A stretch of DNA of 64,000 bases, taken from positions 4,354,171-4,418,170 of the forward strand of contig BCKC01000002.1 in NCBI GenBank assembly GCA_001600455.1, in the 5' to 3' direction. This document shows positions 1-64,000 of this stretch, one piece after another. The notes beneath the pieces are model-generated. The model saw nothing but the letters and a program-made list of their open reading frames with translations, did no database searches and was not told where the DNA came from. The stretch's first letter is position 1. Each line of letters opens with the position of its first letter. The position numbers and the translations under genes are program-made. This stretch comes from Endocalyx cinctus. Its lineage: Eukaryota; Ascomycota; Sordariomycetes; Amphisphaeriales; Apiosporaceae.

Positions 1-1100
1 GCTACGCTACACTATGCTACTATTCATGACCCCCATTACATATACTAGCTAATACTACTGTCTATGCGGATGGATATCCACAACATTGGGTACACTACAT
101 TATATGGTCACCGAGCGGAGCGGATTCCATCGTCGCATTCCCCTTCATCTTTTTCTACGTAATATCTGGGGCGATACATCCTCTCTTTCTTTTGTGGAGT
201 ACGCCGGCTTTGTGAACCTTACATTACCTATTCTTATCCACCATCCTATGTTCTTCCCATGTTACTGGGGTTCGATCTCCGTCTTTTTTTCTCTGTGATT
301 ACTCTTTACTACAGTAGGTAGTACTTACGTACCATTCCATCTACCAAGTAACTATTATACATGTACGTATATACCTACTTAAGTATATATGAATATATGT
401 ACGTATATATTAAAGTACCTTACTTACCTAGTATGTACTCAACTGTTCGGTCGATTTAGTGACTTTTCTACCCACGTATGTATTTCCCTATAACTAACTT
501 AGTTTATATCTTATACATACCCGCATACATACATACTTACTTGTAAGTATACATACATTCATACCCGCCCTACACACCCGACATTCTTAAAATTAATCAC
601 CCTTCCCCAGTTATCGTGGCACAAATAGTTCTATCTCCCTTACCAACCTATCTAACTTTTTTTTTTTTTCTTCTTCTCTTCTTCGTCTGTCCTTTCTTCC
701 CGACCGTTGCTGTCCTTTAAAAAATCTTTTCACTTCTGTCTGTTGTATCTCGAATACAGCTTCTCCTATCCAGCTAGAATATTATATTTCTATACTCGTT
801 CGCTAACTGCGCCGTTGGACTGGATCCATTATTTATTCGAATCGCCTATCGCGGGCCTTTTTCTCCCACTCTAACTTGCGCCCTCGCCTTTTTAGGATCT
901 TAGCAAATTATTCTTACTGTTACTTTTTATTTTTATTTTCTTGTTAAAGAAACAAATAAGAGCCCAGGGCTTTCTCAAAATGCCATTAGAAACTATATTT
1001 TACCTCCTGAATAAGTGAAGAGACTGAGGTAGAAGTCGGCCAGAGACTTTTCCTTCGCTTTTTTGGTGAGGAAGTCACTGTCCAACCTGCTCAGCCTGAC
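1..1100. other. Upstream intergenic region of the transcription factor gene
   Basis: No gene is supported here. Positions 300-560 are dense in TACGTA/TATATA-like short palindromes. A pyrimidine tract with a T run lies near 657-685. The final 150 bases are presumably promoter and 5' leader of the gene starting at 1101. Short reading frames here lack ATG starts or any recognisable family. Confidence 0.6.
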
Positions 1101-4100
1101 ATGTCAGCTACCTCCCGCCCCACACAGTCTTCTGCGGATAGCGCAGCATCTGTTAAGTTGGGTAACCAAGACTCTCCAGACCCCCCGGACCCTGGATTAT
1201 CTAGTGATGAAGAAAATATATCGATCCCTTATGAACATGAATCCCAAGGTGACACCGTCTTGAAAGATTATGACCCGGGCAATGCTCCCGGATCTTCTAA
1301 CGATGCGCCGTCCGTACCACTTCAGAAGCGACGGAGGGTGACTCGTGCTTGCGACGAATGTCGAAGAAAGAAAATTAAATGCGATGGAAAGCAACCATGC
1401 ACCCATTGCCAAGTTTATAGTTATGGTACGAAATTTCTTGTCTCCGACTCCCCGCCGTTCATTTGATGCTGAGAACTTGTGCCAGAATGCACCTATGATA
1501 AGCCGTCTAACCGGCGAAGAAACCCGGCGCCTCAGTATATAGAGGCACTAGAGAACAAGCTGTCCAGGGCCGAGGCCTTGCTGCGCAAATTCATGCCCGA
1601 TGTCGACTTGAACGACCCAAACCTGGATCCTGCCGTTCAACAGGAGTTCCGGCTCCGCGAACAGGCTAGGCTCAGAGCCGCGGCACTTAAGAATGAACGA
1701 CCAGGCTCCCCAAAGACCGAAGGACAGCTTCAGTCTATGATTGAGACGGTTGGCCAACTTGACCTAGACGAGCGCGGCGATTACGATTTCCATGGAATTT
1801 CGTCAGGTTCGGTCTTTTTCAAGCGAATGAAAGAACACTTTGGGACTCTTTTAGGAAGAAACTATCAGATCCCGCTCATGCCGAGACCTCCTCGTCCGGC
1901 TGGCGTGGCGAACCTTGATTCCCCCGGGTCTTCCGCAAGCTCGCCTTGGGAGCCTAACATTATCCCGGACGTATACGATCTACCACCCAAGGAAAGGGCC
2001 GAAGCGCTCTGTGCAGAATCCCTAGACAATGCCACTTGCCTGTTGCGAATCGTTCATAAACCTTCTTTCTACGAAATACTAGATAGCGTGTATGAGAAAC
2101 CGGGTGAAGTCGCTACCAAGGAAGACAGAAGAAACTTGGCTCTTGCGTACTCGGTGATGGCACTGGGTTGCATGTATAACGTCCCAGACTACGGCACCGA
2201 TGACCCGTTGGCCTACAAAGTTTCAGTTGAAGAAGCGTAAGATCACCCTTTTTTTCAAAACTATTGTGCATACCAACTAACCCTGCCCTATCAGACTCAA
2301 ATACTATAGCTCCGCGAGAGTTCTATTACAAGACATTACTGAGTGTCGAGATCTCACCTCGCTTCAAGCGCTACTCTTTATGATCCTCTTTATCCAGTCC
2401 ATCTCAAATCTTAGCACCTGCTATGGATTCGTTGGCATTGCTTTACGATCCGCGTTGAGAATGGGTTTGCATCGGCACTTGCCCCATGTCCAACTGAATC
2501 CTATCGAATCCGAGACGCGGCGAAGGGTGTTTTACATATGTCGACAGATGGACACTTACGTGTCTGTACTCCTGGGCTTTCCCTTACTTTTGAATGATGA
2601 TGATATCGACCAGCCTTTACCTACGCCGATTGACGATCAGTACATCACAAAAGACGGAATACAGACCCCGCCTCCCGGCACGCCTTCGTTTTTGGAAGCT
2701 TTCAACGCGCACGTGAAGCTGATGGCCTTGCTCGGGAAAATAGCCAAGAACGTTTATCCGCTCAAGGGCATTGAACACGCAGAGATGGAGGGAGAAGGCT
2801 CTCCATTTGCCTCGTATATGATCAAGTACGCCCAGATCAAAGAGATAGAAGAGGAACTTCAACAGTGGAACGAACAATTGCCGGTTGCATGGCGGCCGAG
2901 TCCAGAAGGGCCAGAAGAAGTTGTCCGGTAAGTGCTAAACCCACCTTGATACCAAATATATTCCTGCAACTACCACGTTGTAATTTCTAGGATCTCTTGT
3001 TTCTATTATATATTGCAATTATCTGATCCATTATGACTGGTGCCCACTAACTACCCCTATCAGTGTTCGAAATCTACTCAGATTTGCTTTTGCTCACGCG
3101 CAGATGGTGCTTTATCGACCATTTCTACACTACGTTTCCCCGCGCATATCGGCTGGTAAAATTGTCAACGAACAAGCTTATGCTTGCGGAGCAGCCAGTA
3201 TCAGCGTGGCACGCAACATCGTGCATATAGGTACAGAAATGCGGAAACAAGTTTCCCTCGTCGGCCCGTATTGGTTCACGCTATTTTCCGAATTTTTTGC
3301 CATCATATCCCTGGTGTTTTTTGTCCTGGAAAACCAGGATAAACCAGGGTCGACAGAGATATTTGCGGATGCTCTAGCTGGAAAAGACATGATCAGTGAA
3401 CTCGCGAGCAAGAGCATGGTGGCAGATCGCATATCAGGAGCTTTAGAGGTAAGTACGAGGAATTAGAGTGGTATTTGGGATAAAATTGCTAAATTTTAGC
3501 CAGATTCTTTTCGAACAGCTACCTGCGAGTCTGAAGAAAGTAAAATCAAAAGCCGCGCCTACAAAGAAGCGCCCGGCGTCGGGAGCTCAAGCCGGCGGAG
3601 CCTCGATTTCACCGCAAACTACGATTCCGGAAGATTTTGCACGACACTCAGCCCGGTCACGAAGTAGCTCAAGAAAGCCAGGAAGAGCAGGAAGAGCAGG
3701 TGCAATGCAACGGGGAGTCACGTTCGACGGCGATCCCCACGCGGCCGAATATACGGCTTCTTTTCACTCTAACTTTCAATATCCTTCAATAGGTCTACCG
3801 GCTACATCGCCCGAATCATTAGGCGCACCAATTTTGCAGGGACAAAGTTATCTAAACTTACAGCATCGCGGAGCTGGTGCCATACGTCGGCTTGATGCCA
3901 TGATGTTTCCTTCAGACGATCCTTTAGCATATCCTAATCAACCCCGAGTCGATCTCGGGCCTCACCGACCTGGAGTCCACGCAAGCCCAGGAGGCATATC
4001 ACAACAGCAAGATCCATCACAATATTACATACCTAATCTTTACGACGGCATCGAGGGCCAGCTACTCGGGCCCCTTCCGCCTTATTTGATGCAAACAGAA

Positions 4101-4322
4101 GCTCATACGCCGCCGGGATTCAGCTTCCCGGCGCAGATGTATTCGGATCCTATGATACCGTCACAACGGATGCCTCATTCTCAGCATCATCAACATCAAC
4201 AGCAGCAGCAGCAGCGGCAACAACAGCAAGATGTGGCTCACCAAGGTCAGCCACCGCAACAATCGCAAGATTTTGACGATATAATTAATGCGCAATGGAG
4301 TGGATTATTCCCACAACAATGA
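1101..4322 (+). CDS. Zn(II)2Cys6 fungal-specific transcription factor
   Basis: A nuclear DNA-binding regulator of the GAL4 class. Exons are 1101-1425, 1486-2236, 2295-2927, 3064-3448 and 3504-4322, giving 970 residues. The binuclear zinc cluster has Cys84, 87, 94, 100, 103 and 110 with C-X2-C-X6-C-X5-C-X2-C-X6-C spacing, preceded by a basic KRRRVTR stretch. Intron 1 falls inside the cluster, and the sixth Cys appears only after splicing. A short coiled-coil-like dimerisation segment follows (about residues 118-135), then a Fungal_trans middle homology region (about 290-560, including the MGLHRHLP and ETRRRVFY segments). The C-terminal 250 residues are disordered, with a His/Gln-rich run coded near 4180-4230. 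Every join keeps frame. The target pathway cannot be named. Carbon-use regulators have this layout, but that is only a possibility. The ATG at 1101 is the first in-frame ATG. Confidence 0.88.
4182..4240 (+). repeat. CAG/CAA triplet tract coding a His/Gln run
   Basis: An imperfect CAX triplet tract in the last exon of the transcription factor encodes a His-Gln then Gln-rich run. Such tracts are common in activation regions and vary in length between strains. Confidence 0.7.
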
Positions 4323-5120
4323 ATGGGTTCAGCTTATGATGATTGAACTTAATTCAAAAGACAAAGAAATAAGATACCCCTTGCTTGGGTGAGGTTACAT
4401 TCACGTGTTTCCCACTGGTAATTTTTTCTTTCTTTCTTTCTTCTTCTTTCTTCTTCCTAGATTATAACAGGTACCTTTTATTTTTCCTTTTTTTTTCATT
4501 ATACACAGAAAAACACGAAGAGGGGAAGAGGAGGTGATGACTTTTCGAGAGGGTGGATATACGGATTGAGCATAATTAGAGATCATATACGGTGGCTTCA
4601 CGATAAAAAAAAAGATAAAAAATTACGTTTTGGTATAATTCCCTTTTGATGTTTGCAAATGTACATAGACATTGCAACAAAAATAAATTAATTAAGTGAC
4701 TAGAAAAAGATACGTTATGTGGGAAGGGGGTGAAAATTTGAAGTTTGCGGCGTGTTTTCATACATAGTGGCGATAAGGGTAACAATAAAGTATTAACAGG
4801 CGCAGGCAAGACTATCCGATATTCCGTTCACTTACGAATACTGAATGTTGAATGTAGATCGATTAACGTTACATGACTTGGGGGCGATAGGAACCTACGG
4901 ACAATATAATCCAAAAAAAAAAAAAAAAAATAAGCCTACCAAATTTATTTTCATTCTTTTATGCCAAGGCCTTAGGAAGACAATGGATTCTTGCCAATAT
5001 TGTTTGATAATAATCATAACGGGGTAATCTATACATATACGGTATACTATACGAATATGGCGTAATTGTATATAAAATTCGTAATCGTTCGATATTTTTG
5101 GTGGCGAGGGAGGGGAAGGA

Positions 5121-5163
5121 CTTTTCCTTTTCCTTTTCCCTTTTCCCTTTTCCCTTTTTTTTT
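5121..5163. repeat. T/C microsatellite (TTTTCC-type)
   Basis: A run of about six TTTTCC/TTTTCCC units ends in a T tract. It is simple-sequence DNA without coding value. Confidence 0.75.
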
Positions 5164-6290
5164 TCTTTCTTTCTGGTTGCTGTTGTTATTATTCGAATAA
5201 TGTACAATTACATTCCCAAGAGTGAGGTTGTTGGGTGCCGGTGTGCCGGTGTGCCGGGCTAAGCTACGGTGGTGGCTCCACCGGGAAGTAATACGATCCC
5301 TGTTAATGCCCCTGTTGTGTTATAAGTCGTCATTGGGGGAACTACTTTATTTACGGGCAAGGAATAAGTTTGGAATAGGAACATGGGGAGGAAGATGGAT
5401 ACTTACATAAATCTTCGTCTCGACATACCTAGTGTCAATCATTTCTCTATAAAACGGTAATATGTACGTAACCTGGTATTAATTTAGCGTTAATGCGTAA
5501 AATGTAGAATGTAGAATGTACCAAGTAGAATGTAAGCATAATATAAACGAACCTGCATTATTATACACTATATTATATCCTTGGCTTATATGTATTATAC
5601 CTAGGTAGTATATGTTTGGGTACTGAGAATTCAAGTATTCAAGTATTTCGAAGTAGATATACTTACCTACTTAGGTAGTATAGTATATTTGAATTTTACT
5701 TGCCAGCTTGCCAGCTTGCCCACAGGTCCTCTATAAACATTACGAACTTATAAGTACGTACATACTAAGTTAGTACGTACGTTGTATTGTATTTATTATA
5801 CCTAGGTACCGTGGCAGATATACGTACAAGTATGTGCAGTATTAGGATGAAGTGAAGTACCTGGTAACTTTAAAGTTAACCCAACGTTACCGCCTCTGCG
5901 CCTATAATTTACTTCGTAACACCGCGAAGTTATACAGGGTTGTACCCAGTTACTTACCTACCTAGGTGCCTAGTTAGTTTATATAGTACTGTATACAGTA
6001 GACGTATGTATGTATATACACCGAATTATTCAATAATAAATAAATATTTACTTATTACTTAAAACAGCTTACTCTACCCTGTACTATCCACTATCCATCA
6101 CTACTGTACGGAGTATGTAGAGCTTGACCGGAATCAGTGGCTTGAAGCCGCAACTTCTTCCCCTCTCCCACTTTTACTCTACAACTCATCGGTCACCACA
6201 TATCACTCAGCTATCTGGTATCCATCCATATACATCCCAACACAATTTATCCAACTTACCCATGTGACGATACCTACCACACTTTATCTA

Positions 6291-6316
6291 ATAGTATAGT
6301 ATAGTATAGTATAGTA
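6291..6316. repeat. AGTAT pentanucleotide microsatellite
   Basis: About five head-to-tail copies of the pentamer are visible, in the region upstream of the aminopeptidase gene. Confidence 0.75.
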
Positions 6317-6866
6317 TTTTCCCATTTCTGCTTCTTTTCTTTTCTTTGATTTTATCCTCTTTTCTTTTTCTTTTACTCTCAGGTACTTTCATTGACCGAA
6401 GAAGCCATTCGTCTTAATATATGTGACCTGTTGGTCATTTCGTTATACTACGAAGCCTCCTCGGTTACGACATCAAGCGTATGTATTTTCTGCATTACGC
6501 TTCGCTATTTTAAACCCTTCAGGCCTTCTCGAGAAACCCGATAAAACCGATTTACTTGGCTTGATCGGAAACCGGCCGCTTTGTGCCTAACCTGTTAAAA
6601 CCAACATCGGACAGAGAGATCCCAAGGATCTCCAGTGTCATAGAAGTTACGTCATCCTCGCGTATTTCCGACAGCCCTACCAGCACTGCCAGGCTCCCCT
6701 CTGTGGAGAACATCAAGATATACGAGGCTGTTTTATCGCGAGAATACGACGCTTTTTATTTTACAGGCCTGCGTTGCGATAGCATATTTTCGTCGTCTTC
6801 TTCTACCCATACTCACTCACCGCTTAGTGAAGTTACCTATCACAGTATAAACGTAACGTTGTGATC

Positions 6867-9389
6867 ATGGAGTCCACCCGAGTTGATCACAGCTTTGTTT
6901 CTGTGGATGAGTTTGACGCACTGTGAGTAATGCTTACCTGTTATGACTTTTCTTATCTTCCAAAAAAATTAAAAGAAAAAACTATTCCGTTCGTTATAAT
7001 TCTTCTTATTATTTTTAAACCGTCTCGGCCCTTTTTTTCCTATCCAATAAATATTTGGTAAACCTTCTCTCGATTGGTCCCTGCATATTATCTCTTCACT
7101 GGGCGCCCATCATTGGTTAAGCCCTACAGATTTCACGTAGCACGCCGTGATTCCGCTTCTCCGCCTGCAGTGATCGTCTCGGCCTGCCCGTGTTTTCAAA
7201 CTAATATGGTTGTCCTATTGTAGCTGCATAGAGGTCGGCTCTTCAAGGTCGAAGCGCACACCAATACCCAAGAAGAAGTATCCCGGTAAGTACCTATCCG
7301 ATTCTTCTACACCCTGTCACCGGAGTTATTTGAGGTCTGAGAGAGGCATCGCTTGTGTACAATAATATTGCTCCGGCGATGTGAAGTGCGTGGTATGAAG
7401 AGATAAGTCGTCCACACTCTGTACCTGCCGGGTGCAGCGGCACGGTGGGACAATAGTTTTATTTTTTTCGCTTTTTCAAGCCACCGAGTTTTATTGTGTT
7501 GGTCCCGTGTTGGCACTCTAGAACACGCGTGTGCACCTGTGACCGTTGTAGTAAGATGGATGAGCGTTATATGTACTCTTTCCTAGCCTCCGGCAGCGCC
7601 TATTCCCCGATATCAGAGCATCAGATCCCCCAGATGCATCGCCCTTCTTTAGACCAACATGAATATGCCAAGTTCATATTTTAGGAGGTGGTCTTCGGGG
7701 TATTGGGTGAAATCTTGTTTCCATACTGATGCTTACCGATGTGATCGTATGATTTCGCTCACAACTTTCGCTAACATGAAATTATGTAGCCAAATGGCAT
7801 GCAAGGAAGGTCGCTAAAGCTCTTGGGTCCTCGGCGGGCATTATCTACCTCCCGGGCCAAGTAGAATCGACATGGGAAGACTCGGACCAAGGACCACCCT
7901 TTCGACAACACCGATAGTAAGTCTTAATGTCCTAGAATTGTTGTGTATCTTGGTGATACTAACGTGGAGACTCAGCTTCTATTACCTGACAGGTGCCAAT
8001 TTTCCGGGGTGCAGCGTAACCTACGACATCGAATCTGATAAATTGACTTTATGGATTCCTTTTNCCCCTCCTGCCACAATTCTGTGGTTTGGAAAGACAC
8101 CGTCCCCGGACGAGTGCCTTGCTCAATCCGACGTACACGATGTGAAATACGTCAGCGAGTTACCTAATTATCTGATTTCGAGGCTCTCGTCTGTGAAGAC
8201 GCTTTACGCGCTGAGGCCATCTCATCTTCCTAAGTTCGATGGCTTCGATAAGCTGAAGTCTCGGTTATTTATTGACATGGTTTCACTCCAACCTGCTATG
8301 GACGAGGCCAGGATGATCAAATCAGACCACGAAATCGCTATGATTCGCAAGGCTAACGAGATAAGTTCAGACGCGCATAGACTGATTGCATCACAATTAC
8401 ACAACTTTTCGAACGAGTGTGAAATTGAGGCTATGTTCCTTGGGGAATGTACTGCGCAGAATGCACACGCACAAGCTTATCCCATCATCGCGGGCTCTGG
8501 TATTAACGCTTCTACGTTGCATTATGATGCCAACAACGAGCCACTTACAGGGCGGCAGGTTGTCGTGTTAGATGCCGGAGCAGAGTACGATTGTTACGCA
8601 AGTGATGTGACACGGACTCTTCCGCTTGGGCCCAGCCGCAAGTTCACGCCCGAAGCTAAGGCGATATATGACCTAGTACACCAAATGCAGTCAGAATGCA
8701 TCGAACGCATGAAGCCGGGTGTCGTGTTTCGGGACTTACAACTCCACGCCACCCTTGTCGCCGTGAAGGGTTTACTTCGGCTTGGAGTTCTTCATAATGG
8801 GACCGCCAGTGAGATTTTCAAAAATGGCACCGGCGCAGCTTTCTTTCCTCACGGGCTTGGTCATCATGTCGGCTTAGACGTCCACGAGTTCGTATCCCCC
8901 TGGTACTCTTTTGCTTCATTTTATGTTACTAGACCATCCTAACCATCGTATTCTTATAGCGTTCTAAGCCGTGATCTCCTCCATCCGGCTGGTGAGGGGA
9001 TGTGGGGTAAAAGACGTCCCGTAGGACCTCAGTCACTGCGAACCATGATTAAGCAAACAGTCGAGGACGGCGCTGGCAATACCGGAGGCTTGGTTTCTTC
9101 TACGCCTTCGAAAACACAGAACTCCAAACCAAAGCTACAATATAATATCCTCCAACCGAACATGATTGTTACTGTCGAACCTGGCATATACTTTTGTCAA
9201 TCGTACATAGAGGCCTATTTTCTGCGTAGGCCGGAACACAGTAAATACATCAACGCGGAGGTGCTCCAGCGTTACTGGGACGTCGGCGGCGTGCGAATAG
9301 AGGACTGTATACTTGTTACGGAGGATGGCTACGAGAATCTGACCACGGCGCCGAAAGGAGAAGAGCTACTGAAGATGATGGAACTTTGA
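6867..9389 (+). CDS. Xaa-Pro aminopeptidase (M24B metallopeptidase)
   Basis: Removes N-terminal residues that precede proline (EC 3.4.11.9 family), and is probably cytosolic as no signal peptide is seen. Exons are 6867-6922, 7224-7285, 7790-7916, 7976-8902 and 8960-9389, giving 533 residues. An AMP_N domain comes first, holding the conserved [17 protein letters not shown] stretch rebuilt across intron 3. The pita-bread catalytic domain follows. All five dimetal ligands are present: Asp281 (VLDAGAEY), Asp292 (SDVTRT), His374 (HGLGHH), Glu464 (TVEPGIYF) and Glu505 (RIEDC). Introns 1 and 2 are unusually long for this genome (301 and 504 bases). One ambiguous base N at 8064 leaves one codon (Ser, Pro, Thr or Ala) undetermined, but the frame continues across it. 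The start was chosen because fungal members begin with a short EFDAL-type segment as here. Confidence 0.92.
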
Positions 9390-10715
9390 GAGGTGAGCGG
9401 GGTGGAGCGGGCCTGCGGCGGAGCGGACTTGGTGGGAGGAGAGAGCGGGAAGAGGATGAATGGGTAGTCTAATATATATTATGGTACATGAGGAGGTTTA
9501 AGAGGAATAGCGCATTATTTTTGGAAGTTATCAGTTTGCTGTTATCACTGGTTTACGGGTTTCTGGCACTTATGTTTGATTTTTCGCTATGTAGATAGAT
9601 ATCAAATCTATGCTTGATTTCTCTATCATAGTACATAGTTTAAAGATGGAAAGAGGAAGGATCTTTCTAATTTGAGACGAAAATAGATCACATGTGATGT
9701 TGTTGCTCACTTACGTGTATCATAGTTGATACTCATACATTGCTTCCAGATCATTTACTGGATATGCTTGATGAAATCGGTGACAACATAAAAAGAAAAT
9801 AGAGAATAGGTAAGAAGTTAAGGTTCTCGTATTTGCAGAGCGGTATACATAAAACACATTAGAAGATGTATATGCTTCTTTACATTTCCGTCTAACTATA
9901 TGTGCCCTCATCTTACCCCGTGCTATGTTGGGCTCCGTTTCCATTGTCATAGGGTCATGATCATCTCTGATAGTCATACATGGTATGTAGTTACTGCCAC
10001 TCATCTGATCCGATCCGAGGTGGACAAGAGGTTAGTTTCTTCGGGTACGGAGTCGAGTAGGTAAGTTAATAGGTATGGCAACTTTCATTCAGATTCTGTA
10101 CAGTTGTCGCCCTCAAACATCCACGACATGGAGAGTATAAAGAGTACATTCTCGGGTTTTCTTCCATGTGTATGCATACACGAGACGACGCGAACTCAAT
10201 ACGTATTCGTAAATATTCTATTTCGTCGCAGTGACGAGGAACATTCCACACACATACACATACATTCGCTCGATCACATATTCAAGGGGTATATATAAAA
10301 CAAACATGATAAAAAAAGTAAAAGTATAGATGAATTTCCTATGCTACCGCCGGTTCGCCATGTCATGGTTGAAAAAAAAAAATCAACAAATTCAAATAAT
10401 CCCGTTTTGTTCTCTCGTCACCAATTCGGCTTATACAAGAAAAAGGAAAAAAGTATTCACTCCTTTGAATTTTCTCTTACCCTCCCGAAACCTCAAGGAG
10501 ACAGAAAGCACGAAGTCTCTACTTTGCCAGATTTTTTTTTTTTTTAAAAAAAAGTTTCGTTTCATTTTCATAGATACACAAATACATAAAGACGTAGAGA
10601 TGGATATAGAGATAGGGATATTTTTTTTTATACATCATAATTTCCCTCTTATATTCTCTCTCACTGTCCTCCTTCCCCCAAACCCAACGACGAGACGACA
10701 GGGAAAAAAAAGAAC
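9390..10715. other. Convergent 3' intergenic region
   Basis: Lies between the ends of the aminopeptidase (+) and lectin (-) genes. It is AT-rich with several A and T homopolymers (about 10372-10384, 10531-10555 and 10620-10629). No coding region, RNA gene or clear terminator structure was identified. Confidence 0.55.
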
Positions 10716-12187
10716 TTATAGATACTTCTTAGGCGACGTCTTCTTCCTCTCGTACAGCACGTAACCGATAACGAGCACGACCTGGCTCCCGATAATGACG
10801 AAGATGAGGCGACCGTGCCGCGGGGTCGACTGATCCGCGACGTGCGCGAGCATGGACCCGTGGTTGGACCCGACCATCTTCTTGATGGCCTGCTCCGAGG
10901 CGGCGATGGAGCTCTGGAGGTCGCGACGCATGTTGACGATATCGCGCTGCGTTTTCGCCACTTCGGCCTGGACGGCCGACTCGATCCCGTCGACGCGCCG
11001 GATCGCCTGCCGGATCTCGTCGAGGATCTGCGACGTCTCCTCGTGCCGCTTCTCGCCCAGCGTGTTGGCCTGGGCGACCTGCCGGAAGATGGTCGAGAGG
11101 TGGTGGTTCACGCTCTGCAGCCGGTTGTGCAGGTCCGCGAACTGGGCGCGCGAGCTCGTGATCCCGTCGGCCGACTCGTCCGGTATCGAGTCCGAAAAGG
11201 CGTCGTCTCCGCCTTGCTGCGGCGCGTTGTTCCCGTACGCGCGACCGTAGCTCATCTGCGCTTGGGCCTGACCTTGTCCTTGTCCTTGGCCCTGAGCCTG
11301 AGCTTGTACTTCCTCCCTCTGACCGTCCATAACCGGCGGCGGAGACCCGCTCCCGCCTTGGCCGCCTTGCTGCTTGAAGTCGAGGTTTTCGGTCATGGTG
11401 ACGAGCTTGAAGATCTCGAACGAGTCCGGATTATCGGCGGCGGCGGCGGTGATGCCGAAGAAGTACCCGGGCGGTAAGGAGATCTTATCGCTCTCGAAGC
11501 AGAGCCGGCCGTCGACCTCGACCTTGAAGAGCCGATCCGTCTGCCTCAGCTTGATCTGGGAGGGGCGGCCGAGGTTGCGATACGGGTAGTTGCAGTGGCC
11601 GAAGGCGAGGCTGTCGACGCTGTGGTGGGTCTTGAAGTCGACCGTGCCGTCGTTGAGGAAACCGCGGATCATACCCCCGGTACCGCCGTGCTGGTCGACG
11701 ACGAGGGCGAGGCCGTCGAACTTGTTGACCGTGTAGATGCTGGCCGATCCGATCTCCTGGTTCCCCCGCCGGGCGAGCCATATGTTCAGGTTCCCGCTGC
11801 CCCTCTCGGGCCCGTTCGCTCGGAAGTCGACGTCGGCGACCCACTGGTTGTACTGGTTGGGCTGGTCGGACCATACCGCGCCGCGCGTGTTCCCCGGGTG
11901 AGGCGGGGTGAGGATCAGTTTGTTGGATAGCACTTCGGGGACGTCGGGTATGCCTTGTATCGAGAAGCCGGGGACGGTAGCTTGTCCTCGATCGTTTATT
12001 CTGGTTTGCGAAAAAGAAAGAAGGGTTAACGTCATATAACAGGTTTGCGCAAGAAGCGATTGTAATCTACTTACCTTCCGGTATAACCAAAACTGAGCTC
12101 ATTCACGAGGAATTGGGCTTGCGCCTCTACGAGCTTGGTGGTAGCAGCTAACCCGAAGGTCAGAGCTGAGGATGTTGACAGACGCAT
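10716..12187 (-). CDS. L-type (legume-like) lectin, ERGIC-53/Emp47-like cargo receptor
   Basis: A type I membrane cargo receptor that cycles between ER and Golgi and binds glycoproteins. Exon 1 is 12187-12075 and exon 2 is 12000-10716 (465 residues). Residues 1-24 form a signal peptide, with mature protein starting near QFLVNELSFGYTG. The lectin domain (about 26-250) contains the typical GLALVVDQHGG and GHCNYPYRN segments. A GQ/AQ-rich linker and a coiled coil (about 300-400) follow. One transmembrane helix lies at about 436-455, and the tail ends KKYL, a canonical KKXX ER-retrieval signal. Third codon positions are strongly GC-rich compared with flanking DNA. It is divergent from ALG8, which also acts in the ER glycosylation pathway. 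The fungal annotation 'lectin family integral membrane protein' applies. Assignment to Emp46 or Emp47 is not possible. Confidence 0.92.
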
Positions 12188-13447
12188 GTCGTCTTATGTA
12201 TTTTTTTTCTCTCTCTAAAAGTATAACAAATGCTCAAACCCAAAATAAGTATAGAAGGAGAAAGTTTAAATAGAAATAGAAAATAACTAAGAACGGAAAA
12301 AGAAAAGAGTAAAAAAGATATAAGTATACTCCGTATTGGTTATGGGTAGTTTAAAAAAATGGTACGCTCCGTTCCGAGGTTTCTGAGAGGACACTTTGCA
12401 GCAAAGGTAGCTGTTTATCGTGATCCTAGCTACGGAAAAATTAACAAAAAGGAGATGCAGATATAGAAAGAAGATCTGTATTCTTTTTTTATTGTTTTAT
12501 TTCGATCTTTACTTTTTTTTTTTGTTAACCGCTCTTACGACATTATTTTTTTTATCTCATCTGCTTATTGTGTTGGTGCAATTGCACCTGTTTAGAAAAG
12601 ACTACGCAGAAAAAAAAAGACAGCAACAATACAAAATACTATTATTACGAGAGGTCAAACAAAGGGTGTGAATGCAGTACAAAAAGAGGTGTATGTGGCA
12701 TGTGTGAGACAAGACAAGACATGGAGACGGGAATCAATGGGTCCCTTTGACTTGGGTAAGGTCTTCTTCAACGGACAAGGGGTCGTTCTCTAGTGTATAT
12801 TTTGCTAGCTGTACAGTACCAAATACACCTGGGTAATACACTAATAAACCCCCGTGCTTCTACACTACTACATACGTAGTAAGTACCTATCTGGCAGCTA
12901 AGCGGTACTAAAATATCCTCTTTAAGTACTGTACAGAGTCAATTTAGGGTCGATACTAAAGAAATGCCATAGATAGATGCATATCCATGGATGCTAATCG
13001 ATCAAGCATAATCTGATAACTCTGGTACTCTGTACTCTGCACTCTGTACTATATATACTACACCTGTATACTAATGGATCCACGGATGGTTGGTATACAT
13101 ACCTTAGGTAGGCTGGTAGGTACATATACCCGCGCAGCCGTGGACGGAATTATCTGTCTACCGGTCTGACGTATCCGCTAAAAGCTAGCTATCTTGTATC
13201 ATTTGGTACACCTCTACGCAAATCTCTATAGGTCAGTACAACTGAGCAAGTACCTACGTAGATTAACTAACTATCTTTAGTTTAGATCACCTCCAGCTGT
13301 TACTAGCTTCCAATGCCTACCACTACCAGCTGAATGTCAATTAATTATTTTAACACTTCTTCAAACTTCAAACTTCACGACGCCTTATCCGCCTCCGAGT
13401 GACCTCCTTGCCATGACTTCGTTCTGCCATTATCACCAACAATTAAT
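12188..13447. promoter_or_regulatory. Shared divergent promoter region, lectin / ALG8
   Basis: A 1260-base gap between two divergently transcribed ER-glycosylation genes. It contains A/T tracts, a TACTCCGTA motif near 12327 and several TACGTA and AGTACC palindromic motifs at 12880-13270. No reading frame here matches a family. The shared regulatory role is inferred from geometry only. Confidence 0.5.
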
Positions 13448-15140
13448 ATGAATCCAACAATTTCTCAATGCGCAATTGTTGCTGCCGCCTTTAAAATCCT
13501 CTTATTTCCAGCTTAGTAGGTTTAAAATTATTATCGCATTTGTAAGCCACGGTTATTAATGCAAACTCGTTAATAACACCTTGCGTAAACTTCATAGTAA
13601 ATCTACCGATTTCGAAGTCCACCGAAACTGGCTAGCTATCACCCACAGTCTACCCTTATGGGACTGGTATTACGAAAAAACCTCAGAATGGACTCTTGAT
13701 TATCCTCCCTTTTTTGCCTACTTCGAATGGATTCTATCCCAAGTCGCAAAGCTGGTCGATCCTGCCATGCTCCGAGTCTATAACCTAGAATATGATAGCT
13801 GGGAAACTGTATATTTCCAAAGGTTTACCGTGATTATTACCGAGCTGGTTTTGATATATGCTCTACAATTGTATGCCCCAAGCTTATACTGCTCCGGTAA
13901 AATCCATACCCATACTTACCGACTTCTTCAGGTTCGCCGAGTCTGCCCACGGAACAGCAAAACGCACCTCCCAAGCTGCTGCTATATCCATCCTGTTATC
14001 CCCGGGACTCTTGATAATTGATCACATACACTTCCAATACAATGGCGTCATGTACGGATTCTTGATCCTGTCCCTGGTACTGGCCCTTCAGAAGTCTCCG
14101 CTAGCAAGTGGTCTAGTTTTCGCCGCCTTGCTGTGCATGAAACATATATATCTCTACCTTGCGCCGGCGTATTTCGTCTATCTTCTACGGGCGTATTGTT
14201 TATCTCCGCGCTCGATATTTAGCATACAGATTCTGAACTGCTTGAAGTTGGGTTCCGGTATTATCACTATATTCGGTTTAGCGCTTGGTCCCTTCGCCTT
14301 GAAGGGTCAGATACCCCAGCTTCTAAGTAGACTGTTCCCTTTCTCCCGCGGACTATGCCACGCGTATTGGGCCCCGAACGTCTGGGCTCTATATTCCTTC
14401 GCGGACCGAGCCTTAATTTCTGGTACGTGTTCTATCCTCTAACAAGAGTTTCAAGTCAGATTTGCTGATAAATCCCAGTTGCGCCACGATTAGGATTGCC
14501 GGTGAAAATGGAAGCTGTTAATAGTGTCACGAGAGGTCTTGTCGGGGACACTTCTTTTGCGGTTCTTCCCGAGATCACACCGAGAATCTGTTTCGGCCTC
14601 ACCCTTCTCTTCCAGGTGATTCCCATGATTAAACTATTCATGCGGCCTAAACCGGATGGTTTCATCGGTGCCGTCACCCTATGTGGATATGCGTCGTTCC
14701 TTTTTGGATGGCATGTTCACGAGAAAGCTATACTACTTGTCATCATCCCTTTTAGTTTAATCGCACTTAAAGATAGACGCCACCTGAGCGCGTTCAGGCC
14801 CTTAGCAGTGGCCGGCCATGTCTCGTTATTCCCACTGTTATTTACCCCGGCCGAATTTCCTATTAAGACGGTATATACTATTTTCTGGTTAATAATGTTT
14901 TTAATGGTGTTTGATCGGATGGCGCCCGCATCTAACAGGTCGAGGTTCTTCTTATTTGATCGTTTCACTATCCTTTATATCGCGGTTAGTATACCCCTGA
15001 TTCTATACAGCTCACTCCTTCACCAGATCATATTCGGAAAGAGTTACGAATTTCTGCCGTTGATGTTCATGAGTTCGTACTCGGCAATAGGGGTAGTTGG
15101 AAGTTGGACTGGATTTATGGTGGTTTATTTTACATCATAA
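13448..15140 (+). CDS. ALG8: Dolichyl-P-Glc:Glc1Man9GlcNAc2-PP-dolichol alpha-1,3-glucosyltransferase
   Basis: Adds the second glucose to the lipid-linked oligosaccharide in the ER lumen, in the N-glycosylation pathway. Exons are 13448-13515, 13598-13870, 13932-14422 and 14479-15140, giving 497 residues, the normal family size. After splicing the N-terminus reads a hydrophobic helix followed by [20 protein letters not shown]. The catalytic-loop signature includes the [10 protein letters not shown] segment and [28 protein letters not shown] follows, all hallmarks of the ALG6/ALG8 family, with ALG8-type wording. Multiple membrane helices cover the rest. The second intron uses the GTATGC donor at 13871. 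The alternative donor at 13897 would break the frame. Confidence 0.93.
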
Positions 15141-17202
15141 CACTTTTTTGCTAGCAGTATTATTAGAATATATATATACACCCACATATATAAATAAGAA
15201 TTCATAGAGCGCGAGCTGGTTATCTTCGATCTCGTCAGAGAATTTTATTTAATATGATACTTGTGACGCTTTCTTTTTGGTCTTTAAATACGGTATTTAA
15301 GATGTTGACTTTCCTTTGTTGATTGGATTTACGAGGGATAGCACGTGTATGGTCAAAAAAGAGCGGTCCACGGGTCTTAGTAGATCCAAGTTCCCTGATG
15401 GCCTGGCCTAGGAGGCCCGCCCAGTCCGTCTCACCATGGCCCCATCCCTTCGAATGGGTAACGAGACGTTTGTTTTTTTTTCACCAAAACAAAAGTATAA
15501 ACAACTCAATTCAACACGCGACTTTGGAGGTATCAATCTAGGATTAAAATAGGATACGAGATATAGAATAGACATATATTTACTTGCATTATGTAACTTG
15601 AATACCTGTATATCACTTTGAGAAAATGGTTATAAAACTTGAAGATGAATGATATTTAAGTGCACTCTCTGCAAATCATTTCGGAATCAAAATAAAACTT
15701 GATAAGGAGATAGAATAGAAGCTTAGCTATAAATCGAATAATTATTTTTTATATTAAAATGTGTGGTTGGGTTAAAATAAGTATGTTGAGTTGAGGGTAT
15801 GAATCGAGGTAAATTCTCAAGAATAGGCCTACCTCTCAATGGAAATATCGGAAAGATGTTAAACAGGGAATAAATGAGTCAAAATTAGAGTCAAATAAAC
15901 AAACATATACTTAAATGATTCCTCCTGAATCGGGGATTAAAATGAGTATAAGAATGTTGGTAAAAGTGTCGAGAAAGATAATTGAGATATAAAAAATTGA
16001 ATGATGATGGAGTTTACCTAGTAGGTAGGAGAGGAAGCATTATCCGCATGTGTATTCTTTAAAAAGAGCGGACATGAAATTGAAGCCCCAGAGGCCAAAA
16101 CGCCCCATGAAGATGGATACCAAGTTATAGAAACTATACCATAACGAGCGATAATTCCCACATCGGGACATAAACGAAACCAATCAAAATAAAGAATTTG
16201 ACGTGGCTTCACCACCCCGTCATCCAGAAACCTAGTCAAGGGACCCAAAAGACCCAAAATACCTAGTATATATCGAGACCATAGTATGTAAAGTAAGTAT
16301 ACTACAAAGTAAAGTACTACACTACGTATCTGCTGCACACTGCACAGTAAAGGACCCTTGTCTTCCACTTCCGTCAACTTATTAAACTTTGAATCATTCA
16401 ATGGTACCTTTTATACGTAATTTCTATATTCCAGTTACATTCTCTAATTCCTTAGGTACTTATCGGTACATTTCAACGACGTTAACGTTAACCAAGTGAC
16501 GCACCTAGGCAATAGGTATATGTAGTATATATTAAGTATCGCCGGTACGCAAGTAAGTTAGGTACAGTACCTTTCTTACTATTATTACTTTTTATTTTAG
16601 TCCCCTAACCCCTTCACGTCTCTTTCTCTCTCCCTCCCTCTACCTCTCTACCTCCTCCACCTTATTCAACAAAAATCTTTTTTACTTCCTTCTCCTACCT
16701 CTCTACTACCTACTCCTACTCCTACTCTTACTCCTACCACAACAACAACATCAACAACAATCCTTAAGTTACCGCGCCTTTCGAGTTACTCGCACCCCTT
16801 GATAATAATCATTTATTGATATATCCTTGTAACTTGAGACGCGTCTTTTATAGTGCAGAGCGCGTTTCTATAATAATTTGATAGCCTCGCATAGTTTCGA
16901 ATGCCATGACCCAAATACCCTGCATAACTAATAACCTTCCAACTCCGTCCGGCCACGTCCACTACCTTTACTGTTGATCCAATTCCACAACAAACCCAAA
17001 CCATCTACACCACCACCTGGAATTGTTTTTCAATCTTTCTTTCCACAATCATCTGAACTCACTAATACTCACAAATATAACTGGGAGGCTGATCTTCAGC
17101 CTTGCAGATGAAGCTGCATAATTAATTGGCAACTTTTTTTTTTTTTTTTTTTTTTCCTATTACAACTTTCTGCTCTTTCCTCTCTTGCTTTTAACTGTCA
17201 TC
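15141..17202. other. Intergenic region with pyrimidine-rich leader
   Basis: No gene is supported. It holds short TA repeats after ALG8 and AT-rich sequence, then a long CT-rich stretch (about 16600-16740), an ACAACA run near 16740 and a T22 tract at 17134-17155 just before the ITC1 start. An open frame on the minus strand at 16018-16401 starts without ATG and matches nothing known to me. Confidence 0.55.
17134..17155 (+). repeat. T22 homopolymer in the 5' leader of ITC1
   Basis: An uninterrupted T run 48 bases before the start codon at 17203, probably in the 5' untranslated region. Confidence 0.8.
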
Positions 17203-20200
17203 ATGGTAAGATATTGCGAGCCCAACTCTTTCCGCACTTCACAGCTCACAAATTTCTCTCTTCCTAGGTTCTTTTCAAGCGCAAACCGGTGCAGTTATTG
17301 CAAACCCCACCTATCACGGATGATTCCGCAGAGGTAACTTATACATAGTATCATGTTACACAAGTACCATCGCTTAACTAACATTTTTTCTAGGTCTGGC
17401 ACATTCCTCAAACTGGTGAGATCTTCACCAATTATGACCAATATTTAACTCGGTAAGTTGCGCCTTCATCTTTCTTGCTATTTGTTGACTTTCCGTATTT
17501 GACCATCCTGCTAATTAAGACTAGGCTCGACTTCTATAATCAGGTAGGAACTGTTGATGCGAACTTTTTTTTTTTTTTTTTTTTTTTCAAAATTATTAGA
17601 ATGTCTGTCTTGTTAGTATACTGACTTGTGTATTAGCCGCGCTTCATATGCCAGATCACTGGTCACTCGGGATTAACCTTTTTTGAAGCTCTAAAGAGTG
17701 AGGTAGGTTGCGCATCATTTTTTCTCCTCTCGGGAAATACCGTTTTCCATATTCTAACACGTTTATTTAGCTCACTGGTGCCGAGGAAGTCGAACAAGCT
17801 TTCCCGGAAGCTCTCAAGGGACCTGTTCTACGACGTGTCCAGTTCCAGACGATCTCGCGAATCGATACTCTTGTCGACATGATTTACGATGAATTCAAGG
17901 CCGACTATTTTCCAGGCGAAGCGGTGACAATAACTTTAAACAGTGGAACTAAGCTGACGGGCGTTGTTAGAGATAAGGCTCGCGTCGGTAGCAAAGTTTT
18001 GCCAGATGGAACTCTTACAGAACCGCTAAGTCGCTACTTTACGAGTATTGACGATGACCCCGACCAGGAAGCCATCGTGACGGACCCGGATATAGCAAGG
18101 GATAAGAAAATATTTACAAAGTCAATCCTGCGATCTTTCATAAAAAAGACGGTCACGAGAGAGTCTTGGAACGGTGCGCCCTGGCTAGTAAAGCACAATG
18201 TTGCTGCGCAATACCATATCGATACCCGAGTTCCGCCGCATTTGCGACACGATAATAAGTTGCTCGAGCGCAAGCAGCATCAAGCTCAGAAACGAGCTCT
18301 CCACCCGGCCAATGGTGTGCATCACGACATGAATGGTATAGCAGGATCATACCAACCCAACGGTCCTGCAAGACTACCCGAGCTGAAACCAGCTCCTAAA
18401 CAAATGAAGATAGGAAAGGGTCATCAGGGACAGCATCTGGGTCCCTTATCGAAGGGTAATCCTAACTTGCTGATGGATCACGACCATGGTCCTCGCCCTC
18501 CCGTGCCCGGTATTCCGTTTCAGTTCCCTGTACCGTTTCGGCAGAACATGCCTCCTCCACCGCCGGCCTTTTTGCAACCTGAACCGCCTCCGCCGCCCCC
18601 GCAACCGAAATATCCTATTGAGGATCTTCAGCTTGAACCACGGGAAGACTACGTCCGACCAGCGCTGAAATTCTTGTGTAGCGATCCACCGGAAGGAGTA
18701 ATTGGTCACAACACTCGCAATGATAAGCTCCTGATGAAGTCGATAGGTCCTTTATTAGAGACTTGGGATACTCTCAATGTCTATTGTGAGATCTATAAAC
18801 TCGACTCTTTCACCTTCGACGACTTTGTTGAGGCCTTAGAAGTAGCCGATGAGGACACCCCTTGCCAGCTTTTCACCGAAATTCATTGCGCTGTGCTCAA
18901 GCAGCTCGTGACCCCCGAGGCCGACGGAGGCAAGCTGCAGATAGTACTTCCGGAGTTGGACGAAGACGAGGAAGACGAGGACGAAGAGATGGATGAGAGC
19001 ACATTACCTACGCCGGAACCTGAACCGAAACCGGCGGCGCGAGCCACCCGAAGCAGTCTTGCCAAGGCCGAGGCCGAGCGACTCAAAGCCGAAGCGGAGG
19101 CGGCCGAGAAAGAGAAAGAGAAGACGCCGGAGCCGACGATACGACATCGCGCCAGCGAATTACTTACAGACTTTGACTGGATCGAATCGCTGAAAAACCG
19201 CGAATTTCAGGATGGTGGATGGATGATGATTCTGGTTGGATTACTGCATCAATTATCCAAGAATCCCCGCAAAACCGAGGCTTGCGATGAGATCTTAGCA
19301 AAGTTGGCCCCTCCTGAGATTGAACCGAGCCGAGAGAGCGTTTGTAAGCACTACTCCGTTCTGGACATGAACCTTCGGATTTCCGCGCTCCAGATTATTT
19401 GCATGCTTTCCGCCGAAACTAAGGCATTCCGTGGTTATATGGACGATTGCGCCGATACCATGACGGGATACCGGAAAGAGAAAATAGAATGGCAGCGGAA
19501 TCGAAAAACTGCGTACGTGTATATCTTCCTTTCTATTTGAATTAATACTAACTTTGCATAGTCTCGAGGAGTTGAAGGTCCTCAATGATCAGCGCAAGAT
19601 ACTGCTACCGGATAATATGCCGCCCTCACCGCCTGCCGAGGAGAACCAGGCTCCGAAGACCAATGGCGATGTCAAGATGAGCGAAGACTCGCCAGCAGAA
19701 GCCAGCGAGGAAGCGGCTGAAACAGACGACGACATGCACGCTCGTCGAGGACTTCGACGGGCCGGTGATCGTAAGGCGGAGCGGAAACGCAAGCGTGAAG
19801 AGGATGAGCGCAAAAAGGAAGAGGCTGAACAAGCTGCGAAGGCGCCTAAGCAATCTAAGCAGTTCTTGAAGGTCTTGAAGGATATCCAGAAGAAAGAAGA
19901 TTATATCAAGAACTGCGAAGAAGAGATTGCAGTTATCGACAATGATTTACGCGAGGCGGATTGTGCACGAACTCGAGTACTCGGAAAGGACCGATTCTGG
20001 AATCGATATTACTGGTTTGAACGGAATGGTATGCCATACGGTGGATTACCGAACAGCTCCACCGCGGATGCGGGATACGCGAACGGTTGTCTCTGGGTCC
20101 AGGGGCCGGATGATATGGAGCGAGAAGGATACATCGATCTCCCAGCCGAGCTCCAAGCCGAGTATAAAGCTAAGTTCAAGATGACGGTACCCCAGAGAAA

Positions 20201-20612
20201 GAAGATGGAGGAAGGTCGCACGAGTATCTTCAACGCTTGCCAGTGGGGTTATTACTCCGAACCTGGCGAGGTCGATTCTCTCCTGAACTGGTTGGATCCG
20301 CGTGGCTTCAATGAACTTAAGCTGCGAAAGGAAATCATGGCTTTCAAGGACAAGATAGTCCTGGGAATGGAAAACCGAACCAAATATCTCGCCGTCGAAG
20401 AAGACGAGGAGAAGGAAAAGGAACCGGAGAAGAAGGAAGACACGAAACGGATGACGACGCGGACCAAGGCGCAGCCCGTGCAAGAGCAGACGAACCACCG
20501 TTGTCTCAACTGGGAGAATACGATGGCGATAGAGGAGATCGGACACCTGCACAGCGAATTGCCTCCCCCGCCTCCGAAGTCACGCAAAGGTGGCCGTAAG
20601 AGCAAAGGTTGA
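17203..20612 (+). CDS. ITC1: ISWI chromatin-remodelling complex subunit (WAC/DDT/WHIM protein)
   Basis: Accessory subunit of an ISW2-type nucleosome-spacing complex (Acf1/ITC1 family), acting in the nucleus. Exons are 17203-17205, 17268-17333, 17394-17452, 17525-17543, 17637-17702, 17771-19512 and 19562-20612 (1001 residues). Exon 1 holds only the ATG and exon 4 is a 19-base micro-exon; both are needed to build the WAC domain (about residues 24-110, VWHIPQTGEIFTNYDQYLTR then FYNQPRFICQITG). A basic and proline-rich linker follows, then a DDT domain (about 366-430, with LLETWDTLNVYCEIYKL), an acidic stretch, and a Lys/Glu coiled coil. WHIM-type motifs close the protein, including GKDRFWNRYYWFERNG. 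All seven exons join in frame. It converges on the poly(A) polymerase gene. Confidence 0.9.
17565..17587 (+). repeat. T23 tract inside ITC1 intron 4
   Basis: A long uninterrupted T run between the donor at 17544 and the acceptor at 17636. It may act as an extended polypyrimidine tract. Confidence 0.75.
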
Positions 20613-22468
20613 ATTATGATTGACCTATCATAAAGACTAGTTTTTATCTAAAAAGCTAGTTTTGGAACGTGCGGTATAACAACTATCGCCGCCGGGAGGA
20701 TTTCTTGTTTTTCTTACGACCTGGAACTTATCCTAACTAATGGTCCTTTCCCCCAAGAAAAAAACTGTTTTGCATCGTGGCGTTTCTCAGTCCGTCTGGA
20801 TCAAATTCATTGTCATATATCGTCTTAACTTTTATAAGGGATACGAAGCATTCACGATGAAACGTTTTCTTTTTCTTCTTCTTTTTCTCTCTCTGCCTCT
20901 TCCCTCCCGCCTTCTTTTCTTATTTCTCTTCCTTGCCCTTTGTGTTTTTTTTTTAAATCTAGCGAACTAAAACGAATTCATAGAGAGATAGCATAAAAAG
21001 ATAGACATTTGTTCATAGGAGGTAAAAAAAAACAAAAAGCAAAACTGAATGGAACGGCGTTGTTGTTTTTTTCTTCTTCTGCTATCTTGCTGTACGTATG
21101 GTATATCATCGGATTTGATTGAAATCAAGGCGAATAATGAATTCAATATACATACATGCATACATAAACCAATTTGGCTCTGTGCTTCGAGATTTATATG
21201 TCTTGGTGAGGTCTTGTGTTGTTTTCAACTAACCACGTCTCTTTGAGTAAGTACGTTGTAGAGAGTGGGAGAGTTGTGTATTAAGAAATGACGACTGTGA
21301 GATATTTACTTGAGAATGTATTAAACCAACATCCAGCATGAATACGTGCATGACATGGCATAGGAAGTAAAAGCGATGTTATAATTAACATCTTGTCCCG
21401 CCTTACTTCCGACGTGATGTCCGCCTTGCCTCCTATCTTTGACTCATATCATTTAACCATCACATAGACGCACGGGAACAAGAATAATAAGAGTAGTTCT
21501 TTTTTGTTTTGATGGTGATCGAGACACTTATGCCCCTAGAAAACCTAGCAAATTTTATTATTATCTTTTTTTCTGTCAGTGTTCCGGTTTCCTACTCTCT
21601 CCTTTTCTTTTTTTTTTTCGGTCTAGATACATGAAATGAACACACCATAAGTTATAAACGTAATTCTCAACTATCTGCAAGTAGTAGCAAATCAACTCCT
21701 GTCCCATTTCACGCATCAACCGGTAACCTATTTCGATCCTCCCTAATATAAATAAAACAAAACCACCCCCGACTTTTTTTTTTCAGTCTACTCGAAGAGA
21801 AATAAAAGGAAAAGGACAAGGAAATGAATGGAAGGAAGGAAGGGAAGGGAAGGGGAGGGAAGGGAAGGGAAGGAGACGATAGAATGACGTGACAGGGGGA
21901 GGGAGTAAAAAAATGGACCCGTTACTACCCTTCACCCACTACGAAGACCATCTCGGGACGAGTCAAATGGGAGGAAGTGGTGTTCTTTCTAGATTTCCTG
22001 TTCTTCATCTTTTTATGCTGTATATTTTGCTTTTGGATGTCATTATCATGAAGGGGGAATTGATCAGTATGAGATGTGTCGATTCGGTAGTCAAGATCTG
22101 CGAGAAAGATTGTAGACGTATCTTACTCCTGAATCTTACTTCCTACGCTCTTTCTTCGATTTCTTTTTTTTCTTTCTTTATTTTTCTGTGTATAATACCG
22201 ACGTGATTGGTCGAGCTGCTCCTGTATGAATTTTATTAGTACAGAGGAACTCGCCGGGAAACCGTCTCCTGCTATATGCGAGGAGAAGGACATTCTCAAT
22301 CTTATCGATTCTGGGAATGAATAAAGTCAAACGTGAACTGTATGTCAGTATGGTGTCAGACAGCAACGCGATTGAACCGGGGCAATTGACGCGTCCATTT
22401 TGTTGAACGATCATCATGAGTCGTTATGTTGCCGAATATATGTGGTTCGGCAATATCTCCGCGTTGGG
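20613..22468. other. Convergent 3' intergenic region, ITC1 / PAP1
   Basis: 1.86 kb without a supported gene. It contains T-rich tracts and a purine-only stretch with GGAAG repeats at about 21829-21874. The last part may include 3' untranslated sequence of PAP1, or extra coding sequence if the alternative last-intron donor is used (see PAP1). Confidence 0.55.
21829..21876. repeat. Purine GGAAG microsatellite
   Basis: About nine tandem GGAAG/GGAAGG units in a purine-only run. It is simple-sequence DNA. Confidence 0.75.
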
Positions 22469-24665
22469 TCAACCCGCCGCCGCCGCCGGGGTTTGGGGCA
22501 TCGTTTGTTGACGTTTGGCCACCGGTTGATTGATCTATATTGAAGTTAGCATAATCGCAAAGGGTAAAATAAAGGATTTCGATGTATATAGTCGTGTAAA
22601 CCATCCACCTGCTTATCTTACGTACTTCGGATGGAGCAGTGCGCTTCTTCTGGCCGTTGGCAGTCGCGCCGTTGGGAACCGCTCTCTTAAGAGGCCTCGT
22701 TGGCTTCTGCTCGCCGGGTTCAAAAACGTCGTTGGGCAGATTCGTGCTGTATTCGTTCAGTTTTTTGCTGATAGTAGCCATCGAGGTTAGGGGAACAATC
22801 TTACTTTTTAACGTGTTGGACCGTCAGGAAATTCAAATCTGCTTTGTATTTCTCCCATTGGCAGCACAGATTTCTAAATGAATTTACCTGATAGGATAAA
22901 TCCAGTGATTTGGCACCTAGAGTATGGTCAAGTTATAGTTAGGAAATATGAGCCTCGCGGGCCAACGAGCTAGCGACAAATTTGTGCAGGAAACATCGGA
23001 AGAGGGAGAATAGGAGACAATCCACGCACCTTCAGCAAGTTCGAGACCTATATAATGTGTCGAAGTATAAAGCTTCGTATTCGATGTTGGAGCCGCTTCT
23101 TTTTTGGGATCCGAGTCGTTTTCTGGCCGGGCACTAGACTTGTCTTCATCGCTATTGGTTTCGGGAGCTGCATCTTCTTTCACATCATCGTCTTCATCAT
23201 CATCAGGAGCAAGGTGGTTCAGGTTACCGTTCTGCACGGCCTCCGTCTCCTCGTCCGTTTTAACGAGGTGTTTTCTCTCGTAACCCTTGTTGAACGGGCG
23301 CGCAATAGAAACCGAACCGTGCCGTTCCAGCTCGCCTACTAGAACTCGGACCTTCGACTCAACGAAACCCGACCAGATCTTATGCGCTTCCTTAGTAGTG
23401 CTGGTCGCAACAACGGCCAAGTAGTATTTGTGGTCTTGGGTGAAGAACGTATGCTTCACAAACAAGTCTTTCCATTCGAGTTTGGATTCTTTGATTTTAT
23501 TGGTGATTGCAATCCCACGCTGAAGTTCGCGCTCTATGATTGCCTTAGTAGAGTGAGTGATGTTAAAGGTAGCACACATTTGAGGATAAGCCGGAGTAAT
23601 CACCGGCATCAAATGGTAGCTGTCACTTTTGTAGATCTGCAATCAATATCTGGTTAATATGGTTTACGACCAAGCGATTCTACTTTCGAGTACGTACCTT
23701 GGGGTTCCAAACACGAACGTTTAGAGGTCCGTTATCCATATGTTTCAACTGCACAGGGACTGGCCACGGCCAACCGCTTATGATAGTGAAAAACTTGCAG
23801 ACAATAGTCGCACTCGAGGCTTTCGGCCACAGTTGACAGACCCGAGCGACCAACATAGCCCAGACAACACCGCCTGGAAACCCGATAATATTGGCATATA
23901 TGGCGCGACGTTGGGCCCATAACTTGATAGCACGCAGCGCCAAGCGGAAAGTACTCTGCTCGGGAACTAAGTTGAGGATCTCATTTGTGACTCGGGTTCC
24001 ATTGAGTGATCGAAGCTCACGTTCATCCAGGCCGCGGAGATACTCGTTGTTGGTCAATTTGAGCTGCTTATGCGGCGGGAACTGTCTCAAGGTAGCGATC
24101 CTGGAGAAAATTAAATCAATGCTGATACCCCAATATTCGAACTTGATGATGGGAACAAAAGCATCCGATACGGCGGCCAGATCTGTGATAGCACCTTTGG
24201 GGGCCATCTCCTCTAAAAGAGACGGGAAATATTTGAAGTAGTCATCGCGTGTAACGTAGGCGGGCGCGGTAACGAGCGTGTCGATATCGGAGCCGGGGCC
24301 GTAGACACCCAAACAATAACTACCGTACGTGAACACCTCTCCACGAGCATCTCGAATGAGTACTTTGTTGTTGGGTTCCTTCTCCTTCGCTACTCGCTTT
24401 ACAAATTCGTCGGTGATACGCTGAAGGTCTTCGAGGACGCGTTCTCTGCGAAACCGGGTATTAGTAACCATTGACCTTGACCAGATAGAGTACCGGAGGA
24501 AATAGTAGGGAATTACCTTTTCTGAGTCTCGGCTGCAGATTCAAATGTGTTCTGCCGTCTTAGTTCCTCGAGTAAGAATGTAGTCAATTGTTGCTCTTCC
24601 GGAGTTGGGAGTGCCGTCGAGATAGGATCGGTAATACCGAAGGTTTGACCCGAAGTAGCTGCCAT
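22469..24665 (-). CDS. PAP1: Nuclear poly(A) polymerase
   Basis: Adds the poly(A) tail to cleaved pre-mRNA, as part of the 3'-end processing complex in the nucleus. Exons run 24665-24517, 24445-23698, 23636-23030, 22916-22805, 22767-22626 and 22534-22469 (607 residues). The nucleotidyltransferase domain has the GS motif YGSYCLGVYGPGSDIDTLV with catalytic Asp103 and Asp105, and a third Asp in GISIDLIFSRIA; spacing matches yeast Pap1. The central domain and RNA-binding domain (from about 300, ITPAYPQMCATFNITHSTK) follow, with an acidic insert DDDEDDDVKED. The C-terminus has the conserved LPNDVFEPGE and a basic tail ending near PVAKRQQ. The last intron has two overlapping donors (GTACGT and GTAAGA four bases apart), which give 607 or 646 residues. 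I prefer the first because it restores the AKRQQ tail, but this is not certain. Confidence 0.9.
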
Positions 24666-25470
24666 GATTTTCGACAAAGGAAGAAAGAGTATAAAAGTAA
24701 GAATTACAAAGGGTCAGAGTATATTTACTACTATTTTTGCGGTAGACAATGATATTTGGTATCAAGGCTCCGACAAATGACTGACTTTATAGTACAAAAT
24801 AGAAGAGGGAAAGTGAGATTCTGTTTCAAAGAAGTATCTATTTATCGAACATCTCCGTTCTTAACAGCGCATCTATTCATCCATCGGTCAAAGAATATGC
24901 GAAAAGAATGAAGACTTTAGAGAAGTAAAAAAAAAAAAAAGAATATAAAATAAATTAAGAGAATTAAAAAAAAGAATAGAAGGAGAGGAAAAAGAAACAA
25001 GATGTTGCGAAAATGAGAAAGTTGGTTGAGAAGTCAAACAAAGTGAAAGGATGAGATGGACTTGAATGAAGCAACAGCTGCGAAGATAGAGTAGTAAATG
25101 GATGGATTTGCTGCTATATTTACTAGGTAACCTGGTAATGTAGCGCGCGCTAATGCACCTACTGTATTATACTTTGTACGTACTAAATTGTTACTGTACA
25201 CTACTGTAATGGTAGACTGGTAACTGGTAACTTGTACTAGCTCGCTTGGTAATTTTATGTAATGATTTATGTCTTATCGATAGAGATAAAGTTTAATAGC
25301 TACAGATTTATTGGCAGGCATTCTACAGGGCATATTTTCACGCTAAAATACTGGAGCACACATGCCCTTGTGAATTTATGTCGAAAAAAATGAAACTTTT
25401 TTTCTTTTTTTTCTTAATATTATTATCGTCCAGTACTCCATACACAATCTTAATATCTTACAAAATTTAG

Positions 25471-25505
<35 letters not shown>

Positions 25506-25680
25506 AAAAAAAGGTAACAAGGGGTACGACCTACGGCTATAAAATTTCTAACTCCTACCTATCAAATATCTAACAGAGTTCAGCTTATAATCGGCCCAGT
25601 CGAGTGGAGGTATCAATATTGCTATATACAATCGCATCTTTCTCTCTCTCCCTCTCTCTTTTTTTTTTTTTTTTTTTTTT
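24666..25680. other. Intergenic region between PAP1 and the septin-like gene
   Basis: Upstream of PAP1 (-) and downstream of the septin-like gene (-). A/T-rich. It includes an A30 run at 25471-25500 and a T24 run at 25659-25682 that overlaps the stop codon of the next gene. No coding region is supported. Confidence 0.55.
25471..25500. repeat. A30 homopolymer
   Basis: Thirty uninterrupted A bases. A second A10 follows after the bases GT. Its true length in the genome is uncertain because such tracts are error-prone in sequencing. Confidence 0.8.
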
Positions 25681-27921
25681 TTAGATATCCATTCCCCAAA
25701 ATCTGGTCCATTCATCCGTAACTTGACTAGGTTCGACATGCCATTGGTGACGAGAGAGCCAAAATGCTACACCTCCTATAACACCTAGGGTACCTAGTAG
25801 CTCTAACGCGACCCAGCCTTGTGTTTTGAGATCGGCGGCTACTTGGAGCAGCCCCAACGGATCCTGGTGGCGTTTTGTCACTTTTGATAAACTAGCACCG
25901 TGTCGTCTTCGAGCCATATTCGTTTCGTCGGGTCCTTTCAACGCTACAAGCGTACCGTCTTGTACGCATTCGTTCAACCTTTCAGTGAGCCAAATCGCCC
26001 TTTCTCCACGAGCGAGTGCTTCGTACCTTGCCCGCTCACCCGCGAGGCTACGCTGAAGGTCTGCCGCCCAATCGGCTAGATGGAGTGGTTGTGGACCGTT
26101 ACTGTCTTTTCCTTCAGCGAGGCGTGTGAGTGCCCAAGATGTGGGTGGGATCGCCGTGTTATGTAATGGTCCGACGAGTGCCGACCGATGCTTTGGCCAT
26201 GGTGTATCTAGAGGTTTATACAAATGACGCGGTCGCTCAGTAGTGGCATCTCGCCATTGCAAAACCTTTTTGGCTGCCGCGTGACGCAACCAGGATGCCC
26301 CGCTGGGACTGAAAGCCTTCTCGACAAGATATCCAAGTTCTGTCGTCATCAAAGGCTGTACATAATCTGGACTCATAAGGAGGCTAGCATCCATTATGTC
26401 ATGATCCGAAACATTTACGCTCGATATAGCATAAGGTGGTTTCGGCTCAGACTGACCTGATGCGAGATTGAAACTGAAAGGTTCAATACCTGCCTCGTGG
26501 AGCCGACCCGCGATCTCTTCTTTGGAAGCAGAAAGTTCGTCCGAGGATAACAAGTCGCACTTCGCTAAGACAGGGATAATATTCGTGAGAGGCGCCAATC
26601 TACGCATATACTCTAAGTCGGCAGGTTTAACTCCTTTTAAGCCAGTTAGCAATAATCAGTCAGTCGGATTTGGTGGCAAATCAACCTACTTTGTGAGATG
26701 AGGTATAAGACAAGGTCGACTTGAGAGCCGCCGTTACCACCCAACATATTCAACATATCCGAATCCTCTAGGGACTCCGAAAACGCCCTGTTCACATGAG
26801 AGCTGACGTAGTCGACGCACGGTACAATGGTTTCCATGGCCTGTGGCAGTTAGCGATTTCCCCCTTCTTTCGTGGAGGAGGTATCGAAAACTTACCGAGG
26901 ATCCTGCGCTATATCCTGATGTGTCGACGAAGCAGATATTCCGTTCTAAAATATTGTCTCCTAAACTTTTACGCCTCTGGGATACGTGAGGCTCATACAG
27001 TTGAGACCACCATTCTGGATAAGGTTTTGTACTCGCATGGATCTCTAAGAGAGGAGACGTGGAGCTAACGAGACTTCCTGATAATGGCTCCTTTTCCTTT
27101 GATTTCGAAGACCGACCACTTGATTTGGCCACAGTACTGATGGGATCAATGTGAACAATATGGTCACACATTTGGACGATGGCTTTGATAAGCGCAGTCT
27201 TGCCGATACCTAAATCGCTGAATAAGTATGATAACACTTACATCGCTGTTTAGAAAAATAGGTAGGTCAACTTACCGGAATCTCCGGCAAGCAAAACCTT
27301 CAGTCGTCCCATGTTTTTCCCCGTTTCCGTAAAAGGTCGTCGGCTGGGCATTTTGATGCTCGGCATGACAAGCTGAGGTGCACTACCGCTGTTCATCATA
27401 GCGGATGAATGTGTCCCTGGTTGCTCGTCGTCCGACTCGACTGCATGCTCTGATAGAGAGCTGGTTAAGGAATTTCTTCTCGATGGGCTACTAATGATAG
27501 AGCCGGTATAAGATGTGCCAAGCATCAAGGGTGTAATAGGACGTGATACAGATGTGATGTTTTGCGACGAGGTCGAAATTGGACTATGGGTATAGTTGGA
27601 ATCTCTCGACGAAGGTGAGTACGCCGGGGTAGAGTTGGAAGTTTGTCCTTTATCCTTGTCCTTATCGTCCTTTCGTACATATAAACTGCCTAAGGTAGAT
27701 TCCGTATTTTTGCGCGTATCTTTAAACCGAACAGGTAGGTTTGTTGGTTGGTCAAGGCAGGCATCGATAGAAGCTTCGTCGGTAAGAAAGAATGACATTT
27801 GGCCGTTGTTTGACGTCGATGTCATGTGGGGGGTAGGATGATTGAGTTGGTGGTGGTGATGGTGGTGGTCGTTGGAGCGCTGACGGTTCACCCAAGCGTC
27901 ATCGCCGGGGACAGGTCGCAT
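25681..27921 (-). CDS. Septin-type G-domain protein with C-terminal membrane anchor
   Basis: A P-loop GTPase related to septins but not a core septin. Exons are 27921-27276, 27209-26896, 26840-26690 and 26633-25681 (687 residues). The N-terminal 200 residues are disordered, with a six-His run and Ser/Thr-rich stretches. The G1 motif LLAGDSGIGKTALIK is rebuilt across intron 1. G3 is VDTSGYSAGSS and G4 is PVLAKCDLL, where septins have AKAD. The C-terminal part has a coiled-coil-like basic region and one hydrophobic helix (ALELLGTLGVIGGVAFWLS) close to the end, suggesting tail anchoring. The ATG at 27921 is the first in-frame ATG; an upstream non-coding exon is possible. The stop codon runs directly into a homopolymer. 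The biochemical role is unknown to me. It is divergent from the PHO85-type kinase. Confidence 0.82.
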
Positions 27922-28396
27922 ATTGAGATAGAGAGTAGATTGATCATATGCAAGGAACACGAGATAACTTACGGTTATATCAAATAAAATATTGGATCAA
28001 ACGTTTTAAAATATGTATATGTTATATTATATGGAATAGAAAGGATCATACGGTACAGTATATGAATAACGTCTCGGATAGTATAGCAAGAATGTCTAAA
28101 GCATGTCTATGAATAATTGACTGACCATTTCGTTATCATCAATCAATTCAAGATCTAAAATGTATGAAGGGACGGATGGGGTGATCGCGCTATGGTACTT
28201 AGCGGTGGGTCGAGTGGGGTAAAAAGGAGTTGAGACCCCGCATTAGATAAGCAGAATATCGTTTATTGATTTTTTATCTTTTTAAATGGTTTGTTTAAGT
28301 GCATATCTATACGTACATAGTAAATAGAGGTAAAGTAAGCTTCCAGCTTACACGCACTACAGAAGGGCTTGAGTCTCTAATCAAAATCTGGTTAAA

Positions 28397-28428
28397 ATAA
28401 ATAAATAAATAAATAAATAAAATAAACA
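28397..28428. repeat. AAAT tetranucleotide microsatellite
   Basis: About seven tandem AAAT units lie in the divergent promoter region. Confidence 0.75.
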
Positions 28429-28986
28429 CGAGAACTTTCCGAGTCTGAATATTCATTCTGCTAATATAATCATGTTAGATTGGATGAATGGATACGGGAT
28501 AGACAAGGTATACTCTACTAGAAAGACCTTAGAGACTCAACTTGGATATATGCATATATATTTAATAACTGAAAGTGCAAGGATATGTATTATTATTATA
28601 TAATGTGTACATATAGTGCGTACAGAGTACTATGTACTATATTTTATCCCTGTCGTACCCGTGGACTGCACTGCCCTGACTGCCCCTCGTCGTTAATCCG
28701 AACGTGAAGAATTCAAAAGCTTGAAATAGCCACAAGGCAAAACTGGCCAACCAGTGAAAGTATTACGACAAAAGTAATTATTTTGTAGGCGCCGTCATTT
28801 TTATTCAATATCTTAGCCGCTCTCATTTAACTCGGTTTTATAGAGCCTATGAATATAATTATCGCTATTTATATTCGCCATATTTCGTTAAGCTAAAAAG
28901 ACGTTTCGTATCGTCTTGTCTTTCCGATTAATTTCCCCAAATCTTTAGTATAGAAGAAAGACATATACCTCTCTCTTGACCTCTCT

Positions 28987-29028
28987 ATCTTCTTCTACCA
29001 AATTATTATCTTCTTCTACCAAATTATT
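28987..29028 (+). repeat. Perfect 21-base tandem duplication in the PHO85 leader
   Basis: Two adjacent identical copies of a 21-base CT-rich unit (28987-29007 and 29008-29028), 83 bases before the kinase start codon. Confidence 0.85.
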
Positions 29029-29110
29029 TTCCCACTCGTTTTCCTTGATTTAATCTTTTATAAAAATTCTTCCGCCGTTCTAGGCGAACTAATAATTATC
29101 TACCGCCGTC

Positions 29111-30215
29111 ATGGACGCGAAGCGACATCCGAGTTCTTTTCAACAGCTTGAGAAATTAGGAGAAGGGACATATGCCACTGTTTGTTTCCTCTCCCTTGTG
29201 CTCTTTTTTTCTCTCTCTCTCTCTCTAGCTGAGAGTTCTAACAGTTATGGTCCAAATAATGATATAGGTCTTCAAAGGCAGAAACCGACAAACCGGCGAA
29301 CTCGTCGCTCTAAAGGAGATTCATCTTGACTCGGAAGAAGGCACCCCCTCGACAGCGATTCGTGAGATTTCTCTCATGAAAGAATTAAAACACGAGAACA
29401 TTGTCGCCTTACACGATGTCATTCACACTGAAAATAAGCTTATGCTTGTTTTCGAGTATATGGACGGCGATCTTAAGAAGTACATGGATAATAACGGCGA
29501 TCGAGGCGCACTCAAACCCATGACTATCAAGACCTTTATGTACCAATTACTCAAGGGTATCGACTTCTGCCATCAGAATCGTGTACTACATCGCGACTTG
29601 AAACCCCAAAATCTTCTGATTAATGGCAAGGGACAACTCAAACTGGGTGATTTCGGTCTAGCAAGAGCTTTCGGTATTCCCGTCAACACATTCTCCAATG
29701 AAGTCGTCACTCTCTGGTATCGTGCTCCCGATGTCTTGCTCGGTAGTCGGACGTATAACACAAGCATCGATATCTGGTCTGCGGGGTGTATCATGGCTGA
29801 GATGTACACCGGCCGGCCGTTATTCCCCGGCACTACAAACGAGGACCAGATTATCCGCATATTCCGCATTATGGGCACACCTACCGAACGATCATGGCCT
29901 GGTATCACGCAGTTCCCTGAGTATAAGCCCACTTTCCAGATGTACGCTACCCAGGAGCTTAGTGCCATATTACCCATGATAGATGCCCTTGGTATAGACC
30001 TGCTACAACGGATGCTCGTCCTTCGCCCCGAACACAGGATAAGCGCCCATGACGCCTTGAGCCACCCTTGGTTCAAGGATCTTGGCGTCCAGCAACAGCA
30101 TCAAATGCAGCAGCAACAACAGCAGCAGCATCAACAGCAGCACATGATGCAGTCCCAAGTTAGAGGCTATACGACGCAACCTGTGCCTTCGCAGGGATAC
30201 GATTCGGGCTATTAG
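29111..30215 (+). CDS. PHO85: Cyclin-dependent kinase, PHO85/CDK5 type
   Basis: A Ser/Thr kinase that pairs with Pho80- or Pcl-type cyclins and controls phosphate and nutrient responses. Exons are 29111-29179 and 29268-30215 (338 residues). The intron uses a GTTTGT donor and removes a CT-rich stretch. The glycine loop is GEGTYAT then VFKG, catalytic Lys39 is followed by the PSTAIRE cyclin helix (residues 50-56), the HRDLKPQN loop has Asp133, and the DFG Asp is 151. The [10 protein letters not shown] hinge is characteristic of the PHO85 branch rather than CDK1. A Gln/His-rich tail from about residue 295 follows the kinase domain and is coded by CAG/CAA repeats. Complete at the usual length apart from that tail. 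Confidence 0.93.
30085..30150 (+). repeat. CAG/CAA triplet tract in the PHO85 tail
   Basis: A triplet-rich stretch encoding Gln/His/Met runs at the kinase C-terminus. It probably varies in length between strains. Confidence 0.7.
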
Positions 30216-30932
30216 TACTACACAATACCGGAGTGAGAAACACGGACAGATGGTTTTATTTTCAAAATTTGATGGACTCTTATCATATTGTATCTTGCCA
30301 TAGACAAGCGCATGGTATAATTTATACGGCTCGATAGCCATTCTCCATACCCGATTCACTCTCATTACGGGGCGAATCTCTGAACAGTATGCGATAATGA
30401 TGGAAGGAGAAACTGGGACAAGTGAATGACCTTTTCATGATAGCGGGAAGGGATGGCGTTCGGGTTGGGATGCGATGGATGATGAGGGAGTACTCTAGAC
30501 CTTTACCTTTTATCTGCATTTGCATGTCGTAGGCGGCTAAGTCCTATAGCGGTTTCAATAAAACAACTTTTTACCCTCTTCTTTTAGCAAGAAACATCTC
30601 TTTACTATATGAATATATTGCTGATAGAGAAGCTTATCAGTAGCTGGCTCATGAGACTTTACTGGATTATAGTTCTGAGAAGATTTTAGTATCTGATAAA
30701 AACCCACGTTTTGTATATTTGCATCCATTAAGGTCATGGCGATTCATGAGGTAGGTAAGTATGATATGGTATCTTTCATTCTAACTCATTCTCCAGTAAA
30801 TGCGCGCAAACACCCCAAAACTACTCCATACCAAAGACCCAACCCTCGCTCCTCCCCGGGAAACCCCCAACCGCCATCTCTTATACGTATATACTAAATT
30901 ACATAAATTTACAGTTTACAATATGAGCAACC
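30216..30932. other. Convergent 3' intergenic region, PHO85 / haspin
   Basis: 717 bases between the 3' ends of two convergent kinase genes. No gene, repeat or RNA structure was recognised. Confidence 0.55.
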
Positions 30933-32843
30933 TCATATTACTTTTCGTCCACGTCTCCTCGGAGATCTCCTCATAGAACGATCTGCCAGGCCGTCCTCAC
31001 CGTCGTCATCCCGGTGCAGCTGATGAAACTGATCTCGATCCCTATCATCCACAGTCAATATCGACAATATCGACTTCTCACCGCCGCCACCGCAACTGTC
31101 CCCTCCCATCAGCTGATCCTCGCCGATCCATCCAGCCTCGACGGCGTACCGAACCACGTCGGAAGCGCTATCGAATCCCGGCACGTCCGGGTCCGCCTCC
31201 GGATCCAGATGCTTCCACAATTCCTTCGTGGGCGTCACGAAATCGCTCAGGAAATCATTTTTGCCGTTCTTGCGACTCGTCCCGATCGCCGTCATCCACC
31301 GGTACAGGTACGCGAGCCACAGGACGTTCGTGTACGGCTCGTACACGGACCAGGCCAGGGGCTCGCCGTCTACCTCCGTCTTCGGGTACGCCGTCTTGTG
31401 CTGGCTCGGGGGCATGCAGACCCGGTCCCCTCGAACGAGAAACGATCGCATTTGCCGGTACACGACGCATTGCGTGGCGTGCTCGCTCGTGAAGAGGCTG
31501 AGGTCTCTCTCTAGGTCGTACGCAACCGGTTCCTGTTGTTGCTCTTCGTCATCCGACGAAGAAGTAGAGCACGCCCGCGATAGACCGTAGTCTAGGATCG
31601 TGATCTCGAGTCCTGAATGACCGAAACGACTGCCGGTTCGCGTCCCCCGCGATTGCGGAGGGACGGGATCCCGAACCTGTCGGATGCATAGATTGCCTTC
31701 GTGCAGATCGCGGTGCTAAGGGCAAAAGTTAGCGTGAATTGAATTATAGAGATCCAGTCGATGATCGATACGACTCGGGGAAAAAAAAAAGGAATATCTT
31801 CTTACCTCAAATTCTATCCTCGTCTCGGCGCGGGCGAGCGCTATAGCGGTATGAAAGAAAACGTCCCATATCTGATCCGCGCACGAGATCTGAAAGTCCT
31901 CCAGCGCAATGCCCGCATCGCCGAGCTCGACGACGAGGAACTCCGTCTCGTCGAGGTACCGGCTCGGGGACGGGTAGAACTGCAAGCGGCCGGGGTCCTT
32001 CCTCTTGGCGCGACGGTGGAAAATCTGGTGCGTCTCGAGCAGTTCGCGGCACGCTTTCCCCTTCACCACGTACCGCTCCTTGTACACGACGAAGCCGGGG
32101 ATATCGGCGAGCCACTCGGAGATGCGCAGCTCGCCGTCGAGGTCGGCGGCCGAGTGGGGCTCCTCGTCGACCAGGCCGGACCGCTCCTGCGCCTTCGTCT
32201 GCGCCTTGATCGGCGACGCGAGCCGGATCACCTTGATGATGCTCGTGCCCCGCTCGTTCGTCACCCGGTACACTTCCGCGTACGAGGCCTCGGCTATCTT
32301 GACGATCTTGTCGCCCGGGGGGCAGATGTCCGCCCAGGAAAGTATTTGTAGCTGCTCTTCTTCCGCTTTCTCCTCCTCCTTCTCCTCTTCTTCTTTCGCT
32401 TCTTCTATTTCGATGCGGGGAGTCTCCACTTCCTCGTGGTGTTCCTCGACTTTAGCGGGGGTTGGCGCCTCCTTTGGTTCTTCGATCGGCTTTCGCGCAT
32501 TTCGGAGAGGTGAGGGGGCTGCAACTTTAGGAGTTGTTTCATTATCTGTTTCTATGCGGTCTTCGAGAACGCGGCGGACCAAGCGAGCGGAATGTCTCGT
32601 TCGTCGTATAATGGAGGATGTTGTCGGTATCTCGTTTTCATCCTGAATCTTGATCTCTGAAAAATCTTGGGTGATTTTGATCACATCATCGTTTTTATCC
32701 TCGGTCACGTCTTCCGTGGCTAACGAGCCGTGATTTTTCTGTCTTAGCCGTATCGGTGTCTGCGGAAGCTCGACGAACAGGCGGTCCGATTTGGTCTTCT
32801 TGCTTTGCTTTCCATATTTTCTGACGGTACTTGGTTTCGACAT
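30933..32843 (-). CDS. Haspin-like serine/threonine kinase
   Basis: Haspin family kinases phosphorylate histone H3 Thr3 at centromeres in mitosis; this role is inferred from the family. Exon 1 is 32843-31806 and exon 2 is 31715-30933 (606 residues). The N-terminal 165 residues are charged and disordered, ending in a Glu/Lys run. The kinase domain begins near WADICPPGDKIVKIAEASY. The ATP lysine is Lys204 in SIIKVIRL, and a YKERYVVKGKACRELL segment follows. The intron lies immediately before HRDLHEGNLCI (Asp349). The DFG position is LDYGLSRA (Asp388), as in haspins, which replace Phe with Tyr. A C-terminal extension is rich in Asp, Gly and Arg. Codon usage in the kinase part is GC-rich. The single ATG at 32843 gives the full frame. 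Confidence 0.88.
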
Positions 32844-33137
32844 ATTCGTGTAATATATATATTATTTTCAAAACGTGAATTCTATGATTTCTTATTTTCT
32901 TATTGCAGTAACTAATTTGAAACCAATAGTTACCTTTTTATCGCGAGTCAACCTCAAGATAGAGAATGAGTGACGTTTGTTTACTTTGTGAAACCGCCAT
33001 AGCAACGCCCCAGCAACGGCTGATCAAAACAGTCTCAGCCACAAGCACACAGCCACACAGCCACAATATAACCCCTTATCTTCATCTCATTCAAGACTGC
33101 CCTGTACTTCACAGCTGATCAATCTATTTACATAAAT

Positions 33138-35251
33138 TCAAACCCTTTGCATTAGTTCGCCTTCAATCTGTCTAGTCATACGTGAAAAACTTGGAGTCTC
33201 TGCTGTTCGAGATATCGATGCCATTGAGAGAATGCACTCCTCATCAATAGCGTGACGCACAATTGTCGTTACGGAAGGACTCGTGATGAGTACTTTGAGA
33301 GTGCATTGCAACTTGTTGTCGAACCTCAAATCAAGTACATATCTTAGTATCGTACTCATGTCCTCCAAGAATTGATCTCGTTCATAAAACTTGATCCCGT
33401 CGATAAGACAGAATACTACTTCGTCTGGCGGTAACTGATATAGAAGCCAGCCGAAAAGGCCACAAAGCTGTCCTAAGTCGCCGAATCTGACTAGCTCTAA
33501 ATCGATATTCTGATCCAATTGGCTTAAATCAATCGGTTTTATGTGTAGTAACTGTGATATAAAACTCTTTATCATGCCTCGACCGCCGGCATAAGTATCA
33601 TCTTCTTCCAGGTGACGACCGCAGAAGTATGCTATGCTACCGAAGCAACTAGTGCTTTCCATCACAGCGATAAATGAACAGCAGAACCAAGATAATCCGG
33701 AAACTAGCTGGTTTCCGTGAAAGTCTCCATGTACGAGTAGTTCTTGCGACCTCGTCGTGGTTATCCAGGAACGGAGGTGGTGGGTTGTCAAGAGTCGTTC
33801 TGCTCGTGCGCGATGCTCACCAGGGATAAGCTCTCGGCATAGCGTAACGTGTTCAATATCTGCAGCTGCCAAATCTGGTATTCCAAGGAGAGCAAGAAGT
33901 TCGTCTCGAGTGATCACAGCTCGCATTATGTGCATAGGACTAGGTGGTGTGTTCGCCCGGTAGTAAGTAACTTCCACGGCAAGCAGAAGGTTTTGTCTTT
34001 CTATCTCCTCTTGATTCTCTCCATTAGTACTAATTCACTGATTACGGTACGAATAAACTTACGACGTTGACGTTTCTCGTTCAGCAGATTCGATTCAAGT
34101 TGCTCAAGAAGATTTTTCATCTCGTTTAACGTATTTGTTGTCTGTTGTTGCTTCTCCATGACTTCCGTCAGCTTTGATGAGTCTATATTATGTGAGCATA
34201 TCATCAGTGAAAGTCGTAGAGTCTGGCGGCTTACGATCGTATGCAGCTTGTAACGTCTTTTGGTTTTGCCACATGTTCGAGCTTTGTGCCTGGTGGAATA
34301 GACTTCGACTGCTCTGCCTAATGACTTCGAGGCTTTCTGTAAGAGACTTTTGATACTCCTCCCCATTGAAGATTGCAGCTATTCCCTTCAATACTGTTAT
34401 GCGCTTATTAGGCTGCATTCTTGTCCGAGGGACCTACGAGACCGAGCCAAGCTACCTAGGGCCTTACCTGAATGGGCCAAATAATACCCGATAATATCTT
34501 CAATGGCCTTCAAAACCGATGAGACCAATCTGACAGAAGCTCTGATGATATTCTCATCGGTAGAGAAAATCGTGAGGAAGGTTTCAATATCCACAAAGTG
34601 CTGCTCTAAGTCATCTAAGCTCTTTATGACCTCTTCCCGCACTTCGATGGACTTTTTCGCGGCCTAGACGTGCTGTCAGATACTGTCATGCTTCAGACAT
34701 GCACGGTGGTTTACCTTTATCAGTATTCCCAAAGCCCCAACCACTGGCGACAAATATTCCGTGTCGGGGACGAGCTTCAGACCTTGCATGACCGGTTCTG
34801 CATTGCTTGCGGCTTTGCGAAAGCCTCTTCTCAAGGTCCCGCGAATGCTATCCGAGCTTTCGTACACGTCTTGGGCATTTTGCAGAGTCGTATATACCGC
34901 AACCCAGTCGCCCAGCGACCGGATGCTGTAACCGCTTTCGGGGCGACGTTTTGGCTCTACGGGATATCGTTCCGTGAATTCACTCATGCCAACGTGGAAA
35001 ACGCTTTCCCAGAATCTCATGCGATCTACTTCGGGTGGTACCGGCCTTGACGATTGAGTGCTTTGCGCGACAGAGTCTTGTCTCGAGCTCTGTCGCTGTA
35101 TTGTATTAGGAACGTACTGTCCTATTTCCGAGTCAAAATGGCTAGGTGGGTTCGTGAAAACCTCGTGATATCCATGAGCGCGATTCTCGACAAGATTCAC
35201 AGCCAATGGTTGGCTATTTAGCCGAACTATTTGTTTCGGTGCCTGGAACAT
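33138..35251 (-). CDS. STAND-like protein with helical N-terminus and degraded P-loop domain
   Basis: Exons are 35251-34715, 34663-34468, 34393-34235, 34182-34063 and 34000-33138 (624 residues). The N-terminal part (about 75-250) is a helical region resembling the N-terminal domains of fungal STAND/NACHT proteins (DWVAVYTTLQNAQDVYESS, then EYLSPVVGALGILIK). A coiled-coil linker follows (about 255-345, ending in RQRQRQ). The C-terminal half resembles a family common in Pezizomycotina with the strings AYFCGRHLEEDDTYAGGRG and EVVFCLIDGIKFYERD. The position of Walker A is LLVHGDFHGNQL, which lacks the Gly-Lys-Ser/Thr, and a Walker B-like FCLIDG is present. The protein may therefore bind but not hydrolyse nucleotide, or do neither. 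It lies head-to-head with an AAA+ ATPase, 399 bases apart. Function is unknown, and the family assignment rests on my recollection of conserved strings. Confidence 0.75.
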
Positions 35252-35650
35252 GGGTTTCGCGTAACTAATAGTATGTAATTTACTGACGGGCCGCGATTAA
35301 GAAAGAGTTCAGATCAGTATTTAATAATATACTTTATCTTCTGAATTACCTTGTATAAGACAAGACGAGAACATACCAGAAATATAAATTATTGTAAGCC
35401 GATCTGGCAAATATTTGGGGATGTATACCCCTGTACTGTACTCAGCCTGATGCAGTAATCCTACTTACTGTCTTTCTTTGATTGGCATGTCATCTCACAA
35501 AATACGACCTACCCCTCCTGCTTCATTTAGCGCCTCTTTTTAGCAACGACAACCCCATCTGACTTTCATATTACTTAAACCGATAGTTACAACTGCTGTA
35601 AAAACCCCAAAAGGAGAAATCTTACTTCATGATCTCTTTTGTCGATAGAT
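35252..35650. promoter_or_regulatory. 399-base divergent promoter, STAND-like / AAA+ ATPase
   Basis: A compact, AT-rich gap between two head-to-head genes, with no reading frame of its own. Co-regulation of the pair is inferred from its shortness compared with the 1.1-1.3 kb divergent gaps elsewhere in this window. Confidence 0.55.
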
Positions 35651-38600
35651 ATGAGTCCTGGATCCGCAGACGAGTCTTCTGTTCCTGAAACACATAACCA
35701 ACAAGAGGTATCTTCCGACGCCACTCACCAATCCGATCAGCTGGGTGACGATGATACTTCTAACACCGCTGAGAAAACTCACGCTCGGGAAGAGGTCGAG
35801 AGCGAGAACCTAGGAGAAGGCAGTGATTCTCCCAAGCCCGGTAGTGTGAACAACGATGATCCTTCCAGCCCCCGTAAAGTATTTTGCTTGCATGAAGATG
35901 CTGAGCCTGAAGAGGCCAATGCCGAAAAGAATGAGACGAAAAGGGTTAAGTTTTTAGTCATCAACCATGAAAATGCCGATTCGGCTGAGTGGGACCTGGA
36001 CAGCGACTCTTCTGAGCCCCCTGATGGTGGCTGGAGGAAGAAGTATAAGACTCTCAAGAAAAATTCGGCCACTCGGACCTATGCTTCGACCGAGTATTGC
36101 AGGGCATGGCTTTCGGCCAATTATCCCTTGCCCAGTATCAATCCTGGCGATCCTAAATCCGGTAATCCTGGAGTTTCTCAGCCCGATAATCCCTCTTCTA
36201 ACCTTAATCCTCAAGATCATAAATCCAGGAATTACTTTCCTGATCTTAAACCTCGAGCGAGTTCAACCGATAATGGTTCATCAGATGTTAACGCATTTAG
36301 TAGTTCTGGAGCTTCTAAACATTCTAGTGATGAAGAAGAAGCTAAGCCGCTACTGAACCGTTTGCTATGGTACGATTTCAAAGATAATGATCCGGATTAT
36401 CACAGAAAAATGACAGCCTCCGTGATTGAGATTTTGGTCGGAGAACCGGATATTGCTATTCGCAAAAGCTTTCAGAGCAGGGAAGAACACGATAAGTCTT
36501 CCCAAGAACTGCGAGATAAGCCTGTTGATAGTACACCCTCACTCGTGGGCAAACAAACGGTCCCTGAGAGAATCCGGATCATTTCCCCGCATCTTTTAGA
36601 TTTCTTTTATGCCCTGGACACCTCAGAGTTCAAGACCGACTACAGGATGAAAACTAGCGTAGTATTGATACGACCGTATCGTTCGTTAGTTCATTTTGAA
36701 GATAAGATTCGGACTAGATGCCGAGAGCTCGAGGAATCCTTGAATACCAGTCAGACGGAGAACAAAGCTGAGCTCTGGCGAAATACCTTGGGTAGGCAAT
36801 TTGACTATAATTTTAAAATTTCTGAGTTTTTTTCTAACTAATTATTTGCTAGATCATTTTCAGTGCCTCCTGAATTTTATTGACGAATGTATCCTCCCCC
36901 GAATTAAATACGTGAATGATGCTTCTTGTTCTAAGATTACATTTGAAGATCTATGGTATCTGTTTAAACAGGGTGATGATGTGATCAGCATGTCCGATGA
37001 ACCCGAGATACAGGCATTTCGAGTGCTGTGTGTTCACGGAATCGATCATGAAGCCGGCTGGAACCCGTTTGCATCAAACTCTGCACGAACACTTGGTCGC
37101 CGTCCATCTGTATGGCTAGGGACGCCTCTCTGTATACTGTGCGCCTCCATTGATTTCGATGGGCAGCAGGTAGGCCCAGTGCAAAAGTCATTTTTGATCC
37201 CCAGATTCAGGGGATTGAAGCTCGTTTCCTCACTACCTGTGTGCCCAATAAATCGAGCATTAGACTTGAGCATTAGGCAAAGTGGACTTCAGCAGGGTCA
37301 GAAACTCCCGAAATGTCAAAATATCCCAGACCTCCGTGAGAAACTCGTTGCAAGAGGCAAACAATTCATGGATTTCACAAGCATCAAGCACATGCATTTT
37401 AATGGAATTACCCACGGGGAACATAAAGAAGAAGTAGACAGTCAAGTTATTATTGACTTTGAAAAGGCTTTCGACGCCCCCGAAGCTCAGAAACGACGGA
37501 ATAGATTCGACAACGAGACACAAACCGCTGGCTGGAAATCTGAGTTGTCAAATTTTGTTGGGTGGTCTCTATTTGATTCGTACGAGCCGCCACGATCCTG
37601 CTATTATGAGTGCTGCCGTCTAGAATTTGTACATCGCGATCACTTTGTGGACTCAATTCGCAGCACTGAGTACTTAGAGAGTTTAGTCCCAGAAGCTAGT
37701 TCCGAAGTACCATCCCTTGTCCTTCGTCCGCGACCATGGCAAGAAGCAGTCACCGGGGAGCATCCTATCAAGGATCACGAATTCCTTGTCATGTCTTATA
37801 GAGTTTTTGGATTTATCCTACAAACTCGGAAGTTTAGTGAGTGCTTCACTATTTTTGCGTCTTTTTTTTTTCTTTCTATTTAGAATAACTAGCGTTCGAG
37901 GAAGTTAATTTAAGCCGTTGTGTGTGCATTGGAGCTAACGCTTTATTCTAGGATGTATGAATATCGGTGGCCTCTCTACACTGGAAAGATCAAGTGGCTT
38001 TGTTAATAATGGCAGTGAACATGCTTCTCTTGATCACGAAGAGGCGTTTGAGCAACTTGTCCTTCCAAAAGGACACAAGAATCTTATTAAATCCTTGATT
38101 GGTCAGCATTTGACGAATAAACAGTCGGCGGTAGGAAATGAAATTTCTTGGGATATTGTACGTGGAAAAGGTAGCAAATACACTGTTCATCTCTATTCTT
38201 AGCTCTCAGGCATTCTGACACTAGATCTAGGGAAAGGATTGGTGATTCTATTGCATGGCGCACCTGGTGTTGGCAAAACAACTACAGCGGGTGAGTTATC
38301 ATCTTTACCCCATCTATCATTTAAATGTTGTAGGGCGATATTTTGACTAACGTCTCTCTAGAGTGTGCGGCTAACTACTTTGGAAAGCCGTTATTACGAA
38401 TTACATGCGGTTGGCAGCCACCGTACAAACCTAGGGATTGGATCAGCTAACACTATATTTAGGTGACCTCGGAATGTGGGCAGAACATGTCGAATCTGCT
38501 TTGCAGGAAATGTTTGTTCTGGCGAGCCGATGGGGTTGTATTCTCTTACTGGATGAAGCGGATATATTTTTGGCCGCTAGGACACCGGCAGATCTCTTGC

Positions 38601-39784
38601 GGAACAGCATCGTGTCAGGTTCGTCTCCCTCAATCTCCAAATCATCATCGCATATTAAGTCTAATCACACGATCTTTGATATAGTATTTCTTCGGGTGAT
38701 GGAGTACTACACGGGCGTCTTATTTCTCACAACCAATCGGATTGGTGATTTTGACGAAGCATTCGCCTCGAGAGTGCATATGAGCTTGTATTATCCTCCC
38801 CTCGACCTTGATGCAACCATGTCCATATTTGAACTCAACATTAAAAGGATCAAGAAACGATTTGCAATCAGCGGTAAGAGACTTGACATGAAGGAGGGAC
38901 CTATATATGCCTCTGCTACAGACCATTGGTTGAAACATCCAAAGGCAAGATGGAACGGGCGGCAGATCAGAAACGCCTGCCAAACATCTCTAGCACTGGC
39001 AGAATTCGAAGCCCAAGGAGGCGATCACGGAACGACACGGGACCCGAACGCGGTCGTGGCAATAGAAGTGAAGCACTTCGAAACCGTGGCGAACGCATAC
39101 CTCGGTTTTATGCAGTATATGAAGGATATTTACGGGGTCGATCCGGAGCAGAGAGCAAAAGAAAGTTTTCTTCGTGCTGGTCACAAGGATGGATCGATAC
39201 AGGATCTCGGGGACCCGCTTTTATCTCGAAAACAGCGACCTGAATATCAGAACCAAGGTCTTGGATCAGACGCACGTACTCACGCTTCATTCCAAGCTTT
39301 CGGAGGTAACCCAAGCGGCGTCGGCCAATTCAGGCCGCAGTATCAGGAACAACAGCAACAACAGCCCACGGCAAGCCACCTCCAGTACGGCGTGCCTGTA
39401 CACGGCGTACAGCAACAGCAGCAGCCGCCGTATAACGCTGCACAGATGCATATACCGCAGAATATCCCTACCGGTACAGCTGGGTTTTATCCACAAACGA
39501 CCGGACCACCGCCATCAGGACACAGCCATCAGGGTTCCGTAGGATCTATGCAACAGCAGATGCCAGCCTGGTCACCGCAGGGAGTCGCTAGACCCGTATA
39601 CCCGGCGACGGCAACGGCGGAAGGAGTGAATCCTCAGCCACACCAAGCCCCTCCCGGCGTTCAGAGCTGGAGCTCGATACCAATTAGGGTCTCGGGGGAA
39701 GTTCCGGGATCGGCGATAAGCGATAACGCACAGACCGGCCATCTTCCAGAGCGTGGCCCAGACGCAAGTTCTGGTTGGAATTAG
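35651..39784 (+). CDS. AAA+ ATPase with DUF7025-like N-terminal domain
   Basis: Exons are 35651-36791, 36853-37836, 37952-38170, 38231-38290, 38362-38409, 38463-38618 and 38685-39784 (1235 residues). The first 200 residues are acidic and disordered. A DUF7025-type region follows (about 240-700). The AAA module has Walker A HGAPGVGKTTT (Lys797), Walker B CILLLDEADIF (Asp848, Glu849), a sensor-type LFLTTNRIGDFDEAF and a lid region. The short exons 4-6 lie entirely in this module, and each join restores family-conserved residues, for example SVFLRVMEYYTG. The last 250 residues are a Gln/Pro/Gly-rich tail. Such ATPases form a large lineage-expanded fungal family of unknown function. One intron donor is GTTGGC, slightly off consensus, but the frame and homology demand it. 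Confidence 0.85.
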
Positions 39785-40387
39785 CCTTGTTAAGAGGGGA
39801 ACTGAATCAAATACTCGCGCCGAGAGATAATAGCAGTGGTAAGACCTTCAAAAATAGCTTCAGATGGTTCAATTTGTATGACTACGTTGGATAAAGATTA
39901 GGCGATTAAAGATGTAACTAGTTGATTGGATGGACAACCAAACGATTCATACGTATGTGGTGGTAATGACATTAATGACCATTCTTATTTGGAGAGATCC
40001 ATGGATATATATATAACTATTCACGGAAATCAGATATTATATTAATAAAATAATACTTGAAGCTCTTATGAATGTAAATAAGGACAGTAGTACTCTGAAT
40101 ACAAAAACATAATATAAGAATATAAATAGATTTATTTATATTATATCTCAGCAGCTAAGATAGCTGAATAGTAGTAAGTAAATAATTATGTAATAGGCGT
40201 ACATACGCTAAGCCTCATTTTTTATGTGCTATTCCTATTTTGTACAGGGCAACCAACAACCTGGGAAATTCCCACGATAATAATATATACGTACTTAAGT
40301 ACCTATAAGCTACACATCTCCCCCAAATTTCTCCTCAATCTCGTAATAATTAAAGCAAATCTCTTGCTTCCTGAGATACTCGCCACC
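39785..40387. other. Intergenic region before the CCDC47-like gene
   Basis: 603 AT-rich bases with several TA-rich repeats (about 40000-40150) and a GTACTTAAGTAC palindrome near 40290. It probably holds the 3' end of the AAA+ gene and the promoter of the next gene. No coding sequence is supported. Confidence 0.5.
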
Positions 40388-41953
40388 ATGGCCGACTTCT
40401 TGAAGAATATAATACCCGGTGGCAAGTCTTCCGAGACTCCAGTTGCATCTGTCGATTCAGGTATGTTGTTTTACTTTAGCATTTCAATTTGAAGCTATTT
40501 CGAGCCTGTAAGACACGTATGTCTTTACAAGTCGCGATAAATTTCCCGTGCGCATTTCATCTAATGGGATTCAATTATTGTTATATTATTCCAATTTCTT
40601 TTTATTGGAACCCAATTCAATTGCTTAATCATTGTAGCTAACATCTGAAATCCATAATAGACTTCGCCGACTTTGCTGATGCCGCTTCGCCGTCTCCCGT
40701 TCCTTTCGCGGCCACTCCTGGCAGCAACACTCTAGGAGGAGCCGCGCCGACCGCCGTTCCTTACACGAAATGGTACAATGTGCACGAGCGCCACAGCCTG
40801 AGCGAGTTCCAGACGGAAGGATGGATTCTGGGCCTCATCGCCGTCGTCCTGACCATGCACCTTATCGGCACGAGCCTGAACAAGGCCAAGTCGAAGGCCT
40901 GGGCCAAAGCGCACGCCCCCGTCCTGGCGGGCCAATTTGCCTCGGTCGGCTTCGGCGGCGTATCGTCTTCGGCCGCGGAGGAGGACCCGGAGAAGCTGCT
41001 GAAGAAGACCAGCCTGTCCGAGTACACGACGTACGCGACCGGGCGGCAGAACGTCGCGTTCGCCGACGTCAAGCTGTCGCTCCTCAAGCGCTACAACCCC
41101 GTCATGGTCGCCGTCGAGTACCTCCTCGGATACTTCATCGACAGCGTCGGAACCCCGCAGGAGGCCATGGAGGCCGTCCTCTACCCCTTCGACGGAAAGG
41201 AGGCCCAGATCGTGCCTAACCTTCCCGGCGCCGCCGAGCTCAGGAGCAAGGACGTGAAGAGCTCCTTCGACGGTTTCGTCTGGGCTGTTGTCAACAAGGA
41301 CAAGATGAAGCAGCTTCGCGAGGAGCGATACGACGTCTCCATCACCTTCACCAAGGATAACCCGAAGCTGCCCATCTGGACTACTATCATGAGCGAGAGC
41401 GCTGAGATCACCGAGACCCTCTTGACTGCCGAGCTTATCTCTGCCATCGAGAAGGCTGGAGACTTGTTTGATTACTTGATCATCAGCGACCAACCTATCG
41501 ACAAGCCCACGAAGTGAGTAATTGCCATGAAAGTCGTAATTTTTTATATTTTCCCAGGAACTAAACATGAAACTCTTTAGGCTGGACGAGACCGCCCCCC
41601 GCAAGCGTGTGTACCTGCAATACCGACTCCCCTCGTCGAACAACTACGAAGACCTCCTCCCCCTCTTCTCGTACTTCCTGCGCCTTCCCGACCAGCTCGT
41701 CGCCTCGGCCCACTTCCGACCCGAGGTCAACCGCAAGGTGAAGAACGTGCGGGACGAGCTGATCAAGCAGATCCAGAAGGCGGCCGAGGAGGAGAAGGCG
41801 GAGGAGCGGGCGATCGAGCGCGAGAAGGCCAAGAAGGCCAAGCGCGACGCCGAGCTTAACGCCCTCGACGCCAAGGCGCAGAAGAAGTTCCTCGAGAAGG
41901 AGAAGGAGAAGGAGCTGCGCAAATCGTCCAAGAGGCAGACTATGCGCGCTTAG
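40388..41953 (+). CDS. CCDC47-like ER membrane protein (DUF1682)
   Basis: Homologue of CCDC47/calumin, which in animals is part of the PAT complex that helps insert multipass proteins at the ER translocon; that role in fungi is inferred. Exons are 40388-40460, 40661-41513 and 41581-41953 (432 residues). The start sits in a strong CACCATGG context. A single transmembrane helix lies near residues 70-88 (GWILGLIAVVLTMHLIGT). The cytosolic domain contains NPVMVAVEYLLGYFIDS and RYDVSITFTKDN. The C-terminus is a Lys/Glu/Ala-rich coiled coil ending in a basic tail, as in the family. Codons are strongly GC-ending, which suggests high expression. Confidence 0.9.
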
Positions 41954-42314
41954 AAAACCGTGCAGAGAGTTTCATAGCTCCTTATTTTTACTCTCTCCTC
42001 GATGTTATAAGTGCCTGTAGCGGTTTCTGCATTTGTTGGAATAGCGTTGAAAAAAAAAGTATTCATGCATATATAATAAGGGAGCGGACAAAAAAAAAAA
42101 CCGTTATTTCTATGTAGGGTGGATGATGTGATCAGCGGTTAAAAGATAAGAATTATGAGTTTTCCTCATTTGTAACAATATTTACATAGTTGAAAAAAAC
42201 CAATGTTGTTGGTGCCAAATTTGGTTAATTGTACCATAGTTGATTCGACGTATTACCCCTTTGATTCCATTTCCATCTTGATGATATGTCTTACACAGAG
42301 ACAGACTCAGTAAG
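41954..42314. other. Convergent 3' intergenic region
   Basis: 361 AT-rich bases between the ends of the CCDC47-like (+) and ECM15-like (-) genes. Nothing else is seen. Confidence 0.55.
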
Positions 42315-42936
42315 CTAAGCGGGTTTGGCTAGAATATCCTGAACTCGCTTCACCTTATCCTCCGCCGTCTGTTTCTTATCCGTTCTGTTTGGGTTGATTT
42401 CTTTTAGTAACGCAACCTTACCGCGCGGGAGGTGTACAAGAAGAAATGAAAAATATGTAGACTAGAACTCACCTCGTACCAACTCGCATGGAAGTCTGAA
42501 CCCTCACGACGCCTTTGGAATGAACCACGCTGTGCGCTTGGCCTATGACCTTCATGACCTCGTCCCAGGAACCTTCTGTTTTGGGATTTTGTTAATATTA
42601 TCAGATGGCTAAGGGAGACGGATAAAAGGATGCTAAAGAGGGAAAAAAAAAAAAAAAACTTACCAACCGTAGTCCCGGCCGAGTGCATGGTGCATTTAAG
42701 CCCGCTCGCCGCGAGAAGTCGTTGCACTTCGGCTACTTCTTCCGCTACGGACGTTTGACCGGTTCCTACCTATATATATGTACATATGTTCTTATTAGTA
42801 TTCTTTTCTTCTCCTTTCTTTTCTCTCGTTGCTTCTGCATCGATTGAGATAAGGTGGTACGGGGAGGGGGGCGTACGGGAATTAAGCAGAAATCGGCGTA
42901 GCACCGCTCCGGCGTCGGGATATTGGCGTAATCCAT
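42315..42936 (-). CDS. ECM15: MTH1187/YkoF-type thiamine-binding family protein
   Basis: A tiny gene in four exons: 42936-42877, 42769-42664, 42575-42473 and 42384-42315 (112 residues). It is a homologue of yeast Ecm15 and the UPF0045 family, small ferredoxin-fold proteins that form tetramers and are thought to bind thiamine or a related ligand; the cellular role is unknown. The spliced protein reads [20 protein letters not shown], then [17 protein letters not shown], then VRVQT and [16 protein letters not shown], matching the family from end to end. Each exon is too short to stand out alone, so the gene is easily missed. All four joins keep frame and use standard splice signals. Confidence 0.9.
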
Positions 42937-43672
42937 TTGGTTGTTTTTTCTTCCGTTCTGCTCTGGGATTTCAGTTTTTTCTTCTTGTGAAAAGTGAAAT
43001 TGACTTCAAGAAAATATTTTCTTGAGAGAAGATCTAATTGAAGAACGTTGGAATGGAATGATCTTGGAGGAAGAAAAAAAAGGAAGAGCTTAAGGGCGAG
43101 TTTTGGGTCGATTTTGAGGTAATTGTGAAGTGGCGACTCGGCGTAACCCACCATCTGCCACTGCCGTCGTGAAGTTAGCATTTTTTTCAATGGTGGGCGG
43201 ACTTTCTTAACGTAACGCTACGAAATTCTGCACTATGTAAGTAAGATTTCATCACTTATTAATTCACAAAATGTTTCGAAGATTTGCAGATATCAGAGGG
43301 GTGTGTAGTTTATTCTAATCTTTGGATTTTTTATTGTGTTTTCTAGAAAACGTGGTATCTTGTAGTATATGCTTAACAATGAGAAACCCGCTAATATATA
43401 TATGTATATATGCCCCTTTCTGGCGGGAAAAATATCCAGTTCCAGCTGATCCTATTCTCTTTCCAATCGAGACAAATTTCCCCCCTTCTTCTATGTTTTC
43501 TTCCCCGTTCCGACTCTATTGGAGAAGTTTTGATTTCCTTTTTTCAAAATTTGATCACATAAGAAAAAAAATAACGCCTTCGCTATGCAATGCTAAAACC
43601 TGTAACAAATAAAAAGAGTACATCTGTAATGATCATAATGCCATGTAAATGGTAGTTTTTTTTTTTTTTTCT
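42937..43672. other. Intergenic region between ECM15-like and PLC-like genes
   Basis: 736 AT-rich bases upstream of the ECM15-like gene and downstream of the PLC-like gene. A T tract lies near 43656-43671 beside the PLC stop. No coding region is supported. Confidence 0.5.
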
Positions 43673-44971
43673 TTAGGCCAGTACTAACACGACCATAAGG
43701 AAGACACCCAAGGCGAAGACGCCGCCGTTGCCGTTTCGGCTTAACGGCGAGCGCGCGGCGGCGCTAGTCGTCACCTCCTTGGAGGAGGTGGTGCGGCCGG
43801 TGGCGACGATGCCGTTCATGTTATCGGCGGTGGTGATGGCGGGGCCCTCGCTGTAGAAGTTGACGAGCATGAAGGTCGGGGTGATATCGCCGTACTCGGA
43901 GTAGCAGGTCTTGGCGTGGAGGCCGAGGGCGCCGGTGGTGTTGGTGGAGGGGCTGTTGGCGGTGTCGATATCGTCGACGTCGGGGATCTCGATGGAGCTC
44001 AGGATGCTGGTGTAGGAGAAGTGGTTGATGAGCGGCAGGAGGCCGGCCGAGAGCGCGGACGAGGCCGAGTCCTGCGTCGTCGGCCGGTCCAAAGTGCAGT
44101 TGAAGCCCGAGAGCGACGTGACGTCGTACGCGGTCTCGAACACGTAGTCCCACTCGTTCAGGAGGTACGTGTAATTCGTGCTCGTCTCGATCGACGCGAT
44201 GAACGTCACCAATCGCGCGTCGGCGTCGATCATTTCTTGCAGCGTCGGCCACGAGCTGCTCGTATCTCGGCGTCCGAAGGAGCCACCACCTGGACCGCCG
44301 CTAAAACCACCGCTGCTGCTGCCGCCGCCGTAACCACTGCCGCTGCCGCTGCCGGTAGTAGTAGTCGTGGTGGCGGCGGTAGTAGTGGCGGCGGCAGCTG
44401 CGGCGGAGCTCGTGGTGACGCTGGCACTAGTACTGCTGGTGGTAACCGAGCCCGGGGTATATCCGTACTTGCTAATGCCGGAGGACTCGAAGACGGTGCC
44501 AAATTCGGATACTTCGAAATCGCCCGAGTTGACGAGCAGCAGCGTGACGACCTCGTTGGGGTTCTCGTCCATCCAGTACTTGATCTTGGCGAGCCAGTCC
44601 TCGAGCGAGCCGGCGTCGAGGAGGGAGCAGTAGGAGTGGCAGAGCTCGATGGTGCCGTCCGAGTCGTGGACCTGGGCCTGCAGCAGGCGGATACCGGCGT
44701 CGAGGGCGACGGTGGCGTTGTAGTACTGGTTCCCGGCTATGGAGTTGTCGGTGCTCGAGTCCCTTAGGAAGGCGCTGTCGTGGGCGCCCATGTGCGTTAT
44801 GTTGTCGTACGTCCGGCTGCACAGATCCGGGGAGTTGTTGCAGGCCGTGGTCGTGTCGGCCCGGCGGAAGAACCCGCTGCCGCTAATGCTTCCTACGTCC
44901 GGCATCGAGTATACCGTCGCCGAAAGCGAGGCGATCGTTGCGAGGAGACCGCATGTCGAGAAGGACTTCAT
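43673..44971 (-). CDS. Secreted GPI-anchored PLC-like phosphodiesterase
   Basis: A single-exon gene of 432 residues. An N-terminal signal peptide (about 1-22) precedes a PI-PLC X-like TIM-barrel domain. The family strings ITHMGAHDSAF (His60 and His64) and IELCHSYCSLLDAG (His112) provide the catalytic histidines, and NEVVTLLLVN follows. The C-terminus is a Ser/Thr/Ala stretch and a hydrophobic segment (ALGVFLMVVLVLA) typical of GPI-anchor signals, so it is probably cell-wall or membrane attached. Unusually, residues 175-240 form an Ala/Thr then Gly/Ser low-complexity insert in the middle of the barrel, just before WPTLQEMIDADARLVTFIAS. Substrate unknown. GC-rich codons. Confidence 0.88.
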   Translation of the reverse strand: MKSFSTCGLLATIASLSATVYSMPDVGSISGSGFFRRADTTTACNNSPDLCSRTYDNITHMGAHDSAFLRDSSTDNSIAGNQYYNATVALDAGIRLLQAQVHDSDGTIELCHSYCSLLDAGSLEDWLAKIKYWMDENPNEVVTLLLVNSGDFEVSEFGTVFESSGISKYGYTPGSVTTSSTSASVTTSSAAAAAATTTAATTTTTTGSGSGSGYGGGSSSGGFSGGPGGGSFGRRDTSSSWPTLQEMIDADARLVTFIASIETSTNYTYLLNEWDYVFETAYDVTSLSGFNCTLDRPTTQDSASSALSAGLLPLINHFSYTSILSSIEIPDVDDIDTANSPSTNTTGALGLHAKTCYSEYGDITPTFMLVNFYSEGPAITTADNMNGIVATGRTTSSKEVTTSAAARSPLSRNGNGGVFALGVFLMVVLVLA

Positions 44972-46834
44972 ATCGTCGGTCTATTTATATGTATTTTTAC
45001 GAATGACTAAGAAAAGACGAAACCAAAAAAAAGAAAACCCAATATATGATAACGAAATATACTACCAAAAACAATGAACAAAACCAATGAATTTCTAGAT
45101 GGATGAATTGGGTATATTGATAGATAAACTAGATGTGTTAAAAGTATAGGAAAGAAGGAAATAAGTATATTGAGTCGAAAAGATGTACGGCTACGTTTAT
45201 AATATAAGTATCAATCAACGTCACTTTCAAGCATCAGGTTTTTTTTTTTTTAACTTGGGGATTGCCCCAAAAGTATTTGATCCCCAGCAGTAATCAATCA
45301 ATGACCATCGCCACGCCACCTCGGCAGTGTAGCAGTGTCTACTCCGTATACGAGGATATACTACAGAGTATGCGTGCGTATGCTTATGCGAAATGCCAAA
45401 ATACTACATTGGCCGTTCAACCACCTAAATAAATTCAGGGGTGGTTGGCGGGATCGTCGTAGGTATATCGCACAGTACTTATGCGTTAATCTCTATTACA
45501 CTTATGTACAGTACAAAAGACTGTATACAAAAGACCCTTAGAAAACTTGAAGGTGGATACGTTTAGTTCGGTAGTTGAGCTTTAGTAAAACGCTGCGCCT
45601 CAAAATAAAACGTATGTGTTTTTTAAGGAACAAACGAATTACGGTGTATGGGTAGATATTATGGAGTCTTATGTATATACGTACTATGTACTCCGTATGC
45701 ATGGACTGATTTCAGTATAGCTGGCTTCGACCCACTTTGAATTCGTAATGAACATTTAATTCTGTTTACTACGAAACGTCGCTGACGTTGACTTACGAGC
45801 CGTAGGCGGCGCAGTTTTATTCCTTTATTTAATATTCTATTTAATATTTGTTTCTTTGTTTATTGAATCCTAGGTGTCAACGGGTACGGAGTATGCCCTT
45901 TTCCTTTTTTTTTATTTTATTCGGTACGTACCGTGATCATCCTTACCTAACCCATTTATTTTATTTGTAACTTGACTATTTCCAAGGTCGATACCTCCTC
46001 AGCTTCTGCTCTTGTTCTTCTTCATTGCCCAATATATATTTCTTGATATACATAGCCTGATGATAATTCGATGACCGCCTTTCTACCTTTTATAGGCTAC
46101 ATGTTGTACCAGCTTCATGTTTAATTCGATTACTGTTATTGTATTCAATTAACTACCTATCCTTTCTAGATTTCTCACTAACGTTGATCATTTCCCGCCA
46201 GTGGAGTGGATGGATCGAGGTATGGTCGTTATCTAACCTAGCACTTCCTATCCTAATCCAAGGCCCTGGATTTGGATCTGAATCTAATTTCTTAGAGGAC
46301 TCTACCATGTTCTTGATCTCCACTTCAATACCTGCTTTGGGTGAAATACGGTATCGTCGATATATTCCTCCTACGTGTATTCTGCCCGCTCTCCCGTTTC
46401 TCCTCATTGAAGTAGTGGTTTACCACCCCATCCCACTGTGAAGGCACATACAATATATCAAGGCAATGCTCGAGAGAATCAGTATATTCATCGAAGATCC
46501 TAAAGTTGGAGAAAGGAAAGTACTAAGTATACTAAGGTTTTTCAGAAAATGTGCAACCTAAATACTAAGATATGTGGCAGGTGCCACTAACCACCAGCTG
46601 GCCCCATCTGGCTACCTTTCATGCCCCTTGCCATGCGGCGACGAGTACTGGTGACATATTTGGTTGCGTGAGGTTTTTTTCCCGTGGCCACTACGACGGC
46701 GCAGCGGTCACATGGGTTTTGCTCACGAAAAGCACGACTGAAGGACCGTGCCAGTATATAACCGGTATGGATACTATGTACCTAAAAAAAAAAAAAAAAA
46801 AAAAAAAAAATCAGAAGTGCTTACACTCTGATTT
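44972..46834. other. Gene-free region between PLC-like and NLR-like genes
   Basis: 1.86 kb. It includes the presumed PLC promoter and several TACTCCGTA/TACGGAGTA motifs (about 45341, 45690 and 45884). An A27 run at 46784-46810 lies just beyond the NLR-like stop codon. Reading frames here (46139-46441 and 46153-46407) match no family known to me. Confidence 0.55.
46784..46810. repeat. A27 homopolymer 3' of the NLR-like gene
   Basis: An uninterrupted A run that is T-rich in the sense direction of the adjacent minus-strand gene, 24 bases beyond its stop codon. Confidence 0.8.
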
Positions 46835-49800
46835 TCAACGCGTAGAAGTTAGGGAAGAAATACCCGACATAAACCTTTCCCAACTTAGGAACGATCTTGG
46901 GCCAACTAGACTAATTTCAGAATCTTCCAAATATTCCGAGTCTTCTGAATATTCTGAATATTCCGAGTCTTCAAGATATTCTGAATATTCCGAGTCTTCA
47001 AGATATTCTGAATATTCCGAATCTGAATCCTCTGATTCTTCTACCCGGTCATTTATCCTATGCCCATACTTGAGTATGATTCTAGCGAGCGACTTCTGCC
47101 TTATCCACGCTTGGTCCTGCCTCAGAAATGTGCGGAACAGTTTTTTGACTTCATGACTACGAGACTCGATCTCAGCCGCCCAGTCCAATACAGTCAAGCC
47201 ATCATTATTCTTGGCCTCAATCCGAGCGCCCTTCTTGAGCAGCATCTTAAAAGCGTACTTCCGCCCCGCCTCGGCCGCGCAGTATAGTGGTGTTTTGCCA
47301 TCTTTATCTCTGCATTCAATCTGTGCCCCGTGCTCAAGGAGCAGCTCAACGTTACTTCCACACCCGTTACCGGCCGCAATGTGCAGTGGTGTTTTCCCTT
47401 CCACGTCTCTTGCGTTGATCTCGGCCCTGTAACCCAGGAACACCGGCATGGTATGACTCGACACAGTTTCGGCCGCGTAGCATAGTGGCGTTTTGCCGTA
47501 CTTGTCTTGGATCTCGGTTTGGGCCCCGTTCTTAAGGAGTAACCTAACCGATTCTGAATTCCCGTTACGAGCGAGAATGTGGAGTGGTGTTTTGCCTTTA
47601 TTGTCTTGGGCGTTGATCTGAGCTCCGTGCTCGAGTAGCAGTCTGATTTGACCAGTCAAAGTATGAGTATGATAATAATTACCCGCCTTATGTAATGCCG
47701 TCCTACCATCTTCATCTTGGAATTCGGTCTCTGCTCCATACTCGAGTAGCATCTTCATTTCTTCGAACGAGTAGCCACATATTGCTTGGCATAGTGGCGT
47801 CGTACCGTATTTATCTCGGACGTTGGTCTGGGCTCCCCGCTCAAGTAATAACCTAATGATGCTACCTGGAGCCCGTTCATCCATTGCATATAATAACGGT
47901 GTCATGTGGTCATTGTCTCGAGCTTCAATATCGGCACCTTCTTCGAGCAGTAGTTTAACGATTTTCTCCTGTTTTCCTTGGATTGCATAATGTAAGGGCG
48001 TCTTGCCTTCGCTTCCTCGAGCATCGATATGGTGCCCTTGCTCGAGCAATAGCTCTACGATCACCTCCTGGCCATGTTCAGCTGCCCGGTGCAGGGCCAA
48101 ACCACTTATTTTTTGGGAGGTCTTGAGGAAAGGTTTAGCACCTCCCGCGAGTAGTAGCCTTTCTACATCATCGTGGCCATAATATATAGCCATTGTCAGT
48201 GGTGTTTGGAGGTATTGATCCTGAACATTCACTTTTGCGTTGTTCCGTATCAAAACACTAACGACCTTTTCATATCCATTCGCGGCTGCGTGCCACAGTG
48301 GTGTTCGACCTCTCTTGTCTAGGGAATTGACGAGAGATTCTCTGTGGAACGTTTTTGTCAGAACTGGAACCCTAATTTTCTGGCTTTTTTGGTAGTTCAG
48401 GAGAGTCTCCACGGTACTTTCATGCCCATTGACACAGGCCCACGATAAGGCTGATCGTCCGTAATTCGTCTCACGTGAGTGCAAGTCCAACTTTTTGTCT
48501 TCTAGGAGCATTAGGCGAACAACCGGCTCTAATCCAAAATAAGATGCAGCCGTCAAGGCAGGCATCGAAAATGAGAATTCTCTCCTCGTTATAAGCGCGT
48601 AAATATAGATCCCAAGATTAGATGAAACATCACAAAGTAGTTTTGCCTTATGTATTATTTCCTCAGTATTTGTTTCTTCCGCCCTTCGAAAGTGGGTTGT
48701 CCATCTTTGAATCGCGTAGTTGAAAAAGTACCCCCTTTGCTCTTTCAGTCCAATGTACCGTATCGAAATTTCCGCTAAAATTCGGTTGGATTCCTTTGGT
48801 AGAAATGAATTTTTCCATCGTTGAGAGGCTGCATCTTTCTGAATCAAGAATTCTCTGGCTGTTTGATGCAAAAGATAAATCTTTGATCCAGAGACAATTA
48901 TAAAAAGCCCGCATAGATCCCTGAGCGTCTGGTGAAATCGCTCCTCTGACTCAAGTTCGAGTTGAATACCGTTTCCTTCAACACTCAAGGCCGTAGCCAT
49001 CTCTGCTAGCGAAAGAGGCCAAGTAGCAGCGATGATTATGTGCAGGACTTTTCTGGCTTTGGCTACATTGATGCTTCTATTGAGAATCTTTTCATACGCG
49101 TCCTCAAGCTTCCCGGGAATCGTATGGATAATTTCTCGTATATGATCCGTAGTGAACTCGCCCATTTTTTTGATCTCATCAAAAATGATGTGGATCCATA
49201 AATATGTTCGATTGGGAATACGAGCCAACTCGTCCTGTAGAAAACGTTTCTCGTCATTTTGAAGTCCGAGCCATAAACCGACGTCCTTTATCTTAGCTTG
49301 AATCACAAGATCGATTTCGCGGGAGATCTTCTCTACTTCGGCCTCGCCCTCTCCGTTAAGGCGAATAGCACGCTTCGAATCCGCCAGAGGTTGAAAATCC
49401 CTCTGAAAATACCGATGCGGTCGACTCGTCAGGATAAACTTTAAGGCGGATCTGCTGCGTCTGCTTTCGTGGAACCTTCTCAGGGCCTCGGTCAACTGAT
49501 GCCGTCCATCTTCACCGCATTCATCTAGTGCGTCCAGGATACAGATAATTTCCCCGGCATCTTGCGAACTTGTGACGTCAAGAAAAACCTCCCAAAGACC
49601 CTTAAAAGAGGCGTGAAGAGCTCTGTCTTCTTCGAACCTCTGGAGGACTTTGTCGGTAATTAGATTACGATTTTGGTCAAATAGCTGGCGCAGGATGCAG
49701 CATAGGGCGTTCTCGATACTCCTCTGGTCCTCGAAGTCGTCCTTGAAGAAGAAGTAACAAGTAGTTCTCGTCTCAGAAGTCGGCAGCACGTTATCTATCA

Positions 49801-51100
49801 AGTGCCGAGCCAGGACGGATTTCCCGCAGCCCGGATCCGCCGAAACCAAAAGGAATCGTGCCGTTGCGCTTTCTTGCCATTGACGAAAAAGGTGATGCTG
49901 TGAAAACCATTCGCAGGTTCCTTTCACCCGTTCCGGATTTCGGTCCTTGCGATCTCGAATTGGCAGGGCAGAAAGACCCCAGAGGAACTTGTTAATCCTG
50001 CCTCGGATTGCGTTATTTGCTTGCCAACGCTGCATATCCCCTAGCATTTGGCTACACATATGTTAGAAATTGGTTAAAAGTAATCGGGATTTGAAGGACT
50101 TTTCGTACTCTATTCTGTCCTGTAGCGACTTCCATCCGTCGTGTGAATTAGTTTCCTTTGGTAGGGATTCGATGACACTGTTCAATACCACTTGAGCTGT
50201 GTTTGCGTTTTCTTGCCCAAAGTTCTTGGCTATTTCTGCAAAGCCATCTTCATCTCCTTTTATCTCGTCTACCTCATTATAGGAAGTCGCAGAATTCAGT
50301 TTGTCCTTCAATATTCTCACGCATAGTTCGAAGCAGCGACCCAACCCATGCAAGAGGTCTAAAGCCATCTCGTCTTCGACGGTAAGGGATCCAGGAGAAG
50401 CCTTGTAAAAGATATCATGCGCAAATTTGTTTTGCAGGTCTTCTCCTAGAGTCGTAAGCTGTATTTCGAACATGATGCCGGCGTATTCACCGATGGCTCC
50501 CTGCTCATCATCCCGTAAGCCGACGCGGTAATTGTGGGTTTCGTAGGCGCCAAACCACGGTTGTTTCCAGTTCTGACCAACTTCGCGGTCGGGCCGGAAG
50601 TGAGCCAGAGTCTTCTTCGACTGAAAAGTTTCTCTAATAAAATCCTGTCCTTTTTCGCGATCGTCCTTATATGTCAATACGATCCTGAGCCCGGCGAGAT
50701 CATGCATTTCGTAGAAAATATCTTCTAGACCTTCGAAACCCCGCTGCTCTTGTTCCCAAAGTTGCTTCTCGCGTCTCTTGAGCGATTCCTTAGCAGAACC
50801 CACCGCTTTGGCCCGGCCAAAGACTTCAGCAGAAATGCCTCTTTCTTCTAGTTCGCTCTCGATGAAATCTTTCAGGTCTTTCATCATCTTATCATAATCG
50901 TCGCGCAGTTCGGGCCATTTGGTATTGGCGAAAATTTCTCTTAGGTAGGTACTTCTCTCCCTCCCACCTATAAATTGAGAAAGCGACTGCTCATTATTCG
51001 TTTTAGTGATTAAATCCTGGATTTTACTTCGCAATTGCTCCCCTTGGAGAACAAGTTCGTCTCCTGTTAACGCAGAAGCTGCCGTGTATGTCAAATCCAT
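46835..51100 (-). CDS. NLR-like receptor: RelA/SpoT domain - NACHT - ankyrin repeats
   Basis: Exon 1 is 51100-50109 and exon 2 is 50051-46835, joined by a 57-base intron (GTACGA donor, TTCTAACAT branch, TGTGTAG acceptor), giving 1402 residues. Without that splice the two halves would be read as separate genes. Residues about 90-260 match a RelA/SpoT nucleotide-synthetase fold: Arg96 and Lys98 in GRAKAVGSAKESL, metal-type Asp134 in HDLAGLRIVL, His189 in YETHNYRVG, Glu212 in FEIQLTT and His228 in FAHDIFYK. The NACHT NTPase (about 380-560) has Walker A SADPGCGKS (Lys408), Walker B IICILDALDEC and FILTSRPH. A winged-helix-like segment with LLHQTAREFLI follows, then about 13-14 ankyrin repeats (825-1313) and an acidic repeat tail (1335-1375). 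By analogy to fungal NLRs, the ankyrins sense, NACHT oligomerises and the N-terminus acts. Synthesis of (p)ppGpp or another nucleotide is inference. Confidence 0.87.
46919..47040 (-). repeat. 27-base minisatellite coding SEYSEYLED-type repeats
   Basis: In-frame tandem repeats near the 3' end of the NLR-like gene encode a 9-residue Ser/Glu/Tyr/Asp unit about three to four times, with degenerate flanking units. Confidence 0.8.
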
Positions 51101-52215
51101 GATTTTTACTAATGAGGATTATATTGGTGTGAGACACAGAATAGATATTAAATAGAGCGGAGAGATAACAGGACAAGATTGACCATGAATTACGAGTGAA
51201 AGTTGTAGAGAAAACACTCGATAAGCGATATCTGCCCAAGTTCTCTCAAGTATACCCAATTGTCCTTTTGGCCCCCAATTGCCCCAAATTCGGTCCGACC
51301 ACCAGTTTCTAGAATGCAACATTATTCTGCGAGGAATCATAGGAGACGAGTAATTTTTCTTTTGCGATAATTAGCATATAAACTTACCCGCCCAGTTACA
51401 GCATTATACCCCCATACCACGCCAAGCTCCTCCCCCATAGTGTAAAAGTCCCATGGGGAATTTGGAGACCCCATAGGTTACCCATCAGGGCTATGTAAAT
51501 CCCATTGGACTCTCATAGGGGTAAGGCAGATATTACGGGATTTCCATGGGCGCTTGTCAAATATCATAAAGTTTACACGAGGGAATATATAAAAATACAA
51601 AAGACTGTAATATATTTTATTATATATTTTATTATATAATAATCTTAAAATAATCAAGTTTTGAAAAAAAAAAATTCATGGTTATTTCATTAGGAGACTA
51701 ATAGGAGCTATTTCTTTTTCTTATGAGGGCCCTATGGGAGTGTTTTTCCCCCCATGGCAAGGTGATAGAGCCCCGTGGGATCCCATTGCAAACCCCTAAC
51801 TAATACTTATTATCGTCGTATCTCATTTGCTCCTTGCGACCGTTTCTCCTTATTCCCTGTTAGCCGAGAAAGTCGCTGTAAGGCTGTATTTTCGTTTTAT
51901 GAGTTTATGCCTTACCCGGAATTTGTTTTAATGTATAACTGTAGCAGCCATTTAAATTATGGAGAGCCCAGATGCGTAGCGAATCGGAGGCTTTGCAACA
52001 ACTATTTCGTACAAATTTTTTTTTTTTTTCACAAAATGCCTCGAATGCCAAAAGCGTAAAAGGACAACTACACGGATTCCTCGAGTAAAAGCCTTTAGGA
52101 CAAAGTAATGTAAGAGGTGATAAATCTACCTCGATCATTAGTATACCGCCCCTGTTCAATAATCTGTGCCTTTTCTTTCTTTCATGCTGTTCATTGTTAA
52201 CACGTGCAAAGACAA
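51101..52215. promoter_or_regulatory. Divergent promoter region, NLR-like / CorA-like genes
   Basis: 1115 bases between two divergent genes. It contains a repeat-like block at about 51420-51790 (clustered CCCATGGG-type motifs flanking an AT-rich core), described separately. No coding sequence is supported. Confidence 0.5.
51420..51790. repeat. Possible MITE-like block with CCAT/ATGG sub-repeats
   Basis: About ten CCCATNGG-type motifs cluster on both sides of an AT-rich core (about 51590-51665, TTTTATTATA repeats). The two flanks are partly inverted copies (TCCCATGGGGAA versus a GCCATGGGGGGAA-like reverse complement). No clean terminal inverted repeat or target duplication was found, so this is tentative. 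Confidence 0.3.
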
Positions 52216-53781
52216 ATGGACACTACAAAAACTTCATACAGAGATTTTATATATTTCCGAAGCCAAACTAACCCTTGCATTGCTGCCCTGGCAGAGCATG
52301 TTAATCGTGTCGCTAAAAGTGCAAGTAATGCCGTCATTCTTGATTACCCCAATAATAGCGGACAGTCCCCCTCAGATCCTCTGAGAGTGACTGGGAGTAA
52401 CATTGTAAGCTTGCTTAATACTACAGAGGGCAGCAACGGGAAAATTCTGTTTATTGAAGACATCCAATCTCATTTGATAAATTATCTCGGCGAGACCCTA
52501 GATATCGACCCGCTCTTTTTCTCTGGTCATATTGCTACCGATTTTAAAGATGTCGAGAAAGCCCCTCCGCCCCCGTCTCTTGCTTTCTTCCCTTCTCAGA
52601 TTGCCGAAAGGGGCTACCTTCACATCCATTATCAACAAATAGTCGACTTGGGGAATGCAGACGATTTCGTAGGCTCGCCATATGTGTTCAAAACGGATTC
52701 GAATATTCCTCGCAATGTTCGACGACTACCCCCACTATCTGAGCGGCAACTTGCTCTTGTGCGGGGATGTTGTTCTATACTTCTCAAGAGGTTTCAAAAT
52801 TCATGGATATGTAGGTTTATAGATAATTTCCGGTAATTGACGTCCATACATCTCTAATATCGACTATTAGGTATAATCCTTACCGACCCTCCCGTTAGGG
52901 TCGTTTTGGAAGCTCAGAAACCTGAAGGTCAGAAAATATATGCATGCCAGCCCTTTCAGGGAGGCTTTGAGAGCTTTTCACAACCTACATCCTTCTCTTC
53001 TTTCAAGAATGGAGAAAATGACCTCATCAAATGGGATAAAACTTCGATTTTGAGTAGTCTACTTTATTACTTCCGCAATCACCCACCTGAATTCTCGGCT
53101 ACAAACCCTACAATACTAAGCCTTGGGTACTACTCAACGCGCATCGTTCTTGCTGAATGGAATTTATATCAGCTTTTGATGAGCCGTTACCTTAAACACT
53201 ACGAGTATTCTCTACAAAACGCACATGGTCGAATCCACAATATGGACATACTCGAACTCCAACGCTGGCGGCGACGAAGCAAGCAAAGCCGGCAGAAACT
53301 AGCCCTCCTCGCCGAGTTTGTTCACCACTGGCTTAGCATGGAAACCCACAAGCAGTCTTGGGAGATGATACTCAGAGACATCAGCATCCTAGATGGACAC
53401 CTAAAAGACTATAGTCATTCCATGGAACAGATGATTCCGGTAGCGACGTCGATCGTGCAACTCCTCGAATCACGGCGGTCGATACGCCAAACCGCCAACG
53501 TAACGCGACTGACCTACATCGCGCTGGTGTTCGTGCCGCTATCTTGGGTCTCCGGGTTATTCAGCATGTCTGATCAATTCTCCCCGGGACAAGAACATTT
53601 TTGGGTATATTTCGCGACATCGCTGCCGTTGCTCCTCGTTGTCTTGCTTTTGTCCGCTCTTCCGAGTAGTCATCTAATCACAGGCTTCAAGTGGCTGTGG
53701 ACAACGGTCAAGATGTCTAGAGAAAGGCGGAAGAAAGGCGTTGCTGAAAAGCGCGTTGGTCACCTGGGAAGCCAGGTTTGA
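52216..53781 (+). CDS. CorA-like two-helix membrane protein
   Basis: Exons are 52216-52810 and 52871-53781 (501 residues). The N-terminal 380 residues form a soluble domain, and a long amphipathic helix leads to two closely spaced membrane helices (about 412-431 and 442-462), the layout of CorA/Mrs2-type metal channels. The canonical GMN motif after helix 1 is not present. The sequence is SGLFSMSDQFS, as in many fungal CorA-like proteins of unknown transport activity. The tail is basic (KMSRERRKKG). The gene is divergent from the RelA-NACHT-ankyrin gene, which raises the possibility that it is a membrane partner; this is inference. The first in-frame ATG, at 52216, was chosen. Confidence 0.82.
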
Positions 53782-53879
53782 GAAGCTTGGTCTGGGATTA
53801 CTTTGTTGGCGTTTTTTTATTATTATTTCCCATTTCGTTTTGAGTATAGATACTTAGGCAAAGAACAAGCCTGGAATTA

Positions 53880-54780
53880 ATGGTACTACCACTCGGTCCC
53901 TATTATGATGATATTATAGTCACAACTACGTGGGGCCCGTTAGGTGTCTGGGCTACCTAACGAGTTCCTAAAGTCTATATATTAAGGAGAGCCTTCGGGT
54001 TTCCTTCCCACTAAATACCCCCTTTGAAGGTAATATACCCAAATTCTACCACTATTTTTCCATTTATCGAGCTCACTTCTCAGCTCTTCATGGTTTTAGT
54101 ATTACTACTTAGCACCAATCATTTATCTCTGATAACACCATGGCTTCACCAAATAATAAGAATGATTATGGGCTCACGGCTCCGAGTCATTTTGCTACTG
54201 TTAGGGGCCCGGTATTTGGATAGGGGGAGGGGACGAATTTCCGGACGGATTCGACTTATTCGCGAGGGAATAGCTGGTAGAATGAGAATTCCCTCACGTT
54301 AACCCCTGAATTTTTGATGGAAAATGTATTTTCCTTAAGACCATGAAGAGAATTTACCGAGTCTCAAGGTTGATCTCTTTTCGTATAATTAAGTTACGTC
54401 TAGGTTACCATCAGGGTCTTGGATATCATGGGGACTACGTTGCGTGTCTGCGGCTACCTTCCCGGTAGTCCTAGTAGGATACGTCTTCGTAAGGGAGAAC
54501 TTCCGCCCTCAATAGATATAATAAAAGGTTAAGAATTGATGTAATAGTTATTCGATTCTTGAATTATACTCCTGTCTTACTACTAAGCTCCGTCTAGGTA
54601 ACTGCACTGTCCTACACTCCAAAGTACCCACCCTCTTACACTTGCGTACTTAAGCCTAGGTATAGAAAGCTGAGGAGATCGAATTCTATTGAATACTGTA
54701 CAAGAACTATATTACATATAGTCTTGTATTACTAAAAAGTTACGGCTAGGTGTTCTTTGTGATATGACATTTGTCTTATT
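53880..54780. mobile_element. Degenerate LTR-like repeats (possible retrotransposon remnant)
   Basis: Several related short blocks recur with drift: GTGTCTGGGCTACCT-like (about 53945 and 54444), TACGTCTAGGTTACC-like (about 54392, 54587 and 54733), and TATA-type boxes followed by purine-rich starts (about 53977 and 54520). A broken reading frame beginning ATG at about 54140 could be a decayed gag-like start. No polymerase domain, primer site or target duplication is seen. Confidence 0.3.
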
Positions 54781-56052
54781 ATGTACCAAATATGCTGTGT
54801 GTACACATTGTATCCAGCCAGGTAGCCTCTCTATTCAAGTGAGTAAACTTTTCTAAGTTGAACAAATTAGTCTAAAGTTCAACACAGATGCCATCCGGGT
54901 CATCTATGCGTCTCAATTGTTGTATCTATTAGATAGCTGGAATATCCGAGAAGATTCCCAGTATGTTGATTTATTCCCGTACGTGCATGGTGTAATAATC
55001 TCGGAACTTCTCCCGTCGGATTGATAGTGGAGCTTCATACTTGTTACGTCTTGCAACATCTCCTTTCGATCGGAATACCGAGGAGTGAACAAGTTAATCG
55101 TGCATCTCTCAACTTATCGAACAGCGCACCAATTTGAACCTAATCTCTTTCCGTGAGACGTAAAAGAGCGATATGAACGTCATGGATTTTTTTAAACGAA
55201 TATGACTCAATTTTGTTTTCCTCTCTACCCCTCGATCTATACCCCCTGATACTCCACACATTGCTTCGCATACCTACCGTCAGCATGATTCCACATCTTG
55301 TGCTCCGCAGTCTGTTCGTAATCTCGTCTGGGGGGATGAAATTACTCGGGGAAGCCCATTGAACTTGAACAAACTTCACTAGGGGTTGATCGAGGGGAGA
55401 AAGAAAATCACAGGGGTCATATAATGTAAACATTGTTATATCTATCCATCCCCACATGCATCCTTGAAGATGTGGAATCAAAAGCACGCTTCGCCGTACT
55501 TATGCCTCATTCTACCTACCTGTGAAGGAGTCAAAGGAGAGCGAAACTGGATTTTATTTGAAGTTGTTTTCTTTTGTCTTATTGTGGTTCAAACGGTAAT
55601 TACTTCTAGGTCGTTGGGTGTACATAGTAAAGACATGCGAGTGATGGAAATGAATCCAAGATTTGAACCCGAGGTTATAACTTACCAGCACATATCCACA
55701 GCTGCTAATGCACGCAAATTATTCTTATTCAGGTAGGTAAAGAAAACCTGGTCGATATGGGCTTATGTTTGAAAGAGTGATGACATAAATGCAAGCATTG
55801 TAGGCATGAGATTATCTAGGAATCTCCACCGGGGAGATTGGCGATAAGACTGCATATTGATTACTAAGTAAAAGAGTTTTGCCAAGAACTCTCTCTCTCC
55901 TTTTTTTTTTTCACACTCGAGTCTGGATAGGGAAAATCGGTGAAAGTATTTGACACCGAATAATTTACTTTAATTAGGTATCTCATTTCGAAGTAAATAC
56001 CTTGAACAGATTGAAAGGATGAAATCAACTTATTCGAGACGAGGGAGCAGAA

Positions 56053-56083
56053 AACAACAACAACAACAGCAGCAGCAGCAACA
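56053..56083. repeat. CAA/CAG triplet microsatellite
   Basis: About ten AAC/AGC-type triplets in a row within gene-poor DNA. Confidence 0.75.
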
Positions 56084-59000
56084 AGGGCTTTGGAGATAAA
56101 CATTTCACATGTATAAAATAAACTGAGATATTGTCAAATAGGAACAAGATCCATAACTTAAAAAACGGACCGATCCACTATGTAGGTTAACATTTTTCCC
56201 ACATACTCTCACTCGGCCGGGATGTGTGTGTGTGATTTTGGCTCAGACTGCCCAGGGCGGCAAACGGTGCCTCGGCGCGGGCAATATCAGACTACAATTT
56301 GTTGGGATGATGATTCCAAGAAAAACAAAAAAGAGGATGCATTGGAAAAAAGTCTCCGATCAATCTCAATCTGACTCCACCAGTAATGCGGGGCCCGTCA
56401 ACATCGAATGAATAACCGAGTTAACAATGACAAGTCTTATGATCGCAAAATAGTGTACATGGACCCGTGGACATATGGTACACGAGGTTTTTTTTCATCG
56501 TTTAGGTAAGGAGATTAGTTACGATAACAAGACGGGGGGTTAGTAATTGACGTCTTCGAAGGAAAAATTGACAGATGGACATTGATTCTTCCGCGTTGCT
56601 AGAAGACGTTGCTGCGGCCGCAAATTGTCTTGGGAATCGCCGAATCGCCCTACGCGGGTCCCGTAGCACCGTTCCGTGGGAGGAAATGATAGTATAGACA
56701 TCGCGGGAACATCGTCAATCACGCAATGAAATCTGTTATGGAGAGAGTTAGGTATTGAATCGTTTACGTCATATATTATTTCTTCGTTTCGTTCAAAAAG
56801 GAACGAAAAGATGAAAGAGGATCCAAGCGACCAATCTCGGAGTTTCTGATATTAAAATCGAGAAAAAAAAAGAAAAAGAAAATAAAACATAAGTGGATGT
56901 AATTTATTCCTGACCCGTCCATCCGTTCGCGCGGAACATCTGTGATCTGTGATCTGGTAGGTAGAATATCAATCATCACATTAAGTTTAAGTAAGTTACT
57001 GATCTCGTTCCGATCATGAATCGAATGTTGACCAATGCTGAGGAAACTACGTAGGGCACGAACAAGGGACCTATCGCTTAACCTAATGCAGCGATGCCAT
57101 CGTTCCATCCATCGTTACCGTTCCACCGAGTTTCACGCAAGTACCGGCCGTTTTTCATGTCGACTGCAGGGGTTATGTATATCTCAGCTTGTTAAAGGCC
57201 AAGAAACCCGCTTCGGAGGGGAAAAGAGCCCACCCCGCAGCTCGTCCGCACCGGAAGAAGGCCGCCCTGATTGGTGATCTCATTTAAAATACACCTCTTC
57301 TTCTGATTGTAGCGGGTTGCTGCCGTGACACGGAATCAACGTCTGCAGGTATCCTGGCAGCCTGGTTGCGCCTCAATTGGCATTGAAGATGTGCTTCCAA
57401 GGAAATTCAATGCGCCGAGATACCGTACCATAACCATCTCTGTGATTCGATAAGACATCGTGTTTTCAGGGTCCAATTATTTGTTTTACCTCATTTCTAA
57501 CTGGTCGAGAAAATTGTGACTTGAGATGACCAAGATTCATAAGGATAAAGCATAAGTCTATTTTTATCCTGATTCTATCTTGCTTAATACACATGCGTAC
57601 ATATCTACGTATCTACATATACATAGTATGTAGGTAGGTATGCATACTAAGTATGTGTACACTAAGTACTTAATGTATAATGCTACTCTACTAATGGTTA
57701 TAGGCCGTAATATTACCCACGGGGATGTGAGAAGAACCCGGGTGTAAAAGATCTGGATCATTTTTAAGTGCTGACTTGTTATTTTATCGTATTTTAATTT
57801 TTTACTTTGCTGCAGAGCACGTGAAGAGATACGCCCCACGCGCTGTCCGGTTCCAATTACACGTGTCCACGGGTACATCTGCCTTTTTCCTTGTTTCAAG
57901 ATGGACTTCTAATCCCTAAAATCTCTCGTGGCATCTGACGTGAAAGCATTGACAATAGCACACTCTTCAAAAAAAGAAAAGAAAGGAAAAAGAGAGAGCA
58001 GAAGACTATTGAAACAATAATGTCATCATCATAATATTTTGAAGTTGATTGGTTCAATGGAATCACGGCTACTCATCGAGATTTATCCTTGTCATAAAAA
58101 TAAAAACAATTCATGTAGATCTTCTTTAAACAGATAAAGATATTCCTTCCCCACCTTTAATGCCGCTCCTGCAGGGGCCGGTCGTCTGTTCTCTTCTCGT
58201 CAACCCAAAGTTCCCAAAGTTCCATACTTGAGTGCAGATGGCAAAATGCGGTACGGGGCCACCGCGCCCCCCTTCTCTCCTTGTATCTATTTCGTTTCCA
58301 TAAGCAGATAAATATGGATTATTAAAGTAAAAAGAAAAGAAAAGAAAAGAAAGATAAACCAAAGCCAAATGTCGTAATAAACCCTCACTTATCCAGTTCG
58401 ACTGACGTATCAGGAAGGCGTCTTACCCCCCCGCCAAGCAAATTGATATTACGCTATCTCTACACGTCTACATCCGTACAGGTCAATTTATACTTGGTAG
58501 CAGATATTATGTATACTTGCATACGCAGTAATATGTCTCTGCATACGCTACACACCTCGCTTCTATATGTATGTACACTTTATTTTAGTATGTTCCGGGA
58601 CCCAGGATCATGTAAGATTGGCATCACCTACATACATATTACTATATTGACAGACGTTATTGTCGCGGACTTATTGCTACGGCCCAGCAAGATTATTTCC
58701 GCCTCCGTTTTCCTACTTCTCCACCCTTGCCGAGTAACCTTAAACTTTCCTCATATTGACAAGGGGTTCGATGGCTTGATCGACCCGATTCGAGATCAGC
58801 TAAACCCTCTCCCAGACATATCCCCGACCCATCGGGCTAAAATAATTTTAAATATGCAAAAGCCTTATTTTCCTCATACATCTTGGACCGTGCATCTTAT
58901 TTCCTGATAATATATTCGAGAAATGCGGGTATTACCAAATCATACGTCTGTATGGTGCTCCGTACGGGTTTACATCGACGTAACGAACAAGCAAACAAGT

Positions 59001-59945
59001 AAACTATTCCAATATTCATTTGCCATGTGAAACACGTCCTGGCCAATTCATTCATTACAGGATCGTTTTCATAATAATTATACTCAACAGTCATGCTGAC
59101 GCACGGGTTGGATTCGGCCGTGATTCCGAATCATCTTTCGTAAAAACTGTTTGTTCGCTGACGCTATACACTACACACAGATAAATTACTCCAAGAAGAC
59201 AATGTAGATCCATTACTTACGGTAATAGTATCGGGGAAGCTAAAAGTAGACAGGGCCTCATCATCTCGAATAGTTGCTCGGAGTTCGGTTTTCTCTATTT
59301 CCAGCGTGAACTATTCCACACACACGAGCTGAATTTGCCTCTTACCCTGTTGATTAGCAGTTGTGCAACGACTATTGTCTCGCACGTTTTTTAGTTAGCA
59401 CGCCGTGGAAGAGCTACCCAGGTACATATAATTACTCTAACAGGCTGGAAGTCTTAATAGGTACTTACTACCATGTCTGTATAATTAATTACCAGATGTA
59501 ACTTGGTCCTAGGTAATTCAGATCTGTCATCGTACAGTACATATACCGCGACATACCTTCCTAAACCCACACATTCTTGAATTTAGGTATGTACTGATCC
59601 ACATTTGCATAGGTAGATACATATGTACCTACGTTTATAGAAACGTCTTGGCTTGAACCCATATCATCCGTCCCGTCACCCTGAGAGCCTCAAGCCCTGA
59701 CCCTTACTCTCGTGCTTCCAGAGTTGTACTGACCCTAGTACCTCCCAATTACTAATTATTAATTGAGGAAACTACACACCTATATAAGACATTTCTTATT
59801 TCCAGTCCAATGCGAGACGCATCTCTAATCTCCATCCTCCCACTCTCCTCTCCTTCTTCCTTCCCTTGGCCTCCAAGAGTAAATCGTTCATTATCCATCA
59901 TCGATTTGAGGAATATTTCACTATCCTAACATTTTATAAAATACG

Positions 59946-62573
59946 ATGAACAATAGAGCATTTACTACAGCTACCCTACTGGGTCTAGCTGCTCTTGTCT
60001 CAGCTAGTGGCTGCCCGTTCGCCGACCCAGCCGGGCTCCGCGCTAGAGCAGATGGAGCCGACGTCCAGTCTCCCATGGCTTCTGCTATGGTCGACGACAG
60101 CACCGGATTCTTGAGTGATGATGTTGGTGGACAGATCTCCGATCAAGACAGTCTGAGGGCTGGTGAGAGAGGACCTACACTACTCGAAGACTTTATTTTC
60201 AGGCAGAAGATAACCCACTTCGACCACGAAAGAGTAAGCGCCTTCTCCGATAGTCTCGTATTTCAATATATTTCAGATATCTCCATGCTGTGAGAGTTCA
60301 CAGTGCATATATTATGGATTTGACTAACATTTCTCCAGGTTCCCGAGCGTGCCGTTCGTAAGTACTGTCTCAAAGCGCCCCACACTGTCTCGGCGTAATT
60401 AAGTGTTTGTACTATATTTATGAGACGATCAAGTATCTAATACACAATGGAATGTAGATGCTCGAGGTGCTGGAGCCCACGGAACCTTTACCAGCTACGG
60501 AGACTGGAGCAATCTCACTGCCGCATCGTTCTTGAGTGCTGCTGACAAAGAGACGCCGGTCTTTGTCCGCTTTTCTACGGTAGCAGGTTCTCGCGGGAGT
60601 GCTGACACTGCTCGTGATGTTCATGGATTTGCGACGAGATTGTGAGTTTATATCCGCTCTAGATTGATAAGCTCATCAACTGACTCAGATATAGCTATAC
60701 CGATGAGGGCAATTTTGGTATTTCGATCATCCCCCCGAAGCGTATCAACCTATGTTAAGCTAACGATCTTCATAGACATTGTCGGGAACAACATTCCCGT
60801 CTTCTTTATCCAAGATGCTATTCGCTTTCCAGATCTCATCCATGCAGCCAAGCCAAGCCCGGACAGTGAGATTCCCCAAGCAGCGACTGCTCACGACTCC
60901 GCTTGGGACTTCTTTTCTCAACAACCCAGTACCTTACATACCCTGTTTTGGGCTATGGCTGGCTTCGGTATCCCTCGAAGCTACAGGCATATGGACGGAT
61001 TTGGAGTACATACGTTCAGACTAGTGACTGACGATGGCACCTCGAAGTTGGTCAAATGGCACTGGAAAACTAAACAGGGTAGAGCTAGTCTGTACTGGGA
61101 GGAGGCTCAGGTTCTCGCCGGCAAGAACGCGGATGCGCACCGAAGTGACTTGTTCGACGCCATCGCGTCCGGTAATGGGCCTGAGTGGGAATTGGCTGTT
61201 CAGGTCGTTGACGAGGACAAAGCCCTTGCATTTGGCTTTGACCTCCTTGACCCCACTAAGATAATTCCCGAAGAGTTTGCGCCCCTGCAAAAACTTGGCG
61301 TTATGAAGCTTCACACTAACCCCACAAACTATTTCGCGGAGACGGAACAGATTATGGTAAGCTTGCCACTAGCCCTTTATTATATGGGTCTGGGGAATAT
61401 GCTAACGAGTACTCAAAGTTCCAACCCGGACATATCGTACGTGGTGTTGACTTCACAGAAGATCCGTTATTGCAAGGACGTATCTTTTCCTACCTTGACA
61501 CGCAAATCAACCGACACGGTGGTCCCAACTTTGAACAGCTTCCCATTAATAGGCCTCTCGTCCCCATCCACAACAATAACCGTGATGGTGCAGGACAGAA
61601 CTTAATCCACAAAAACACTGCTGCCTGTAAGTTGCTTTTTCATTTGAAATAAACGGATATTATCACCAGGAAGCTTACGTTATTAGACACTCCCAACACC
61701 CTAAACGGAGGATTCCCACAGCAGGCCACTAAGAGCAACGGCCGTGGATTCTTCACAGCACCTTCACGCTCCGTAACCGGAAAGCTTGTGCGAGGCCTCT
61801 CGTCTACTTTCGACGACCACTGGTCCCAGCCGCGACTATTCTACAACTCGCTCACACCTGTTGAGCAACAATTCCTTATCAATGCCATTCGGTTCGAGAC
61901 GAGTCACTTGATGTCAACAACCGTTAAGGAGAACGTGCTAGGTCAACTTAACCGGATCAGCAACGACATCGCGGTGCGCGTAGCCGACGCCCTGGGAATG
62001 CAGGCGCCCGCCCCCGACGAGACTTACTACCACGGCAACACCACGGCGGGGATCTCCATCACGAATGGCACCCTCCCGACCGTCGCGACACTGAAGGTTG
62101 GTATCCTCGCCACGACCAAGACGGCGAACGGCACCTCGGCGATGGACCAAGCCGCCTCGCTCAAGAAGTGCCTCGAAGCGGGCGGCCTCGTCACCTTCGT
62201 CGTGGCCGAGACCTTGGCCGAGGGCGTCGACAAGACGTACTCGGCCGCGGACGCCACCGACTTCGACGCCGTCATCGTCACGTCGGGGGCCGACGCCGCC
62301 GGATTATTTACCCTGACCCCCGGAAGCCCCTTGTACCCTCCCATGCGACCGCTCCAGATCGCCAACAGCGCGTACCTGTTCGGCAAGCCCGTCGGCTACT
62401 TCGGCGGCTCGGCCGCTAAGCCGAGTCAGATGCTCGCCGCGGCGGGGCTGGGCAATCGGAGCGAGAAGCAGGAGGGTGTCTACTTCTCTTCTTCGGCCGA
62501 TGCTATGACTGCTAGTATGGAGGAGGGTTTGAAGGTGTTCAAGTTTACTTCTAGATTTCCTATGGATTCGTGA
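59946..62573 (+). CDS. catB: Secreted large-subunit catalase
   Basis: Breaks hydrogen peroxide into water and oxygen outside the cell or in the wall. Exons are 59946-60233, 60339-60357, 60458-60641, 60695-60717, 60776-61356, 61419-61626 and 61687-62573 (729 residues, the size of fungal CatB/CAT-3 enzymes). The N-terminus is a signal peptide plus a likely Lys/Arg-type propeptide site. Catalytic His103 lies in [14 protein letters not shown], split between exons 2 and 3. The distal Asn is in [12 protein letters not shown], and the haem-ligand Tyr390 is in [19 protein letters not shown]. The C-terminal 170 residues form the flavodoxin-like (class I glutamine amidotransferase-like) domain found in large catalases. 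Exons 2 and 4 are only 19 and 23 bases; both are required by the reading frame and by conserved sequence. The last exon has a GC-rich codon block. Confidence 0.94.
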
Positions 62574-63127
62574 AAGAAGGGATAAGTTAGATGACGCGGC
62601 CCTGAGAAGGCGAGTAGGTTATAGACCGGAAAAGTTTCCACCTTTACCTTTATTCTTGTTATTATTAATATGTAAATATTTTTTTTTAGAGACGCAAGAT
62701 TCTTTTCTCTTAGACTCTCAGATTAATTAAGAGATTTTTTATTTGTTAATATTGCGTGTATACGATGGCATTGCTCCGAAATAATAAGACACCAAGATGA
62801 TGAACTATGAAGTGGAAACAGAATTGTTTGATTCAAGTGGTAATATTTCTGACTCTTGGCTACAAATATATTGGTTATTATGATGATCTAGTCAATATTA
62901 AAAGCAGGACATAATCGTGATCACCACGGTGGCTTGTAGCGGGACTATGAGGACCTCCCATAGAAGCCAACTTGTAGATGAACATTAAGATACGCCTTAA
63001 GTTTGAGTCTCCTCCCCTATCTTGCCTTTACTTTGTAAAAGACGGTAGAATATGAAATTAAAGTATTATTGTAGTTAAAAAAGGTATTTTACAAAGTTAC
63101 AAGCGCAAAAATAAGAAATATATCTGT
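62574..63127. other. Convergent 3' intergenic region, catalase / P450
   Basis: 554 AT-rich bases between convergent genes. No coding or repeat structure was recognised. Confidence 0.55.
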
Positions 63128-63965
63128 TTACGGATTCACCTGTACCCGCATCATCATACCATCGACAGGCTTAGGCGTGATTTGTCGCATCTGGTTATAT
63201 GTGATTAGTTTTTTCTTTTCTTTCTCGTTATCGGCTTTGACATCATATATCATGATGTTCGATAATGGAATCATTTAAGGCCTTTTATGGGGGATGAAAG
63301 AAACTTACCGGATACAGCTCCGAAGCCACTTTGAACTGGCCGTGGCTATCAATCACGGGATTGCCGTTACTGTCGAGGATCACCTCACCGATGCCAACCT
63401 GCAAATAAAAATAACGAGGTCAGTTGAGTTAATTCTTTGCACGTATTCCCTTCTAGGATTTCTCTACTTCGTTTCGAAAAGAGGGTGATATGCGACTCGG
63501 TGACACATACCTTAGTAAAATCAAAACGCCGCGCCGTGAGCGCAAGTATGATACGCGCCTCGATATTAGCGAGTTCCTGACCGATACAATTCCTCGGACC
63601 CCTCTCGAAAGGTCGCCAAGCGGTTTTAGGAATCCCTTCTTCGTCATCATCATCGTCATCATTCTCGCTCTTCAGCCATCGCTCAGGCACGAACCGATCC
63701 GCCGACTCCCCGTAAACCTCGGGATCGCGTTGGATCAAGATGGTGCAATGATAGACGTTGCTGCCTTCCGGAAGAGAATATTGCTCCCCGGCGGACGTTT
63801 GCACTTTCAGAGGTCCCGATCCGGGCCGGATGTTGCGGATCGTGCCCGCCGGCGGCCAGAGTCGTAGGGTTTCCTTGATCACGGCTGATCCGTACGTCAT
63901 TTGGTGGAGGAGGTCTGGACCTGAAGGGGACAGAAGCTTTGAGCGGACTGTGGATGGGTTGGGGT
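63128..63965 (-). CDS. Cytochrome P450 monooxygenase, 3' part (cut by window edge)
   Basis: Three exons are visible: 63965-63511, 63398-63309 and 63190-63128. The 5' part lies beyond position 64000, and 63966-64000 is the end of an intron with an ACTAAC branch site. The ExxR motif is KETLRLWPPAG. The PERW segment (DRFVPERWL) is followed by a short Asp/Glu run, then the haem-binding loop FERGPRNCIGQELA with the cysteine ligand. The C-terminus reads ITPKPVDGMMMRV, common in fungal P450s. The substrate and CYP family cannot be determined from this fragment. No other biosynthetic genes are visible beside it, so cluster membership is unknown. Confidence 0.88.
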
Positions 63966-64000
63966 CTAGAGGTGGAGTTAGTTATTAGTAGGCACGCATT

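Follow-up and report, generated by a model that had tools for sequence, protein, structure and literature searches.

We propose, as a reading that is reasonably probable though far from assured, that the gene at 46835..51100 on the minus strand encodes an NLR-type receptor of fungi whose built-in effector is a pyrophosphokinase of the RelA/SpoT fold. With this putative activity, the receptor would probably trigger growth arrest or cell death. The RelA_SpoT-NACHT architecture has been on record since 2012-2014. What this analysis adds, judging from the sequences, is a donor site that appears to be largely kept beside an acceptor site that appears to be changed, the apparent pairing of a sister receptor, labeled L003, with a HeLo protein, and the finding of no HD_4 match in the host genome. 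In the following, "the window" is the whole stretch of DNA that was analysed, 64,000 nucleotides long.

The gene and its intron

The coordinates of the initial annotation are exact: on the minus strand, the gene begins with an ATG at 51100 and its stop codon ends at 46835. Exon 1 (50109..51100, minus strand) codes for residues 1-330, which hold the N-terminal RelA_SpoT-type synthetase domain, with a Pfam match at residues 96-234. A spliceosomal intron of 57 bases follows, in phase 2 (50052..50108, minus strand, GTACGA...CTAAC...TAG). Exon 2 (46835..50051, minus strand) codes for a NACHT-type NTPase (NPHP3_N), a winged helix (GPIID_WHD), ankyrin repeats and an acidic tail, up to the stop. This C-terminal tail, rich in Ser, Glu and Tyr, is encoded by a tandem repeat at 46916..47024 (minus strand) that contains 4.0 copies of a 27-base unit (Tandem Repeats Finder score 155, 90% matches). 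Removing 50108-50052 joins the two frames into a product of 1402 aa; unspliced, the first frame yields 345 aa and then meets a stop inside the intron.

There are 8 choices of GT..AG that join the frames, with donors 850-1040 bases into the gene and introns of 40-150 nt, thus an open join alone proves little. The intron 50108-50052 is preferred over the other choices because homology fits: the resulting junction, DRI/DQML, aligns with the segment RRVDQVL of P0001, an annotated protein of Lasiodiplodia that is uninterrupted at this point. A phase-2 intron at the same site also fits the read-through tails of 24 of the 26 other relatives (P0006-P0031), P0010 and P0029 being the exceptions, for a tail pattern that was set post hoc, on tails already inspected. 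The signals are a donor GTACGA, a branch-like motif CTAAC and an acceptor TAG, and the fungal donor consensus has a T at position +6. The single 57-base intron that had been claimed to join the frames is thus upheld by homology, while the description of its signals as "perfect" is slightly overstated, the donor being without the T at +6.

Domains of the protein

The Pfam model RelA_SpoT (PF04607) matches exon 1 significantly, with 33.1 bits for a cut-off of 27 and an E-value of 7.5e-8. The structures closest to the exon-1 domain by fold are RelQ and RelP, two (p)ppGpp synthetases, in agreement with a RelA/SAS fold. The equivalog model of NCBI for YjbM/RelQ, NF053588, gives 18.1 bits, for a cut-off of 320. 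No YXXY motif, the neutralising motif of the CapRel type, was found within residues 1-345, and a match of exon 1 to the PADLOC model PDC-S33 was discarded (E 0.015).

In exon 2, the NACHT-type model NPHP3_N scores 135.5 bits, and the Pfam NACHT model itself stays under its cut-off, with 22.7 against 26.7 bits. The winged helix model GPIID_WHD scores 28.4 bits (cut-off 27), and Ank_2 reaches 398 bits over 10 stretches. A Walker A-like motif, ADPGCGKS, in which Ala replaces the first Gly, lies at residue 402, and a Walker B-like motif, IICILDALDE, at residue 499. The bacterial ankyrin proteins that NCBIfam matches to exon 2 all score below their cut-offs and reflect the ankyrin repeats.

With a central NACHT-type NTPase carrying Walker motifs, and C-terminal repeats, the predicted protein fits the fungal NLR/STAND type. 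Its four-part architecture and its predicted synthetase fold are supported by both sequence and model. The fusion of a RelA/SpoT-type domain to a NACHT-ankyrin protein, and its reading as an NLR, were the core of the initial annotation: both hold, on the strength of the domain matches and, for the fusion, of annotated fusions in other fungi and of the shared intron site.

Conservation of the active site

Excerpts of two papers supply the reference residues: R64, K66, S70, K74, R77, D90, R95, Y128, E145 and Q147 in FaRel2 (PMC11782079), and R78, K80, S84, K88, R91, D107, R112, Y151, E174 and H190 in SaRelP (PMC5794853). We aligned 35 sequences, this protein and P0001-P0034, and counted over 33 of them; P0032 and P0034, apparently bacterial, were excluded. 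Six of the 33 rows come from named fungi (P0001-P0005 and P0033); the rest are classed as fungal-type from their similarity and their intron tails.

Eight residues, R96, K98, S102, D134, R139, E212, Q214 and H228, are invariant in the 33 rows. R109 is kept in 32, and the G-loop tyrosine, Y186, in 31, the other two having Phe. Of the 345 columns, 36 are invariant, and they include 8 of the 11 reference positions: the hypergeometric probability is 8.6e-7, or 7.2e-5 when restricted to residues 88-235, both values being optimistic for sequences that are related. The lysine K88 of SaRelP, K74 in FaRel2, which is described as contacting the ATP triphosphate (excerpts of PMC5794853 and PMC11782079), is lost: its position is Thr in 27 rows and Ser in 6, with Ser106 in this protein.

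The acceptor loop reads PWFGAYETxNHR, and the motif GYRSxH of the bacterial G-loop, as seen in RelQ-type sequences, is absent. Relative to P0032 and P0034, Ala185 is an insertion. All 33 rows have Asn190 where P0032 and P0034 carry His, and Thr216 at the Arg of EIQ[IV]RT, where P0034 has Arg and P0032 has Gln. Position 189 is His in 15 of the 33.

Since loop alignments are fragile, we redid ours with 6 MAFFT settings, including five bacterial sequences, namely P0032, P0034 and three stretches from the PDB. All 30 placements put the bacterial Tyr on Y186, His on N190, Arg or Gln on T216, and Lys on S106. The HMMER alignments agree in 2 cases out of 5; the other three, all from chains of the single protein YjbM, place the gaps in the loop otherwise and shift the G-loop His to residue 191, a position that is His in 29 of the 33 rows and Tyr in this protein.

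The comparison thus suggests an active site whose ATP/Mg half is largely kept and whose acceptor side is altered. It also revises the claim that the residues expected for synthetase activity look intact: Arg96/Lys98, Asp134 and Glu212 are indeed in all 33 rows, His189 is in fewer than half, and intactness overall is not borne out as stated, with Asn190 for the G-loop His and Thr or Ser for the triphosphate Lys in every row.

Relatives and a sister receptor

Annotated fusions are also found in Lasiodiplodia, Clarireedia, Stachybotrys, Cladorrhinum and Diaporthe. The partners of the RelA_SpoT domain are NACHT-ANK (P0001), NACHT-WD40 (P0002 and P0003), NACHT (P0033) and NB-ARC-TPR (P0004). We built a tree of the NACHT cores of this receptor, P0001, P0002, P0003, P0033 and the own-genome paralogues L003-L009, which are 7 of the 27 other matches in this genome; P0005, too short in the NACHT core, and P0004, which is without NACHT, were left out. 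In this tree, limited to 12 rows and including three long branches, the receptor groups with P0001 and L003 (support 97/99), and with L003 alone at 87/83, this receptor and L003 being 53% identical. P0002, P0003 and P0033 fall into another NACHT group (99/98). None of 200 bootstrap trees (0%) unites the RelA_SpoT proteins in one clade, and the tree requires two or more changes of the label; 118 of 500 label shuffles do with as few, so that the RelA_SpoT label is not clearly clustered.

The paralogue L003, which is found some 0.96 Mb from the gene in the same contig, matches at 44% over query residues 342-764; each of the other matches in the genome is at 31% or less. It is divergent to a gene encoding a HeLo domain (94.7 bits) and a HET-s_218-289 motif (64.1 bits). 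A 34-residue frame upstream of L003, the putative N-terminal peptide of this NLR, matches the HET-s motif with an E-value of 4.4e-5 and 23.8 bits, below the Pfam cut-off of 32.2. The HET-S/NWD2 pair has the same arrangement in the portion of PMC3321046 that describes it, and at the level of sequence the L003 locus is an arrangement of this type. Taken together with the NACHT tree, the HeLo pair suggests that one receptor lineage was coupled once to HeLo and once to the synthetase fold. The presence of RelA_SpoT on two separate NACHT lineages likewise points to exchangeable effectors.

Host genome and the search for an origin

The host genome (44.76 Mb in 15 contigs) contains one match to PF04607 and 77 matches to NPHP3_N, some of which are exon fragments. 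An exon-by-exon search gave no match to the alarmone hydrolase HD_4, which is one hydrolase family, in this genome, and the same family was detected in 10 of 14 control genomes. This agrees with Atkinson 2011, excerpts of which report divergent synthetases without RSH hydrolase in two Aspergillus species and Gibberella, and, among fungi, Mesh1 in Cryptococcus neoformans alone (PMC3153485). Over the whole 64-kb window, nothing reaches the gathering threshold in Rfam. A CorA-like neighbour gene was considered as a partner, and no link was found.

Single-protein queries with A1 and P0032 gave no confirmed relative in GTDB contigs that would point to a bacterial donor, nor did A1 in viral contigs for a viral one; such a search reaches close relatives only and says little on distant ones. 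With tblastn, phages yielded two weak matches only (E 0.6), in Mycobacterium prophage records annotated "GTP pyrophosphokinase". The PHROGs match is phrog_9640, of function not assigned (E 3e-5).

Mechanism

In the mechanism that we favour, the ankyrin repeats would sense a non-self or damage ligand and the NACHT part would oligomerise. The N-terminal domains, crowded by this assembly, may then catalyse the ATP-dependent transfer of pyrophosphate to an acceptor in the fungal cell. The likely outcome would be growth arrest or cell death, similar to that of the HeLo pore-former which the sister receptor presumably controls. Since no HD_4 hydrolase was detected, the product may be difficult to reverse, which makes arrest or death likely. 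Candidate acceptors could be tRNA, an adenine nucleotide, or GDP or GTP. In our judgement, the altered acceptor loop favours a toxic modification, of a nucleotide pool or of tRNA, over a mere replica of ppGpp signalling as in bacteria.

The identity of the acceptor separates the two readings that survive best. We rate tRNA or an adenine nucleotide a little higher than ppGpp on account of the acceptor loop, even though the closest structures are ppGpp synthetases. The second reading, a genuine (p)ppGpp synthetase in the fungal cytosol, where alarmones made from ATP and GDP or GTP, or the drain on GTP, would cause arrest, is one that we regard as somewhat doubtful. It draws on the same two structures, RelQ and RelP, on the G-loop tyrosine, a residue binding the guanosine nucleotide and retained by 31 of 33 rows, and on the words "ppGpp synthesis" printed beside the Pfam name in Table 1 of Dyrka 2014 (PMC4986451, in the part that contains this table). 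However, GAYETxN replaces GYRSxH, with Asn190 in 33 of 33 rows and in the 30 MAFFT placements (three of the five HMMER alignments differ), Thr stands for the Arg of EIQ[IV]RT in all 33, and the YjbM/RelQ equivalog score remains at 18.1 for a cut-off of 320. The MAFFT recheck of the loop left the odds between these two readings the same.

The Ala185 insertion, Asn190 for His, Thr216 for Arg and the lost Lys may also mean reduced or different activity, and a conserved fold is no demonstration of catalysis. One can thus imagine a pseudoenzyme in which the fold, by binding ATP or a nucleotide, serves as adaptor or switch, without pyrophosphate transfer, as the altered acceptor loop and the loss of the Lys88/Lys74 position in 33 of 33 rows would allow. 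We judge this unlikely: the Mg-binding D134, the adenine-stacking R96 and R139, E212, Q214 and the ribose-binding H228 are invariant in the 33 rows, a conservation that exceeds the needs of a mere scaffold.

Dyrka 2014, in the passage on this class, proposed bacteria as the target of manipulation (PMC4986451), and one could accordingly think of an effector aimed outward, its alarmone disturbing bacterial competitors or symbionts. This seems improbable to us, since the partner of the sister receptor, in this same genome, is a HeLo-type protein, and such proteins kill the fungal cell itself (PMC3321046). Last, two separate genes, a stand-alone 345-aa RelA_SpoT protein and a downstream NACHT-ankyrin gene, would be compatible with a closed unspliced frame that intron retention could turn into such a product, and with ATG codons near the start of the exon-2 frame that might serve as its own start, but annotated fusions in five genera and the shared intron site make this highly improbable.

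Returning to the pyrophosphokinase reading, its boldest version would be a eukaryotic toxSAS: an NLR effector that pyrophosphorylates tRNA ends or adenine nucleotides, no longer making ppGpp, and that is exchangeable with HeLo on the same receptor lineage. We offer it tentatively, as a possibility with the balance still against it. If true, fungi and bacteria would share one chemistry of abortive arrest, set off by sensors that are unrelated. Through the residue analysis, "ppGpp synthesis", a name derived from Pfam, becomes a question open to test, that of a donor side largely kept and an acceptor side changed. Should the domain be active in the cytosol of eukaryotes, the RelA_SpoT effector class would be explained at the level of an enzyme, and fungal NLRs would be tied directly, by their chemistry, to the CapRel/toxSAS immunity of bacteria.

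Comparison with known systems

The statement that surveys of fungal NLRs list RelA_SpoT among N-terminal domains proves accurate: it is one of the 12 N-terminal effector classes in Table 1 of Dyrka 2014, where it is paired with "ppGpp synthesis" (PMC4986451), and in a survey of Sordariales, T-NACHT accounts for 14 (82%) of the RelA_SpoT NLRs (PMC12258605), both as given in excerpts, which deal neither with the residues of the active site nor with an assay. RelA_SpoT is also included in the 19 effector profiles of PMC9815663, in the part that presents them. Among the papers listed, our literature search showed no assay of a RelA_SpoT NLR effector; it covered subscription journals thinly and bioRxiv not at all, and is weak evidence.

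NWD5 was reported as RelSpo-like in 2012 (excerpts of PMC3321046) and is listed again in PMC3689799, an excerpt of which gives nwd5 of P. anserina a fold change of at most 3.62 during incompatibility. Compared by description, NWD5 of Podospora anserina (Pa_5_1230) has, like this protein, a RelA_SpoT N-terminal domain on a NACHT NLR, but it carries WD repeats instead of ankyrins. The protein O1611_g5132 of Lasiodiplodia mahajangana (P0001), hypothetical by name, shares the RelA_SpoT-NACHT-ANK layout, with 59% identity in the N-terminal domain and 60% in the NACHT core; it differs by its length of 1209 aa and by another ankyrin array.

RelQ and RelP share with this domain the fold, most of the ATP/Mg residues and the G-loop Tyr. 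Identity to them is about 20%, and the domain has GAYETxN instead of GYRSxH, is without the Lys88-type residue, and is fused to an NLR. In CapRel, a synthetase fold serves as an immune effector joined to a sensor (PMC9712102, in excerpt). CapRel/toxSAS and this protein thus both couple a synthetase fold to a sensor, a pseudo-zinc finger in CapRel and a NACHT-ankyrin module here. Finally, in the HET-S/NWD2 pair the HeLo effector is a separate protein, for which amyloid-templated recruitment has been proposed, whereas here the enzyme domain is built into the receptor.

Results

The intron of the NLR gene (50052-50108) separates the exon that encodes the RelA_SpoT domain from the one that encodes the NACHT-type NTPase and the ankyrins. 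The intron closes the exon-1 frame at residue 345, so its retention would give a free synthetase domain without a receptor, a product predicted from the sequence. At the other end of the gene, a tandem repeat with four copies of a 27-base unit (46916-47024) encodes an acidic Ser/Glu/Tyr tail, C-terminal to the ankyrins, and a run of 27 A (46784-46810) lies just 3' of the stop.

Across a gap of about 1.1 kb, the NLR gene is arranged head to head with two forward-strand frames (52201-53778), the second CorA-like (PF01544, 38.2 bits). The forward-strand frames at 36744-39781, with matches to DUF7025 and to the fungal AAA+ lid domain, are probably a single AAA+ ATPase gene. A catalase with Catalase, Catalase-rel and Catalase_C matches is split over two forward-strand frames (60646-62570).

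Own-genome matches and the tree of NACHT cores identify the closest NACHT paralogue of the RelA_SpoT NLR in L003 (C2:5361954-5366243), a divergent HET-S/NWD2-type pair on the same contig: a gene for HeLo plus HET-s_218-289 adjoins, in divergent orientation, an NLR whose N-terminal frame carries, as the neighbouring HeLo gene does, a HET-s_218-289-type motif (in the NLR frame, a match under the Pfam cut-off).
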